From the NCBI GenBank assembly GCA_030648295.1, contig JAUSID010000170.1, positions 1-48,490 of the forward strand: 48,490 bases of DNA, written 5' to 3'. This document shows, piece after piece, positions 1-48,490 of the stretch (position 1 is the first letter of the stretch; every line of letters starts with the position of its first letter). The notes under the pieces are model-generated. The model did not search any database. It was not told where the DNA came from and saw only the letters and a list, made by a program, of their open reading frames with translations. The stretch comes from Opitutaceae bacterium (GTDB taxonomy: Bacteria; Verrucomicrobiota; Verrucomicrobiia; Opitutales; Opitutaceae). The position numbers and the translations under genes were made by a program.

Positions 1-138
1 CCCGGAGTGCTTGAACGGCTTTGTTGCCTCCACCGTCCCTCCAGGCGGTACCGGGTGGAGCGACCTTTCCCGGGAGGGCTTGTTCTAACTTCCCCACTGA
101 AGTCCCATGGCTTTTCACGGCGCACTGAAATGTCCGGG
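1..138. other. window edge, no gene seen
   Basis: I see no convincing gene here. It is the downstream side of the minus-strand propeller gene. Frames that run through it on the plus strand are arginine-rich shadows of that gene. Confidence 0.5.
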
Positions 139-1473
139 CTAGGGCTCCCGCTCCCAAGCCGCGAGCAATGGCCGCAGGTTCAGCGCGTAAACCCCGCGGT
201 AATCCTCGTGGGTGGAATCGAAGCTCACCCGGCCGCCCGGCAGCCAGCGCGGATGCAGATCGCAACGGACATCGGTCACGGCCGCCGGCGGCGACGCGAA
301 TGCACCCAGCTCGCGCCCGCGGCGGCGTTTCAGATCGTAGACGTAGAGGTGCTGCTTCCGCGCCGCATCCGGGTAACTGTCGTAAAGCATCCAGCGCCCG
401 TCAGCCGAGTAGCTGCAATGCCCGTCGCGCTTGAAAAACGCGGGATCGACGGCGGTAAAGCGCGGTGTCGGGGCATCGGTGATCTCGTAGAGCTGCCGTC
501 CCTGCGGACCATCGCTGTGAAACACGATCGTGGCGTCGTCGCGCCAGTGGTAATGCGAGGCGTAGCCGGGCGGCACGAGGATACGAACTTCACCGCCGTC
601 GCGCGCCGCGGTGAAGACCGCCGTCTGCCAGGCCGACTGGCCCTTCACGGGCGGGCCCGCCGCCGGAAAGTTGCGCAGGAGGAACACGAACCGCGTGGCC
701 GACGGATTGAACGTGATGTGGTTCACGAGCAGCTTCCGCTCCATCAGCGGCGAGAGGGCGCGCACCCGCTCATGCAGCGCGCCGAGGCTCAGCACCAGCC
801 GGCTCCTGCCCGTGCGCAGCTCGCACAGCCAGATGCCGTCGTCCGGCGGGTGCGGCACCCCCGCCCGCGGATCGTCCCGCAGGGCATACCCGTAGCCCGG
901 GCGAAAGTCGTGCATCCGGTCGAAATCGATCGCGAGCCCCCAGCGGCCGTCGCGTGACACGTTGGCCAGCGCCCGGTCGGTGAACGTGCATGCATTCGTG
1001 GCGATGTCGTGTAGCACGCCGCGATAGCCGCGAGCTTCCGGCGCCACTTCGTTGTAGAAAACGCGGCCGGACCCGTCACCGAGCCACTGGAGCATCGCGC
1101 CCTGCTGGAAATTCCACGCGCTCGTTTTCGCGAACGACCGAAACGTGCCCCCGCCCTCGATGTCGATGGTGCCGAGTACCGCCTCGTCGTTTGCCGTTGG
1201 CAGCCGATCGCGGAACGGCACGCGATGCACGAGGTGCCGGCCACCGGCAGCCTCCATCGCGGGAACATCGTAGTATCCAAAAAAGAAGTGCGTTCCCCCG
1301 GGCGTCAGTCGTTCGATGGCCGCTTCAGCCCTCTGCCCCGCGACAGCCCCTGCCCCAGGCGTCCCCCCGAAATCCGCCGCGCGATCCGCCGTGGCGGGAG
1401 AGGCGGGCGGTGCGCCCTTCAATACGGCGAGACCAACGACACCCGTGAGAACGAAGGCGGAAACGGAAGCCAT
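139..1473 (-). CDS. exported beta-propeller-like protein
   Basis: Encodes about 444 residues. The open frame continues upstream to 1629, but that extension is arginine-rich and lacks coding character. The ATG at 1473 is followed by a hydrophobic segment (ASVSAFVLTGVVGLAVL), a signal peptide or membrane anchor, so I chose it. The mature part has a FFFGYYDVP motif and several blade-like strands of the type SADGRWMLYDSYPD and HYHWRDDATIVFHSDG, typical of TolB/WD40-like or oligogalacturonate-lyase-like propellers. The substrate is unknown; a role in carbohydrate or surface-polymer metabolism is only a guess. It is divergent from the oxidoreductase at 1656. Sure of the gene, moderately sure of the fold, not of the function. 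Confidence 0.75.
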   Translation of the reverse strand: MASVSAFVLTGVVGLAVLKGAPPASPATADRAADFGGTPGAGAVAGQRAEAAIERLTPGGTHFFFGYYDVPAMEAAGGRHLVHRVPFRDRLPTANDEAVLGTIDIEGGGTFRSFAKTSAWNFQQGAMLQWLGDGSGRVFYNEVAPEARGYRGVLHDIATNACTFTDRALANVSRDGRWGLAIDFDRMHDFRPGYGYALRDDPRAGVPHPPDDGIWLCELRTGRSRLVLSLGALHERVRALSPLMERKLLVNHITFNPSATRFVFLLRNFPAAGPPVKGQSAWQTAVFTAARDGGEVRILVPPGYASHYHWRDDATIVFHSDGPQGRQLYEITDAPTPRFTAVDPAFFKRDGHCSYSADGRWMLYDSYPDAARKQHLYVYDLKRRRGRELGAFASPPAAVTDVRCDLHPRWLPGGRVSFDSTHEDYRGVYALNLRPLLAAWEREP

Positions 1474-1655
1474 GGGAGAGATCCGTAGGCGGATACGGGC
1501 CTGATGCCGAAATATTTCGCGTTCCGCCGTCATTTCCCTGGAACGCCGATCTGCGCCCACTGGAAAACCTCGAATCCAAGGCGACAAACCTGCCGCGGTG
1601 AGACGCCCCGGAGTGGACGCACGGCTCACGTCGTGCTAGGTCAGTCGCGCCGCCC

Positions 1656-2987
1656 ATGAAATCCACCCGACCCCTCCCCCCGGCGCCGTCCCGACGCTCG
1701 TTTCTCAAAACCATGTTCGCCGCGGGCGCCGCTCCATTGTTCGTGCCCGGTCACGTCCTCGGCGCCAACGGGCAGACCGCTCCCTCGAACAAGATCACCG
1801 TCGGCGTTATCGGCGTCGGCGCGCAAGGCACGGCCGACATGCGAAATTTCCTCGGTTTGGATGACGTGCGCGTCACGGCGATCTGCGACGTCAACCAGCG
1901 CGCCATCACGCGCGTTCGCAACCGAATCGCCGAGGAATACGGCGGTGCGGACGTCAAGGTGATGCGGGACTTTCGCGAGCTCAACGCCGACCCGTCGATC
2001 GATGCAGTGCTCATGGCGCTCCCGGTGCACTGGCACAGCGTGCCGTCGCTCGACGCCATCCTGCACGGCAAGCACCTCTTCCATGAGAAGCCGATGGCAC
2101 TCTCGCTGGAGGAGGGCAAACGGGTCCGGGCGGCGGTGAAGAAGAAGGGAGTGGTGTTCCAGTTCGGCACGCAACAGCGGTCCGATCAAAAATTCCGCTG
2201 GGCCTGCGAGCTCGCGCTCAACGGCCGGCTCGGCCGGATCCGAGGAATCGAGGTGTGCGTCCCGGCCGGCAAGGCGGGGCCAATCTACCCGCCGCAGCAC
2301 GTGCCGGAAACGCTGGACTGGGAGCGCTGGGTCGGACCCGCGCCGGCAACGCCGTTTCACCCGGAGAAACTGAAGCGGGATAATCACGAGAACATGACCG
2401 CATTTTCGCTCGGCATGATCTCCTGCTGGGGTATCCATCATCTCGATATCGCGCAGTGGGGCAACGGGGCCGACGCCACCGGCCCGCGGTCCGTAAAGGG
2501 AACCGGCGAATTCGCGACCGAGGGCGACCACGACGCGATCATGAAATGGCACGTGGACTTCGAATTCGAGAATGGCGCGCCGATCACCTTCGTACACGAA
2601 GGCGCGGAGGGTTTCACGCACGGGATTCGGTTTGTCGGCGAAAGCGGCTGGGTGCATGTCCGCCGCGGCGTGCTCACGGCGTCGGACGAGACGTTCCTGC
2701 GCGATCCCCAGAACAAGGTGGGCACGATGCCGGTAAAACTGGCCATCAGCGTCGATCACACCCGCGACTTCATCGCGGCGATCCGACAGAAACGCCGCGC
2801 GATCTGCGACGTCGAGACGGCGCTGCGTTCCGACACGCTATGCCAGCTGGCGTTGATCGCCGCGAAACGGGGCCGCGGGCTGAAGTGGGATCCCAGAGCA
2901 GAGCAGTTTATCAACGACGACGCGGCCAACGCCATGCTCCAACCACGCCCATTCCGCGGCGAATGGAAGCTGCCGAGCGTGACCTGA
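1656..2987 (+). CDS. Gfo/Idh/MocA family oxidoreductase, Tat-exported
   Basis: A 443-residue NAD(P)-dependent sugar or polyol dehydrogenase-like protein. Residues 13-18 read RRSFLK and are followed by a hydrophobic stretch ending in VLGA: a twin-arginine signal, so the enzyme is probably exported folded with its cofactor. A Rossmann motif GVIGVGAQG lies near residues 50-58. EKP at 144-146 is the family's usual catalytic-lysine site. The C-terminal half is the standard Gfo/Idh/MocA alpha/beta domain. Such Tat-tagged members are abundant in Verrucomicrobia and Planctomycetes and often act on sugars released from polysaccharides; the exact substrate cannot be read from sequence. The gene stands alone between a divergent propeller gene and convergent recJ. 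Confidence 0.9.
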   Translation: MKSTRPLPPAPSRRSFLKTMFAAGAAPLFVPGHVLGANGQTAPSNKITVGVIGVGAQGTADMRNFLGLDDVRVTAICDVNQRAITRVRNRIAEEYGGADVKVMRDFRELNADPSIDAVLMALPVHWHSVPSLDAILHGKHLFHEKPMALSLEEGKRVRAAVKKKGVVFQFGTQQRSDQKFRWACELALNGRLGRIRGIEVCVPAGKAGPIYPPQHVPETLDWERWVGPAPATPFHPEKLKRDNHENMTAFSLGMISCWGIHHLDIAQWGNGADATGPRSVKGTGEFATEGDHDAIMKWHVDFEFENGAPITFVHEGAEGFTHGIRFVGESGWVHVRRGVLTASDETFLRDPQNKVGTMPVKLAISVDHTRDFIAAIRQKRRAICDVETALRSDTLCQLALIAAKRGRGLKWDPRAEQFINDDAANAMLQPRPFRGEWKLPSVT

Positions 2988-3083
2988 GCGTTCGGTTTGT
3001 TTCCCGACGACAGCTACGGGATCGGGAGCAGCCGAGGGCAGGCAGCGCGCGCTCAGTCGCGTATCAATTCGTCAGTCGGCCGG

Positions 3084-3216
3084 ACCAGCGTCGTTATCGT
3101 AGCAGCCGAGGTAACGAGGCTGGAGCAGCGGCCCGCACGCGCCAGCGTCGTGACCTCCGCTGCTACAGGATCGGCGACAGCCGAGCCGAAACCAGCGTCG
3201 TTACCTCCGCTGCTAC
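3084..3216. repeat. REP-like inverted repeat group
   Basis: Three copies of a ~26-bp motif lie between the convergent oxidoreductase and recJ genes. Copies at about 3141-3166 and 3191-3216 read forward (CCAGCGTCGT, then CTCCGCTGCTAC). The copy at about 3099-3124 is the reverse complement with roughly two mismatches. A half copy (ACCAGCGTCGTTATC) starts near 3084. The opposed orientation can form hairpins and could act as a bidirectional terminator. No coding function is seen in the 238-base gap. Confidence 0.65.
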
Positions 3217-3225
3217 GGGTCGACG

Positions 3226-4947
3226 TCACCGCGGCTCGCGCCAGTCGATCAGTGCCACCTGCAAGAGCCGGCGGCCATTGAAATGGTTCCATTTCAGCTC
3301 CACCGCCAGATCGAGCAGCTTGTTTAGCGGCGGCAGTCGGTGAGCCAGTTTCCAGGCGACACCATGGAGCCGGCGACCGCGGCCATCCTCGAACGTGAAC
3401 CGGAAATGCTGCTCCTTGAAAACCTCCGGGGCCGTGCGCAAGACCACGCCGTGCACGCCGAAGATCGGTTCGGGATTGCCCTGGCCGAACGGATGCAAGC
3501 CATCCAACTCCTCCGTCAAACGCTCCGTGATCTGTTCCGGCGTCAGCCACACGGCCACGTCGAGACGCGCCTCGGCAATGTCGCCACCCGCATGGGCGCG
3601 AACCGCTTCGGCGAAACGGCTGCGGAATGTGTCGAGGTGAAGCTTCGGCAGTGCCACGCCCACCGCCATCGGATGGCCGCCCCAACTCGTCAGGTGTTCG
3701 CAGCAGTCCGCGAGCACCTCGACCAGATTGATTCCGTCGACGCTTCGGCCCGAGCCTTTGGCGAACTCGCCCTCGTTCCCGAGGACGACGCACGGCCGGT
3801 TGTATTTGCGCGTCACGCGGCCGGCGACGATCCCGACCACGCCCGGGTGCCAGTTCTCTGCGAACAGCACGATGCCCGCGTGGGCGGCGAACTGGCTCTC
3901 GATCAATTTTTCCGCCTCGTCGGTGATCGCGCGTTCGATTTCCTGCCGTTCGCGATTGAAGGTGTCGAGCTGCCGCGCCGTTTCCGTGGAGAACGCCACA
4001 TCGTCGCTGAGCAACAGCTCGACCGAAAGCGCCGCGTCGGCCAGCCGGCCGCTCGCGTTGATCCGCGGCCCCAGCCGGAAGGAGATGTCGGTCGGCGTGA
4101 TTCCCTGCAACGGCTTCACACCGGAGACTTCCATCAGCGCCCGGAGCCCCGGGCGATTCGTCTGCTCCAGGATCCGCAATCCATGCCGCGCCAGGATCCG
4201 GTTCTCACCCGTCAACGGTACGAGATCGGCAATCGTTCCCAGGGCGACGAGATCCAGGTGATCGCGCAGTTTGATTCGAAACGCGACGGGGTGATTCTCC
4301 AGCCGCAGTTGCTTCAACAGCCCGTGCGCCAGTTTGAACACGAGTCCGACCGTGCACAGGTGCCGCCACGCGTGATCACCATTCGTCTCGTCCGCCTGCA
4401 CGTGCGGATTGATCAGGATCGCGTCGACCAGCGCCTCGTCCTTCGAGCGATGGTGATCGATGACCATCACATCGATGCCCTGCTCCCGCAGGTACGCGGC
4501 CTCCGGGCGTGAGTTCGTGCCGCAATCGAGCGCGATGAACAGGTTCGGCTTGCCGGCCTCGAGCGCGCGATCGATGGCGCTGCGCGACAGCCCGTAGCCA
4601 TCCTCGGAGCGCCGGGGCACGACGAACCGCGGATTGAGCCCGAAACGTCGCAGCACCATCACGAGCAGCGCAGTGCTACTGACGCCGTCGACGTCGTAGT
4701 CGCCGAGAACGACGATTTGTTCGCGCTGCGCGATCGCCTGGCGGAGCCGCGTCGCCGCGACCTCCAGGTTGCGCAGGAGAAAGGGATCGTTCAGCCCGGC
4801 GAGAGCAGGCTGAAGGAACGCGCTCGCCGCGGTGCCTTCGCCCAAGCCGGCGCGCAACAGGAGTTCCGCCAGCACGCGGCTGACGCCCGCTCGTTTGCTC
4901 AGCGCCTCGACCTCTTCGGCCGGGAATGGCGTGTGCGTCCAGCGCAT
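3226..4947 (-). CDS. recJ: single-stranded-DNA-specific exonuclease RecJ
   Basis: A 573-residue 5'-3' ssDNA exonuclease of the DHH superfamily, acting in RecF-pathway recombination and mismatch or base-excision repair in the cytoplasm. The phosphoesterase motifs are in order: DYDVDG at 83-88, ALDCGTNS near 139-146, DHH at 164-166, and a later GGHPMAVG (DHHA1 motif). The C-terminal domain ends with NHFNGRRLLQVALIDWRE. Length fits the family. The start is the ATG at 4947. It lies downstream of secDF on the same strand with a ~117-bp gap that contains a palindrome, so it may have its own promoter. Confidence 0.96.
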   Translation of the reverse strand: MRWTHTPFPAEEVEALSKRAGVSRVLAELLLRAGLGEGTAASAFLQPALAGLNDPFLLRNLEVAATRLRQAIAQREQIVVLGDYDVDGVSSTALLVMVLRRFGLNPRFVVPRRSEDGYGLSRSAIDRALEAGKPNLFIALDCGTNSRPEAAYLREQGIDVMVIDHHRSKDEALVDAILINPHVQADETNGDHAWRHLCTVGLVFKLAHGLLKQLRLENHPVAFRIKLRDHLDLVALGTIADLVPLTGENRILARHGLRILEQTNRPGLRALMEVSGVKPLQGITPTDISFRLGPRINASGRLADAALSVELLLSDDVAFSTETARQLDTFNRERQEIERAITDEAEKLIESQFAAHAGIVLFAENWHPGVVGIVAGRVTRKYNRPCVVLGNEGEFAKGSGRSVDGINLVEVLADCCEHLTSWGGHPMAVGVALPKLHLDTFRSRFAEAVRAHAGGDIAEARLDVAVWLTPEQITERLTEELDGLHPFGQGNPEPIFGVHGVVLRTAPEVFKEQHFRFTFEDGRGRRLHGVAWKLAHRLPPLNKLLDLAVELKWNHFNGRRLLQVALIDWREPR

Positions 4948-5001
4948 GGTGAATGCTGGGCCTTTCCGCGCGTCATGGCGAGCGAGGCGAAACGGACCTC
5001 A

Positions 5002-5017
5002 GGCTCCGGCCGGAGCC
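5002..5017 (-). terminator. 16-bp perfect palindrome downstream of secDF
   Basis: GGCTCCGGCCGGAGCC is a perfect palindrome about 50 bases after the secDF stop on the minus strand. It could terminate the yajC-secDF transcript before recJ. No T-run follows, so an intrinsic-terminator role is uncertain. Confidence 0.3.
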
Positions 5018-5064
5018 GGGGGGATCATGGGTTCGCTAGCCGCGCAATGACATCGCGGGAGGGC

Positions 5065-7260
5065 TTATTCCGCCGCCTTGCTGGTGCCCTGCCACTCGTA
5101 TTTCGGCGCAATGTCGTGGTGCGCCTCGACGTGCTTCCGGTCTCCCTTGTGCCACCAGTAGAAGACCGGGCTGGCGATAAAGAGGGACGAGAACGTGCCG
5201 GTGATCACACCAATCAGCAGCGTGAACGCGATGTCGTTCACATCGCCCGTGGTCACGGCAATCAGCGTGATCGCGGTGAGCAAGGTCGTGCCGCCGGTGA
5301 TGATGGTTCGCGAGAGCGTCAGATTCAGCGAGCGGTTCACGATGTCGCGCAGGGTGCCGATCGGGTTCAGCTTCAGCTCTTCCCGGATCCGGTCGAACAC
5401 GACGATGGTGTCGTTGATGGAGTAACCGATAATCAGCAGGATCGCCGCCACCATCGGGGCATTGAACTGGCGATCGAAGAGCACGAAAAGACCGATGGTG
5501 ATAAAAAGGTCATGGACGGTCGAGACGACGGCGCCCATGCCGTAGCCGAACTCGAACCGAAAGGCCACGTAGAGGAGAATCAGCACGAGCGACCAGAAGA
5601 TCGACCAAGCGGCGTTCCACTGGATTTCCTTGCCGACGGCCGGACCAATGCGGCTCTCGCCCGCGATCTCCAGCTTCGCGTTGGGCAGCCCCTGCTGGAT
5701 CTTCTGGACCGACGACTTGCCCTCGTTGAAGGGAGTGGTAATGCGCAGCAACTCTCGGTCCGCACCGATCGGCCGCTGGTAGGAGAAGTTCACTTCCTTG
5801 ATGCCGGCCTGGTTCGCCACGCGCCGGAACTCGGACAGCTCCACCCGCTGGCCGTAATTGAGCGTCACCATGTCGCCGCCGAGAAAATCGATGCCGTAGA
5901 TGGATTTCCCCTTGAAGGCGACGATCACGAGGCCGATCAGCACGATGCTCCACGAAGTGATGAACGCGATGCGGGCGTAGCGCAGAAAGTCGATTTTCGT
6001 GCTCTGCAGGACGGAGAACATCCGCAAGGACTTGATGACACCGTTGTGAATCAGGAATTCCAGCACGAGTTTGCTCACGACGACGGCGGCGAACATCGTG
6101 CTGAAGATACCGATCGCGAGCGTGACGCCGAAGCCCTTCACCGGGCCGGTGCCGAGCGCAATCATGATCGCGGCCACGAAGAGCGTGGTGATGTTCGAAT
6201 CGAAAATCGCGGTCCACGCCTTGTCGAAGCCGGCCTCGAGCGCCGTACCGAGCGACTTCCCCGTCTTCAACTCCTCGCGCATGCGCTCGAAGATGAGGAT
6301 GTTCGCGTCGACCGACATCGCCAGGGTGAGCACGATGCCGGCAATGCCCGGCATGGTCAGCGTGGCACCAATGCTCGCCATCACGCCGAGGGTGATGAGC
6401 ACGTTGATGCCCATGCCGATTGCCGCCACGATGCCGCCGATGGTGTAGAAGACGATCATGAACCCAACGGTCAGTGCGGTGCTGAAGATGAAGGCGGTCT
6501 TCGCACTGGCCACGGCGTCCGTGGCCAGCGTCGGGCCGACCTCGTACTGCTCGCGCACGGCGAGTTCGACGTCGAGCGGGTTGTTCAGGACATTTGCCAG
6601 GTTGATGGCCTCGCGATCGGAAAAGCTCCCCGTGATTTGAGCGGAATCGCTGTTGATCTCCTCGCGGACGGTCGGCGCGGAGTAGAGTTTGCCATCAAGC
6701 ACGATGGCGAGACGGCCAAGACGTCCAGCCTGCTGCCCACCCTCGGCGATATGGCGCGTCACCTCGGCAAAGCGCACCTTACCCTCCTTCGTGAACTCGA
6801 GGATGACCTCGGGCTTACCGTACATGTCCGGTCGGGCATACGAGTTTGAGATCATCTCGCCTGTCATTTCCGGAATGCGCTTCACGAACAGTTCCTCGGT
6901 GCCGGTTTCACCGCGGCGGCCCTCGTAATCCAGGGTCTTGAGCTCGTAACCCGTGGGCGGCTCGACACCCGGACCGGGGGTGACCGAGGGATGCACGATC
7001 CGGAAATCCAGCCGGGCCGGCGCCTTCACGAGATCGATGACGTCGGGGTTGTCCTTCGTGTTCACGCCCGGCAGCTGAATTTCGATGCGATTCTCGCCGA
7101 TGGGACGCACGATGGGCTCGGCGACGCCAAGGCCGTTGATGCGGGCGCTGATGATATCGATCGCCTTGCTCAGCTTCTCCTGCCGCGCGTATTGATCGAC
7201 GTTTTCACCCGCCCGTTCGACGGCCTCGAGGGTCACCGCGATTCCGCCCTTTAGGTCCAA
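5065..7260 (-). CDS. secDF: protein translocase SecDF, main part after an in-frame TAG
   Basis: Fused SecD and SecF, membrane components that use the proton gradient to help complete Sec-dependent export. This open stretch holds GLDLKGGIAVTLE, the SecD periplasmic domain (SARINGLGVAEP...IEIQLPG), the SecD membrane block (SVDANILIFERMREELK), then the SecF half (GIDFLGGDMVTL...SINDTIVVFDRIREELKLNP). The N-terminal ~105 residues of SecD, with its first membrane segment, lie upstream in the same frame but are cut off by one TAG at 7297-7299. The listed start is a TTG that follows the stop and is unlikely to be a true start. The full unit would be 5065-7617, about 850 codons. Confidence 0.9.
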   Translation of the reverse strand: MDLKGGIAVTLEAVERAGENVDQYARQEKLSKAIDIISARINGLGVAEPIVRPIGENRIEIQLPGVNTKDNPDVIDLVKAPARLDFRIVHPSVTPGPGVEPPTGYELKTLDYEGRRGETGTEELFVKRIPEMTGEMISNSYARPDMYGKPEVILEFTKEGKVRFAEVTRHIAEGGQQAGRLGRLAIVLDGKLYSAPTVREEINSDSAQITGSFSDREAINLANVLNNPLDVELAVREQYEVGPTLATDAVASAKTAFIFSTALTVGFMIVFYTIGGIVAAIGMGINVLITLGVMASIGATLTMPGIAGIVLTLAMSVDANILIFERMREELKTGKSLGTALEAGFDKAWTAIFDSNITTLFVAAIMIALGTGPVKGFGVTLAIGIFSTMFAAVVVSKLVLEFLIHNGVIKSLRMFSVLQSTKIDFLRYARIAFITSWSIVLIGLVIVAFKGKSIYGIDFLGGDMVTLNYGQRVELSEFRRVANQAGIKEVNFSYQRPIGADRELLRITTPFNEGKSSVQKIQQGLPNAKLEIAGESRIGPAVGKEIQWNAAWSIFWSLVLILLYVAFRFEFGYGMGAVVSTVHDLFITIGLFVLFDRQFNAPMVAAILLIIGYSINDTIVVFDRIREELKLNPIGTLRDIVNRSLNLTLSRTIITGGTTLLTAITLIAVTTGDVNDIAFTLLIGVITGTFSSLFIASPVFYWWHKGDRKHVEAHHDIAPKYEWQGTSKAAE

Positions 7261-7296
7261 GCCTTGCTGGAGCTTGGCCTTGGAACGGCGCAGCAG

Positions 7297-7299
7297 CTA
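7297..7299 (-). other. in-frame amber codon inside secDF
   Basis: TAG stands between codons for LLA and LLRR. I expect a charged residue such as Glu there, so a single G-to-T change from GAG would explain it. The frame is otherwise intact on both sides. speA in this window ends in TAG, so a general amber reassignment is unlikely. Sequencing error, a recent nonsense mutation or readthrough remain. Confidence 0.85.
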
Positions 7300-7617
7300 G
7301 GCCAGGAGAATGTCGTTCCGCTTTTCGATGTTCCGCAGGGAGGCTTCGAGCGGGATATCCGGAAAGAACTCGGTCAGGTCGATCCGGCGGTCCTTGCCGA
7401 TCTGCTTGAGCGCGACGAATTCGCTGGGGGCCTGGGTGCTCTTCTTGCGGGCGCTCGCCTCGTCCACGAGCTTCGCGAACTCCGCCGGCTTCGCCGTGGC
7501 GTGAGATTTCGCGTATTCGGGGAACGAAGGCGCGTCGTTGAACGGAATGAGCTGCGTCACCGCCCACGCCACGAGGGCGAGGCAGAGCAGAACTTTCCAG
7601 AGGTTGCGTTTCAGCAT
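7297..7617 (-). CDS. secDF: SecD N-terminal fragment, ends at in-frame TAG
   Basis: About 106 residues beginning MLKRNLWKVLLCLALVAWAV, the first membrane helix of SecD, and running to EKRNDILLA before a TAG. Reading past the TAG in the same frame gives LLRRSKAKLQQGLDLKGG, which continues directly into the SecD domain with no loss of sequence. I chose the ATG at 7617 because the open frame upstream of it (to 7683) is a poor extension before the membrane helix. This is one gene with the next entry downstream, not an independent protein. Confidence 0.8.
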   Translation of the reverse strand: MLKRNLWKVLLCLALVAWAVTQLIPFNDAPSFPEYAKSHATAKPAEFAKLVDEASARKKSTQAPSEFVALKQIGKDRRIDLTEFFPDIPLEASLRNIEKRNDILLA

Positions 7618-7708
7618 GGGTCGATTGGGTTGAAAGGGGCTCGCTCCGCGAAAACCTAGACGCCGGAGCCAGGCTTGGGGCATTTTGGTTTTCCGCGTCG
7701 CGGAAAAC

Positions 7709-8059
7709 TCACTTCTTCTCGGACTCCTGGCGCTTCAGGACCGTCTGAACGAAGCCCTTGCCGAGTTCGATTTTCGTGTTGTCGGCAATCCGCACGACGA
7801 ACCGGTCTTCCTTCACGTTGGTGATGACGCCAAAAATTCCGCCATTGGTGATGATCTCGTCGCCCGACTGCAGGGCCTTGAGCATCTTTTCGTGTTCCTT
7901 CTGCTTCTTTCGCTGCGGCGCGATGAGGATGAAATACATCGCCGCGAAGATCAGAATCATCGGCAGGAACTGCCATAATCCGCTCGGCGGCGGCTGTCCC
8001 GGCGCGGCGGTCTGGGCAAGGAACTGCGGCAGGCTGATCAGCGAGGACATTTTCGACAT
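7709..8059 (-). CDS. yajC: preprotein translocase subunit YajC
   Basis: A small accessory subunit of the SecDF-YajC complex. From the ATG at 8059 it has 116 residues: a short periplasmic or N-terminal part, one strong membrane helix (FLPMILIFAAMYFILIAPQ), the family hallmark RKKQKEHEKMLKAL, then the cytoplasmic beta domain GDEIITNGGIFGVITNV. ATG codons at 8059 and 8050 are both possible; the frame also opens to 8095. It is directly upstream of secDF on the same strand (about 90 bases apart), the usual operon order. Confidence 0.93.
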   Translation of the reverse strand: MSKMSSLISLPQFLAQTAAPGQPPPSGLWQFLPMILIFAAMYFILIAPQRKKQKEHEKMLKALQSGDEIITNGGIFGVITNVKEDRFVVRIADNTKIELGKGFVQTVLKRQESEKK

Positions 8060-8095
8060 TGCGGTTTGGTTGATTTGAAAAAAGAAAACACGCAT

Positions 8096-8433
8096 CTAAC
8101 TGATTCGGCTCCGGCAAAAGCAAGCCATAACCTCGGCGGTTCGGGACCGTGATGCCGGGCGTTTACCGCGCCAGGGCGGTGACGTCTTGTTCGGTCAATA
8201 AGTTGGGTCTGGTCCGAATCGATCGGACGAAAAAGCGCGATTCCCCCGCGCGCAGCGCGGATTTAGCAGCCCGTCTGGGATGGTGGGATGGCGCGTGATT
8301 TGCTCAATGAACTGTTCGCCCAGAACCTCGGACCAAATTTGCAGGTCCGACGGGCTGCTAGCCGCTTGCGTTGCTGCTTCTTCACTCTCAATTCTCAAGG
8401 CCTGAATTCTGAACTGCCTCCCAAACCATTGCG
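8096..8433. other. 338-bp divergent intergenic region with a MITE-like element
   Basis: This is the gap between yajC (minus) and speA (plus), so both promoters should be here, though I cannot place clear -35/-10 boxes. It holds a ~97-bp element with 12-bp terminal inverted repeats, listed separately. A minus-strand open frame at 8195-8398 crosses the element; I do not accept it as a confident gene. Confidence 0.5.
8264..8360. mobile_element. MITE-like element with 12-bp terminal inverted repeats
   Basis: TAGCAGCCCGTC at 8264-8275 and its exact reverse complement GACGGGCTGCTA at 8349-8360 bound a 97-bp unit. The inner part is open on the minus strand and reads like protein (SDLQIWSEVLGEQFIEQITR). 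No transposase is nearby, so if it moves it must be mobilised in trans. I see no clear target-site duplication. Confidence 0.4.
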
Positions 8434-10371
8434 TTGAAAAGCAAATCCTCCTGGTCTGCCGCCCAGTCCGAAGAACACTACGGCTTCAAGCGCTGGGGCT
8501 CCGGCCACATCTCGGTTGACGACGAGGGCTTCGTAAATGTGCAGCCGCTCACCGACGACCGTGGCATCCGCGTGCTCGATGTGGTGAACGAGGCGCTCGG
8601 CATGGGGCTGAAGGCGCCGATGGTGATTCGCTTCCAGGATTTGCTGCGGCACCGCGTCAACCAGCTCAACCAGATGTTCGCCCAGGCGATCAAGGATGAG
8701 GGATACAAGGGCGAATATCGCGGCGTGTTTCCGATCAAGGTCAACCAGCTGCGCGAGGTGGTCGACGAGATCGTGGCGGCGGGCAAGGACTACAACTTCG
8801 GACTCGAGGCCGGCTCGAAGCCCGAACTCATGATCGCGCTGGCGATGCACGAGGGCTCCCAGCGGCTGATCATCTGCAACGGCTACAAGGACCACGATTA
8901 CATCCGGCTGGCGCTGCTCGGCCGCAAACTGGGCAAAAAGATCATCATCGTCGTCGAGCAACTGGCGGAACTCGACGACATCATCCGGCTCTCGGTCGAA
9001 ACCGGCGTGAAGCCGATGATCGGGTTTCGCGCCAAGCTCCAGACCCGCGGCGAGGGCAAGTGGGCGACGTCGACCGGCGACAACGCGAAGTTCGGCCTCA
9101 ACACCGCCGAAATTCTTTTCGCGATCGAAAAACTGCGCGCCGCCAAGCTCACGCAGTCGCTGCGGCTGGTGCACTTCCACATTGGTTCGCAGGTGCCGAA
9201 CATTCTCACGATCAAGAATGCGGTCGTCGAGGCGTCGCGATTCTATTGCCAGCTGGCGAAGATGGGATTCCCGATGGGGTACCTCGACGTCGGTGGCGGG
9301 CTCGGCATGGACTACGACGGCTCCCGCACGAACTTCGAGTCGTCGATGAATTACTCGATGGAGGAATACGCCCGCGACGTCGTGTTCAATATCCGCGAAG
9401 TGTGCACCGCCTCGGGCGTCGCCGTGCCGGACATCGTGAGCGAATCGGGCCGCGCCATCGTCGCGCCGCATTCGCTGCTCGTGGTCGAGGTGTTCGAACG
9501 GATCAACAAGCGCGAGTCGCTCGGCCAGCAGCACCAGCCGAAGGAAAAGCACAAGGTGGTCGAGGATCTCGAGGGCATGCTTCGCAACAAGGGCAAGCTC
9601 GGCCGGCTCGAGCGGTTCCACGACGCGCTCCAGAAAAAGGAGGAGGCGTTCTCGTTGTTCAATCTGGGGTACCTCGATCTCGAGAACCGGGCCGCGGCGG
9701 AATCGCTCTTCTGGCAAATCTGCGAGCAAATCGCGAAGGAAGGCCGGAAGAGCGGCTACCAGCCCGAGGAGTTGCACGAACTCGATCGGCTGCTCGCCGA
9801 CCAATACGTGTGCAACTTTTCCGTGTTCCAGTCACTGCTCGACCACTGGGCGCTGAAGCAGCTGTTCCCGGTCGCGCCGCTGCACCGGCTGAACGAGAAG
9901 CCGACCGTCAACGCCATCCTCGTCGACATCACGTGCGACTCGGACGGCAAGATCGCGTCGTTCATCGATCTGCAGGACGTGAAGGACTACATCACGCTGC
10001 ACCCGTTGAACAACAAGCCGTACTACCTGGGCATCTTCCTTACGGGCGCATATCAGGACATCATGGGCGACCTGCACAACCTGTTCGGTCGTGTGAACGA
10101 GGTACATGTGTTCCTCGAAGACGACGAGCCGAACGGGTTCTACATCGAGGAGGCGCTGAGCGGCAGCCGGATCGCGGATGTGATCGAAGGCGTGCAATAC
10201 CAGCAGGAGGATCTTTGCCGGAAGATGAAGGCGCAAATCGACGCCGCGACTCGGCGCGACCAGGTGAAACCCCGCGAAGGGGTCCGGCTCCTGGAACTCT
10301 ACGAGAGCCAGATGCTCAACAAGACGTACCTGAACATCGAGCCGAAGAGTCCGCGCGGGAAAAAGAAGTAG
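8434..10371 (+). CDS. speA: biosynthetic arginine decarboxylase SpeA
   Basis: A 645-residue PLP enzyme of the alanine-racemase fold (type III) that converts arginine to agmatine for polyamine synthesis. FPIKVNQ places the PLP lysine at K102. FHIGSQVPN and DVGGGLGMDYDG are the barrel's cofactor-binding loops. LVDITCDSDGKI in the C-terminal domain carries the conserved catalytic Cys. Length is close to the E. coli enzyme. The start is a TTG at 8434; the following sequence SAAQSEEHYGFKRWGSGHISVD is typical of the family's N-terminus, and no ATG occurs in frame before residue 57. The stop is TAG. A nested repeat element starts about 25 bases after the stop. Confidence 0.95.
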   Translation: MKSKSSWSAAQSEEHYGFKRWGSGHISVDDEGFVNVQPLTDDRGIRVLDVVNEALGMGLKAPMVIRFQDLLRHRVNQLNQMFAQAIKDEGYKGEYRGVFPIKVNQLREVVDEIVAAGKDYNFGLEAGSKPELMIALAMHEGSQRLIICNGYKDHDYIRLALLGRKLGKKIIIVVEQLAELDDIIRLSVETGVKPMIGFRAKLQTRGEGKWATSTGDNAKFGLNTAEILFAIEKLRAAKLTQSLRLVHFHIGSQVPNILTIKNAVVEASRFYCQLAKMGFPMGYLDVGGGLGMDYDGSRTNFESSMNYSMEEYARDVVFNIREVCTASGVAVPDIVSESGRAIVAPHSLLVVEVFERINKRESLGQQHQPKEKHKVVEDLEGMLRNKGKLGRLERFHDALQKKEEAFSLFNLGYLDLENRAAAESLFWQICEQIAKEGRKSGYQPEELHELDRLLADQYVCNFSVFQSLLDHWALKQLFPVAPLHRLNEKPTVNAILVDITCDSDGKIASFIDLQDVKDYITLHPLNNKPYYLGIFLTGAYQDIMGDLHNLFGRVNEVHVFLEDDEPNGFYIEEALSGSRIADVIEGVQYQQEDLCRKMKAQIDAATRRDQVKPREGVRLLELYESQMLNKTYLNIEPKSPRGKKK

Positions 10372-10396
10372 TCCTGGAAGCGCGGGCGTTTGTCTG

Positions 10397-10645
10397 ATTT
10401 CGGATTGCGGATTTCGGATTGCCCGGGAGCGCGGGCGTCTCGCCCGCATGGATTGGAACTGGCGCGGCCTTCCGCCACGAATCCTCGATGACTAGTCTTG
10501 GCCCTGCTCCCTGCTCCCGCTCCTGCTCCTGCTCCGCGGCGCATCACGCCGGCTGCGGGCGGGACGCCCGCGCTCCCAGGGGAACAACGCCGTACGAGTC
10601 GTCGTGGTTTGCCGAATCCGCAATCCGCAATCCGAAATCCGAAAT
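10397..10645. repeat. nested inverted repeat: heptamer arms, REP arms, CTGCTCC core
   Basis: The 297-bp gap between convergent speA and the TPR gene is filled by three layers. Outer arms are ATTKCGG heptamers: four units at 10397-10422 and inverted units at 10612-10645. The middle layer is a 23-bp REP-like sequence (GGGAGCGCGGGCGTCTCGCC and onward) at 10425-10447, with an inverted copy at 10555-10577. The centre has a CTGCTCC heptamer array at about 10504-10535. All layers are imperfect but clear. The structure may also serve as a terminator for both genes. Confidence 0.8.
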
Positions 10646-10668
10646 CGACCGACGCCCGCGCCCCCAAG

Positions 10669-12702
10669 CTACGGCGCCGCCTCCATCCGCTCCAGTGCCC
10701 GCTGCGCCGAGACCATATCCGGCCGCAGCCGCAGCGCCTGCTGCAACGCGGCGATCGCCTCATCGCGGCGGCCGGGCAGCCGGCCCAGTGCCAGCCCGAG
10801 GTTTGCCCATGCCTCGGCGAGTTTTGGATCGAGTTCGACGGCACGCCGGTAATGTCCAATCGCCGCGCCCAGTCCGGCCGGCGTCTGCACCAGCAGGTTC
10901 GCGAGGTTCGCGTGCGCCTGCGCGTGGTTCGGGTTCAAACGCAACGCCGTCTCGAAGTGTTTCCGCGCCTCTGCTCCGCGCCCGACAGCAGCGAGCCCGA
11001 ACGCGAGATTGGCGTGCGCCGTCGCATCATTCGGACCAAGCCGCAACGCCTCCGCGTATTCACCCACCGCCTCGTTCGCGCGGCCGGGCAGCCGCATCAG
11101 GACATTCGCAAGATTCTTGTGCGCGTCCGCATAATCCGGTTTCAGCCGAATCGCCTTCTGGAGCGCCCGCACCGCGTCCTCCTCGCGCCCGGGCATCTGC
11201 ATGAGAACCACCGCCACGTTGTTGCGCACATACGGCGAAGCGGGTTGGAATTTGACCGCCCTTTGAAAGTGAGCGAGCGCCTCGGACAGCGCCCCCTCGC
11301 TCAGAAAGATCAGCCCGAGGTTGTTGTGCACCGGCGGATAATCCGGATCCAGCCGCAGCGCCCGCTCGAACTCCGAACGCGCCGCCCGTGGGTCACCGGC
11401 CGTCCACAAGGCATCGCCGAGATAACTTCGCGCACGTACATTTTGCGGCCGCTTCACGACCGTATCAGCCCATAGGATGCGGACGTCGCGGTAATCGCGG
11501 TTCCGGCACACGGTCAGCGCCGTGAACGCCATGACCAGCAGCGCCACGCCGAGGATCGCCCGGCCATACAGCGCGCGGCGGCCGGCGCACACCGCCAGCG
11601 CAATCACTGCCGCCGCCGGCAGGTAAAGCCGGTTCTCCGCCATCGGCTGATGCGTCACGGGCACCACGCTCGACGTCGGCGCGAGCGCGAGGAAAAATGC
11701 CAGCGCCGCAAAACCGGCCGGCGGGGTGCGGCGCCACAGCCGGACGACCGCTACGCCCGTCAGCGTGAGCAGGACAATATACGGCCACGCTTGCGCGATG
11801 CCGGTGAGCGCGATCTCCGGCCCGTGGTCGAACACCAGCGGGTGCGGCCAGAACGTGAGCTTCAGGTAGGAAACGACCACGCGGCACTGCGTGAGCAGGT
11901 GGATCCAAAGATCGATTGTCTCCGAATACCCGATACCGCGGCTCGTCACCCGCGTACTCCACATCAGCCCCGCGAGCACCAGCCAGGAGCCCGCCAGCGC
12001 GGCGTAGTATCCGACGCGCCGACCGAGCGCATCACGAATCCGGCCGGCAAAAAACGCGCGGTCATACAGCAGCACCAGTACGGGCGCGACGACCATGGTT
12101 TCCTTCGTCATCATGCCCGCGGCGCAGGCGGCCACCGACACCCAACGCCATCCGGCCTGCCCGCCGCCGCCACTCCGCGCGAACGCATAGAGCATGAGCA
12201 GAAGAAAGAAACCCATCATCACTTCGGCGCGCTGGGACAGGTACGTGACACTCGCGGTGTGCACCGGATGCACGGTCCAGATCAGCGCAATCGTCGCGGC
12301 CACTGCATCCGCTGATTCGATCCACGGGCCGGCCTGCGCCCGCAGCGTCCGGCGTACGAGTCCGAACAACAGCCACGCGCAACCGATATGAAGCGCGAGA
12401 TTGACGAGGTGGTATCCAATGACGCTGCGGCCGCCGAGCGCGTAGTTGAAAGCAAATGACAGGTTGAGCAACGGGCGGCCGGCGGTCGGCACGTCGTTGG
12501 GCGGGGAAAAGACCGCGCCGAGATTCCGCAGATTCTCGATCGAACGGTTTTCGGTAATCGCCGCCGCGTCATCCAGCACGAGCGGGACGAAAAACGAATT
12601 GTGGTACGCCACGACCGCGAACGCCGCGATCACGAATGCGGCCAACCCCGTCGTTCGCCGTGACCACGGTCGAAGAATGGGATTGCCCGGTGAAACGTCC
12701 AC
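10669..12702 (-). CDS. polytopic membrane protein with C-terminal TPR repeats
   Basis: 677 residues. The first ~400 are polytopic, with roughly ten hydrophobic segments, starting GLAAFVIAAFAVVAYHNSFF and then FFVPLVLDDAAAIT. An early DD between membrane helix 1 and the next is typical of GT-C glycosyltransferases and of TMTC-like proteins. Residues ~415-677 hold about seven tetratricopeptide repeats of the form AHANLAxxLxxxGRxxEAxxHxxxALRLxP. This architecture is common in Verrucomicrobia and Planctomycetes as uncharacterised TPR proteins; a glycosyl-transfer role is inference. The start is GTG at 12702, as no nearby ATG precedes the first helix. It converges with speA across the nested repeat. 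Confidence 0.85.
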   Translation of the reverse strand: MDVSPGNPILRPWSRRTTGLAAFVIAAFAVVAYHNSFFVPLVLDDAAAITENRSIENLRNLGAVFSPPNDVPTAGRPLLNLSFAFNYALGGRSVIGYHLVNLALHIGCAWLLFGLVRRTLRAQAGPWIESADAVAATIALIWTVHPVHTASVTYLSQRAEVMMGFFLLLMLYAFARSGGGGQAGWRWVSVAACAAGMMTKETMVVAPVLVLLYDRAFFAGRIRDALGRRVGYYAALAGSWLVLAGLMWSTRVTSRGIGYSETIDLWIHLLTQCRVVVSYLKLTFWPHPLVFDHGPEIALTGIAQAWPYIVLLTLTGVAVVRLWRRTPPAGFAALAFFLALAPTSSVVPVTHQPMAENRLYLPAAAVIALAVCAGRRALYGRAILGVALLVMAFTALTVCRNRDYRDVRILWADTVVKRPQNVRARSYLGDALWTAGDPRAARSEFERALRLDPDYPPVHNNLGLIFLSEGALSEALAHFQRAVKFQPASPYVRNNVAVVLMQMPGREEDAVRALQKAIRLKPDYADAHKNLANVLMRLPGRANEAVGEYAEALRLGPNDATAHANLAFGLAAVGRGAEARKHFETALRLNPNHAQAHANLANLLVQTPAGLGAAIGHYRRAVELDPKLAEAWANLGLALGRLPGRRDEAIAALQQALRLRPDMVSAQRALERMEAAP

Positions 12703-12768
12703 GCGGCGGATAGCAGAACAAACCCAGCCGGGACGCGAAGCATGTTTTCAATGCGATCGCAGAACCAG

Positions 12769-13056
12769 AACCGCGAATGAACGCGAATCTCAGCCGGAAC
12801 AATTCAGTTCAACCGCGAATAGACGCCAATTCACGCGAATGGAGCGGACATCTTTTGGGAGCATGGAAACGATCAACCAAACGGTGACCATGATTTCACT
12901 TGGGCAATCCTCCCCGTTGTCCTCTGGAATTTGCGTCCATTCGCGTTCATTCGCGGTTATCCACTGAATCGATCCGGCTCAGAGGAAGGCATCCTGCTCG
13001 CGGAGTCTTCGCCCCAAGCTTGGTCTCATTCGCGTCCATTCGCGTTCATTCGCGGT
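12769..13056. repeat. 10-bp repeat arms (CATTCGCGTT family), inverted
   Basis: Units of ten bases built on ATTCGCGTYC occur in four places. Two groups near 12769-12788 and 12822-12840 read as AACCGCGAAT or ACGCGAAT. Two groups near 12930-12961 and 13027-13056 read as the inverse, GCGTCCATTC-GCGTTCATTC-GCGGT. The left and right groups therefore form inverted arms around a ~90-bp unique centre. Confidence 0.75.
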
Positions 13057-13124
13057 GAACGGATTGAATCGCCTTGGCGGTTGCGCCACAGAACGTGCTC
13101 GCGCCCGCGGCGGACCCACGGCAG

Positions 13125-13129
13125 AGGAG
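13125..13129 (+). promoter_or_regulatory. strong Shine-Dalgarno that fixes a GTG start
   Basis: AGGAG at 13125-13129 lies 8 bases before a GTG at 13138. An ATG at 13131 is out of frame with the hydrolase. Most other genes here lack such a clear site, so this one decides the start. Confidence 0.75.
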
Positions 13130-13137
13130 AATGCGCC

Positions 13138-14289
13138 GTGCCCCGCTCTCTTTTCACCGCGTTAATCGCGCTGGTCATCGTCGCCAGCAGCCAGGCGCAG
13201 GTGCGCGTTACGCCGAAAGCAGCGAAAGGCGGCATCACGTACGGCGAACCGTGGGCAAACGTGCCCGCGGCCTTCCGCGAATCCATTCGGTTTCCAACCT
13301 GGCCCGTCCCGACCGATCTGGCGGCCTGGCAATCGCGCGAGCGCGCGCGGACCCGCGCCACCCTGCTCTCGTTGCTCGGGGAAATGCCGCCACGGCCGCA
13401 ACCGCTCCCGGCCACGGTCAAGGGCCGGGAGGAGCGTGGCGACTACGCGGTCGAGCGGATCGAGTTTTTCAACGGCGTCGACATGCAGGTGCCCGGGATC
13501 GTGCTGGTGCCGAAAAACGCGCGCCGCGCGCCGGCGATCATCGTGATGCACACGTGGAGCGGCACGAAGGAGGACTTGCTGCTCAACGCCCACAACTTCG
13601 AACACGTCGGCACGCAACTGGTACGGCAGGGATATGTTGTCGCCGCGATCGATGGTTATTTTCACGGCGAGCGACTCGGGAAGGGACCAAACGACACGAC
13701 GGATCCGAAGGTGACGCCAAGCCAGATCAAGCAGCGGCAGCAGCAAAGCCTGTACGGACTGAACGTCTGGCTCGGCCGCACGCTGTGGGGCATGATGGTG
13801 CGCGATCAGCAGTGCCTGCTCGATTACCTGCAATCGCGCTCCGACGTGGATCCGGAAAAAATCGGTGCGACGGGCATGTCGCTCGGCAACACCACGGGTT
13901 GGTGGCTCGCCGCGATCGACGAACGCGTGAAGGCAGTCGTGGGCGTCGCCTGTTTCACGCGGATCGAACAATTGGTCCAGCACGGGCAGGTCCAGGCGCA
14001 CGGCCTGTATTATTTCGTGCCGAACATGCTGAAACATTTCGACACCGAGGCGGTGTTCGCCGTCGTCGCGCCGCGGCCGATGCTCCAGCTGAATGGCGAT
14101 GGTGACTCGACGTGTCCGCCGGACGGCATCGAAGTCCTCGAGCAGAAAATCGGCGCGGTGTATCGGCTGCACGGCCAGCCGGATAATTTTCGCAGCGTGA
14201 TTTATCTCCGCACCGGCCACGAATACCTGCCGGAAATGAAGGCGGAAATGGTCCAGTGGTTTCTGCGTCACCTGCCGCCGAAGCGGTGA
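13138..14289 (+). CDS. exported alpha/beta hydrolase (acetylxylan-esterase/DLH-like)
   Basis: 383 residues from a GTG preceded by a strong ribosome site. The N-terminus PRSLFTALIALVIVASSQAQ is a Sec signal peptide with a cut near SQAQ. The fold follows the alpha/beta hydrolase order: strand and oxyanion region RAPAIIVMHTWSGTKED, then GYVVAAIDGYFHGER, nucleophile elbow GMSLG with Ser at about 248, acid Asp at about 323 (LNGDGDST), and His at about 361 (TGHEYLP). It resembles dienelactone-hydrolase/acetylxylan-esterase proteins used to de-esterify polysaccharides; the substrate is not known. The longer frame from 12931 is rejected because it starts in repeat DNA. Confidence 0.85.
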   Translation: MPRSLFTALIALVIVASSQAQVRVTPKAAKGGITYGEPWANVPAAFRESIRFPTWPVPTDLAAWQSRERARTRATLLSLLGEMPPRPQPLPATVKGREERGDYAVERIEFFNGVDMQVPGIVLVPKNARRAPAIIVMHTWSGTKEDLLLNAHNFEHVGTQLVRQGYVVAAIDGYFHGERLGKGPNDTTDPKVTPSQIKQRQQQSLYGLNVWLGRTLWGMMVRDQQCLLDYLQSRSDVDPEKIGATGMSLGNTTGWWLAAIDERVKAVVGVACFTRIEQLVQHGQVQAHGLYYFVPNMLKHFDTEAVFAVVAPRPMLQLNGDGDSTCPPDGIEVLEQKIGAVYRLHGQPDNFRSVIYLRTGHEYLPEMKAEMVQWFLRHLPPKR

Positions 14290-14298
14290 TGGGGCGGG

Positions 14299-14443
14299 AA
14301 GTGGCTGCGGCTTCCAGCGTGAGCTTTGATAGTGGAAAATTTCGCGAACGCCGCTTCCCCGGGAGCGCGGGCATCTTGCCCGCCATGATTGCTTGTGCGG
14401 GCGGGACGCCCGCGCTCCCAGGAGCTGGAAGCCGCAGCCACTT
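14299..14443. repeat. 145-bp palindromic element with perfect 20-bp ends
   Basis: The sequence at 14299-14318 (AAGTGGCTGCGGCTTCCAGC) recurs as its exact reverse complement at 14424-14443. Inside, the same 23-bp REP-like motif found after speA occurs at 14361-14383 and inverted at 14397-14419, with three mismatches. It starts about 10 bases after the hydrolase stop and could form a long cruciform or RNA hairpin that ends transcription. Confidence 0.8.
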
Positions 14444-14556
14444 GGGCAGCTGATTCGCGCCCATCCGTGTGATTCGCGGGCAATGGATTGCTTTAACCTC
14501 GCTCCGTTCGTGGCTTCTCGAAAATGGCGATCTTCGCATTTGCCTTCCGCCGCCAA

Positions 14557-14574
14557 AGTGTTCACGTGAACACT
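14557..14574. promoter_or_regulatory. LexA operator (SOS box) abutting lexA
   Basis: AGTGTTCACGTGAACACT is an 18-bp perfect palindrome ending one base before the lexA ATG. Its core TGTTC-ACGT-GAACA matches the TGTTC-N4-GAACA form I recall for LexA of Verrucomicrobia, not the E. coli CTGT-N8-ACAG box. Its place against the start codon fits autorepression. I found no second copy by eye before imuA or imuB. Confidence 0.85.
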
Positions 14575-15192
14575 ATGAGCGAACCTCTCACCGAACGTCA
14601 GCAGCAGGTGCTCGATTTCATTCACGGGTACCACCGGCAGCACGGCGTCGCGCCTTCGCTGCGCGAAATCCAGGCCCACTTCGGACTCGCCAGCCCGTTT
14701 GGCATCCAGCGGCACGTCAACGCGCTGACGGAAAAGGGCGCGCTCCGGCGGCTCGATGGCAAGGCGCGGGGGCTGCTGCCCCAGTCGCATCCCCGACGCG
14801 GCGCGCTGGCGGAGATTCCGCTCTACGGCACCATTCCCGCCGGCCTGCCGGTCGAGGCCGAACAGGAGCCGGACAGCTATATCTCGGTGGACACGGTCTC
14901 GCTGGGCGTGCGGCCGAACACGAAACTTTTCGCACTGCGCGTCCGCGGCGACTCGATGATCAACGCGAGCATCCTCGACGGCGACACGGTCTTCCTGACG
15001 CCGCGCGAGCCGCGGCCGCACGACATTGTGGCCGCGTTGATCGATGGTGAATCGACCCTCAAACGCTTTCTGGTGCAGCGCGGCCGGGCCTTCCTGCGCG
15101 CCGAGAATCCCCGCTATGCCGATCTATTGCCCGCCAGCGAACTCATCATCCAGGGCGTGATGATCGGGCTGCTGCGGGTGCAGACAAATTAA
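14575..15192 (+). CDS. lexA: SOS repressor LexA
   Basis: 205 residues: transcriptional repressor and self-cleaving serine protease triggered by RecA filaments. The N-terminal winged helix covers 1-65 (LTERQQQVLDFIHGYHRQHGVAPSLREIQ; recognition region SPFGIQRHVNALTEKG). The cleavage site is Ala89-Gly90 in GTIPAGLP. The catalytic Ser is S127 in RGDSM and the Lys is K163 in STLKRF. I chose the ATG at 14575 because it follows the operator directly; the open frame from 14524 would run through the operator. It is followed by imuA and imuB on the same strand, separated by repeat arrays. Confidence 0.97.
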   Translation: MSEPLTERQQQVLDFIHGYHRQHGVAPSLREIQAHFGLASPFGIQRHVNALTEKGALRRLDGKARGLLPQSHPRRGALAEIPLYGTIPAGLPVEAEQEPDSYISVDTVSLGVRPNTKLFALRVRGDSMINASILDGDTVFLTPREPRPHDIVAALIDGESTLKRFLVQRGRAFLRAENPRYADLLPASELIIQGVMIGLLRVQTN

Positions 15193-15197
15193 CTCTA

Positions 15198-15317
15198 GAA
15201 GTCAGATGTCAGACGTCAGAGGTCAGCTCCAAGTATGAATCCAGAGCCCACCACCGATTGCTGTCTTTCGCCGTCTGACCTCCGTCCTCTGACATCTGAT
15301 ATCTGGCTTCTGACCTC
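15198..15317. repeat. heptamer inverted arms (GANGTCA) between lexA and imuA
   Basis: The left arm has four direct units of GANGTCA at 15198-15225. The right arm has six inverted units (TGACNTC-like, two degenerate) at 15276-15317. They start six bases after the lexA stop and end eight bases before the imuA ATG, so the element takes up nearly the whole gap. The 50-bp loop between the arms shows no feature. Confidence 0.85.
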
Positions 15318-15325
15318 TGCTCGAA

Positions 15326-15973
15326 ATGACAGCCGCGCCCGAAAAGCTCGCGGCGCTCCGGCATCTTCTCGCCGAGCGCTTTCCCACCGTGCCCCGCACG
15401 GCGGGCCGCGTGCTGCCCACGGGAATTGCGGCGGTTGACGAGGTGACTGGCGGAATCCCGCTCAGCGCGATCACCGAGCTCGTCTGTGCCGCGCCGAGTT
15501 GCGGCAGCCAGTTGTTTTTGAGCCAGCTCCTTGCTACTGCCCGCGCGGTCCGCACGCGTGTCGCGCTGATCGACAGCACTGACTCCTTCGATCCCGGCTC
15601 GTTCGCCGAGGACTTGCTGGCCCACCTCGTGTGGGTGCGCTGCGTCGGCACGGCCCAGGCCCTCCAAGCGGCGGATTTGCTGACGCGCGACGCCAACCTC
15701 GGGCTGGTCGTGCTCGATTTGCGCCGCGCGCCACTGGCGGAATTGCGCCGCGCGCCCGCGACGCAGTGGTACCGGCTGCAACGCGCCGTCGAGCCGAGCG
15801 ACCTCGCCTTTGTGGTCGAAACGCCGCGCGCTTGCGTACCCAGCGCGCAACTACGGCTTGCGCTCGACACGCCGCATCAACCCACCGCGCTCGATCGACC
15901 ACGCATAAATCTCGTCGTCAATCTCAAGCCGACTCTGCAACGCCAGCGGCTCCAGGCCAGCGCCGGCGGCTGA
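15326..15973 (+). CDS. imuA: ImuA-like RecA-fold SOS mutagenesis protein
   Basis: 215 residues similar in layout to ImuA/SulA-like proteins, RecA relatives that work with ImuB (and usually DnaE2) in damage-induced mutagenesis. Recognisable parts are the early region RVLPTGIAAVDEVTGGIPLSAITELV, a P-loop position that reads APSCGSQ instead of GxxxxGKT, the strand TRVALIDSTDSFDP, and NLGLVVLDLRRAPL at the Walker B position. The P-loop lacks its lysine, so ATP binding is probably lost or weak. The call rests partly on its place between lexA and imuB. No LexA box precedes it; transcription from the lexA promoter is likely. Confidence 0.8.
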   Translation: MTAAPEKLAALRHLLAERFPTVPRTAGRVLPTGIAAVDEVTGGIPLSAITELVCAAPSCGSQLFLSQLLATARAVRTRVALIDSTDSFDPGSFAEDLLAHLVWVRCVGTAQALQAADLLTRDANLGLVVLDLRRAPLAELRRAPATQWYRLQRAVEPSDLAFVVETPRACVPSAQLRLALDTPHQPTALDRPRINLVVNLKPTLQRQRLQASAGG

Positions 15974-15986
15974 CGGCGGCGGCTCC

Positions 15987-16210
15987 GCCGCCGGTTTCGG
16001 GTTCTGAGTTCTGGGTTTTGGGTTCCCAGACCAAGACTCGAAACCAAGTCAGAACCGGCCGGCTCGAAACCGAATCCGAAATACATAACGAAAACCCGAC
16101 TGTAGGGCGTCAGCTTGCTGACGCCGCAACTCGAAACGCGAAACCAACTCAAAACCCAAAACGCAGAACCCAGAACTCAAAACCCAGAACCCAGAACCCA
16201 AAACCGACCC
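15987..16210. repeat. heptamer inverted arms (TTCTGGG/CCCAGAA) between imuA and imuB
   Basis: The left arm, from about 15990 to 16025, has units of TTCTGGG, with variants such as TTTTGGG. The right arm, from about 16140 to 16205, has inverted units CCCAGAA or CCCAAAA and runs up to the imuB start. Between them are looser GAAACC-type units and a separate hairpin at 16106-16125. The right arm is open in the imuB frame and would add about 32 repeat-coded residues if an earlier start were used. Confidence 0.8.
16106..16125. repeat. REP-like hairpin GGCGTCAG-CTTG-CTGACGCC
   Basis: A perfect 8-bp stem with a 4-base loop, preceded by TAG. It sits in the centre of the heptamer arms between imuA and imuB. 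It has the form of a REP unit; a role in attenuating imuB expression is possible but not shown. Confidence 0.6.
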
Positions 16211-17827
16211 ATGTTCGCCGTCCTTCACCTTGCCGATTTCGCGCTGCAAGCCGTGCTCCGCACGGAGCACGATGCGCACGCAGGTGAGCCGGCCGCGCTG
16301 TTCGACAGCACGAAAAAGAAATCGCTCGCGCTCGCGGTCAACGCCGCCGCCCGCGCCGCCGGAGTCGACGCGGGCATGACCGCGCCGCAGGCGGTCGCCC
16401 GGTGTCCGTCACTCGTCATTCGCACCCCGGATTCCGCGGCCGAAACCGAGGCGCGCGCCGCGCTGCTCGCGACCGGCTTCCTGCTGTCGCCGACGATCGA
16501 GGACACCGCACCGGGCGTTTGCACGATTGATCTTAAGGGAGCCGATCTCGAGCGAACAACCGTGGCCGCCGAAGCGGCCGTGGCCGAACTGGCGCGGCTC
16601 GATTTGTCCGCCGTCGCCGGCATCGGCCGCACTCCGCTGCTCGCGCTGTACGCGGCCCGCAGCAACCGCTTCGCACAACAACCGCGAAACCCGAAACACG
16701 AAACCCAAAACTCAGAACCCACCACTCCGAACTCAGAACCCAGAACCCAAAACCCAGAACCCAGCACCCAGCACCCAGAATTCGCTTTCGTCACCGAGGG
16801 CGCGGCGGATTACGGCGCGAGCAAGGTAGTTCATGTGGTGACGGACGAAAAAGGTTTTCTCGCGCCACTCCCGCTCTCCACCGCCGAACCGCCGCCCGTG
16901 CTGGCCGACGTTTTCGCCGGCTGGGGTATCCGCACCCTCGGCGAATTCACCGCGCTGCCCCGCGACGAAATCGTCCGACGTTTCGGCCATGAAGGACTCG
17001 CCTTCTGGCGGCGTGCCATGGGCGGCGAGCCGCGGCCGCTGCGACCGGTGACGCCGCCGCAGGAATTTTCCGCCGGCATGCTATTCGAGGAAACGGTCGA
17101 GACGCTCGAGCCGCTGCTTTTCATCCTGCGGCGTTTCGTCGAGCGACTGTCGCTCGAGTTGCGTGCGGCGCAATTCGTCGCCGCCGAGATATCGCTCACC
17201 CTCATTCTCGCGGACGACAACCACCTCGCGCGCAGTTTCCGGCTGCCGGAGCCGACGGCCGACACCGAGATCCTGTTCCGCGCGCTGCACTCTCATCTCG
17301 AGTCGCTGCACACCGACTCGCCCATCGCCGGCGTGCAGTTGCGAGTCACACCGGCGCGACCGCTCGTCCGGCAGCAGGGATTGTTCGAAACGGGCCTGCG
17401 CGATCCGCACGGGTTCGCGGAAACCCTCGCCCGCGTGGTCGCGATTGTCGGCAGCAACCGCGTCGGCACGCCAAAGCTGGAGGACACGCACCGGCCCGAC
17501 GCGGTCACGCTGGTGCCGCCGGCCGCCCTGGTGCCGCCGCCAGTCGATCCGCCGGTGCATCCGCCAATCGGACTGCCTCTCCGCCGGTATCGGCCGCCGC
17601 TGCCGGCCACGCTCGAGTTGATGGACGGAAAACCCACGTACGTTTCGGCCGGTCACTTTCACGGTGCGATCGTGGAGTTGCGCGGACCGTGGCGAAGCAG
17701 CGGCGACTGGTGGCAGAGCGATCGCGTATGGCACCGGATTGAATACGACATCGCCCTCGCCGATGGCGGCCTCTATCGGCTGCTCCGCATCGGCGACGAG
17801 TGGTTCGTGGAGGGTGAGTATGACTAA
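16211..17827 (+). CDS. imuB: ImuB-like Y-family polymerase homologue
   Basis: 538 residues from the ATG at 16211; the frame upstream is only repeat DNA. It keeps the Y-family layout: N-terminal FAVLHLADFALQAVLR, fingers region KKKSLALAVNAAARAAGVDAGMTAPQA, GVCTIDLKG at 102-110 where active polymerases have S-x-D-E, helix-hairpin motif AVAGIGRTPLLAL, and a little-finger-like domain. The catalytic Glu position reads Leu, as expected for ImuB, a non-catalytic partner in SOS mutagenesis. Residues 157-190 are a low-complexity insert coded by CCCAGAA heptamers. dnaE2, the usual third gene, does not follow; a HisN-like gene does. Its stop codon overlaps the next repeat array. Confidence 0.85.
   Translation: MFAVLHLADFALQAVLRTEHDAHAGEPAALFDSTKKKSLALAVNAAARAAGVDAGMTAPQAVARCPSLVIRTPDSAAETEARAALLATGFLLSPTIEDTAPGVCTIDLKGADLERTTVAAEAAVAELARLDLSAVAGIGRTPLLALYAARSNRFAQQPRNPKHETQNSEPTTPNSEPRTQNPEPSTQHPEFAFVTEGAADYGASKVVHVVTDEKGFLAPLPLSTAEPPPVLADVFAGWGIRTLGEFTALPRDEIVRRFGHEGLAFWRRAMGGEPRPLRPVTPPQEFSAGMLFEETVETLEPLLFILRRFVERLSLELRAAQFVAAEISLTLILADDNHLARSFRLPEPTADTEILFRALHSHLESLHTDSPIAGVQLRVTPARPLVRQQGLFETGLRDPHGFAETLARVVAIVGSNRVGTPKLEDTHRPDAVTLVPPAALVPPPVDPPVHPPIGLPLRRYRPPLPATLELMDGKPTYVSAGHFHGAIVELRGPWRSSGDWWQSDRVWHRIEYDIALADGGLYRLLRIGDEWFVEGEYD
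16679..16780 (+). repeat. in-frame heptamer array (CCCAGAA) inside imuB
   Basis: About fourteen degenerate heptamers (CCCAGAA, CCCAAAA, CCGAACT and similar), all in one orientation, lie inside imuB. They encode residues 157-190, rich in Gln, Asn, Pro, Glu, Thr and Arg (EPRTQNPEP-like). The same unit forms the arms just upstream of imuB. The flanking protein sequence is normal for the family on both sides. Confidence 0.85.
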
Positions 17828-17959
17828 AAAGGACCAAGGGACTAAAAGACCAAGGGACCAAAGGACCAGAACACCGCTTACGGCGGTGACGATCCTTTGG
17901 CCGCGGTCCCTTAGTCCTTTGGTCCCTTAGTCCCTTAGTCCTTTGGTCTTTTAGTCCCT
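17823..17959. repeat. octamer inverted arms (GGGACYAA) filling the imuB-hisN gap
   Basis: The left arm has about five units of GGGACYAA (or AAGACCAA), beginning within the last imuB codon and its TAA stop. The right arm has about seven inverted units (TTRGTCCC/TTTGGTCY) and ends one base before the ATG of the next gene. The loop is 17870-17905. The gap between the two genes therefore consists of this element and almost nothing else. Confidence 0.85.
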
Positions 17960-17960
17960 T

Positions 17961-18737
17961 ATGGATTTTTCACCTTACCGGGCGCTCATGACCGAGCTCG
18001 CGATCGAAAGCGGCACCTTCATCAAACCGCTGTTCGGCCAGGCGAAAATCGCGGTCGACACCAAGGCGGACGACACCCCGGTGACGGCGGCCGATCGCGG
18101 CGCGGAGGAAATGATGCGCGCGTTGATCCGCAAGCGGCATCCCAGCCACGGCATCATTGGAGAAGAATTCGGCAGCGAACGCGCCGACGCGGAATTCGTC
18201 TGGGTGCTCGATCCCGTCGACGGCACGAAATCCTTCATCACGGGCGTGCCACTCTGGGGAACGCTGATCGCGCTGCTGCATCAGGGACAGCCGGTGCTCG
18301 GCTGCATTCACCAGCCGATTTTGCATCAACTCGTGCTGGGCGACGGGCACACGACCACCTTGAACGCACGGCCGGTCCGCTGCCGGCCGACGACGCGAAT
18401 CGAGGCGGCGACGCTTCTCACGAGCGATCCACGCGCGCCCGCGAAACACCAGGATGGCGCCAGCTATGATGCCTTGGAGCAGCGCGCCAAACTCGCACGC
18501 ACGTGGGGCGATTGTTACGGCTATCTGCTCGTGGCCACGGGCTGGGCGGACATCGCGCTGGATCCGATCATGAACCCGTGGGATATCGCGGCGCTGGTGC
18601 CCGTGATTCGTGGAGCTGGCGGTGTGATCACCGATTGGAAGGGCGGCCCGGCCTACCCCGCTGAATCGACCGTCGCCGCCGCCACCCCGGAACTCCACGC
18701 CGCCGTGATCGCGACGCTGAATCCGAAGCCGCGTTGA
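17961..18737 (+). CDS. inositol-monophosphatase-family phosphatase, HisN-like
   Basis: 258 residues of the Mg2+-dependent IMPase/FBPase superfamily. The metal and phosphate motifs are GEEFG (first carboxylates), DPVDGTKSF at about residues 83-91, and the later MNPWDIAALVPVIRGAGG. The N-terminal DDTPVTAADRGAEE is typical of HisN-type histidinol-phosphate phosphatases, which catalyse the penultimate step of histidine synthesis; inositol or nucleotide 3'-phosphatase activity cannot be excluded. It starts directly after the octamer array, with no room for a separate leader, so it is probably transcribed from upstream or from within the repeat. Confidence 0.88.
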   Translation: MDFSPYRALMTELAIESGTFIKPLFGQAKIAVDTKADDTPVTAADRGAEEMMRALIRKRHPSHGIIGEEFGSERADAEFVWVLDPVDGTKSFITGVPLWGTLIALLHQGQPVLGCIHQPILHQLVLGDGHTTTLNARPVRCRPTTRIEAATLLTSDPRAPAKHQDGASYDALEQRAKLARTWGDCYGYLLVATGWADIALDPIMNPWDIAALVPVIRGAGGVITDWKGGPAYPAESTVAAATPELHAAVIATLNPKPR

Positions 18738-18763
18738 ATCGGCGTTGAAAATGGCACGGGCAT

Positions 18764-18835
18764 CCCTGGTCGCCTTCGGCGCCGCCAGAGGCGGGTAAAC
18801 CCTGGCCGCCTTCGGCGCCGCCGGAGGCGGGCAAG
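18764..18835. repeat. 36-bp tandem duplication
   Basis: Two adjacent 36-bp copies (18764-18799 and 18800-18835) begin CCCTGG and share CGCCTTCGGCGCCGCC and GAGGCGGG, with about five differences. Each contains the self-complementary GGCGCC and a GCCGCC/GGCGG pair, so each can fold. They sit between convergent hisN-like and queF genes. Confidence 0.75.
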
Positions 18836-18895
18836 CTTGCCCGTGTTTGTCTGATCATTGGCCTCCCGCCTCGCGAGGCGCCCATGCCGCTTCGC

Positions 18896-19264
18896 TCAGG
18901 CCTTCCTCGTCCGCTTCTGGCCGCTCCACTCGGCGGTGATTCGCGAGGTGAAACCGCCGCGTGCTTTCCAGTCGGCGATGATGCTGAGGCTCCGCGGCCG
19001 CAACACCGTGCCAAGATCGTCGCAGATCTTGTTCGTCACCTCCTCGAAAAAAATCCCCTCGTTCCGATACGCGTGGAAATACAGTTTCAGCGACTTCAGC
19101 TCGACGCAGATCTTGTCGGCGACATAACGCACCGTGATTGCCGCGAAGTCCGGATGGCCGGTGATGGGGCACACCGACGTGAACTCGTGATGCGTGTGCT
19201 CGATCACGTAATCGCGCTTCGGGGCAGGATTCGGAAAGGTCTCGAGAATTTTCGGGTCGGCCAT
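18896..19264 (-). CDS. queF: NADPH-dependent preQ0 reductase QueF
   Basis: 122 residues, short (type I) QueF. It reduces the nitrile of 7-cyano-7-deazaguanine to preQ1 in queuosine tRNA modification. The catalytic Cys is C32 in SVCPITGHPDF, with Asp at 39. The QueF signature follows: ICVELKSLKLYFHAYRNEGIFFEEVTN. It ends with ITAEWSGQKRTRKA. The ATG at 19264 is chosen because the upstream extension to 19342 is repeat DNA. No preQ1 riboswitch is recognisable upstream, where a heptamer array lies instead. Confidence 0.95.
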   Translation of the reverse strand: MADPKILETFPNPAPKRDYVIEHTHHEFTSVCPITGHPDFAAITVRYVADKICVELKSLKLYFHAYRNEGIFFEEVTNKICDDLGTVLRPRSLSIIADWKARGGFTSRITAEWSGQKRTRKA

Positions 19265-19271
19265 GGCGAGA

Positions 19272-19356
19272 GTGACAAGTGACGAGTGATGAGTGACAAG
19301 GTCAGAACGATAACGGCGCGGCTCAAACTTGCCACTCGTCACGTGTCACTCGTCAC
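19272..19356. repeat. heptamer inverted arms (GTGACRA) between rny and queF
   Basis: Four direct heptamers GTGACAA/GTGACGA/GTGATGA occupy 19272-19299. Inverted units (TCGTCAC, GTGTCAC, TTGCCAC) occupy 19329-19356. The arms start eight bases before the queF start codon and end 19 bases before the rny stop, filling the gap between two genes on the same strand. Confidence 0.85.
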
Positions 19357-19375
19357 TGCGTCGCCCGCGGCGCCG

Positions 19376-20986
19376 TCACGTGGCGGTTTCCGTGAACCGC
19401 GCCTCGCGAATCACCGTCACCTTGATTGTGCTCGGATACTGCAGCTCGGTCTCGATGCGCTTGCGCAGCTCCTTCGCGATTTCCCGCGCGCGATCGTCCG
19501 TCACCTCCTGCGGGGAGACCACGACCCGGATTTCGCGGCCGGCCTGAATCGCGAATGCCTGCTGCACGCCCTCGATTGACAGTGCCAGTTTCTCCAGGCG
19601 GCCCAGCCGCTGGATATAGCCGGTCATCGACTCCGCCCGAGCACCGGGCCTCACCGCGGAAATCGTGTCGGCCAGTATCACCAACCCGGCGTACACCGTC
19701 TCGGGCTTCACCTCCTCGTGGTGCGCCGCGACGGCGTTCACCACGATCGGCGTCTCGCCGTAACGCTTGATGAACTCGGCGCCGATGACGGCGTGGCTGC
19801 CCTCGAGTTCGCCCGGCACGCCCTTGCCGATGTCGTGCAGCAGCCCGGCACGCTTCGCGAGGTTCGGATCGAGTCCCACCTCGCTCGCGATCATCGACGC
19901 GAGAAATGCCGCCTCGATCGAGTGGTCGAGCGCGTTTTGGTTATACGAGAAACGATATTTCAACTTTCCGAGCAGCTTGATGATCTCGGGGTGAAGACCG
20001 TTGATGTTCAGCCGCGCGACCGCGTCCTCGCCGGCCTGCGTCGTGATCAGCTCGATTTCGTCCTGCGCTCGCTTGACGTATTCCTCGATCGACGCCGGGT
20101 GAATCCGGCCGTCCTTGATCAAGCTGTCGAGGGCGGTGCGCGCCACCTCGCGGCGCACCGGATCGAACGACGACACGAGCACCATCTGAGGCGACTCGTC
20201 GATGAGCAGCGTCACGCCGGTGGCGGACTCGAACGCCTTGATGTTGCGTCCCTCGCGGCCGATGATCCGGCCCTTCATCTCCTCGTTCGGCAGCTGGATG
20301 ATGGTCGCGGTGAGATCGTTGTTCGGCTTGCTCGCGATCCGCTGCATCGCGGAAATCAAGATCCGGCGCGCTTCGTTCTGGAGTTCCTGCTCGGATTTTT
20401 CGAGGACGGCGCGGCGCATCGCGCGCAACTCGTCCTGGCACTCCAGCATCACCTCTTCGCGCAGCTGCTTCTTGATCTCGTCCGCGTCGAGCTGGGACAC
20501 GCCCTCGAGCCGTTTGCGCACGCTCTTCGACAGCGCGCGGATGGCATCACGCGCCTGCCGGATGGCGGCATTCTCGCGGTTGAGACGTTCCTGCCGCTGC
20601 TCCAATTGGTAGTCGAGCAGCGCAAGCGATTCCTCGTGCGCGCGAATTTCGCGCAATCTGACGTCGGCTTCGATCTCGCGCCGGTCGAACTCGCGATTCA
20701 GCTCGGCCCGACGCTCCTGGATCTCGGCCTCCGCCTTCTGCTTCATCTCCTCAGCGGCAACCGCCGCCTCACGGCGGGCAACCTCCATCAGTTCGCCCGC
20801 CTGCTCGTGCGCCACGCGCCGCGTGTGCCGGGTGAACGACCAGACGACCAGAAAGCCAATGCCGCCACCGATGAGCAGCGCCGCCGTGAGGGACCAGTCA
20901 AGCGGGTCCCCCTCGGCGAGCAGAAGTGCGAAGTCGGCTGCGCTTCCCGGCGTCAAGTATCGGCCAAGGTAGGACCCCGCATGCAA
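19376..20986 (-). CDS. rny: ribonuclease Y
   Basis: 536 residues; membrane-anchored endoribonuclease that starts mRNA decay. One N-terminal membrane helix lies near 32-52 (WSLTAALLIGGGIGFLVVWSF). A long coiled coil follows at about 55-210, a KH domain at about 225-290 (GRIIGREGRNIKAFESATGVTLLIDE), and an HD domain with HSIEAA and the metal pair HD at 384-385 (LLHDIGKGVPGELEGSH). The C-terminus ASTIKVTVIRE-like (TIKVTVIREARFTETAT) is typical. The start lies 3 bases after the exosortase stop, so the two genes are probably cotranscribed, an unusual pairing. Confidence 0.96.
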   Translation of the reverse strand: MHAGSYLGRYLTPGSAADFALLLAEGDPLDWSLTAALLIGGGIGFLVVWSFTRHTRRVAHEQAGELMEVARREAAVAAEEMKQKAEAEIQERRAELNREFDRREIEADVRLREIRAHEESLALLDYQLEQRQERLNRENAAIRQARDAIRALSKSVRKRLEGVSQLDADEIKKQLREEVMLECQDELRAMRRAVLEKSEQELQNEARRILISAMQRIASKPNNDLTATIIQLPNEEMKGRIIGREGRNIKAFESATGVTLLIDESPQMVLVSSFDPVRREVARTALDSLIKDGRIHPASIEEYVKRAQDEIELITTQAGEDAVARLNINGLHPEIIKLLGKLKYRFSYNQNALDHSIEAAFLASMIASEVGLDPNLAKRAGLLHDIGKGVPGELEGSHAVIGAEFIKRYGETPIVVNAVAAHHEEVKPETVYAGLVILADTISAVRPGARAESMTGYIQRLGRLEKLALSIEGVQQAFAIQAGREIRVVVSPQEVTDDRAREIAKELRKRIETELQYPSTIKVTVIREARFTETAT

Positions 20987-20989
20987 ACC

Positions 20990-22996
20990 TCAAGATTTCT
21001 CCGGTGGGTTTTCTCCCGCGCCAGCCCGTACCTGTCTTTTTTGCGGCGCAAAAACCGGGAGCGCGTGATCCAACACCGCCTGCATCCGCGCCAGGGCGGC
21101 GGGTTCACCATCGCTGGCATCGGTTTGCATCAGGACATAGGCCCAGCGATCGGCGCGGGCATGGGCCACCCGGTTCCAGCCATCGCGCAGCACCCGCTGC
21201 CAGTGCGTGGCCACGATGGCATCGCCGCCAATGAACCAATAGGCGGTGAGCTGCGGCACCACGACCGGGCCGCGTGGCGTCGACACCTCACGACGGACCC
21301 GCAATACGGTGGCGGGAAAGGTGCCGCGACCCGCCGGCCCAAATCGAAACTGATGCTCCGCCGCGCCCGCCACCGTCCAGCCTTGCCCGACGAGGCAGAG
21401 TTCGGGCCGGTGAATCGAGGTGCGGTCGCGGCCGCTGAGCACGATGGACAATAAAACCTGGCGGCGGGGATCGGCGACCGGAACATATGACTTCCGGGAG
21501 AAGCCCGTATCCGCGGGCAGGATATCGCGTTCCACCGCGGTGACCTCGGTCCGCCGGCCAATCCAATCGACGCCGAGAAAGGCGGGCAGTTCCACCGGAT
21601 CGCGGCCGTCGGCCGTGAGTGCCACGCCCGCTTCACCACGCGCGGGCAGGTTCGCGAGATGGTGGAGGAACAACATCTCGGCCGCGGCGAGCGCGACGAC
21701 GACACCGGTGACGAGCGCCAATTGCGGATTGCGGATTGCGGATTGCGGATTGGCGGCTACGTCGGTCCGACTGGCGGCGTTTTCCGTTTCCGTTTCCGTT
21801 TCCGGTTTCCGGTTTCCGGTCTCCGGTTTTTCGAAATCCGCAATCCGCAATCCGCGATCCGCAATTGCCGCCTCCGGCCACCACCGCCGGATGGCGGCGA
21901 TTGCCGCCAGCACCCCGCCGAGGACGATGACAAACACCCCGAACCCCATGATCTTGTGCGCGACATCGCCCCACTTGGGTCCGCCGATTTGCGCGGCGAA
22001 GATGATGGCGACAATCCGCGCGACGTTGCCGACATAGACCAGCGGAAAACACAGCGCGACGACCAGGGCGCGCCGTCCCGTACCGCGAAAGTTGAGGTAT
22101 CCGGCGAGGAGTGACAGTGCGACCATGGCGGTGAGCGAGCGCACGCCCGAGCACGCGGCCGCGACGTCATAGTGGTAGCGTCCGTCCGGCGCCACGAGCT
22201 GGGTTCCGCTTTGCAGCACCGCAATGCCGGCCGCACGAGCGATCGCGCCGCTGGCATCGACGACGCCCATCCGCAGCCAGAACCCCAGCGAGTCGAGCAC
22301 GTTGATCGGAATCGCGAACACCATGAACCCGAGCGGAAACGCCGCCGCCGCGCCCCAGCGGCGGCCACCGGCCAGCCGGACCAAGCCCCAGGTGAAAAGA
22401 AGAAAGGCGACGATGCTCAGCCGGGTCTGCTGCGCCGCGAAGCCGAGCGCGTGCAGCCCGAAGCCGGACAGCAGGGCGGCGAACGGCGCTAGAATTTCGG
22501 ATTTCGGATTTCGGATTTCGGATTGGCGGGTGCCCCGAGCGATAAAGGCCTCATGCTGATCGGAGCGTCTGCTATCCGGTTTCCGGTCTCCGGTATCCGG
22601 TATCAGCGAATCCGGTTTCCGGTTTCCGGTTTCCGAAATCGTCTCCCCCGGTATCCGGTCTTCGGTCTCCGGTATCAGGGCATCCGGTTTCCGGTCTCCG
22701 GTTTCCGGAATTGTTGAATCCGCAATCCGCAATCCGCGATCCGCAATTTGCGGGTCCGCCATCCTGACGTTTCGCCACAGCAGCCACGCGCTCAGCCCGA
22801 GTATCAGCCAGCCATGCTCCGTCTCCGATCCGGGATTCGACCACTGAAACGTCCACCAGTAGAAGAGCGACGGCGTGTTCACATAACCCCGCACAGCATT
22901 CCCGAAGAATCCGAACAACAGCGCCGCCATGAGCGCGCACAACACGGTCGCCAAAACCGGCGTGAGGCGGTGGGGTTTTGCGGCTGGATTGCTCAT
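20990..22996 (-). CDS. exosortase fused to EpsI-type domain, with repeat-coded linkers
   Basis: 668 residues. Exosortases are membrane transpeptidase-like enzymes that process PEP-CTERM-type proteins in bacteria making exopolysaccharide. The catalytic set is present: Cys282 (AAACSGVRSL), Arg327 (GNVARIV) and His347 (DVAHKIMGF). The C-terminal ~240 residues form an EpsI-like periplasmic domain with HRPELCLVGQGW. Between membrane helices 2 and 3, residues 82-168, and before EpsI, residues 377-426, the protein is low-complexity and coded by heptamer repeats. Without these the length would be near 530, usual for the fusion type. It is divergent from the glycosyltransferase at 23043, consistent with an exopolysaccharide locus. 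Confidence 0.92.
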   Translation of the reverse strand: MSNPAAKPHRLTPVLATVLCALMAALLFGFFGNAVRGYVNTPSLFYWWTFQWSNPGSETEHGWLILGLSAWLLWRNVRMADPQIADRGLRIADSTIPETGDRKPDALIPETEDRIPGETISETGNRKPDSLIPDTGDRKPDSRRSDQHEAFIARGTRQSEIRNPKSEILAPFAALLSGFGLHALGFAAQQTRLSIVAFLLFTWGLVRLAGGRRWGAAAAFPLGFMVFAIPINVLDSLGFWLRMGVVDASGAIARAAGIAVLQSGTQLVAPDGRYHYDVAAACSGVRSLTAMVALSLLAGYLNFRGTGRRALVVALCFPLVYVGNVARIVAIIFAAQIGGPKWGDVAHKIMGFGVFVIVLGGVLAAIAAIRRWWPEAAIADRGLRIADFEKPETGNRKPETETETENAASRTDVAANPQSAIRNPQLALVTGVVVALAAAEMLFLHHLANLPARGEAGVALTADGRDPVELPAFLGVDWIGRRTEVTAVERDILPADTGFSRKSYVPVADPRRQVLLSIVLSGRDRTSIHRPELCLVGQGWTVAGAAEHQFRFGPAGRGTFPATVLRVRREVSTPRGPVVVPQLTAYWFIGGDAIVATHWQRVLRDGWNRVAHARADRWAYVLMQTDASDGEPAALARMQAVLDHALPVFAPQKRQVRAGAGENPPEKS
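21719..21868 (-). repeat. in-frame nested heptamer hairpin in exosortase, second insert
   Basis: Outer arms are ATTGCGG heptamers, left about 21724-21753 and inverted right about 21836-21866. The inner part holds GTTTCCG/TTTCCG units at about 21780-21830. The element codes residues 377-426 (IADRGLRIAD, PETGNRKPE, NPQSAIRNPQ), between the exosortase core and the EpsI domain. Confidence 0.85.
22493..22753 (-). repeat. in-frame nested heptamer hairpin in exosortase, first insert
   Basis: Outer arms are ATTTCGG/ATTGCGG heptamers (about 22494-22526, and inverted about 22722-22750). The inner part holds many GTTTCCG, GTATCCG and GTCTCCG units at about 22568-22715. It codes residues 82-168, where 21-base steps give a seven-residue pattern (PETGDRK, PDTGDRK). 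It lies in a loop between membrane segments. Confidence 0.85.
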
Positions 22997-23042
22997 CGGT
23001 CTGCGTCATCATCCGCCACAGCTCCATGTTTCCAAGCCTGAG

Positions 23043-24161
23043 ATGAAGCTTCTCGTCCTCGCGCAGACTCCGCCCCCTCTGCACGGCCAGAGCGTCATGG
23101 TCCAGGCAATGGTGAGCGGACTGCCGGCGTTGGGAATCCAGGTCCATCACGTCAATCTGCGGCTGTCGCGGGATGGCGGCGATGTCGGTCGGTGGCGACT
23201 GGGCAAGACGATCGCCACCGTGCGGTTCGCGTTCCGAGCGGTCGCCGCGCAATATCGACAGGGCTGCGACACGCTTTATTATGTACCGGCGCCGCCGGCC
23301 AAGCGCGGTGCGCTGTATCGCGATTGGGTGTTGATGGCGCTGTGCCGGCCGTTTTTCCGCCGGCTCGTCTTGCACTGGCACGCGGCCGGGCTAGGTGAAT
23401 GGCTGCAAACGTCTGCGACGGCGTTCGAACGTTACGTCACCCGCCGGCTGCTCGGCCGGGCGGATCTGGCAATCGTGGTGGCGGACGCGTTGCGGCCCGA
23501 CGCCACTCTCCTGGATGCAAAGCATGTCGCCATCGTCCCGAACGGAATTCCGGATCCCGGCGTCCTCGCGGCAGCTCCGCCGGAAGGACCGATCCAGCTT
23601 CTGTTTCTCGGCCTGTGCAGCGAGGAAAAGGGTCTGTTTGCCGCGGCGGAGGCAGTGCTCGAAGCGAACCGTCATGCTCGAGCGCCGCGGGCCAAGCCGT
23701 CCTTCATCCTCACCGCGGCGGGATCGTTCGACGGCTTTAGCTCTGCTTCACGATTTTCCGATCTGAGGGAACAGCACCCGGAATGCCTGCATCACGCCGG
23801 CGTCGTCGGGACGGACGAAAAACGCCGGCTGTTCGAGGCGGTGCACGCCCTGTGCCTTCCGACCCGCTATGCGGCCGAAGCGATGCCGCTTGTCGCCCTC
23901 GAGGCGCTGGCGCACGACCGGACGATCGTGGCGACGCGGTGGCGCGCCCTTTCTGAAATCGTCACGCCGGACACCGGGATCCTGGTGGCGCCCGGCAACC
24001 GTGCCGAACTCGTCGAGGCCTTGCTGAAACTGCGACGCGGGCGTCCCGCGGCCGGCGTGTGTCGCGCCCGTTACCTGGAGTTGTACACGCTCGATCGGCA
24101 TCTGAACCGGCTGGCCGCCGCGCTGCGGGACAGCGCGACACCACCACCTGCACGTGGCTGA
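23043..24161 (+). CDS. glycosyltransferase, GT4 family
   Basis: 372 residues; GT-B fold retaining glycosyltransferase acting on the cytoplasmic side in polysaccharide assembly. The N-terminal domain begins MKLLVLAQTPPPLHGQSVM, a usual GT4 opening. The linker motif is VAIVPNGIPDPG. The C-terminal nucleotide-sugar site has AMPLVALEALAHDRTIVATRW, the E-x7-E type. I chose the ATG at 23043, as the frame before it is antisense to the exosortase start. It is divergent from the exosortase with 46 bp between starts. A truncated GT2 fragment overlaps its 3' end. The sugar donor and acceptor are unknown. Confidence 0.9.
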   Translation: MKLLVLAQTPPPLHGQSVMVQAMVSGLPALGIQVHHVNLRLSRDGGDVGRWRLGKTIATVRFAFRAVAAQYRQGCDTLYYVPAPPAKRGALYRDWVLMALCRPFFRRLVLHWHAAGLGEWLQTSATAFERYVTRRLLGRADLAIVVADALRPDATLLDAKHVAIVPNGIPDPGVLAAAPPEGPIQLLFLGLCSEEKGLFAAAEAVLEANRHARAPRAKPSFILTAAGSFDGFSSASRFSDLREQHPECLHHAGVVGTDEKRRLFEAVHALCLPTRYAAEAMPLVALEALAHDRTIVATRWRALSEIVTPDTGILVAPGNRAELVEALLKLRRGRPAAGVCRARYLELYTLDRHLNRLAAALRDSATPPPARG

Positions 24162-24315
24162 GATTTCAGTCATCATTCCGACCCATGATCGGCCGCAGCT
24201 CGTGGGACGGGCGCTCGCAAGCGTCCTTCAGCAGACGTTCCGCGATTTCGAAGTCGTGCTCGTCGACAACAACCGCAGCACCCCGTCGGTGTCTGCCGCG
24301 CTTGCCGTCCTATAA
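24154..24315 (+). pseudogene. truncated GT2 glycosyltransferase, N-terminal piece
   Basis: A 53-codon frame from GTG 24154 reads AEISVIIPTHDRPQLVGRAL, then SVLQQTFRDFEVVLVDNN, the classic first strand and UDP-sugar motif of GT2 enzymes (normally 250-350 residues). It stops at TAA 24313-24315 after only the first Rossmann part, running into the 3' end of the convergent GT4 gene. It overlaps the end of the upstream GT4 gene by 8 bases, as a translationally coupled gene would. The rest of the gene is missing, so this is a rearrangement or deletion remnant. Confidence 0.8.
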
Positions 24316-25395
24316 CGTCGCGTAAATTTCCGCCCACTGGCCAGCAACGTGAGCAGCCGAAAACCGGCCCAGGTGTTGCGGATCCATGCGGAGCTCATTC
24401 CACGGCGCCGGCTGCAACAGTTGGCGCCACAGGCTCGCCAGCGCCTCCGGATCGTCCGCCGGAAAAAGCCAGCCGTTCACCCCTTGTAGGACCAAATCGT
24501 CAGGCCCGCCGCCACGCGCCGCCATTACCGGAATTCCGGCATACAATGCCTCGAGCGCAACCAGTGAAAACGACTCGTGCTGAAATGGAACGACGACGGC
24601 ATCGACCTTCGTCAACAACGGCGCGGACGACGGCTGCCAGCCAAGCCAGTGCACCCGCTTCTCCAACCCGAGCCGCCATGTGGAAAGCGTCAACGCCTCG
24701 GCGTACGCAGCGGAGGCGGCATCGCCAGTCGGCCCGCCCGCGTGATAAAACTCGACCGGAATGTCCGGCGGGAGCCGAGCTAGCGCCTCAAGTACGAGGT
24801 GCCACCGCTTGTTGGCCGTCAACTGGCCGGCGCCGCCGATCCGCAGCGGCGGTTGTCCTGGCCACCGATGCATGGTCGGCACGGGCCTGCCCGGTACGCC
24901 ATTCGGCACGCAGTCCGTCCAATCGACTTGCCCGCCGCCGTAGTAATGCCGTCGCATCGCAGGCGTGAGCCAGCGCAGCCGGCCATCGAGTATTCTCTTC
25001 GCCGCGCGGTAAAACCAGCGCTGCCGACCATAACAGTGGACACTGACCACCGCCCGCGATTCTCCGAGAGCGTGGAGCCACAACGCGACGCACAGGCCCG
25101 CGCGCGAATGTCCGTGAAACACCCGCCCAGGCCCGCCGCGCAGCCAATCGCGCACCGGCAGGGCCACGGCGCGGGCCCGCCACATCGTTGCCGGCGTGAT
25201 TTTCTCGGCCTCGATCGGCGGCAGTCCCATGACCTCGAGCGACAGTTCGGACCCGGCACGAAACCGCCGGCTGACACCGAGGATTGATCGAAAATCCCCG
25301 GCGGCGGCGAGGTGACGAATGCTCGTCACAATCCCGCCGCGATCATCAACGTAGCCGGTATACTGGAGCACGGTCAGGGGATTCGCGGCGGGCAT
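24310..25395 (-). CDS. glycosyltransferase, GT4 family
   Basis: 361 residues of GT-B fold. The N-terminal VLQYTGYVDDRGGIVTSIRHLA is the acceptor-side glycine loop. WTDCVPNGVPGRP and IGGAGQLTANKRWHLVLEAL mark the domain junction. FSLVALEALYAGIPVMAARGGGPDDLV is the E-x7-E donor site. It lies on the minus strand inside an otherwise plus-strand polysaccharide locus. Its stop overlaps the truncated GT2 frame. The upstream neighbour on the same strand is the GT2 gene at 25415, 19 bases away, so they form a small operon. Confidence 0.9.
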   Translation of the reverse strand: MPAANPLTVLQYTGYVDDRGGIVTSIRHLAAAGDFRSILGVSRRFRAGSELSLEVMGLPPIEAEKITPATMWRARAVALPVRDWLRGGPGRVFHGHSRAGLCVALWLHALGESRAVVSVHCYGRQRWFYRAAKRILDGRLRWLTPAMRRHYYGGGQVDWTDCVPNGVPGRPVPTMHRWPGQPPLRIGGAGQLTANKRWHLVLEALARLPPDIPVEFYHAGGPTGDAASAAYAEALTLSTWRLGLEKRVHWLGWQPSSAPLLTKVDAVVVPFQHESFSLVALEALYAGIPVMAARGGGPDDLVLQGVNGWLFPADDPEALASLWRQLLQPAPWNELRMDPQHLGRFSAAHVAGQWAEIYATL

Positions 25396-25414
25396 GGTGG
25401 TCAGGCTCCCGTGT

Positions 25415-26380
25415 TCAACGTGCGTCGTGCCGCGCGGGCGCCGCGACAGCTGCCGGCCACCGGCCGCGGCGGCCAGTCAGCGCATGCCAGAAACCCGTCG
25501 CGACGGCCCGCACTTTTTCGCCGCGGTGTTCGCAAAAGAACAAGAGCTTGAGCAGGTCGCTGGCGTAATGCCACGCGTCGCGCATCGCCCAGCGGAAATC
25601 AGCGCGGCCATGCGTCGCGTACAGGACGAGCAGATTCCGCGCCTGATAATAACGTCGCGATGCATCATAGTCGTTGATGCGCGGATTCAGCCACAGCCAT
25701 CGTCGCTGCTCATACCGCCCCATCGCGTGATCGAGGACCACGCTGCGCACCTCGAGCACATTCCACCCCGCGCGGCGACAGCGCAGGCAGAACTCAAGGT
25801 CCACACATGCCATGAAGAAATCGTCGCGAAACCCGCCGACCGCCCGCAGCGCCGCGGTCGCGACCAGGTTGCCCGAGGACGCGGTGACGCTCACCGGGAC
25901 GGTTCCAATCGAGTCGTCTCGCACCGGCCCGGTCGCCGGCGAGTAAACGAACCCGAGGTGCCGATCGCGATACAACGGCGCGAGGACGGCCGTGTGATCG
26001 GCTCCCGGATACGGCTCGTGCGCGGCAAGCAGGGCGGCGATGTACCCTTCCGGTGCCGCACTGTCCTGATCGAACGTGGCGAGCCACTCGAATCCGCCGG
26101 CGACCGCGAATGCCGCGCCCTGGTTGAAGGCGGTGGCAATGCCGAGGTTTTCCGGGTTCGCGATCAAGTGAACCTCGGGTTGACCGACGATCGTCGCCAG
26201 CCGTGCGCGGCTGGCGGCCGTCGCCTCGTTGTCGACGACGACCACCGCGCCGACCTGGCGGCGGATTGCCTCGATATGCGCCGGAACTTCCGGGCCGGGC
26301 CGGTAGGTCACCACGACCGCGCACACTCGCCCGCCCGCAGGTGAAGCGGGCGCGGCGCGGTTTGCCCCGATGGTGGTCAT
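25415..26380 (-). CDS. glycosyltransferase, GT2 family (rhamnosyltransferase-like)
   Basis: About 321 residues from the ATG at 26380; an in-frame ATG at 26422 is also possible. The fold is GT-A: CAVVVTYRPGPEVPAHIEAI opens it, VVVVDNEA is the donor site, WLATFDQDSAAPEG holds the D-x-D metal motif, GGFRDDFFMACVDLEFCLR is the acceptor-side motif, and RRYYQARNLLVLYATHGR is the C-terminal signature of rhamnosyltransferase-type members. It likely adds a deoxysugar or hexose to the lipid-linked repeat unit. A decayed relative lies directly upstream on the same strand. Confidence 0.88.
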   Translation of the reverse strand: MTTIGANRAAPASPAGGRVCAVVVTYRPGPEVPAHIEAIRRQVGAVVVVDNEATAASRARLATIVGQPEVHLIANPENLGIATAFNQGAAFAVAGGFEWLATFDQDSAAPEGYIAALLAAHEPYPGADHTAVLAPLYRDRHLGFVYSPATGPVRDDSIGTVPVSVTASSGNLVATAALRAVGGFRDDFFMACVDLEFCLRCRRAGWNVLEVRSVVLDHAMGRYEQRRWLWLNPRINDYDASRRYYQARNLLVLYATHGRADFRWAMRDAWHYASDLLKLLFFCEHRGEKVRAVATGFWHALTGRRGRWPAAVAAPARHDAR

Positions 26381-26438
26381 GGCGCACGTCATGCAGAAAA
26401 ATGCCGCCCCAGCCAAAAACAAAACGCGGCCGCGGTTC

Positions 26439-26709
26439 TCAACGGATCCGCGGACCGAATCGTCCAGTTAGGGCGTCGCGCACACCGGCCAGCATTGCAC
26501 ACAGCATGGGCCCGCGATTCTCCGCGAACAACACTGGCTTCAGGAAATCCCACGCGAACCCGTGCGCGTTCCCGAGCGTCCAGCGCGGATCGAAGGTGCC
26601 GAAAGCGCGCCTACAGCACGAGCCGATTGCGTGTCTGGTCGTAGCAGCGGTCGACGGCCTGGTCGTTCACCCAGGGCGTTCGACCGAACAGTCGCCGCTG
26701 TTCCCAATG
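26439..26709 (-). pseudogene. frameshifted C-terminal remnant of a second GT2 gene
   Basis: On the minus strand, one frame reads HWEQRRLFGRTPWVNDQ and then CYDQTRNRLVL, ending at TAG 26611-26613. A second frame continues FDPRWTLGNAHGFAWDFLKP, then AMLAGVRDALTGRFGPRIR with a stop at 26439. Together these align with the C-terminus of the intact GT2 next door (YEQRRWLWLNPRIND, YYQARNLLVL, FRWAMRDAWHYASDLLKLLF, HALTG). The reading frame is therefore broken near 26605-26613. Weaker similarity (FGFGDILFHARVPGCKRR) suggests it extends to about 26830. The N-terminal half is absent. Confidence 0.7.
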
Positions 26710-26906
26710 GCCACGACGGATTCCGCGGCTGCTCCGATGGCCCTGATGCGCTGGCTGACGGCGTTTGCACCCCGGCACTCGGGCATGAAAGAGTATATCG
26801 CCAAAACCAAAACGCCGCGCAAAATGAGCGCGATGATGATTACCGCTGCCTGCGGGCGCCCGCCGCGCGCGATCGCGCCCTTCGGGGCGGCGCGGCCACA
26901 ACGTGC

Positions 26907-28151
26907 ATGAGGATCACCGCCGAGGATTTTCGGCAGCGGCTGGTTCCCATTGTCGCGGCGCAAGGCTTCGGCTTCGCCTGTGGGTTTGCCGGCGTGTGGC
27001 TCGTCTCGAAATGGGTCGAGCCGGCCGACTACGGCGCCTACGGCGTTTTCGCGACACTCGCAACGGTTGGCGCCTCCGTCGTGTATGCCGGGTTGTTGAA
27101 ATTCCTGAACCGGCACTGGCATCTGGCGCCCGACCGCGGCGCATTGCTGCGCGAGACGCTCACCGCAATGGGGCGGAAGACGCCGTGGCTGCTGGCGGTC
27201 TGCACGGCGGCGACGATCCTGGCACGGCCCGAACAGACATGGATTTATGGCGCGTTTCTGTTCGCCACCGCGATCTTCGTCTCGCTTGCGCAACTCGCCC
27301 AGTCCGCGCTGCAAGCGGCCCAGGAGCACTGGCGTGACCTCGGCGTATCGGTTGGGATTTCCCTCACCCGATCGTTCGCGCCGCCGCTCTTCTACGTCGG
27401 TACGGGCGCGGGGGTGGTCGCCTTGTTCGCGGGCTTCCTGCTGCAAGCGCTCGTCGGCACGCTGCTCGGTGCGGTGCAGCTTGCCCGATGGCAGCAGCCA
27501 AAGCACCTTGGCGCAGGCACTGCAACGCTGACCCCAGTCTATGAAGGTCCACGGTTTGTGGCACTCGCTGCGGCCGGCTGGATCCTCGCCGGCGTGAATC
27601 GGTGGATCGTGGCTGCGTTCTTTGGGGCCGAGCCGGCCGGCTATTACACGCTCGCGGCGAATCTCGGTGGGATTCTGCCGTTTATGGCGGGCATGGTCTT
27701 CCTGCAGTTCATGCAACCCCAATGGTTCGCCGCCGAGTGCGAATCGATGGTCCACCGCGAAAACCTGCTGCGCGACGTGGATCGCGTGGCGTTCGCGTAC
27801 ACCGTGCTGGCGTTGGCGCTGGCTGCAATCGTGCACCTCGCCATGCCGCTGCTGACAGGCCCGGTGATTGATATTCGTTACCGCAACGCGGAGGAGTTTG
27901 TATTCGTCGCGGGTTGCTCCACCACGGCCGTCACCACGGGACTCTACTTCCATGCGATGCTCATGGCTGCGAAGCGTGAACGCAGCTGCTTTACGGCCGA
28001 CCTCTCGGGCGCCGGCTGCCTGATCACTGGCGGAATCCTCAGTGCCGCGGCGGGACTGACGTGGTTCAAGCTCTGGCTGGCTGTTTCGCCGCTCGTACCG
28101 TGGCTGGTGAACCGCACCGTGGCGCGGCGGGCGGTGTATCAACAGACATGA
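26907..28151 (+). CDS. Wzx-like polysaccharide flippase (MOP superfamily)
   Basis: 414 residues from the ATG at 26907; the open frame before it is antisense to the GT2 remnant. The protein is a polytopic membrane protein with about twelve hydrophobic segments and the usual opening RQRLVPIVAAQGFGFACGFAGVWLVSKWVEPADYG, in which the Y-G after the second helix is typical of Wzx/RfbX-type transporters. It likely moves lipid-linked repeat units across the inner membrane. It precedes the ligase/polymerase-like gene on the same strand, a normal order in Wzx/Wzy loci. Confidence 0.85.
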   Translation: MRITAEDFRQRLVPIVAAQGFGFACGFAGVWLVSKWVEPADYGAYGVFATLATVGASVVYAGLLKFLNRHWHLAPDRGALLRETLTAMGRKTPWLLAVCTAATILARPEQTWIYGAFLFATAIFVSLAQLAQSALQAAQEHWRDLGVSVGISLTRSFAPPLFYVGTGAGVVALFAGFLLQALVGTLLGAVQLARWQQPKHLGAGTATLTPVYEGPRFVALAAAGWILAGVNRWIVAAFFGAEPAGYYTLAANLGGILPFMAGMVFLQFMQPQWFAAECESMVHRENLLRDVDRVAFAYTVLALALAAIVHLAMPLLTGPVIDIRYRNAEEFVFVAGCSTTAVTTGLYFHAMLMAAKRERSCFTADLSGAGCLITGGILSAAAGLTWFKLWLAVSPLVPWLVNRTVARRAVYQQT

Positions 28152-28268
28152 GGAAACCGAGGCGGCAACGGCATTTGCGCGTAACAGACCTCGGCGTTCG
28201 AGCTGCGGTCTCGCCAAATCGCACGACGGCACGTAATGGCAATACTCGCGCATGATGCCCCCCATCGA

Positions 28269-29735
28269 ATGAACCCCGGCGCGCGAGTGATCCTGGTCAG
28301 TGTGGCGGCTGGCGTCGTCGCGATGCTGCTCGGCTGGCAAATCGCCAATGGAAAGGTGTTTTCGATGGATCTGGTCGGCGCGGTCGCAGGAGGTGCGGTC
28401 GTGATCGCGCTGTGCGCCATCCTCGTGCAGTGCTTTCGACAGCCCGTCGATGTCATCACGCTCGGGCTCGTGATATTCGGCTATATTGTGGGGAACCGCG
28501 GGTTCGCCCAACTGATGCCGGCACCAAGCCTCCCGCTGTTACCCGCGGAAGCGGTGCTGCTGATTGCAGGCGGATGGTGGCTCATTTCGTCCGCGTTCGC
28601 GCGCCGGTTGCCGTGGGAATACGACGCGCTGAACGTGATCGTGCTCCTTTGGCTCGTGCTCGGGTCGGCACGGCTGATCTTCGACGTTCGGCCGTATGGA
28701 CTCGTCGCGGTGCGTGACTTCGCCACCGTTTATTACGCGCTGTACTTTTTCATCGCCCAGCGCATCGCACGCACTGATTCCAGCAGGCGGTTTGTGATCA
28801 ACACCGCGCTGGTGGCATCTGTCCTGGTTCTACCGGGGATCATCCTCACGGATGCGTTCCCGGAATTCTTCTTCGGCCAGCTCACCGTGCGCGGCCTACC
28901 CCTTATTTATTACAAAGGCGATCTTGGTCACATCTTCGTCGGCGTGGGCTCGCTCCTCCTGTTCTTTTGGGCGAAGGGAAAACACCGGGTATGGGCTTGG
29001 CCGTTGTCAGCCGCTATGTTTCTGTTCGTCGTTTCAGGCAACAGTCGCGCCACCGCCGTCGGACTGCTGGCCGCGATTGGCCTGCTGCTCATCACCCGCC
29101 ACTGGCGGTTCCCGGCGCTCCAGGCGGCAACCGTCGGCATGGCGTTGGTCGTGATGGTGGTCATGGCCACCTTCTTCAACAATGGCTGGGCGGACAAAAA
29201 ACTGAGCGGTATTTCGGAACGGCTCTACTCGATGATCGATCTACGGGGGACAGGCACCTATCAAAGCGAGGACAGCTTCAACAAGGGAGACAACAATCTG
29301 TTCCGGCTGGTCTGGTGGGAGAACGTCGTCCGCGATACATGGGAGGGGAATGCCGTGTTCGGCCTCGGCTTCGGTTATGACCTGGCGCAGCGATTCGTAC
29401 GTGAATACTTTCCGGAAGCCACGGATGAATTCTCGGCGCGCAGTCCTCACAACATTTTCCTGACCGTATTCGGCCGGCTTGGCATCGCCGGCGTTATCGT
29501 GTGGGGAGGGTTGTGTCTGGTCATGTTGCGCGAGACCTGGCGCTCGCTGCGAGATTCTACCGACACGATGCAGTGGGCGCTCTGGTGTTCACTGTGGTTG
29601 GTCATGATCGGTGCCAGCTTGGGCGTCGTGCTGGAGGGACCGATGGGCGCCGTGCCGTTCTGGACGCTTCTCGGCGTGGCGCATCAACCAGCTGAACCCG
29701 CTGACGACGCGGAGGGCGATGTGGTCGCTCCATAA
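28269..29735 (+). CDS. O-antigen ligase/polymerase-like membrane protein (Wzy/WaaL)
   Basis: 488 residues with about twelve membrane segments. A large periplasmic loop holds WWENVVRDTWEGNAVFGLGFGYDL and FSARSPHNIFLTVFGRLGIAGVI; the SPHN-x-FL motif after a G-x-G is the mark of the O-antigen ligase (Wzy_C) family. It would polymerise or transfer the repeat units flipped by the upstream Wzx-like protein. The ATG at 28269 leads directly into the first helix (RVILVSVAAGVVAMLLG), so I prefer it to 28236. The C-terminus is hydrophilic and acidic. Polymerase and ligase cannot be told apart from sequence. Confidence 0.87.
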   Translation: MNPGARVILVSVAAGVVAMLLGWQIANGKVFSMDLVGAVAGGAVVIALCAILVQCFRQPVDVITLGLVIFGYIVGNRGFAQLMPAPSLPLLPAEAVLLIAGGWWLISSAFARRLPWEYDALNVIVLLWLVLGSARLIFDVRPYGLVAVRDFATVYYALYFFIAQRIARTDSSRRFVINTALVASVLVLPGIILTDAFPEFFFGQLTVRGLPLIYYKGDLGHIFVGVGSLLLFFWAKGKHRVWAWPLSAAMFLFVVSGNSRATAVGLLAAIGLLLITRHWRFPALQAATVGMALVVMVVMATFFNNGWADKKLSGISERLYSMIDLRGTGTYQSEDSFNKGDNNLFRLVWWENVVRDTWEGNAVFGLGFGYDLAQRFVREYFPEATDEFSARSPHNIFLTVFGRLGIAGVIVWGGLCLVMLRETWRSLRDSTDTMQWALWCSLWLVMIGASLGVVLEGPMGAVPFWTLLGVAHQPAEPADDAEGDVVAP

Positions 29736-29932
29736 TGCGTGCGGCCTTATTTGCTCCTTGTTCCGGCGGCGCCGGTGGCCGTGGTTTCACCGGGCGTTGC
29801 CACGGCGCGGCGGCACAATCTCGGAGGACTCTCGTCTGCTGGCTTGATGCAGGTGCTTTTCCCGGGTTGCGCCGTTCTGGCTGAACGATTCCTTGGACTC
29901 GCCAAGAACTTGCTCCCTGTCCGACCCCCCCC

Positions 29933-31195
29933 ATGAACCTTCCCGCGCCCACTGATTACCTGTCGATCTTCCGGCCGGTCACGCGTGCGAACTGGAACGT
30001 CCTCGCGCCGCTTGCACTTATCGGGCTCAGCCTTTTCGGGATCGCGTTCATCTACTCCGCCCAGTTTTCCGCCTCCCGCACCGGCGGCGACAGCCTCGTC
30101 GCGCTGCTCCGGCAGGAATGGGTCAAACAAATCATCTATCTCGGCATCGGCGGATCTTTATACGTCATCGTCTCGCTCATCGATTACCGGTTCTGGTTCA
30201 GCATCGCCCATTGGATCTACGCCGCGTGTTTCGTGCCGCTTTTGCTCGTGCTCATCCCCGGTATCGGCACGGAAGTCTATGGTTCCCAGCGCTGGATTAA
30301 TTTCGGGCTCTTCTCCTACCAGCCGTCCGAGACGGCCAAGATTGGCGTGCTGCTCATGACCGCCTCGATCCTGGTGCACTCGAAAATCGGCACCGTACAG
30401 CAGTCGCTCGGCACTCTCGGGAAATTGGCCCTTGCGGTCGGAGCCCCCATGTTCCTTATCCTCCTCCAGCCCGATTTAAAGTCGGCGATCGTGCTGCCCC
30501 CGATGGTGTTCTCCATGCTCTATGTGTCCAAGCTCTCCGTGAGGTTTTTCCTCGGGGCCCTTGGCGCCTTCCTGCTCCTCATCGGGTCCGTCACCCTGGA
30601 CATGTCGCGCTATGTCAACTTCATGGAGTCGAACAACTACTCCTACTCGCGCGACAAGGGAAAATACGAGAGCCACTCCTGGTTTCCGCTCCACGACTAC
30701 CAGCGCAACCGCATCCTTTCTTTCGTTAACCCTGACAAATATGACCCCACCGGCATCGGCTGGAACCAGCGGCAATCGCTGATTTCCGTCGGCAGCGGCG
30801 GGCTCAGGGGCAAGGGATGGACGGAGGGCACGCAGGCCCAACTCGGGTACCTGCCCCGCTCCGTCGCGCACAACGATTTTATCTTCTCGGTTATCGCCGA
30901 GGAAAAAGGATTTCTGGGAAGCCTCACGGTCCTGGGCCTGTTTGGGATAGTGTTGTTCAACGGCATTCGCGTCGCCGGTTCCGCACGGGACCGACTCGGC
31001 ACCCTGATCGCCATCGGCGTGACGGTGCTCTTTGCGGTGCATGTGTTCGTGAACATCGCCATGACCATCGGGCTGGTGCCCATTACGGGCATACCGCTTC
31101 CCTTCATCAGCTACGGTGGCTCCTTTGTGCTTAGTTGCTGCTTGCTGCAAGGACTGGTCCAGAGCGTCTGGCGCTTCCGGAAGGATTTCACATGA
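29933..31195 (+). CDS. rodA: rod-shape peptidoglycan glycosyltransferase RodA
   Basis: 420 residues of the SEDS family (RodA/FtsW/SpoVE), which polymerises lipid II during elongation. About ten membrane segments are present. Hallmarks are GSQRWINFGLFSYQPSETAK, LLQPDLKSAIVL with the catalytic-region Asp, the large loop with NQRQSLISVGSGGLRGKGW, LPRSVAHNDFIFSVIAEEKGFLG, and GIPLPFISYGGSFVLSCC. The periplasmic loop between helices 7 and 8 (SRYVNFMESNNYSYSRDKGKYES) is longer than in E. coli. It is followed by rng, a frequent neighbour in cell-shape loci. Confidence 0.95.
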   Translation: MNLPAPTDYLSIFRPVTRANWNVLAPLALIGLSLFGIAFIYSAQFSASRTGGDSLVALLRQEWVKQIIYLGIGGSLYVIVSLIDYRFWFSIAHWIYAACFVPLLLVLIPGIGTEVYGSQRWINFGLFSYQPSETAKIGVLLMTASILVHSKIGTVQQSLGTLGKLALAVGAPMFLILLQPDLKSAIVLPPMVFSMLYVSKLSVRFFLGALGAFLLLIGSVTLDMSRYVNFMESNNYSYSRDKGKYESHSWFPLHDYQRNRILSFVNPDKYDPTGIGWNQRQSLISVGSGGLRGKGWTEGTQAQLGYLPRSVAHNDFIFSVIAEEKGFLGSLTVLGLFGIVLFNGIRVAGSARDRLGTLIAIGVTVLFAVHVFVNIAMTIGLVPITGIPLPFISYGGSFVLSCCLLQGLVQSVWRFRKDFT

Positions 31196-31285
31196 GATCC
31201 CCCCGCGCCATGGACCGCTCTGCCGGAATTTCCTGCGCCGCAACTGCCGCGCCCGGGTGCCCCGTGAAAACACGCCACACCCACC

Positions 31286-33040
31286 ATGAGCGATCACCCG
31301 CAATCGCAAGCTCCCTCCGAAGCCGGCCTCGCGCCGGATCACAAGTATGACGAGGAGCTCGCCCATCCTCCGCTCGAAAAACAAGTCGAGCCGGTCACCA
31401 ACGCCGAGCTGAAGGCCGGCGCCGCCGAACGTTCCAAGAACCGTCCCTTCCTCCAGAAGATTCTCGCGGTGTTCCAGAAGGAAAAAGGCTCCTACCGCGA
31501 GCTCATCATCAATTCCGAGCCGCTCGAGAAGCGCGTCGCGCTGCTCGTCGACGGCCGGCTCGAGAAGTTCGAAATCGAACGCGAGTCCGACAACCGGATG
31601 GTTGGCGGCATCTACAAGGGCCGGATCAAGAATCTCGATCCCGGCCTGAAGGCTGCGTTCGTGGATATTGGATACACCAAAAATGCATTCCTGCATTATT
31701 GGGACATGCTGCCGGCCGCAGCCGACTCTTCGGTCGAGGTCGTCCGCGTCAACCGCCGCAAGAACCAGCCCGAGCGCCCCGCCGAACCGACGGTCAAGGA
31801 CATCCCGCAGCTCTACCCGCCCGGCAGCGAAATCGTCATCCAGGTCACGAAGGGCCCCATCGGCTCCAAGGGCCCGCGGACGACGACAAACCTCTCGATT
31901 CCCGGCCGCTATCTCATCCTCACGCCGTTCAGCGAGGGCTGCGGCATCTCGCGCAAGATCGAGGACCCGCTGGAGCGGAAGCGGCTGAAGCAGTTGATCA
32001 ACGAGCTCACCCTGCCCGAAGGCGTGGGTGTGATTGTCCGCACTGCCGGCGAGGGCAAGAAGCCGCGCTATTTCGTCCGCGACCTGCACATCCTCCTGAA
32101 AACCTGGGAGGAGATTCAGACGAAGATGAAGACCGAACGGTCGCCGGCCTGCCTTTACCAGGAGCCGGATCTCGTCGAGCGCACCGTGCGTGACTTCCTG
32201 ACCGAGGAGGTCGACCGCGTCCTCATCGATCGCCGCGAGGACCACGAGCGGACGCAGAAGCTGGTTGGTCAGATCTCCAAGCGCAGCGCGGGGAAGATCG
32301 CCTTATACAAGGACAGCATCCCGATCTTCGAGCGGTTCAACATCGAGCGGCAGATCGAGCAGACCGGCCAGCGCAAGGTGCCGCTGCCGAGCGGCGGCGA
32401 GATCATCATCGACGAGACGGAGGCGCTCATCGCGATCGACGTGAACACCGGTTCGCACAAGAACCGCGGCGGCGACGAGAAGAACGTGATCTACGCCGTC
32501 AACCTCGAGGCGGCGTCGGAGGTCGCGCGCCAGATCCGGCTGCGGAATCTCGGGGGGCTGATCATCATCGACTTCATCGACATGAAGGAGCGGCGCCACC
32601 GCAATGCCATCTACGAAAAGATGGTGGAGCTGATGTCGACGGACAAGGCGAAGAACCACATCCTGCCCATCTCGCAGCTCGGCATCATGCAGATGACGCG
32701 CCAGCGGCAGCAGGAATCGCTCTCGAGCAATCTATATACGGACTGCCCGTATTGCCGCGGCCGCGGGATCGTGAAGAGCGCGACGACGATGTCGGTCGAA
32801 CTGCAGCGCAAGCTGAGCTCGGTCGTCCGCCGTTTGCAGCTCCGCAACGACGGCAAGGAGTATTCCCTGCGCGTGCTGGTGCATCCTAGTATCCTCGAGC
32901 GGTTGCGCAGCGAGGACGCGGATCTCCTGGTGCGGATGGAAAAACTCTTCGGTGTGAAACTGGCCTTCCGAGCCGACCTCAACTACCACGTCGAAAACTT
33001 CAAGATCGTGAACGCGATCTCCGGCGAAGAGTACCGCTGA
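31286..33040 (+). CDS. rng: ribonuclease G/E family endoribonuclease
   Basis: 584 residues. RNase E/G cleaves single-stranded AU-rich RNA and matures rRNA. An extra charged N-terminus of ~65 residues precedes the core. The S1 domain ([33 protein letters not shown]) lies near 105-200. The two metal-binding Asp sites are [11 protein letters not shown] and [11 protein letters not shown]. The zinc-link is DCPYCRGRG, the C-P-x-C-x-G-x-G pattern. The long C-terminal scaffold of RNase E is absent, so RNase G is the better name. It is preceded by rodA with a 90-bp gap. Confidence 0.95.
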
Positions 33041-33051
33041 AGTTGGTCGAA

Positions 33052-33142
33052 GATATTAATCCTGTTGGCAGACATTAATCCTGTTGGCGGCGATATTAAT
33101 CCTGTTGGCCCAGGATTTCGCCGAGACATTAATCCTGTTGGC
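33052..33142. repeat. four direct 18-bp repeats
   Basis: GAYATTAATCCTGTTGGC occurs at 33052-33069, 33071-33088, 33092-33109 and 33125-33142, alternating GAT and GAC at the third base. Spacers are 1, 3 and 15 bases. The repeats start 11 bases after the rng stop and mark the edge between housekeeping genes and the accessory block. They are too short and too tightly spaced for a CRISPR array. Confidence 0.9.
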
Positions 33143-33257
33143 GTGGCGGCCGGAAAATCCCGGCTGCCGCATCCCCGCGCGGTTGAGAGTAATCCATATC
33201 CGATGCGCCTGCCATGCTGCTGAACCGCCGCTCCCGACCGGCCTTCGGCTAGCCGTC

Positions 33258-36200
33258 CTATTCTTCGTCCAGCGACTCCATGTCCGCCTGATAGCGCTTC
33301 CGGCTCTGCTCCCGTTCGTGCTGCTCGACCTCGACGACCCAGCGGTAGAAAGGCCCCAGCACGGAGTCCGCCGAATGAGTGGTCGCAGCCTTGACGGCCT
33401 CGGCCTCGACGTAGTCCTTATCCTTATCGAGCTCGCCGTTCGTGCCGGAACGGCTCCGCGGACCGCTAACAACGTAAAGCGTGCTCCGCATGCGCTCGTA
33501 GCCTTCGATCCCTTCCAGGTCTTCCGCCCGCTGCAGGACCGCTTTCGTGAAATCCGGAAAAAAGAACACGATGAGCGAGCCATCAAAATGGAGCACTTCC
33601 ATCAGCTCCCGCAACTGTTTGAGCGATGTCGCGGCCTTCACCGCCGCGGTGAGCTTCGGCAGCCAGAAATCCACTCGGTCCAGCACTATGCCTTGGAAGA
33701 GCTCACGCCAGACGTAGCGCATGTGCTCGGGCATCTTCCCCGTCATTTTTTCCCACAGGAATCCGCAGATTTTATCGAAATCTGCGTCCGCAGAGAGCCC
33801 TTCCAGTTGGAATCGCGCGAGGATGTCATGCGGCACGGCTTGGTATCGGGCCTTCCGCCCCAATTTTTCGCAGCGGGCGGCGCGCTGGAGAACGAAGTCG
33901 TAGATCCCTCGCGGGTATAGCTTCACGATCCGTTCGTAGCCGCCGCCATGGTGATCGACCTTGATCTCTGGAACCTTGACGAGCGCATCCAGCACATGCC
34001 GGACAGTCGCCAGGGGTGGATCGACTTTCCGCGCGTGATAGGGATTCAGGGCGGCGAGGACCTCGCCGTGGAGCTCATCCGGCAGGTCCGACAGTCGCAG
34101 TTTGCGGAGTAGCTCGTAGCCCCACTCCGCGCAGGAAGGCCCGACCCATTGGACCAGCGTCACGAAACTCATGATTTCGTCCGAGCCGGCTTTCGCCGCC
34201 ATCTTCTCGAGCAGCGCACGCTCGGCGGGACTGAGAGCCATCTCCTTCCGGTCACGGAACCGGAAGTAGTCAACCACGCCACGACGGATGTCGGTGCGCG
34301 GGTGTTCGGCCGCGATCGCGAGGAGCCGCTCGGCTTCCGCGGTCTGGGACGAGGGCAGGCTATAGAGCACCTGATGCCAGATGACCGCGACGCGCGCCTC
34401 GCACCCGGGATCGAGCAAGGCCGCGGAGAATGCGGCGGCTCGTTGCGGATCGGCCTCGGTCACGGCGGCGAGGAGTTCACCGGTATTCGGGTGATGCCCG
34501 GCGGCCAGGCTCTCGTCTATGACCTGATCGAGGCGTGCGATCATCGCGGCAGGGTCGGGACATTCGCGGAGGAATTCCCGGGCGACATCGGCCAGGTATT
34601 CCTTCCAGCGCTCTTTGATCTTGTCCTGCGCCTCCTCGCCGATCGGGGCCCCCATCTGCTCGGCAAACTCATAGTAGCCCTGCGTGTTGATTGCCGTCAC
34701 GAGCCGAAGGCCAAAATCACTCGGAATCGAGGCCAGCACCTCGCGCACGGCGATCGCGAACACCGGATCCTTTTCATACGCCAGATCCCGCTGGAGTATC
34801 TGGCGAATCGCGAACCGCACCATCGTGTGCGGGTGCTTCTGGAGCGCGAGCGGAAGGAGTGCCAGGGCTTTCAGGCGGTCCGGCCGCCATTCCTCCCGGA
34901 ATTTTTCCGCTTGGGACACACGTGAAGTCTCTGCGCCGGCCACGCGGTGCAGCGCCCGCTCGGCTGCGCCGATGCCCTCCAGGGCGAGGCGCCAAGAGTC
35001 CTGTTCGATGACCTGCCGGATAATCGCCACTGCGCGTGTGCGCAGCGGCGCGGTGATTTGGACGTCCACGGGCCGGGTCCACCAGTGCATGGTCCGTCCC
35101 TGCCACTCGTTGAATTCCACGAAGCGCTCGAAGCAGGGCTCCAGCAGCGTGCTCAGGGCGGCGCGTTGCGCCACGAGAACCTCCCGGGCCGCCGGCCGCT
35201 GCACCAGCCGTTCGACCCACTGCAGGGCGGAGTCGACGATGGCGACGGGTTTGTGCGGCGTGAACTTGACGACCTCGGCGATGACCGACCAAGGATGATT
35301 CTTGCCACCATTCAGCATGCCGCGGGGCGTGTCGATCCCCAGCTGCCAGAGGAAGTCGAGTGCCACGGGCCGGTGTTCGTCGTGCCAGAGCGCCACCGGT
35401 TTCAGGAGCGTCGGAATCCAGGAGCGGACATAGCGGTGCGAGTTGATCCCGTCATCATCACCGGAATCGAAGAGCGACGTGGCTCCTGCTGGCGCCGTTT
35501 CCTGGGTGAGTGCTTTCTTGGCGAGGGCCAACGACTCGCCAGGAAGATAAACGCTGAAAGTAGCCCACCGCTCTAGCATGCGGCCGCGTTCGAAAAAGCT
35601 ACTCGCGTCAAAGCGCGCGAACTCGGCGTCAAGCAGCGGACGGAGGAGTTCCTCGCGTCCCAGCGCCTGCACCCCAGCGATCCAGGAGGCCTCGGCCAGG
35701 TTGCGCAACAGCGAGGCGGCCTGATTCGAAAATTCCTGCAGGACCGTGGCGGCCAGTTCCGGCAACCGGTGCTTCGGATCGAAGGCCGTGTCGAAGACGA
35801 GGAAGTCGGCGAAGAGGTCGGGGATCACCCGCACGTTCTTGTTCTCGGCGGATACAATGCCGGCCGCCTGCAAACGGCGGAGGAGCGCCTCCACCTCGAC
35901 CTTCGGGATGCCCAGGCACTTAGCAGCCGTCTCGTGGAAAACCGCATCGGGGGTGGCCGGAGCCAGCAGCGCGATAATGCGCAGGAGCCGGGCGCCCTGC
36001 TTTCGGTCCGCTTCGCCCAAGTGATCGAGGTTGTCGGTCTCGAAGGACCGAAAGACCGCCGCCCGGAATTCCTCGGCGGAATGCCAATGGCCCCACTGCA
36101 GCCGGCCGCGCTTCAGGAGGTCGCCCGCCAAGGCGGTGAGAAACGGACTGTCGCCCGTCAGGCCCACCAGATCCCTGGCCCGGGCCTTGAGGGCCGGACC

Positions 36201-37244
36201 AAGCGCCTCGGTGGCCAGCGCGGTCATATCTTTTTTCTTTAGCGGGGTGACCGCGAGCACCTGCGGCTGGAGGAACCCATGCTCCCGGAGCCGCTCATCC
36301 AGGACCTCGTTGCCCTGCGGCCGGGTGGCCAGCATCAGCTTGGTTGCCTCCGCCTCCCGCACGCGGCCGAGGAGTTCGTGGGAAACCCGCTCGATGCGAT
36401 GCGCGTCGTCGACCACGATGATGCGCGGGGTGTCCTTATCCCACAGGGCGAGCGTCAGGTCGCCGGTCGAATGCGGATTCAGGAACAGGACGGCGGGCGA
36501 TCCCGGCTTTGCACAGACGGTGTGCGCGAGTTCCCAGAGGAGGCGGCTCTTGCCCTCGCCTCCCTTGCCGGAGATTTTCAGGGCCTTGGCCTTGGGGTCT
36601 CGGACGAAGGCCTCCAACTGAGCCATCTCTTGGCTGCGGCCGACCAAAGGGTAATTGTGGTGGAACGAATGTCCCGCCCCTTGGATCGAGGCGAAGTAAT
36701 CCTGCGCCGGCACCAGTGCGTCGGTGGCGTAGGGGGCAAACCGCTTCAATTCCTCCGGCGTGAGAAAATAAAGCGCCGGTGGCTGCTTGTGCTTGGGCAC
36801 GCGCAGTCGGAATTCCTGGCAGATGCGGTCCAAGTTCCAGAAGGACCACTGTGGGTGCTTGTCCATTTCATCTTGCACGTCCTTGTGCGGGTCGCAGGCA
36901 ACCAGGAGAAAGTAGTGATTGGCGGGATAGGTCGCATCCGTGATCGCCTTCTGCGTCTGGGAGACATTCCACGTCTTGTGCCGCTTGCACTGGAATACCC
37001 AAGTTTCGCCGCCCTCCACCTTCGCGATCAGGTCGATGCCTTTTTGCTTCCGCCCCGTCCCGGCGGCATACGTGTTGGCCTCGATGATCCGACGTTCGAC
37101 CCGCTGGCCGTTCCGCTCGATGACGAGAGATATTCCCGAGTTTAGGAAGTGCAGGAAAAAGCGCTCAAAATCGCCGTCGTCCAACTCCGCCAGCCGAAGC
37201 CGGAGGTGCTGGTCGAGCCGATGGACTGAGTTCTTAGCGACCAT
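33258..37244 (-). CDS. nuclease-NTPase-repeat protein, candidate antiviral STAND (Avs-like)
   Basis: About 1328 residues from the ATG at 37244; the frame also opens at 37274. The N-terminal ~150 residues look like a PD-(D/E)xK nuclease of the Mrr/Cap4 kind: GRKQKGIDLIAK, then WVFQCKRHK, giving D71 and Q85-x-K87. A linker leads to NYPLVGRSQEMAQLEAF and a P-loop GKGGEGKS at 226-233, with Walker B IIVVDD at 275-280 and LATRPQG beyond, as in STAND or AAA-type NTPases. The remaining ~900 residues are alpha-helical and repeat-like, suited to sensing a ligand. Avs proteins join the same three parts. It is head-to-head with a DUF4143-type ATPase gene. The antiviral role is inference. Confidence 0.8.
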   Translation of the reverse strand: MVAKNSVHRLDQHLRLRLAELDDGDFERFFLHFLNSGISLVIERNGQRVERRIIEANTYAAGTGRKQKGIDLIAKVEGGETWVFQCKRHKTWNVSQTQKAITDATYPANHYFLLVACDPHKDVQDEMDKHPQWSFWNLDRICQEFRLRVPKHKQPPALYFLTPEELKRFAPYATDALVPAQDYFASIQGAGHSFHHNYPLVGRSQEMAQLEAFVRDPKAKALKISGKGGEGKSRLLWELAHTVCAKPGSPAVLFLNPHSTGDLTLALWDKDTPRIIVVDDAHRIERVSHELLGRVREAEATKLMLATRPQGNEVLDERLREHGFLQPQVLAVTPLKKKDMTALATEALGPALKARARDLVGLTGDSPFLTALAGDLLKRGRLQWGHWHSAEEFRAAVFRSFETDNLDHLGEADRKQGARLLRIIALLAPATPDAVFHETAAKCLGIPKVEVEALLRRLQAAGIVSAENKNVRVIPDLFADFLVFDTAFDPKHRLPELAATVLQEFSNQAASLLRNLAEASWIAGVQALGREELLRPLLDAEFARFDASSFFERGRMLERWATFSVYLPGESLALAKKALTQETAPAGATSLFDSGDDDGINSHRYVRSWIPTLLKPVALWHDEHRPVALDFLWQLGIDTPRGMLNGGKNHPWSVIAEVVKFTPHKPVAIVDSALQWVERLVQRPAAREVLVAQRAALSTLLEPCFERFVEFNEWQGRTMHWWTRPVDVQITAPLRTRAVAIIRQVIEQDSWRLALEGIGAAERALHRVAGAETSRVSQAEKFREEWRPDRLKALALLPLALQKHPHTMVRFAIRQILQRDLAYEKDPVFAIAVREVLASIPSDFGLRLVTAINTQGYYEFAEQMGAPIGEEAQDKIKERWKEYLADVAREFLRECPDPAAMIARLDQVIDESLAAGHHPNTGELLAAVTEADPQRAAAFSAALLDPGCEARVAVIWHQVLYSLPSSQTAEAERLLAIAAEHPRTDIRRGVVDYFRFRDRKEMALSPAERALLEKMAAKAGSDEIMSFVTLVQWVGPSCAEWGYELLRKLRLSDLPDELHGEVLAALNPYHARKVDPPLATVRHVLDALVKVPEIKVDHHGGGYERIVKLYPRGIYDFVLQRAARCEKLGRKARYQAVPHDILARFQLEGLSADADFDKICGFLWEKMTGKMPEHMRYVWRELFQGIVLDRVDFWLPKLTAAVKAATSLKQLRELMEVLHFDGSLIVFFFPDFTKAVLQRAEDLEGIEGYERMRSTLYVVSGPRSRSGTNGELDKDKDYVEAEAVKAATTHSADSVLGPFYRWVVEVEQHEREQSRKRYQADMESLDEE

Positions 37245-37286
37245 TATCCTTGCTTTTATGTATCTGCGATGCATAGAAGCATGATT

Positions 37287-38486
37287 ATGGAGCGTGTCAA
37301 TCGTGTTCCCCGACCTGCTGAAATCCTACGCATACGCGAAGGTCTGGCCCATTGGCCCGTAACCATCGTCTTTGGTCCCCGGCAAGTCGGTAAGACGACT
37401 CTGGTCGACGGTTTTGCCAGTTCGCCGGACAATTATTTCGACCTGCACCAACCGGTTGACCGTGCCCGCCTTGAGGAAAGCAACTTCCGGATCCTCGACA
37501 GCCTGCAAGGCATCGTGGTGATCGACGAGGCCCAGCAAATGCCCGCCCTGTTCCAAAAACTCCGCGTGCTGGCGGACCGCCGCGAAAGCACCACTCAATT
37601 TATCCTCACCGGAAGCGTCTCGCCCCAGATTTCCGACGCTTCGGCGGAGAGCCTGACCGGACGGGTTCGCCGGCTTTCCCTGAGCGGCTTCACGCTACCA
37701 GAAGTCGGACCGGAAAACTGGGAACGATTGTGGCTCCAAGGTGGATTCCCCGCCGCCTACACCAAGGAGATTCCCAAAATATCGATGGAGATCCGTCAGC
37801 ACTACCTCTCCGACGTGATTACCCGCGATCTGCCGGGGCTCACTGAGCTACGACTCACCAGTGAGCAAGTATTCCGCTTCTTCCGGCTGCTGGGCCATCA
37901 TCACGGACAATACTGGAACCACTCGGAGGTTGCGGGAGTGCTGGGCGTCAACACGCGCACGGTTCAGCGCTATGTCGAGCTCTTCAAGGGCATGTATCTG
38001 GTCCGCGAACTGTCGCCCTATTTCGACAACATGGGCAAACGCCTGCGCAAGGCGCCCAAGCTCTACATTCGCGACACCGGGCTACTTCACGCGTTGCTCA
38101 ACGTTCGCAACCGGAATGAACTCTACGCTTCGCCCCGCTTCGGTGCCTCCTGGGAGGGGTTTGGCATCGAGCAGTTGATCGCCTTGTTTCAGTTCCGGGA
38201 TGACCAATGTTACACTTGGTCGGTCCAGAGCGGAGCCGAAGTCGACCTGCTGGTCACGGTGCCGAACGGACTGATCGGATTTGAATTCAAGGCGGGGGAT
38301 GCCCCGGGGCGCACTCGGTCCATGACTGCGGCCATCGAAGCATTGAAGCTCCAAAAGCTCTACGTCATCTACCCCGGCGAGAAGGACTACGCATTGGATG
38401 ACGTGATCGAGATGATCGGAATCGTGAACCTGCCGCGCCTGGCCGGCACCTTTGTCCAACTTGCCGCGGAAGGAACCGGCACTTGA
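37287..38486 (+). CDS. AAA ATPase with DUF4143-type nuclease-like domain
   Basis: 399 residues. The N-terminal ATPase has P-loop FGPRQVGKTTLVD and Walker B IVVIDEAQQMP, followed by sensor FILTGSVSPQ. A helix-turn-helix-like stretch follows (EVAGVLGVNTRTVQRYVELFKGMYLVREL). The C-terminal domain has SGAEVDLLVTVPNGLIGFEFKAG, a D...E-x-K motif of the PD-(D/E)xK fold, as in DUF4143 proteins. These are widespread in accessory DNA and of unsettled function. ATG codons at 37269, 37281 and 37287 are in frame; AGAAG at 37275-37279 favours 37287. The start faces that of the large NTPase gene across 42 bases. Confidence 0.85.
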   Translation: MERVNRVPRPAEILRIREGLAHWPVTIVFGPRQVGKTTLVDGFASSPDNYFDLHQPVDRARLEESNFRILDSLQGIVVIDEAQQMPALFQKLRVLADRRESTTQFILTGSVSPQISDASAESLTGRVRRLSLSGFTLPEVGPENWERLWLQGGFPAAYTKEIPKISMEIRQHYLSDVITRDLPGLTELRLTSEQVFRFFRLLGHHHGQYWNHSEVAGVLGVNTRTVQRYVELFKGMYLVRELSPYFDNMGKRLRKAPKLYIRDTGLLHALLNVRNRNELYASPRFGASWEGFGIEQLIALFQFRDDQCYTWSVQSGAEVDLLVTVPNGLIGFEFKAGDAPGRTRSMTAAIEALKLQKLYVIYPGEKDYALDDVIEMIGIVNLPRLAGTFVQLAAEGTGT

Positions 38487-38571
38487 ACGGGCCGATTCCC
38501 CCCGGACGTCCGACGTGATCAATCGCCGCGAATGTGCGGCCGTAGCGAGAGCGTGGTGTCGGATCCACGAC

Positions 38572-40011
38572 TCACTTGCCTTTCTTCTTCTTGCCGGCTC
38601 CCGGCGGCACCAGCGCGAGCGCGGGTCCGTTGTCCGGCGGCATCGACTTGTGCCACGCGACCACCCTTTCGGTGAGGCGACGCGCCACATCGGGGTGCTG
38701 CGCGGCGCGATTTGTTGTCTCCCCCGGGTCCTCCGACAAAACGTAGAGCTGCGGTTTCGAACCGTCGTATTCGCACAGCAACTTCCACTTTCCTTCGCGG
38801 ACCGCGAGATCCGGCTGCGGCGGCAGCCCGTAGGGCGAGGCTTTGCGATCCGGCGGACGACGCCAGAACAGCGGTGCCCGACGGCCTGCGTTGCTCTTGC
38901 CGACCACGGTTTCGAGCACATCCTCGCCATCGAATGCAATGCCGGCAGGCACGTTCGCCTTTGCCAACCGGAGCAGCGAGGGAACCAAATCAAACGCGGA
39001 GAAGACGGCGGAGTCGTCATGGTGGCCGGCCTTTTCCGGCGCGGTGAGACCCGGTCCCCAGACCACCAGCGGCGAGCGTATTCCCCCTTCGAAGAGTGTG
39101 CCCTTGGCGCCTTTAAACGGCCCAGCCGACCCGGCGCCAGGCTCGTGGCCATTATCCGAGCACACGACAATGAGCGTGTTGTTCCGCAGGTCCGGGGAGT
39201 TGCGCACATGATCGAAGAGTTTGCCCAACTGACGGTCCATTTCCTCGAGCACCGCAAGGTAGAGCCTGCGTTTGTCATCGGCCCATTTTTCGATCGGCGG
39301 CCAAAATGGGCTGTGCACATCGTCCGGCCAGAGGTTCACGTAGAACGGTTTCCCCTGCCGTTCGGCCCTCTCCATGAAGGGAATCGCCGCGTCAATGAAC
39401 CCCGTCGTGATCTGCGATCGGAGCATCCAAGTGAATGGCTGCCCGAGCCGCTCGGCGTCCTGCCAGATTTGGCCGGGTTTCTCGTCGCCGGGCTTGAGTG
39501 TCAGCGGCAGGAGCTTCGCGCCCATGCCCTCGAAATTGGTGAGCGATTCGTCGAAGCCGTAGGCAGTAATCGGCGGCGCATCGTCCACGTCCCGCTGGCC
39601 GCCCATGTGCCACTTTCCGAAATGGCCCGTCGCGTAACCGGCCTGTTTCAGCAGGCGGGCGAGCACAGGCGCCTTTGGATCGAGCCACTGGGCCATACCG
39701 CGGCGCTCGTTGTCGGCGCGATTGTTCAGAAACGAGGTGATCCGCCAGCGCTGCGGATATTGTCCGGTGGTCAGCGCGGTGCGTGAGGGCGAGCAAATCG
39801 GCGCGTTGACGTAGAACTGCGAGTAACGAATCCCTTCGGCGGCGAGGCGATCGACGTTCGGAGTCTTTGCGTCAGCATTGCCGAAGCATGAGAAATCGCC
39901 CCATCCCATGTCGTCGATGAACACCACAATGATGTTCGGCTTCGCGTCGACGGCGGCGACGGCGGGCCCGCTTAAGCTCACGAACGCAAGGACCAGCAAC
40001 AGAGTTCTCAT
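38572..40011 (-). CDS. Cys-type sulfatase, exported (arylsulfatase A-like)
   Basis: 479 residues from the ATG at 40011, which leads into a signal peptide (RTLLLVLAFVSLSGPAVA); the frame before it to 40329 is antisense to the next gene. It hydrolyses sulfate esters, probably on algal or host polysaccharides. Metal residues lie in IIVVFIDDMGWGDF. The formylglycine site is CSPSR at 73-77, needing a maturation enzyme encoded elsewhere. GKWHMGG and CSDNGHEPG are the further active-site motifs. The C-terminus ends in a lysine tail, GAGKKKKGK. It is the last gene of a four-sulfatase run on the minus strand. Confidence 0.93.
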   Translation of the reverse strand: MRTLLLVLAFVSLSGPAVAAVDAKPNIIVVFIDDMGWGDFSCFGNADAKTPNVDRLAAEGIRYSQFYVNAPICSPSRTALTTGQYPQRWRITSFLNNRADNERRGMAQWLDPKAPVLARLLKQAGYATGHFGKWHMGGQRDVDDAPPITAYGFDESLTNFEGMGAKLLPLTLKPGDEKPGQIWQDAERLGQPFTWMLRSQITTGFIDAAIPFMERAERQGKPFYVNLWPDDVHSPFWPPIEKWADDKRRLYLAVLEEMDRQLGKLFDHVRNSPDLRNNTLIVVCSDNGHEPGAGSAGPFKGAKGTLFEGGIRSPLVVWGPGLTAPEKAGHHDDSAVFSAFDLVPSLLRLAKANVPAGIAFDGEDVLETVVGKSNAGRRAPLFWRRPPDRKASPYGLPPQPDLAVREGKWKLLCEYDGSKPQLYVLSEDPGETTNRAAQHPDVARRLTERVVAWHKSMPPDNGPALALVPPGAGKKKKGK

Positions 40012-40051
40012 GAAAATCGTGGAGCGACCGAAGTAGAAGGGGCGCAGCCTG

Positions 40052-41473
40052 TCACTTTCTCCTGTTCTTCGCCGCTTGCCCGCCTTTCTTGCCCTCACCT
40101 TCGCCCCCGCCAGCCCCCGGCAGATTCGGCGCATCGGTTTTGGGCAGCCATTTCGCCAACGCCGTCTTGCGGGCGGTGTTTTCCGGACGGTTCGCGAGGT
40201 TGGTGTATTCGAGTGGATCCGCGGCCGAGTCGTAGAGTTCTTCGTCGCCGTTTTCGTATCGAATATAGCGCCAGCCTTCGCTCCGAACGGTGTGATTCTT
40301 GAATCCGTGCGTGGTGATGGCGGGGACATCCCACGCGGCCTGCGGATTCTTCAGCAGCGCAGAGATGTCGCGCCCCTCGAGATGCGCAGGCGGACGAACC
40401 CCCGTGAGCGCGCACACCGTCGGGTAGATGCTCGTGAAATCGACGGGCCGGCCACTAAGCCCGCCGGGGTTCGTCATTCCGGGCACCTTCCAGACGAACA
40501 CGGTGCGCGTCGGCTCCTCCCAAAGCGCGAATTTCCGCCAGTGCGATTTTTCGCCGAGGCTCCACCCGTGATCGCTCCACAGCACCACGATCGTGTTGTC
40601 GCGATACGTTGAGCGCTCCAGGGCGTCGAGCACCCGTCCCACCTGTGAATCGAGGAAAGCGATGGTTGCGAGATAGGCCTGCACGGCCTCCTTCCACCGG
40701 CCCGACTTCACGATTTGCGCGTGATCTCCCTCCGGGCGCGCCATCCGGCGGCCGGCGGCCGGGATGTCATCGAGATCGTCCTCCCGGTGCGGTGGCAGTT
40801 GGATCGTGTCCAGCGGAAACTGGTCGAACCACTTCTTCGGCACGCTGAATGGCATGTGCGGCTTCACAAACCCCGCCGTGAGGAAGAACGGCCGATCGTG
40901 CTTCTCCTTCAGCTTTTCGATGCAGTAGGTGGCGACGTGGAAATCGGGCATCTCCTCGTCGCGATTGGCGAGCGGCCCGAACTTGATCCCCCCGACGCCG
41001 TCGTCCTTCGCCGAGGGATGCAGCTTCAGGTTGCCGCCGGGCGGCACGAAATAGTCCGTCCACTCGCCGCCCCGATCGCCGGCCCCGTGATAAATCTTTC
41101 CCGAGCCAAATACGCGGTACCCCGCACGAACGAAATGAGAGTTGAGCAGCTTCTCCTCACTGATGCCCGGCCGCCAATTCTGGGCGTTGAGGTAACAACC
41201 GGTGGTGCTCGGCCGCAGACCTGACATCAATGAAGCACGCGACGGATTGCAGGCGGGCGCGGTGCAATAGGCCTTGGTGAACGCGACGCCTTGCTTCGCG
41301 AGTCGATCGATGTGCGGCGTCTTCGTCTGGGGATTTCGGCCGAGGTGCCCGACCCAGTGGTTGAGATCGTCGATCGCGATGAAGAGCACGTTAGGCTGGG
41401 CCCGAGTGGCGGCTCGCGTGGCGCAGAGCCCGGCCGAAAGCATCAGCGCAAGGAGGGGAACGAGTTTTTTCAT
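40052..41473 (-). CDS. Cys-type sulfatase, iduronate-2-sulfatase-like
   Basis: 473 residues with a signal peptide (KKLVPLLALMLSAGLCATRA). Metal motif NVLFIAIDDLNHWVGHLG and formylglycine site CNPSR at 75-79. The stretch TTGCYLNAQNWRPGISEEKLLNSHFVRAGYRVFGSGKIYHG is characteristic of iduronate-2-sulfatase-like members. LWSDHGWSLGEKSHWRKFALWEE holds the second metal and substrate residues. The C-terminus is Gly/Lys/Arg-rich (GKKGGQAAKNRRK). It lies 40 bases upstream of the next sulfatase on the same strand, so they are cotranscribed. Confidence 0.93.
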   Translation of the reverse strand: MKKLVPLLALMLSAGLCATRAATRAQPNVLFIAIDDLNHWVGHLGRNPQTKTPHIDRLAKQGVAFTKAYCTAPACNPSRASLMSGLRPSTTGCYLNAQNWRPGISEEKLLNSHFVRAGYRVFGSGKIYHGAGDRGGEWTDYFVPPGGNLKLHPSAKDDGVGGIKFGPLANRDEEMPDFHVATYCIEKLKEKHDRPFFLTAGFVKPHMPFSVPKKWFDQFPLDTIQLPPHREDDLDDIPAAGRRMARPEGDHAQIVKSGRWKEAVQAYLATIAFLDSQVGRVLDALERSTYRDNTIVVLWSDHGWSLGEKSHWRKFALWEEPTRTVFVWKVPGMTNPGGLSGRPVDFTSIYPTVCALTGVRPPAHLEGRDISALLKNPQAAWDVPAITTHGFKNHTVRSEGWRYIRYENGDEELYDSAADPLEYTNLANRPENTARKTALAKWLPKTDAPNLPGAGGGEGEGKKGGQAAKNRRK

Positions 41474-41511
41474 GGGGTGTTTGATCGGGGTGAAATCACG
41501 GGATCAGAGGC

Positions 41512-43281
41512 TCATTCCTCTGCGCGCTTCCTGCCTTTGCCCTTCTCCTTGGGGGCGTTGCTCGCCGTCTCGCCGTAAGCGGGCTGCCAGATCCACGGCA
41601 GGACCTTTGCGCGGCGCGCCCACTCCTCCCACTGCGCCACCATTCGCCGGAGCCGCTCCGGCTGCTGTCCGGCCAGGTTTTTCATCTCCGTGCGATCGGC
41701 GGTCATGTTGTAAAGCTCCCAGGCGCCGCCCGGCCCCTTGGCCACGAGCTTCCACTGGCCGTCCCGAACGGCGCGGTTGCCCTCGTGCTCGAAGAAGATC
41801 GGCTCCTTGCGCCCAAGCGGCCGGCCGGCGAATGCCGGACGAAGGCTGACGCCCTCGAGCGGATGAATCGCCTCGCCGTCTTTTTCTCCTGGATACGTCG
41901 CGGCCGCGAGATCGACGCACGTGGCCATAACGTCGATCAAATGGCCAGGCTGCGGCTCCAGCGCGCTGCGGCGCGACGCCGGAATTCCCGCCGGCCAGTG
42001 GGCGATGAGGGGCGTGCTGATGCCGCCCTCGTGCACCCAGTGTTTGTATTCGCGGAAGGGTGTGTTGCTCACGTTCGCCCAGGCCTCGCCATAGCCGATG
42101 TAGGTGTCGGCCGGGCCCGGCAGTACGCCGTAACCCTGACGCATCGGATAGCCGTCACGCGTCTGCTTCGGGATCATGTCGGGCTGCAGGTAGTCGGCGG
42201 CCAGCGGCGGCAGTGAAGGCCGGTCAGCTCGCGGGGTGAATTCACCCCGGCGGCCCATCGTCTCGGCGCAGCCGCCATTGTCCTGGAGAAACAGGATGAG
42301 CGTGTTCTCGAACTGACCGGTGCGCTTCAACTCCGCCACCAATCGCCCAATCCCCTGATCGAGGCAGTCGATCATCGCGGCGAACACCTCCATGCAGCGG
42401 ATCTCGAACTCGCGATTCTGCACCTCGCTCCACGCGCCACCAGCCTGCGGCGCCACCTGCCACCGAGGTTCGATCAGCCCAAGCTGCTTCATCTTCGCCA
42501 CGCGGTTGGCGCGGATGGCGTCGTAGCCGCCATCGTACTTGCCGCGGTATTTCGCGATGTCCGATTCCTTGGCGTGCATCGGCCAGTGCGGCGCCGTGAG
42601 CGCCACGTACATGAAAAATGGCTGCCCGCGATGATCCCGGGCGTGGTCGGACACGAAGCGGGTCGCGTGGTCATTAATCGCGTCCGTGTAGAAGAACTCC
42701 CGCGGCTTGTATTCCGCGTCCGCATACGGCGAGATGAGCGTGTTGTCGCGCACGAGCGAGTTCGGATCGTAGAAGCTGCCTGCCCCGTGGATCGTCCCGT
42801 AGAAGCGGTCAAAACCCCGCTGCCGGGGCCAGTTGTGCTTCTCGGATTCGCCGGAGGGATTTATCTTCGGCGTGACGTGCCATTTCCCTGCCATGTACGT
42901 CCGGTAGCCCGCCGTTTTCAGCACCTCGGCAATCGTCACGCTGCGACGGTTGAGGTCGCCACGATACCCCTCCAGGCCGCGGTCGTTCATCATGTGGCCG
43001 ATGCCGGCCTGGTGCGGGTACAGCCCCGTGAGCAACGACGCGCGCGTCGGGCAGCAGCGGGCCGTGTTGTAGAACTGCGTGAACCGCACGCCTCCGTTCG
43101 CCAGCACGTCCAGGTTCGGCGTTTCGATCTCGCTGCCGTAGCAGCCGAGATCGGACCAACCCATGTCGTCCGACATGATGACGATGATGTTTGGCCGCTG
43201 GACGCCGGCCGCCCCTGCCGGCTCTACCGCCATCGCGAGGCAAGGGGCAACGAATAGGAGTCGGGCCAGTTTGGTGATCAT
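41512..43281 (-). CDS. Cys-type arylsulfatase
   Basis: 589 residues from the ATG at 43281 (an in-frame ATG at 43299 is also possible), starting with a signal peptide (ITKLARLLFVAPCLAMAVEPAGA). Metal motif NIIVIMSDDMGWSDLGCYGSE; formylglycine site CCPTR at 76-80; then GLYPHQAGIGHMMND, GKWHV, FLQDNGGCAET and HWPAGI. Its size and motifs match classic arylsulfatases of the A family. The C-terminus is basic (KEKGKGRKRAEE), like those of the two sulfatases downstream. The 38-base gap to the next gene supports one transcript. Confidence 0.94.
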   Translation of the reverse strand: MITKLARLLFVAPCLAMAVEPAGAAGVQRPNIIVIMSDDMGWSDLGCYGSEIETPNLDVLANGGVRFTQFYNTARCCPTRASLLTGLYPHQAGIGHMMNDRGLEGYRGDLNRRSVTIAEVLKTAGYRTYMAGKWHVTPKINPSGESEKHNWPRQRGFDRFYGTIHGAGSFYDPNSLVRDNTLISPYADAEYKPREFFYTDAINDHATRFVSDHARDHRGQPFFMYVALTAPHWPMHAKESDIAKYRGKYDGGYDAIRANRVAKMKQLGLIEPRWQVAPQAGGAWSEVQNREFEIRCMEVFAAMIDCLDQGIGRLVAELKRTGQFENTLILFLQDNGGCAETMGRRGEFTPRADRPSLPPLAADYLQPDMIPKQTRDGYPMRQGYGVLPGPADTYIGYGEAWANVSNTPFREYKHWVHEGGISTPLIAHWPAGIPASRRSALEPQPGHLIDVMATCVDLAAATYPGEKDGEAIHPLEGVSLRPAFAGRPLGRKEPIFFEHEGNRAVRDGQWKLVAKGPGGAWELYNMTADRTEMKNLAGQQPERLRRMVAQWEEWARRAKVLPWIWQPAYGETASNAPKEKGKGRKRAEE

Positions 43282-43416
43282 AAGGATGCCTTGGGCCATG
43301 GTTGTGATTGAGACGCAGCTCAGCCTTTCTTCCGTTTCATTTTTCCAGCGGCTCCCGCTTCCTGGCTGCCGGGGCCGCGGAGTGGGCGAACAATGCAGGA
43401 AGTTTCATGACCGGGA

Positions 43417-44973
43417 TTACTTGCCAGCGGGCCGGCTGCGGCCGTCGGCGATGTACTTGGCGAGTCGCGCCTTCAATTGCCCGGCAACCTGCGGGTGCTG
43501 CGCGATCACATCGGTCTTCTCGTAGGGATCGCGGGCGAGATCGAAGAGCTGGAACTGCGGCACCGGCGTGTTGGCGAGCGTCTGCTCCACGATCAGATTC
43601 CGCGTGGACTTCGAGTCGTGGCGGATCAGTTTCCAATTTTCGACGCGGAAGCCGTAATTGCCCGCCTGACCGTTGTCCTGCTGGATCAGATGCTCACGGC
43701 CCCTGGCGCCGCGCGCGCCAAGCAACGCGCCCGACACGTCGAAGCTGTCGAGGCAGGCGTCGGCGGGCAGTGGTGTGCCCGTGACCGCCGCAAAACTCGC
43801 CGGAAGGTCGATCGTGCACACGACTTCATCGGAGACGGCAGGACGAATCCGGCTCTTCCAACGCGTGATGAACGGTGTGCGCGTGCCGCCCTCATACACG
43901 CTGTATTTTCCTCCGCGATACGGACCGGCGGCGCGATGCTCGCCGCGCTTTTCAAGCGCGAAGTCCTTGTAGCCATCGTCCATGACCGGGCCGTTGTCCG
44001 AGCAGAAAACGACGAGCGTTTTCTCGGCGAGGCCGAGCCGGTCGAGTGTCTTCATCAACTCGCCGACGCACCAATCGAGTTGGACGATCGCGTCCGCGCG
44101 GTAGCCGAGGCCGGTCGCGCCCTGAAACCGCTCGTGCGGGAACCGGGGCACATGGAGATCGTGCGAAGCGAAAAAGAGGAAGAACGGCTGGCTACGGTTC
44201 CGCTCAATCCACGCGACAGACTTCTCGACCCACTTGTCGGCGAGATCCTCGTCGCGGAAACGCGCGGCGTGCCCGCCGGTGTAAAAGCCAATTCGGCTGA
44301 TCCCGTTGTGAATCGTCGCATTGTGCCCGTTCGACCAATCCATCTTCAGGGTGCTGCGATGCGAAATCCCCGTCGGGTGATCCCCGCCCGGCTTGCTATC
44401 TCCCACCCAAAGTGGGTCCTTCGGATCGAGCCCCACGACGCGGTGATTCTCGAGATAGACCTGGGGGACGCGGTCGTTGGTGGTTGGCAGCAAGAAGCTG
44501 AAATCGAAACCAATTTCGAGGGGACCGGGTTTGATGTCGCCGTTCCAGTTCGGCCCCTCCTCGCCGCCGAGCCCGAGATGCCATTTGCCGATCACGGCGG
44601 TGTGGTATCCCGCGGTCTTCGCGAGATCCGCGATCGTCACGGCTTCGTGCGGCACGGTCAGCTTTCCGTTGGGCGGGGCGATGCCGGTGCCTTTGCGGCG
44701 GAACGCATAGCTGCCGGTCAGAAACGAATAGCGCGTCGGCGTGCACGTCGACGCGGAGCAATACCCACTCGTGAAGCGCACACCTTCCGCGGCGAGCCGA
44801 TCGATGTTTGGCGTCTTGAATGCCGTCGCGCCGTAACACGACACGTCACCATAGCCGAGGTCGTCGGCCATAATCACGATCACGTTCGGCTTGTCGGCAG
44901 CGAAGGCGAAGCCCGCCAGCAAAATGCCGGAACTGGCGGTGGCTGTACGGAGGAGGAACTTGAGGGCTGTCAT
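43417..44973 (-). CDS. Cys-type arylsulfatase
   Basis: 518 residues from the ATG at 44973; a GTG at 44991 is in frame and overlaps the stop of the upstream fragment. The signal peptide is TALKFLLRTATASSGILLAGFAFA. Metal motif NVIVIMADDLGYGDVSCYGA, formylglycine site CTPTR at 77-81, then GKWHLGLGGEEG, FFASHDLHVPRFPHERF and FCSDNGPVMDDGYKD. It ends YIADGRSRPAGK, with a less basic tail than the other three. A 135-bp gap separates it from the next sulfatase. Confidence 0.93.
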   Translation of the reverse strand: MTALKFLLRTATASSGILLAGFAFAADKPNVIVIMADDLGYGDVSCYGATAFKTPNIDRLAAEGVRFTSGYCSASTCTPTRYSFLTGSYAFRRKGTGIAPPNGKLTVPHEAVTIADLAKTAGYHTAVIGKWHLGLGGEEGPNWNGDIKPGPLEIGFDFSFLLPTTNDRVPQVYLENHRVVGLDPKDPLWVGDSKPGGDHPTGISHRSTLKMDWSNGHNATIHNGISRIGFYTGGHAARFRDEDLADKWVEKSVAWIERNRSQPFFLFFASHDLHVPRFPHERFQGATGLGYRADAIVQLDWCVGELMKTLDRLGLAEKTLVVFCSDNGPVMDDGYKDFALEKRGEHRAAGPYRGGKYSVYEGGTRTPFITRWKSRIRPAVSDEVVCTIDLPASFAAVTGTPLPADACLDSFDVSGALLGARGARGREHLIQQDNGQAGNYGFRVENWKLIRHDSKSTRNLIVEQTLANTPVPQFQLFDLARDPYEKTDVIAQHPQVAGQLKARLAKYIADGRSRPAGK

Positions 44974-44987
44974 CGAAAGTAAGGTCT

Positions 44988-45302
44988 TCACAAACTTGGT
45001 TCACACGAGAGGACGCAATGCTCGTCACCGATCGCCGCCACCTCGAAACCGCCATCGCGGCGGTCGCTCATCGTGTTGCGGATGTAATTCGCCCCGGCGC
45101 GCGCCATCGCGTCGAGGTGCTCCTTCAGGTCGGGGATTTGGAACAGATTGTCGTCCTTGCTGCCGCCGAGCAGTATCACCGGCTCGCCGCGGAATTCCCA
45201 GTACCACGGGTTCTTCGGCCACGGCCGGATCCGCTCGGCCGCGACAAGGTCGGTGGCGACGAGGAGAGCGGTGACGGCAAGTCGGAACAGTGGGGTCATC
45301 AT
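44988..45302 (-). pseudogene. truncated exported glycoside-hydrolase-like protein
   Basis: 104 residues: a signal peptide ([20 protein letters not shown]), then [20 protein letters not shown] and [20 protein letters not shown]. This reads as the first ~90 residues of a TIM-barrel glycoside-hydrolase-like protein that should run to several hundred residues. After [21 protein letters not shown] it stops, right at the next sulfatase start. Most of the gene has been lost. A short functional protein is possible but unlikely. Confidence 0.6.
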
Positions 45303-45342
45303 CGGAGGCAGCGGACCAGACGAACGGGGCAGCCTTTAGGCT

Positions 45343-45827
45343 TCACTTCTGGCTCAACAAAAATCGCGGGATTCGATCGGCGGGCTCGGCGAGCTTCAAA
45401 TCGCGTACGATCCCCTGCGCCCGCTCCAGCGACACGTGGCCGGCGCGCCACATGTACTCCAAGGTGTTAAGCGCCGCCAGCACCTCATACGGTTGTCCGC
45501 GCCTCGGCTCCGGTGGTTGTGCACGCCAAGCGAGGTGGCATGCATCCCCGTAATCAGGGTGGTGCGGGCGCTGGAGCAGACGGGAGCGTTGGCGAACGCA
45601 TTGCGGTAGCGGACGCCCTCCGCCGCGAGCCGATCGAGGTGGGGCGTCTGCGCCTGCGAATCACCGTAGCAGCCGAGGTACGGGCTATTGTCCTCACTGG
45701 TCAGCCACAGAATGTTGGGCCGGTCGGCCGCGGCGCCCGCGGCGGACATGCCGGCGGCGGCAAGCGCGCACCAAACGCTGAATTGGCAGAACGCAAATAG
45801 CGATAAACGGAGCGTCGGATATGGCAT
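45343..45827 (-). pseudogene. sulfatase with large internal deletion
   Basis: The ATG at 45827 opens a signal peptide and a normal sulfatase start: [20 protein letters not shown], then [20 protein letters not shown] with the site CSSAR. After [13 protein letters not shown] the frame is lost. In another frame the sequence resumes as [20 protein letters not shown], then AEPADRIPRFLLSQK with TGA at 45343-45345, which resembles a sulfatase C-terminus. About 300 residues are missing between the pieces. It was the first gene of the minus-strand sulfatase run. Confidence 0.75.
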
Positions 45828-46114
45828 TGGGTTGGGGAACCCCGCCCACACCGGCGTGGGTGGCAAAGCGACACCACACCGGGGAAAAGCAAGGTCTTTG
45901 ACACCGAGGACGTGCGGCCTCCCTGTCGAAACAGTCACTGCAGGAGGCATCATCCAAAGCGGTCCAGGTCGTCGTGGGCCCCTGCACCGCAGTACGGAGT
46001 GCAGAGCGACTCTCCAAACAAGCTTTTAGCCAGCGGTCCCGGAACCTTTCACGAAGCCCGGACGCTTTTGAAGAAAAATCGTCCGAAATCTGCCAGCCGT
46101 CGTGAAGGGCGACT
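45828..46114. other. intergenic, nothing recognised
   Basis: 287 bases between the broken sulfatase and the zinc-finger gene on the same strand. Open frames crossing it have no coding character. A promoter for the sulfatase run should lie here, but I cannot place it. Confidence 0.4.
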
Positions 46115-46282
46115 TCAGCGCTTCGGCGTATGCTGCTTGAGGCACGGCATGCATGTGACGGCGTCCGGCTGATGCTGCAGCCGCTCAGTCGCGATGTCAG
46201 CGCCGCAGCGCAGGCACCGGCCGTATTTTGTAGGGAAATCTGCACTCGTCCGCAGCGTCGAGTGCGGGGCTGAACGGCTCAT
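46115..46282 (-). CDS. 55-residue DksA/TraR-type zinc-finger protein
   Basis: A small frame from ATG 46282 to TGA 46115-46117. Residues 20-47 carry YGRCLRCGADIATERLQHQP and then CMPC: C23-x2-C26-x17-C44-x2-C47, the exact spacing of the DksA/TraR zinc finger, with its YGxCxxCGxxIxxxRLxxxP pattern. The N-terminal coiled coil that DksA inserts into the RNA polymerase secondary channel is absent, so it cannot act just like DksA. TraR-like proteins are short but usually longer than this. It may be a real mini-protein or the tail of a decayed dksA-like gene. The upstream 300 bases show no matching coiled coil. Confidence 0.65.
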   Translation of the reverse strand: MSRSAPHSTLRTSADFPTKYGRCLRCGADIATERLQHQPDAVTCMPCLKQHTPKR

Positions 46283-46561
46283 TCAGGGGTGGTCTCACCG
46301 GTGGAGCCGCATCCCGACGCCGGGAGCACGCCCACTACGCGACCGCGCGTCGACGGTGTGCGCGCCGGACGGCCACACTGACATCCCGTAAGACAAAACT
46401 CATGGATGTAGCCGAGACACGTTTTCACACCGGCGCAGACCGCTTTGGGCCGGTCGGTTCGCAGCCCGAGCGGTAGCCGGCCGGTGGCGCCATAGCTTAC
46501 AAAATGACGCAAATGAAACGGAACGGAACTCGCGCTCCCTGCGCGGCGCCATGCGATTCAT
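46283..46561. other. intergenic, nothing recognised
   Basis: The gap between the zinc-finger gene and the terminator of hipBA. Frames crossing it are Cys/Arg-rich noise. It should contain the promoter of the zinc-finger gene. Confidence 0.4.
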
Positions 46562-46590
46562 GGCCGGCCCAAATGGGGCCGGCCTTCTTT
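46562..46590. terminator. GC-rich hairpin with T-run after hipA
   Basis: GGCCGGCCC (46562-46570) pairs with GGGCCGGCC (46576-46584) around a five-base loop, followed on the plus strand by TTCTTT. It lies directly after the hipA stop. The T-rich side faces the plus strand, so it may work better for plus-strand transcripts or in both directions. Confidence 0.55.
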
Positions 46591-46592
46591 CC

Positions 46593-47888
46593 TCATCGCT
46601 TCGTCCTCCGCTTCGCGCCGGCCGCCTCGCGCTCGGAATGTTCGAAGGCGTTGGCGAACGCGTCAAGTTCGCGGTCCGTCAGGCCGAGAGATCGGCCCAG
46701 CTTGCGCCATCCACTCACGGCCCGTTCGACTTCTTGCAGGATTTCTCTCGCCCGCTTGGGCGCGATTCGGAAATACGCGGTGACGGAGCGCAGTGCCTCG
46801 ATGGTGGCTTCGGGACCCGCTTCCTGGGAAACCCAGGTTTTTAGTTCCCGCGCACGGTCCGGGAAAGGATTCAAATCGAATGCCGGTGCGAGTCGCCAGA
46901 GGCCCCGCTCCGCATGCAGGAAACCGTGATTGTGCAGATGATCGTCGACGTTGGTGATCAGAATGGAGAACGCCATCCGCCGCCACAGCTCTTCGAGATC
47001 CGTCTGGACGTCGGCTCCGTGCATCCGGAGCGCATCGGCGATCTCCGTGTAGAAATGCTCCTGCGCGTCGCCGCGCTCGATCCCGAGCAGAGTGGCGGCG
47101 GAGACATACATGAGCCGCTTGCCCTCCTTCGTGCGATCAAAGCGACGGACCAAGGCCACTGGCACCCCGTCACTGTCGACCAGGCGCGCGGCAGCGGCAT
47201 TGATGCCGGCTTTCTGGGCGAGTTGCATGGCAAGCACTTCGCCTTTGGTGACAGCGCGTTCGTCGTGAACGCTGGGAAATTTGCCAATGGCAAGGGCTCC
47301 GTCCGTGTCGACCACGGTGCATTTCGGCCGAAGGCCGCCGAGCGAAGTGCCGCGACCGCGAAGGTAGGCCAGGTCAGCGGCGGTCTCCGTTTCCAATTCG
47401 ACCGCCCGGGTCGCGGCCAGAAGGTGACGCAACTCCAACCAGGGCGGAGCCGTGCGGCGATCCGGCTCGGCCGCGCGACGAAAAACCGCCTCCTCATCCC
47501 GAAACCGGAGTGCGCCGACCCGGCTGCCGTCGTCCACGGCGAGCAGGAAATCCATTGCGTTGAGTTGAGGTGTGCCGGCCTCCTTGCCCGCGCGGCGCGC
47601 GGACTGGCGGCGCTTGGCATGGTCGCGGAGAATCACCCGGCGACTCCAGCCATCCGGTTCGGTATCGGCCAGCGCGGCAGGAAAAACCGACCCCTCGGGC
47701 AACTTGCGATGAAACTGCGCGCCGGCCACGAGGGGCAGGCCCGGCTCGAGGGCGAAACGATCGGGCGCGGCCAGCCAGGCGGCGTTGTAGGCGAAAGCCG
47801 CGCGTTCCCGCGTGCCACTCGATTCGAAGTGCAGCGTGCCAACCACGCGCGCTTCGTCGCCCAGGCAAACCTGGATCGTTCGCTTCAC
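46593..47888 (-). CDS. hipA: HipA-family serine/threonine kinase toxin
   Basis: 431 residues. HipA kinases phosphorylate targets such as glutamyl-tRNA synthetase, halting translation and causing persistence. An N-terminal HipA_N domain (about 1-125) carries LPEGSVFPAALADTEPDGWSRRVI. Kinase features are the P-loop-like GGLRPK at 184-189, IGKFPSVHDE, ALVRRFDR, catalytic loop NVDDHLHNHGFL at 313-324, and metal-binding FDLNP at 337-341. The GTG start overlaps the hipB stop (GTGA), so translation is coupled. Target specificity cannot be read here. Confidence 0.93.
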   Translation of the reverse strand: MKRTIQVCLGDEARVVGTLHFESSGTRERAAFAYNAAWLAAPDRFALEPGLPLVAGAQFHRKLPEGSVFPAALADTEPDGWSRRVILRDHAKRRQSARRAGKEAGTPQLNAMDFLLAVDDGSRVGALRFRDEEAVFRRAAEPDRRTAPPWLELRHLLAATRAVELETETAADLAYLRGRGTSLGGLRPKCTVVDTDGALAIGKFPSVHDERAVTKGEVLAMQLAQKAGINAAAARLVDSDGVPVALVRRFDRTKEGKRLMYVSAATLLGIERGDAQEHFYTEIADALRMHGADVQTDLEELWRRMAFSILITNVDDHLHNHGFLHAERGLWRLAPAFDLNPFPDRARELKTWVSQEAGPEATIEALRSVTAYFRIAPKRAREILQEVERAVSGWRKLGRSLGLTDRELDAFANAFEHSEREAAGAKRRTKR

Positions 47889-48217
47889 AGGGAGGACGGG
47901 GATTTCTTCACGCGGACGCGCTGGGGCAGACGTTCCTCATCCAGTTGCAGGCCGACCTCGTCACGCTTGGCATCGATCAGATCGCCCAAGGTATTTCCGA
48001 AGCCGAGGACGAAGAGCGCCATCGCGTAAGCGCCCATGGCGACGGCGGGGTCGCCTTTTTCAACGCGGCGATAGGTGTTGGGCGCCACACCCATTCGTTC
48101 CGCCATCATCGCAATGGTGAGGTGGCGTTTGCGGCGCGCGTTGGCGATGTCCTGGCCGAATTTGGTCAACGTGCGGCGCGCCGTGGGCGGCAACAGGTCA
48201 TGGAGAGCGGAGCGCAT
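47885..48217 (-). CDS. hipB: HipB-like HTH antitoxin
   Basis: 110 residues from the ATG at 48217 (the frame opens at 48265). An XRE-type helix-turn-helix covers FGQDIANARRKRHLTIAMMAERMGVAPNTYRRVEKGD. The C-terminal tail (DEERLPQRVRVKKSPSSL) would contact HipA. It binds and neutralises HipA and represses its own operon in studied systems. It lies immediately upstream of and overlaps hipA by four bases, the standard order. Confidence 0.9.
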   Translation of the reverse strand: MRSALHDLLPPTARRTLTKFGQDIANARRKRHLTIAMMAERMGVAPNTYRRVEKGDPAVAMGAYAMALFVLGFGNTLGDLIDAKRDEVGLQLDEERLPQRVRVKKSPSSL

Positions 48218-48256
48218 GATTACGTGCCATGGATAACACATTAAGAGCGATAAAAA

Positions 48257-48268
48257 GCAATACATTGC
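48257..48268. promoter_or_regulatory. possible hipBA operator
   Basis: GCAAT-AC-ATTGC is a perfect 5+5 inverted repeat about 40 bases upstream of the hipB start and just downstream of a candidate -10 box. It is short and does not match the E. coli HipB operator, so the call is tentative. Confidence 0.35.
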
Positions 48269-48297
48269 ATCATAACCGTAAGGTCAGTGAGCCGCAA
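48269..48297 (-). promoter_or_regulatory. candidate hipBA promoter
   Basis: On the minus strand, TTGCGG (complement of 48292-48297) and TATGAT (complement of 48269-48274) are 17 bases apart, resembling sigma-70 -35 and -10 boxes. The possible operator overlaps the expected start site. Confidence 0.35.
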
Positions 48298-48490
48298 GAA
48301 ACCGGCCCACTGGATGACGGGGCAATCGGGACGGGGTCATGCGGGCAATCGCATCGGTGTCCGGGAGTATGTCCGCATCTGATTCTACGCTGGCAGCTAG
48401 GCATGATTGCTTCGGCACTGGTGCCTTTGGCTTTATCCGTTAATATCAAATGAGCATTTGCTAGCACATGACCTATAAAGCTAACTCTAC
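48298..48490. other. window edge, no gene seen
   Basis: AT-richer sequence than the rest of the window, especially after 48400. No open frame with coding character was found. Confidence 0.4.

What the first reader, a model, noticed from the sequence alone, without database searches (positions are those of the whole stretch)
15198..19356. A system of 7-8-bp degenerate repeats with a different unit at each site
Between lexA and rny four gaps are filled by GANGTCA, CCCAGAA, GGGACYAA and GTGACRA arrays, each as two inverted arms. Similar arrays (ATTKCGG, GTTTCCG, a 10-bp unit) occur elsewhere in the window. Same architecture but different sequence implies a process that makes repeats from many seeds, not one mobile family. 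Cyanobacterial STRR arrays are the nearest known parallel (established); a common generating mechanism is inference.
Basis: partly seen in the sequence, partly recalled or inferred. Interest (0 to 1): 0.8.

Follow-up and report, generated by a model that had tools for sequence, protein, structure and literature searches.

The report
Paired seven-base repeat arrays
This bacterium's genome is peppered with short stretches in which a seven- or eight-letter DNA word is repeated, often in facing pairs that nearly always point the same way; such repeats are known in a few other bacteria, but the fixed direction and the shared vocabulary of words are clues to how they are made.

Summary
In detail: four gaps between lexA and rny carry period-7/8 arrays in inverted arms, and the window has 13 period-7 and 3 period-8 stretches against none in simulations. 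The inference "different unit at each site, hence many seeds" does not: the four units tested give 216-451 pattern hits each (several per array) in this 9.1-Mb, probably Opitutaceae, genome, and the same words recur patchily in congeners. Arrays are dense (84 period-7 in 0.70 Mb), mostly intergenic, and also in frame in ImuB and an exosortase. The main new point is polarity: over 112 inverted pairs a given word nearly always sits on the same side (130 same vs 20 opposite comparisons). In three array-rich genomes non-direct neighbours are G-rich-then-C-rich 43 times and the reverse 3 times (27 mixed), against a 64:36 background. Arms are usually not exact inverted copies; G008 has arrays without detectable reverse transcriptase or Ku. 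I read this as a new variant of the known heptamer-array kind (cyanobacterial STRR, Xanthomonas GGGAATC) and favour directional repeat synthesis from two facing DNA ends, with the word supplied in trans; that mechanism is inference.

The parts
15197..15319 (.). lexA-imuA gap: GTCAGAN array (left arm 15197-15226) and its inverted arm (about 15274-15319)
   Evidence: RNA fold z -4.7
15992..16210 (.). imuA-imuB gap: GGGTTCT/GGGTTTT left arm 15992-16025 and AACCCAR right arm 16146-16206; the imuB start codon (16211) lies within a few bases of the array
16679..16786 (+). GAAACCC then AACCCAG array inside imuB, in frame, about residues 156-191, between the IMS (15-149) and IMS_C (284-380) domains
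   Evidence: ImuB is 538 aa here, estimated 484-490 aa in 14 of 35 relatives (after dropping 2 partial and 8 duplicate loci)
17822..17961 (.). imuB-IMPase gap: GGGACYAA octamer array and inverted arm; the imuB stop codon TAA lies in the array edge and the IMPase ATG overlaps the other edge
   Evidence: RNA fold z -8.8
19270..19357 (.). queF-rny gap: GTGACRA array and inverted arm
   Evidence: RNA fold z -5.1
10389..10651 (.). GGATTKC left arm (10389-10425) and inverted right arm (10606-10651); the spacer holds another 27-bp inverted element (10422-10448/10554-10580)
21708..21871 (.). array pair (GCGGATT ... TTTCCGG, AATCCGC) inside the exosortase gene, in frame, about residues 361-415, between the EpsH (150-350) and DUF3485 (427-636) matches
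22484..22755 (.). array pair (CGGATTT ... TCCGGTA/TTTCCGG, AATCCGC) inside the same gene, about residues 66-156, at and before the start of the EpsH match
12929..13054 (+). two short arrays of a 10-bp unit (ATTCGCGTCC); related decamer arrays in L044 and L066

Best explanation
The arrays belong to one genome-wide class of 7/8-bp array insertions written with a limited vocabulary of words. SHOWN: words recur at many loci; the same words recur patchily in related species; arrays come singly or as inverted pairs; within pairs a given word nearly always keeps one polarity; the two arms are usually not exact inverted copies. INFERRED: each array is laid down quickly by directional (5' to 3') repeat synthesis at a DNA 3' end. 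When two ends face each other (a break or gap) both are extended towards the centre with a word supplied in trans (copied from another array or a short template), and the ends are then joined. This gives word...reverse-complement word, the polarity of a head-to-head telomere fusion. Afterwards the arrays decay by point substitution (seen at one orthologous locus). Insertions survive mainly in gene gaps or where the reading frame stays open inside a gene, as between domains here. The lexA-rny gaps are four such scars.
For: Pattern hits (overlapping, several per array) with the pattern read backwards as control: GTCAGAN 451 vs 14, GGGACYAA 216 vs 0, AATCCGN 288 vs 0. Polarity: 130 same vs 20 opposite comparisons between loci of one word class (18 of the 20 from the AGCTATC class), GTCAGAN 12 of 12 pairs; AATCCGN in G006, G017, G001 and G008, 23 of 23 opposite-strand pairs within 400 bp, counted by eye in the printed part of the list. 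Neighbouring arrays that are not direct copies: 43 G-then-C vs 3 C-then-G in three genomes (27 mixed), and 7 vs 0 (3 mixed; 6 of the 7 from G006) in a replicate predicted beforehand. The background in array-free gaps is 507 vs 282, giving p = 4e-6 and 0.045. Mutually unrelated words keep it too: 44 vs 8 over all sets, p = 0.001 against background. Unit order matched between arms in only 11 of 112 pairs at p<=0.05. Same gap, different word in different species. Decay by substitution: arms 83% and 85% identical, flanks 87% and 89%.
Against: No enzyme is identified. Ku occurs in 3 of 27 genus genomes, all three array-bearing, but array-rich G006 (85% complete) and G008 lack it; RVT_1 is absent from G008. 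Spacers between arms (quartiles 13, 35 and 76 bp) are not predicted by simple joining of two extended ends. In the contigs selected for TCAGCTN the same-word pairs go the other way by composition (9 G-first vs 23 C-first), so G-richness of the 5' arm is not universal. Over distinct words in inverted pairs it is 39 vs 15 with 10 equal, p = 0.14 against background; without the TCAGCTN-selected set 30 vs 6, p = 0.01. In the three genomes alone the unrelated-word test is 13 vs 2, p = 0.055. Unrelated neighbours could be remnants of nested pairs. A directional gradient inside arrays is seen only for GYCAGAN (T-type units later in 19 vs 3 G000 arrays and 29 vs 9 viral-contig arrays, but 7 vs 6 in G022) and not in general.
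Confidence: 0.35

Rival explanations
1. Copy-and-paste hairpin elements (MITE- or REPIN-like): each word family is a small mobile element whose terminal inverted arms happen to be heptamer arrays; polarity is inherited from the founder.
For: Polarity is nearly constant within a word; words are dispersed over many loci; REP-like palindromes sit in the same gaps and Y1_Tnp matches occur in 42 of 57 genomes.
Against: Array-masked flanks and spacers of 68 G000 arrays gave no widely shared body, only 43 hits of 24-74 nt that look like other dispersed elements (not tested word by word). Unit order is not shared between GYCAGAN loci beyond shuffles. About 60% of arrays have no detectable inverted arm. 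Neighbouring arrays of unrelated words also keep the polarity. G008 has one Y1_Tnp match.
Confidence: 0.22
2. Replication slippage expands heptamers from local seeds and hairpin-templated copying makes the second arm (the usual reading of STRR and long simple-sequence repeats).
For: Same-variant units cluster inside GYCAGAN arrays (0.745 vs 0.531 expected). Heptamers are the commonest long repeats in most genomes studied by Mrazek 2007, who proposed slippage (as described in PMC4679880, introduction).
Against: Words are shared genome-wide and between species rather than local. The most variable base shows no clear neighbour correlation (p = 0.064 in G000, none in G022). Arms are mostly not register-matched. 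The one orthologous array pair differs in length only by 15 nt at the outer edge of one arm.
Confidence: 0.2
3. The pairs are kept by selection as RNA hairpins (terminators, attenuators, mRNA 3'-end protection); repeats are only a way to make long stems.
For: Strong predicted folds of the three pairs tested; array gaps are divergent in 5 of 50, 2 of 27 and 2 of 29 cases, where about 15% of all gaps and 25-27% of gap bases are divergent.
Against: Mismatched positions are not biased to G-U in the sense RNA: 42 G-U vs 57 A-C over 24 pairs. Swapping the arms hardly changes stem stability, so stability cannot explain polarity (argument from knowledge). Many arrays are single or lie inside genes. 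No Rfam match at gathering threshold in the window.
Confidence: 0.1
4. Telomerase-like or DRT-type reverse transcriptases make the tandem words as cDNA, which is captured at breaks.
For: DRT10 makes tandem-repeat cDNA with a 9-nt unit from an RNA template and tolerates many template sequences (PMC12632851, passages). G000 and G022 have two RVT_1 matches each.
Against: Array-rich G008 (97% complete) has no RVT_1 match; G023 has one, yet 100 kb of it held no period-7 array.
Confidence: 0.06

Closest known systems
Short tandemly repeated repetitive (STRR) heptamers of heterocystous cyanobacteria
   Same: Dispersed 7-bp degenerate arrays, several words per genome, mainly intergenic (recalled)
   Different: Inverted pairing and a polarity rule are not part of the definition as I recall it; the Xanthomonas/Nostoc paper notes only a few paired repeats in Anabaena (PMC4692102, passages)
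GGGAATC heptamer repeats of Xanthomonas (PMC4692102)
   Same: Heptamers with variable positions, 186 and 183 per genome, 70 and 75 convergent pairs, rare between divergent genes, repeats of prominent length not at the same genes in two species (section 10)
   Different: One word; here many words, octamers too, arrays in frame inside genes, neighbouring arms of unrelated words
TAACTGA repeats of Beggiatoaceae, cyanobacteria and Bacteroidetes (PMC4679880)
   Same: Heptamer direct repeats in gaps, patchy distribution across phyla
   Different: One word, mostly just upstream of start codons, one indirect repeat reported beside 169 sets of direct repeats (abstract)
REP/REPIN palindromes with RAYT transposases
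   Same: Short dispersed inverted elements in gaps; REP-like elements share gaps with the arrays here
   Different: Defined palindrome sequence, not tandem words (recalled); Y1_Tnp copy number does not follow arrays
Interstitial telomeric repeats from head-to-head fusions
   Same: Degenerate short words, G-rich strand pointing to the centre on both sides (recalled)
   Different: Eukaryotic, one word, telomerase (recalled)

Membership tests
STRR / long simple-sequence heptamer repeats | Many dispersed degenerate tandem arrays of a 7-bp unit, in excess over chance | tested here: met
   84 period-7 arrays in 700,871 bases vs 0 in a second-order Markov control
STRR / long simple-sequence heptamer repeats | Mainly intergenic | tested here: met
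   50 of 68, 26 of 30 and 29 of 45 arrays with a home-made gene caller
Xanthomonas-type convergent heptamer pairs | Convergent G-rich arms on opposite strands in close proximity | tested here: met
   exception in the TCAGCTN-selected contigs
REP/REPIN (RAYT-dependent) | A RAYT whose number tracks the repeats | tested here: not met
   G008: 1 Y1_Tnp match with 130 period-7 arrays per Mb; G003: 23 matches, 0 period-7 arrays in a small 40-kb sample
MITE | Common body between terminal inverted repeats | tested here: inconclusive
   no widely shared body among masked flanks and spacers of 68 arrays, but 43 hits of 24-74 nt exist and no test per word was made
MITE | Target-site duplication | not tested
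   no empty site in a close enough relative was obtained
Telomerase/DRT10-type product | Reverse transcriptase gene in array-rich genomes | tested here: not met
   no RVT_1 match in G008; genome 97% complete, so absence is not certain

The most novel reading that the evidence does not exclude
The facing arrays are scars of a bacterial repair process that builds short G-biased tandem words on both 3' ends of a break and then fuses them, in effect head-to-head telomere-like fusions in a bacterial chromosome, with the word taken from a vocabulary shared across a genus and in part beyond it.
Probability: 0.12. Interest if true: 0.9.

Novelty: new variant of a known kind. Interest (0 to 1): 0.6.

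Why it matters
How bacterial heptamer arrays arise is unsettled; slippage with a 7-nt polymerase footprint has been proposed (Mrazek 2007, as described in PMC4679880). A nearly fixed polarity of facing arms, which stem stability cannot explain, together with a vocabulary that is not local to the site and large differences in array density between congeners, turns this into a testable question: find the genes that separate array-rich from array-poor species and catch new insertions. If the end-synthesis reading is right, these bacteria possess a repeat-writing repair activity that I found described nowhere in my searches.

Tried and rejected
1. Local seeds: rejected as the general rule; words recur genome-wide. 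The reversed control for CCCARAA is not clean (104 hits vs 327), I think because the reversed pattern resembles the word itself.

2. Exact inverted duplication of one arm: 11 of 112 pairs at p<=0.05 under unit shuffling (a set built separately from the 112); the test is weak with 3-5 units per arm.

3. RNA selection through G-U pairs: 42 vs 57, the wrong way.

4. A general gradient along arrays: none that is consistent over the five sets, although GYCAGAN shows one in two of three sets.

5. Sharing of unit strings between loci as a copy signature: no excess.

6. Reverse transcriptase, RAYT and Ku as drivers: no consistent presence.

7. Plasmid and phage collections: two arrays against plasmids and one of them against phages gave no match; the low-complexity filter may hide them. 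IMG/VR contigs gave exact hits: 80 stretches for GTCAGAN vs 10 for the reversed control, 116 for TCAGCTN, 9 for GGGACYAA. The GTCAGAN contigs are array-rich and of 35-70% GC; some may be host DNA, so no claim of viral carriage is made. Apart from the words used for selection, word sharing between these contig sets and the genomes is little above the permuted null.

8. Word clusters by single linkage merged 94 of 112 pairs; I judge (no simulation run) that this percolates by chance, and I drew nothing from it.

9. G007/G010 (95% identical over 6.7 kb): the two GGGACYAA loci compared from each share no flanks, but the counterpart sites were not found, so gain or loss is not shown. A query for the counterpart of a G012 array in G026 found only dispersed repeats.

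10. Strain-level variation: no near-identical strain was found; the closest lexA in the genus was 91% identical in protein.
Full report
WHAT IS THERE. The window (G000:C249) is from a 9.12-Mb, 294-contig genome. Of 32 ImuB relatives found in named genomes, 31 are Opitutaceae or other Verrucomicrobiota MAGs and one is an acidobacterial MAG, so the genome is probably of Opitutaceae. Around the finding lie lexA, imuA, imuB, an inositol monophosphatase gene, queF and rny (Pfam matches; imuA had none and is named by position). Four gaps carry period-7 or period-8 arrays as two inverted arms. In the window 13 period-7 and 3 period-8 stretches pass the scan, some overlapping, against a mean of 0.0 in 20 Markov simulations. 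The imuB stop codon and the IMPase start codon touch the edges of the octamer array.

GENOME-WIDE. In 40 stretches of G000 including the window (700,871 bases; one all-N stretch dropped) there are 84 period-7 and 15 period-8 arrays against 0 and 1 in a second-order Markov control. G022 and G008 (400 kb each) have 56 and 52 period-7 arrays against 0 and 2; the densities are 120, 140 and 130 per Mb. After merging overlaps the period-7/8 arrays number 68, 30 and 45. Period 14 is also high; periods 6, 9 and 12 are raised too, and coding repeats may account for part of that. The window's units are not private to their sites. Pattern hits in three-unit form (overlapping, several per array) are: GTCAGAN 451 (reversed control 14), GGGACYAA 216 (0), AATCCGN 288 (0), CCCARAA 327 (104, control not clean). 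GTGACRA was not counted. Pairs of sampled G000 loci sharing a unit number 37 against 5.2 expected, at most 13 in 200 trials, when letters within units are permuted.

DISTRIBUTION. The same words recur patchily in relatives: GTCAGAN in 12 of 57 genomes, with 275 hits in G000, 152 in G022 and at most 9 elsewhere; GGGACYAA in 19 of 57; CCCARAA in 14 of 57; AATCCGN in 12 of 27. Samples of 16 further genomes gave 138 period-7 arrays per Mb in G006, 100 in G002, 50 in G004 and 20 in G031, and none in the other 12, among them 100 kb each of G018 and G023; several of the 12 samples were only 17-40 kb, and G017, with none in 17 kb, has 67 AATCCGN hits.

ORTHOLOGOUS GAPS. The lexA-imuA-imuB region and the sequence after imuB were compared in relatives. 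In 4 of the 20 stretches (L198, L200, L201, L204) the script found no imuA or imuB to compare. Some species have compact gaps without arrays (2-42 bp between lexA, imuA and imuB in L080, L084, L088, L094, L096); others have arrays of other words in the same gaps. After imuB: GGACYACT in L072, GGACCAAR in L073, TTTTGGA in L082, TAAGCTN in L083, TCAGCTN in L089. The ImuB linker holds different arrays in the window, L072 (a hexamer) and L093, and probably L073 (contig edge). L083 and L089 share 88.9% of the imuB sequence but their left arms use different words. One orthologous array pair was found between G026 and G012, inside an open reading frame of a probable membrane protein: arms 83% and 85% identical, flanks 87% and 89%, one gap position inside the arms and 15 in the whole alignment, lying at the outer edge of the left arm, frame open in both. 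There the arrays age mainly by substitution.

PLACE. By a home-made gene caller 50 of 68 (G000), 26 of 30 (G022) and 29 of 45 (G008) arrays are intergenic; 16, 1 and 14 are coding; 2, 3 and 2 lie on edges. Of assignable array gaps 5 of 50, 2 of 27 and 2 of 29 are divergent, where about 15% of all gaps and 25-27% of gap bases are. In the window the coding arrays lie between the domains of ImuB and of the exosortase, and at or before the start of its first domain.

ANATOMY OF GYCAGAN. In G000 and G022 the last base of a unit and the second base of the next are coupled (A then C 48:8, C then T 40:5, T then T 47:5, G either 31:29 in G000; A then C 73:5, C then T 17:2, T then T 31:3, G then C 44:14 in G022), so about five unit variants exist; viral-contig arrays use mostly A or G then T. 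The order of the last base shows no clear neighbour correlation (lag 1 p = 0.064 in G000; one lag of three at p = 0.032 in G022) and no excess of shared strings between loci. The C/T state clusters (0.745 vs 0.531) and T-type units tend to lie later in G000 (19 vs 3) and in viral contigs (29 vs 9), not in G022 (7 vs 6). Over arrays in general no gradient is consistent; single sets show one (for example G-to-A in the TCAGCTN contigs, C-to-G in G008).

POLARITY. Inverted pairs of one word class within 250 bp were collected from G000, G022, G008, orthologous loci and IMG/VR contigs (160 stretches: all 80 for GTCAGAN, 80 of 116 for TCAGCTN): 115 pairs, 112 unique. Between loci with an identical word class the 5' arm is the same strand in 130 comparisons and opposite in 20, 18 of these in AGCTATC; GTCAGAN is 12 of 12 pairs. 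These comparisons are not independent, since one locus enters several. By composition the 5' arm has more G than C in 77 pairs and fewer in 25 (10 equal); the TCAGCTN-selected contigs are the exception with 15 vs 20. Over distinct words it is 39 vs 15 with 10 equal, p = 0.14 against the background below; without the TCAGCTN-selected set 30 vs 6, p = 0.01. In the printed part, 23 opposite-strand AATCCGN pairs within 400 bp in G006, G017, G001 and G008 are all minus-then-plus (my count by eye). Neighbouring arrays within 200 bp that are not direct copies number 73 in the three genomes: 43 G-rich then C-rich, 3 the reverse, 12 both G-rich, 15 both C-rich (pairs with zero skew dropped); with stricter arrays 23 vs 1. 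The prediction for a replicate was written down in the same step as the new stretches were fetched and before they were read; it gave 7 vs 0 with 3 mixed, 6 of the 7 from G006 and 1 from G002. Array-free gaps have a bias of their own, 507 vs 282 (353 gaps, windows not independent, skew of at least 4); against that 64% the figures give p = 4e-6 and 0.045. Unrelated words: 44 vs 8 over all sets (p = 0.001), 13 vs 2 in the three genomes (p = 0.055), 24 vs 6 with stricter arrays (p = 0.05). In the TCAGCTN-selected contigs same-word pairs are 9 vs 23, though the words there mostly keep a polarity of their own.

MECHANISM. Word polarity that is nearly fixed within words and leans to G-rich 5' arms needs a process that knows direction. 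Stem stability does not. RNA pairing is not favoured by the mismatch pattern (42 G-U, 57 A-C over 24 pairs). The arms are mostly not register-matched, spacers and flanks share no general body, and words come from outside the site. The simplest picture that fits is extension of two facing 3' ends with a word supplied in trans, followed by joining and slow decay. Extension, joining and trans-supply are inferred; spacers of tens of bases are not explained. Neither RVT_1 nor Ku is common to the array-rich genomes, and Y1_Tnp is down to one match in G008.

LITERATURE. Xanthomonas GGGAATC repeats include 70 and 75 convergent pairs, are rare between divergent genes, and those of prominent length are not at the same genes in two species (PMC4692102, section 10 and passages). 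TAACTGA repeats are reported from Beggiatoaceae and one relative, Cyanobacteria and Bacteroidetes (PMC4679880, abstract, introduction and section 24). DRT10 makes tandem-repeat cDNA with a 9-nt unit (PMC12632851, passages). My nine searches of the held library listed no paper that by title or abstract start deals with such arrays in Verrucomicrobiota or with a polarity rule over many words; most subscription papers are not in that library. STRR and telomere-fusion details are recalled.

Noticed in passing
window 10422-10448 and 10554-10580; L471 300-2800: 27-bp GC-rich inverted elements (REP-like) inside the spacer between heptamer arms; similar short hits in L039, L060 and L066. A G012 array locus used as query gave 75 matches in G026, most of them to other short dispersed repeats beside the array.
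   Followed up: partly
window 18764-18835: Two nearly identical tandem copies of a 36-bp GC-rich sequence (CCCTGGYCGCCTTCGGCGCCGCC...) in the IMPase-queF gap, the one gap of the stretch without heptamers.
   Followed up: no
L083 621-728: CCGGAAA and AATCCGC arrays in another Opitutia genome, whether in a reading frame not checked; this stretch has no BLAST counterpart in L089.
   Followed up: partly
L199 (G022) downstream of imuB: An octamer array GGGATTGA of about eight exact units, much cleaner than most, possibly young.
   Followed up: no
Viral-contig loci L211-L290: IMG/VR contigs of 35-70% GC selected for GTCAGAN carry 305 period-7 arrays in 724 kb; either host contamination or arrays shared very widely.
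   Followed up: partly
window 33051-33109: A 19-bp tandem repeat of three copies.
   Followed up: no
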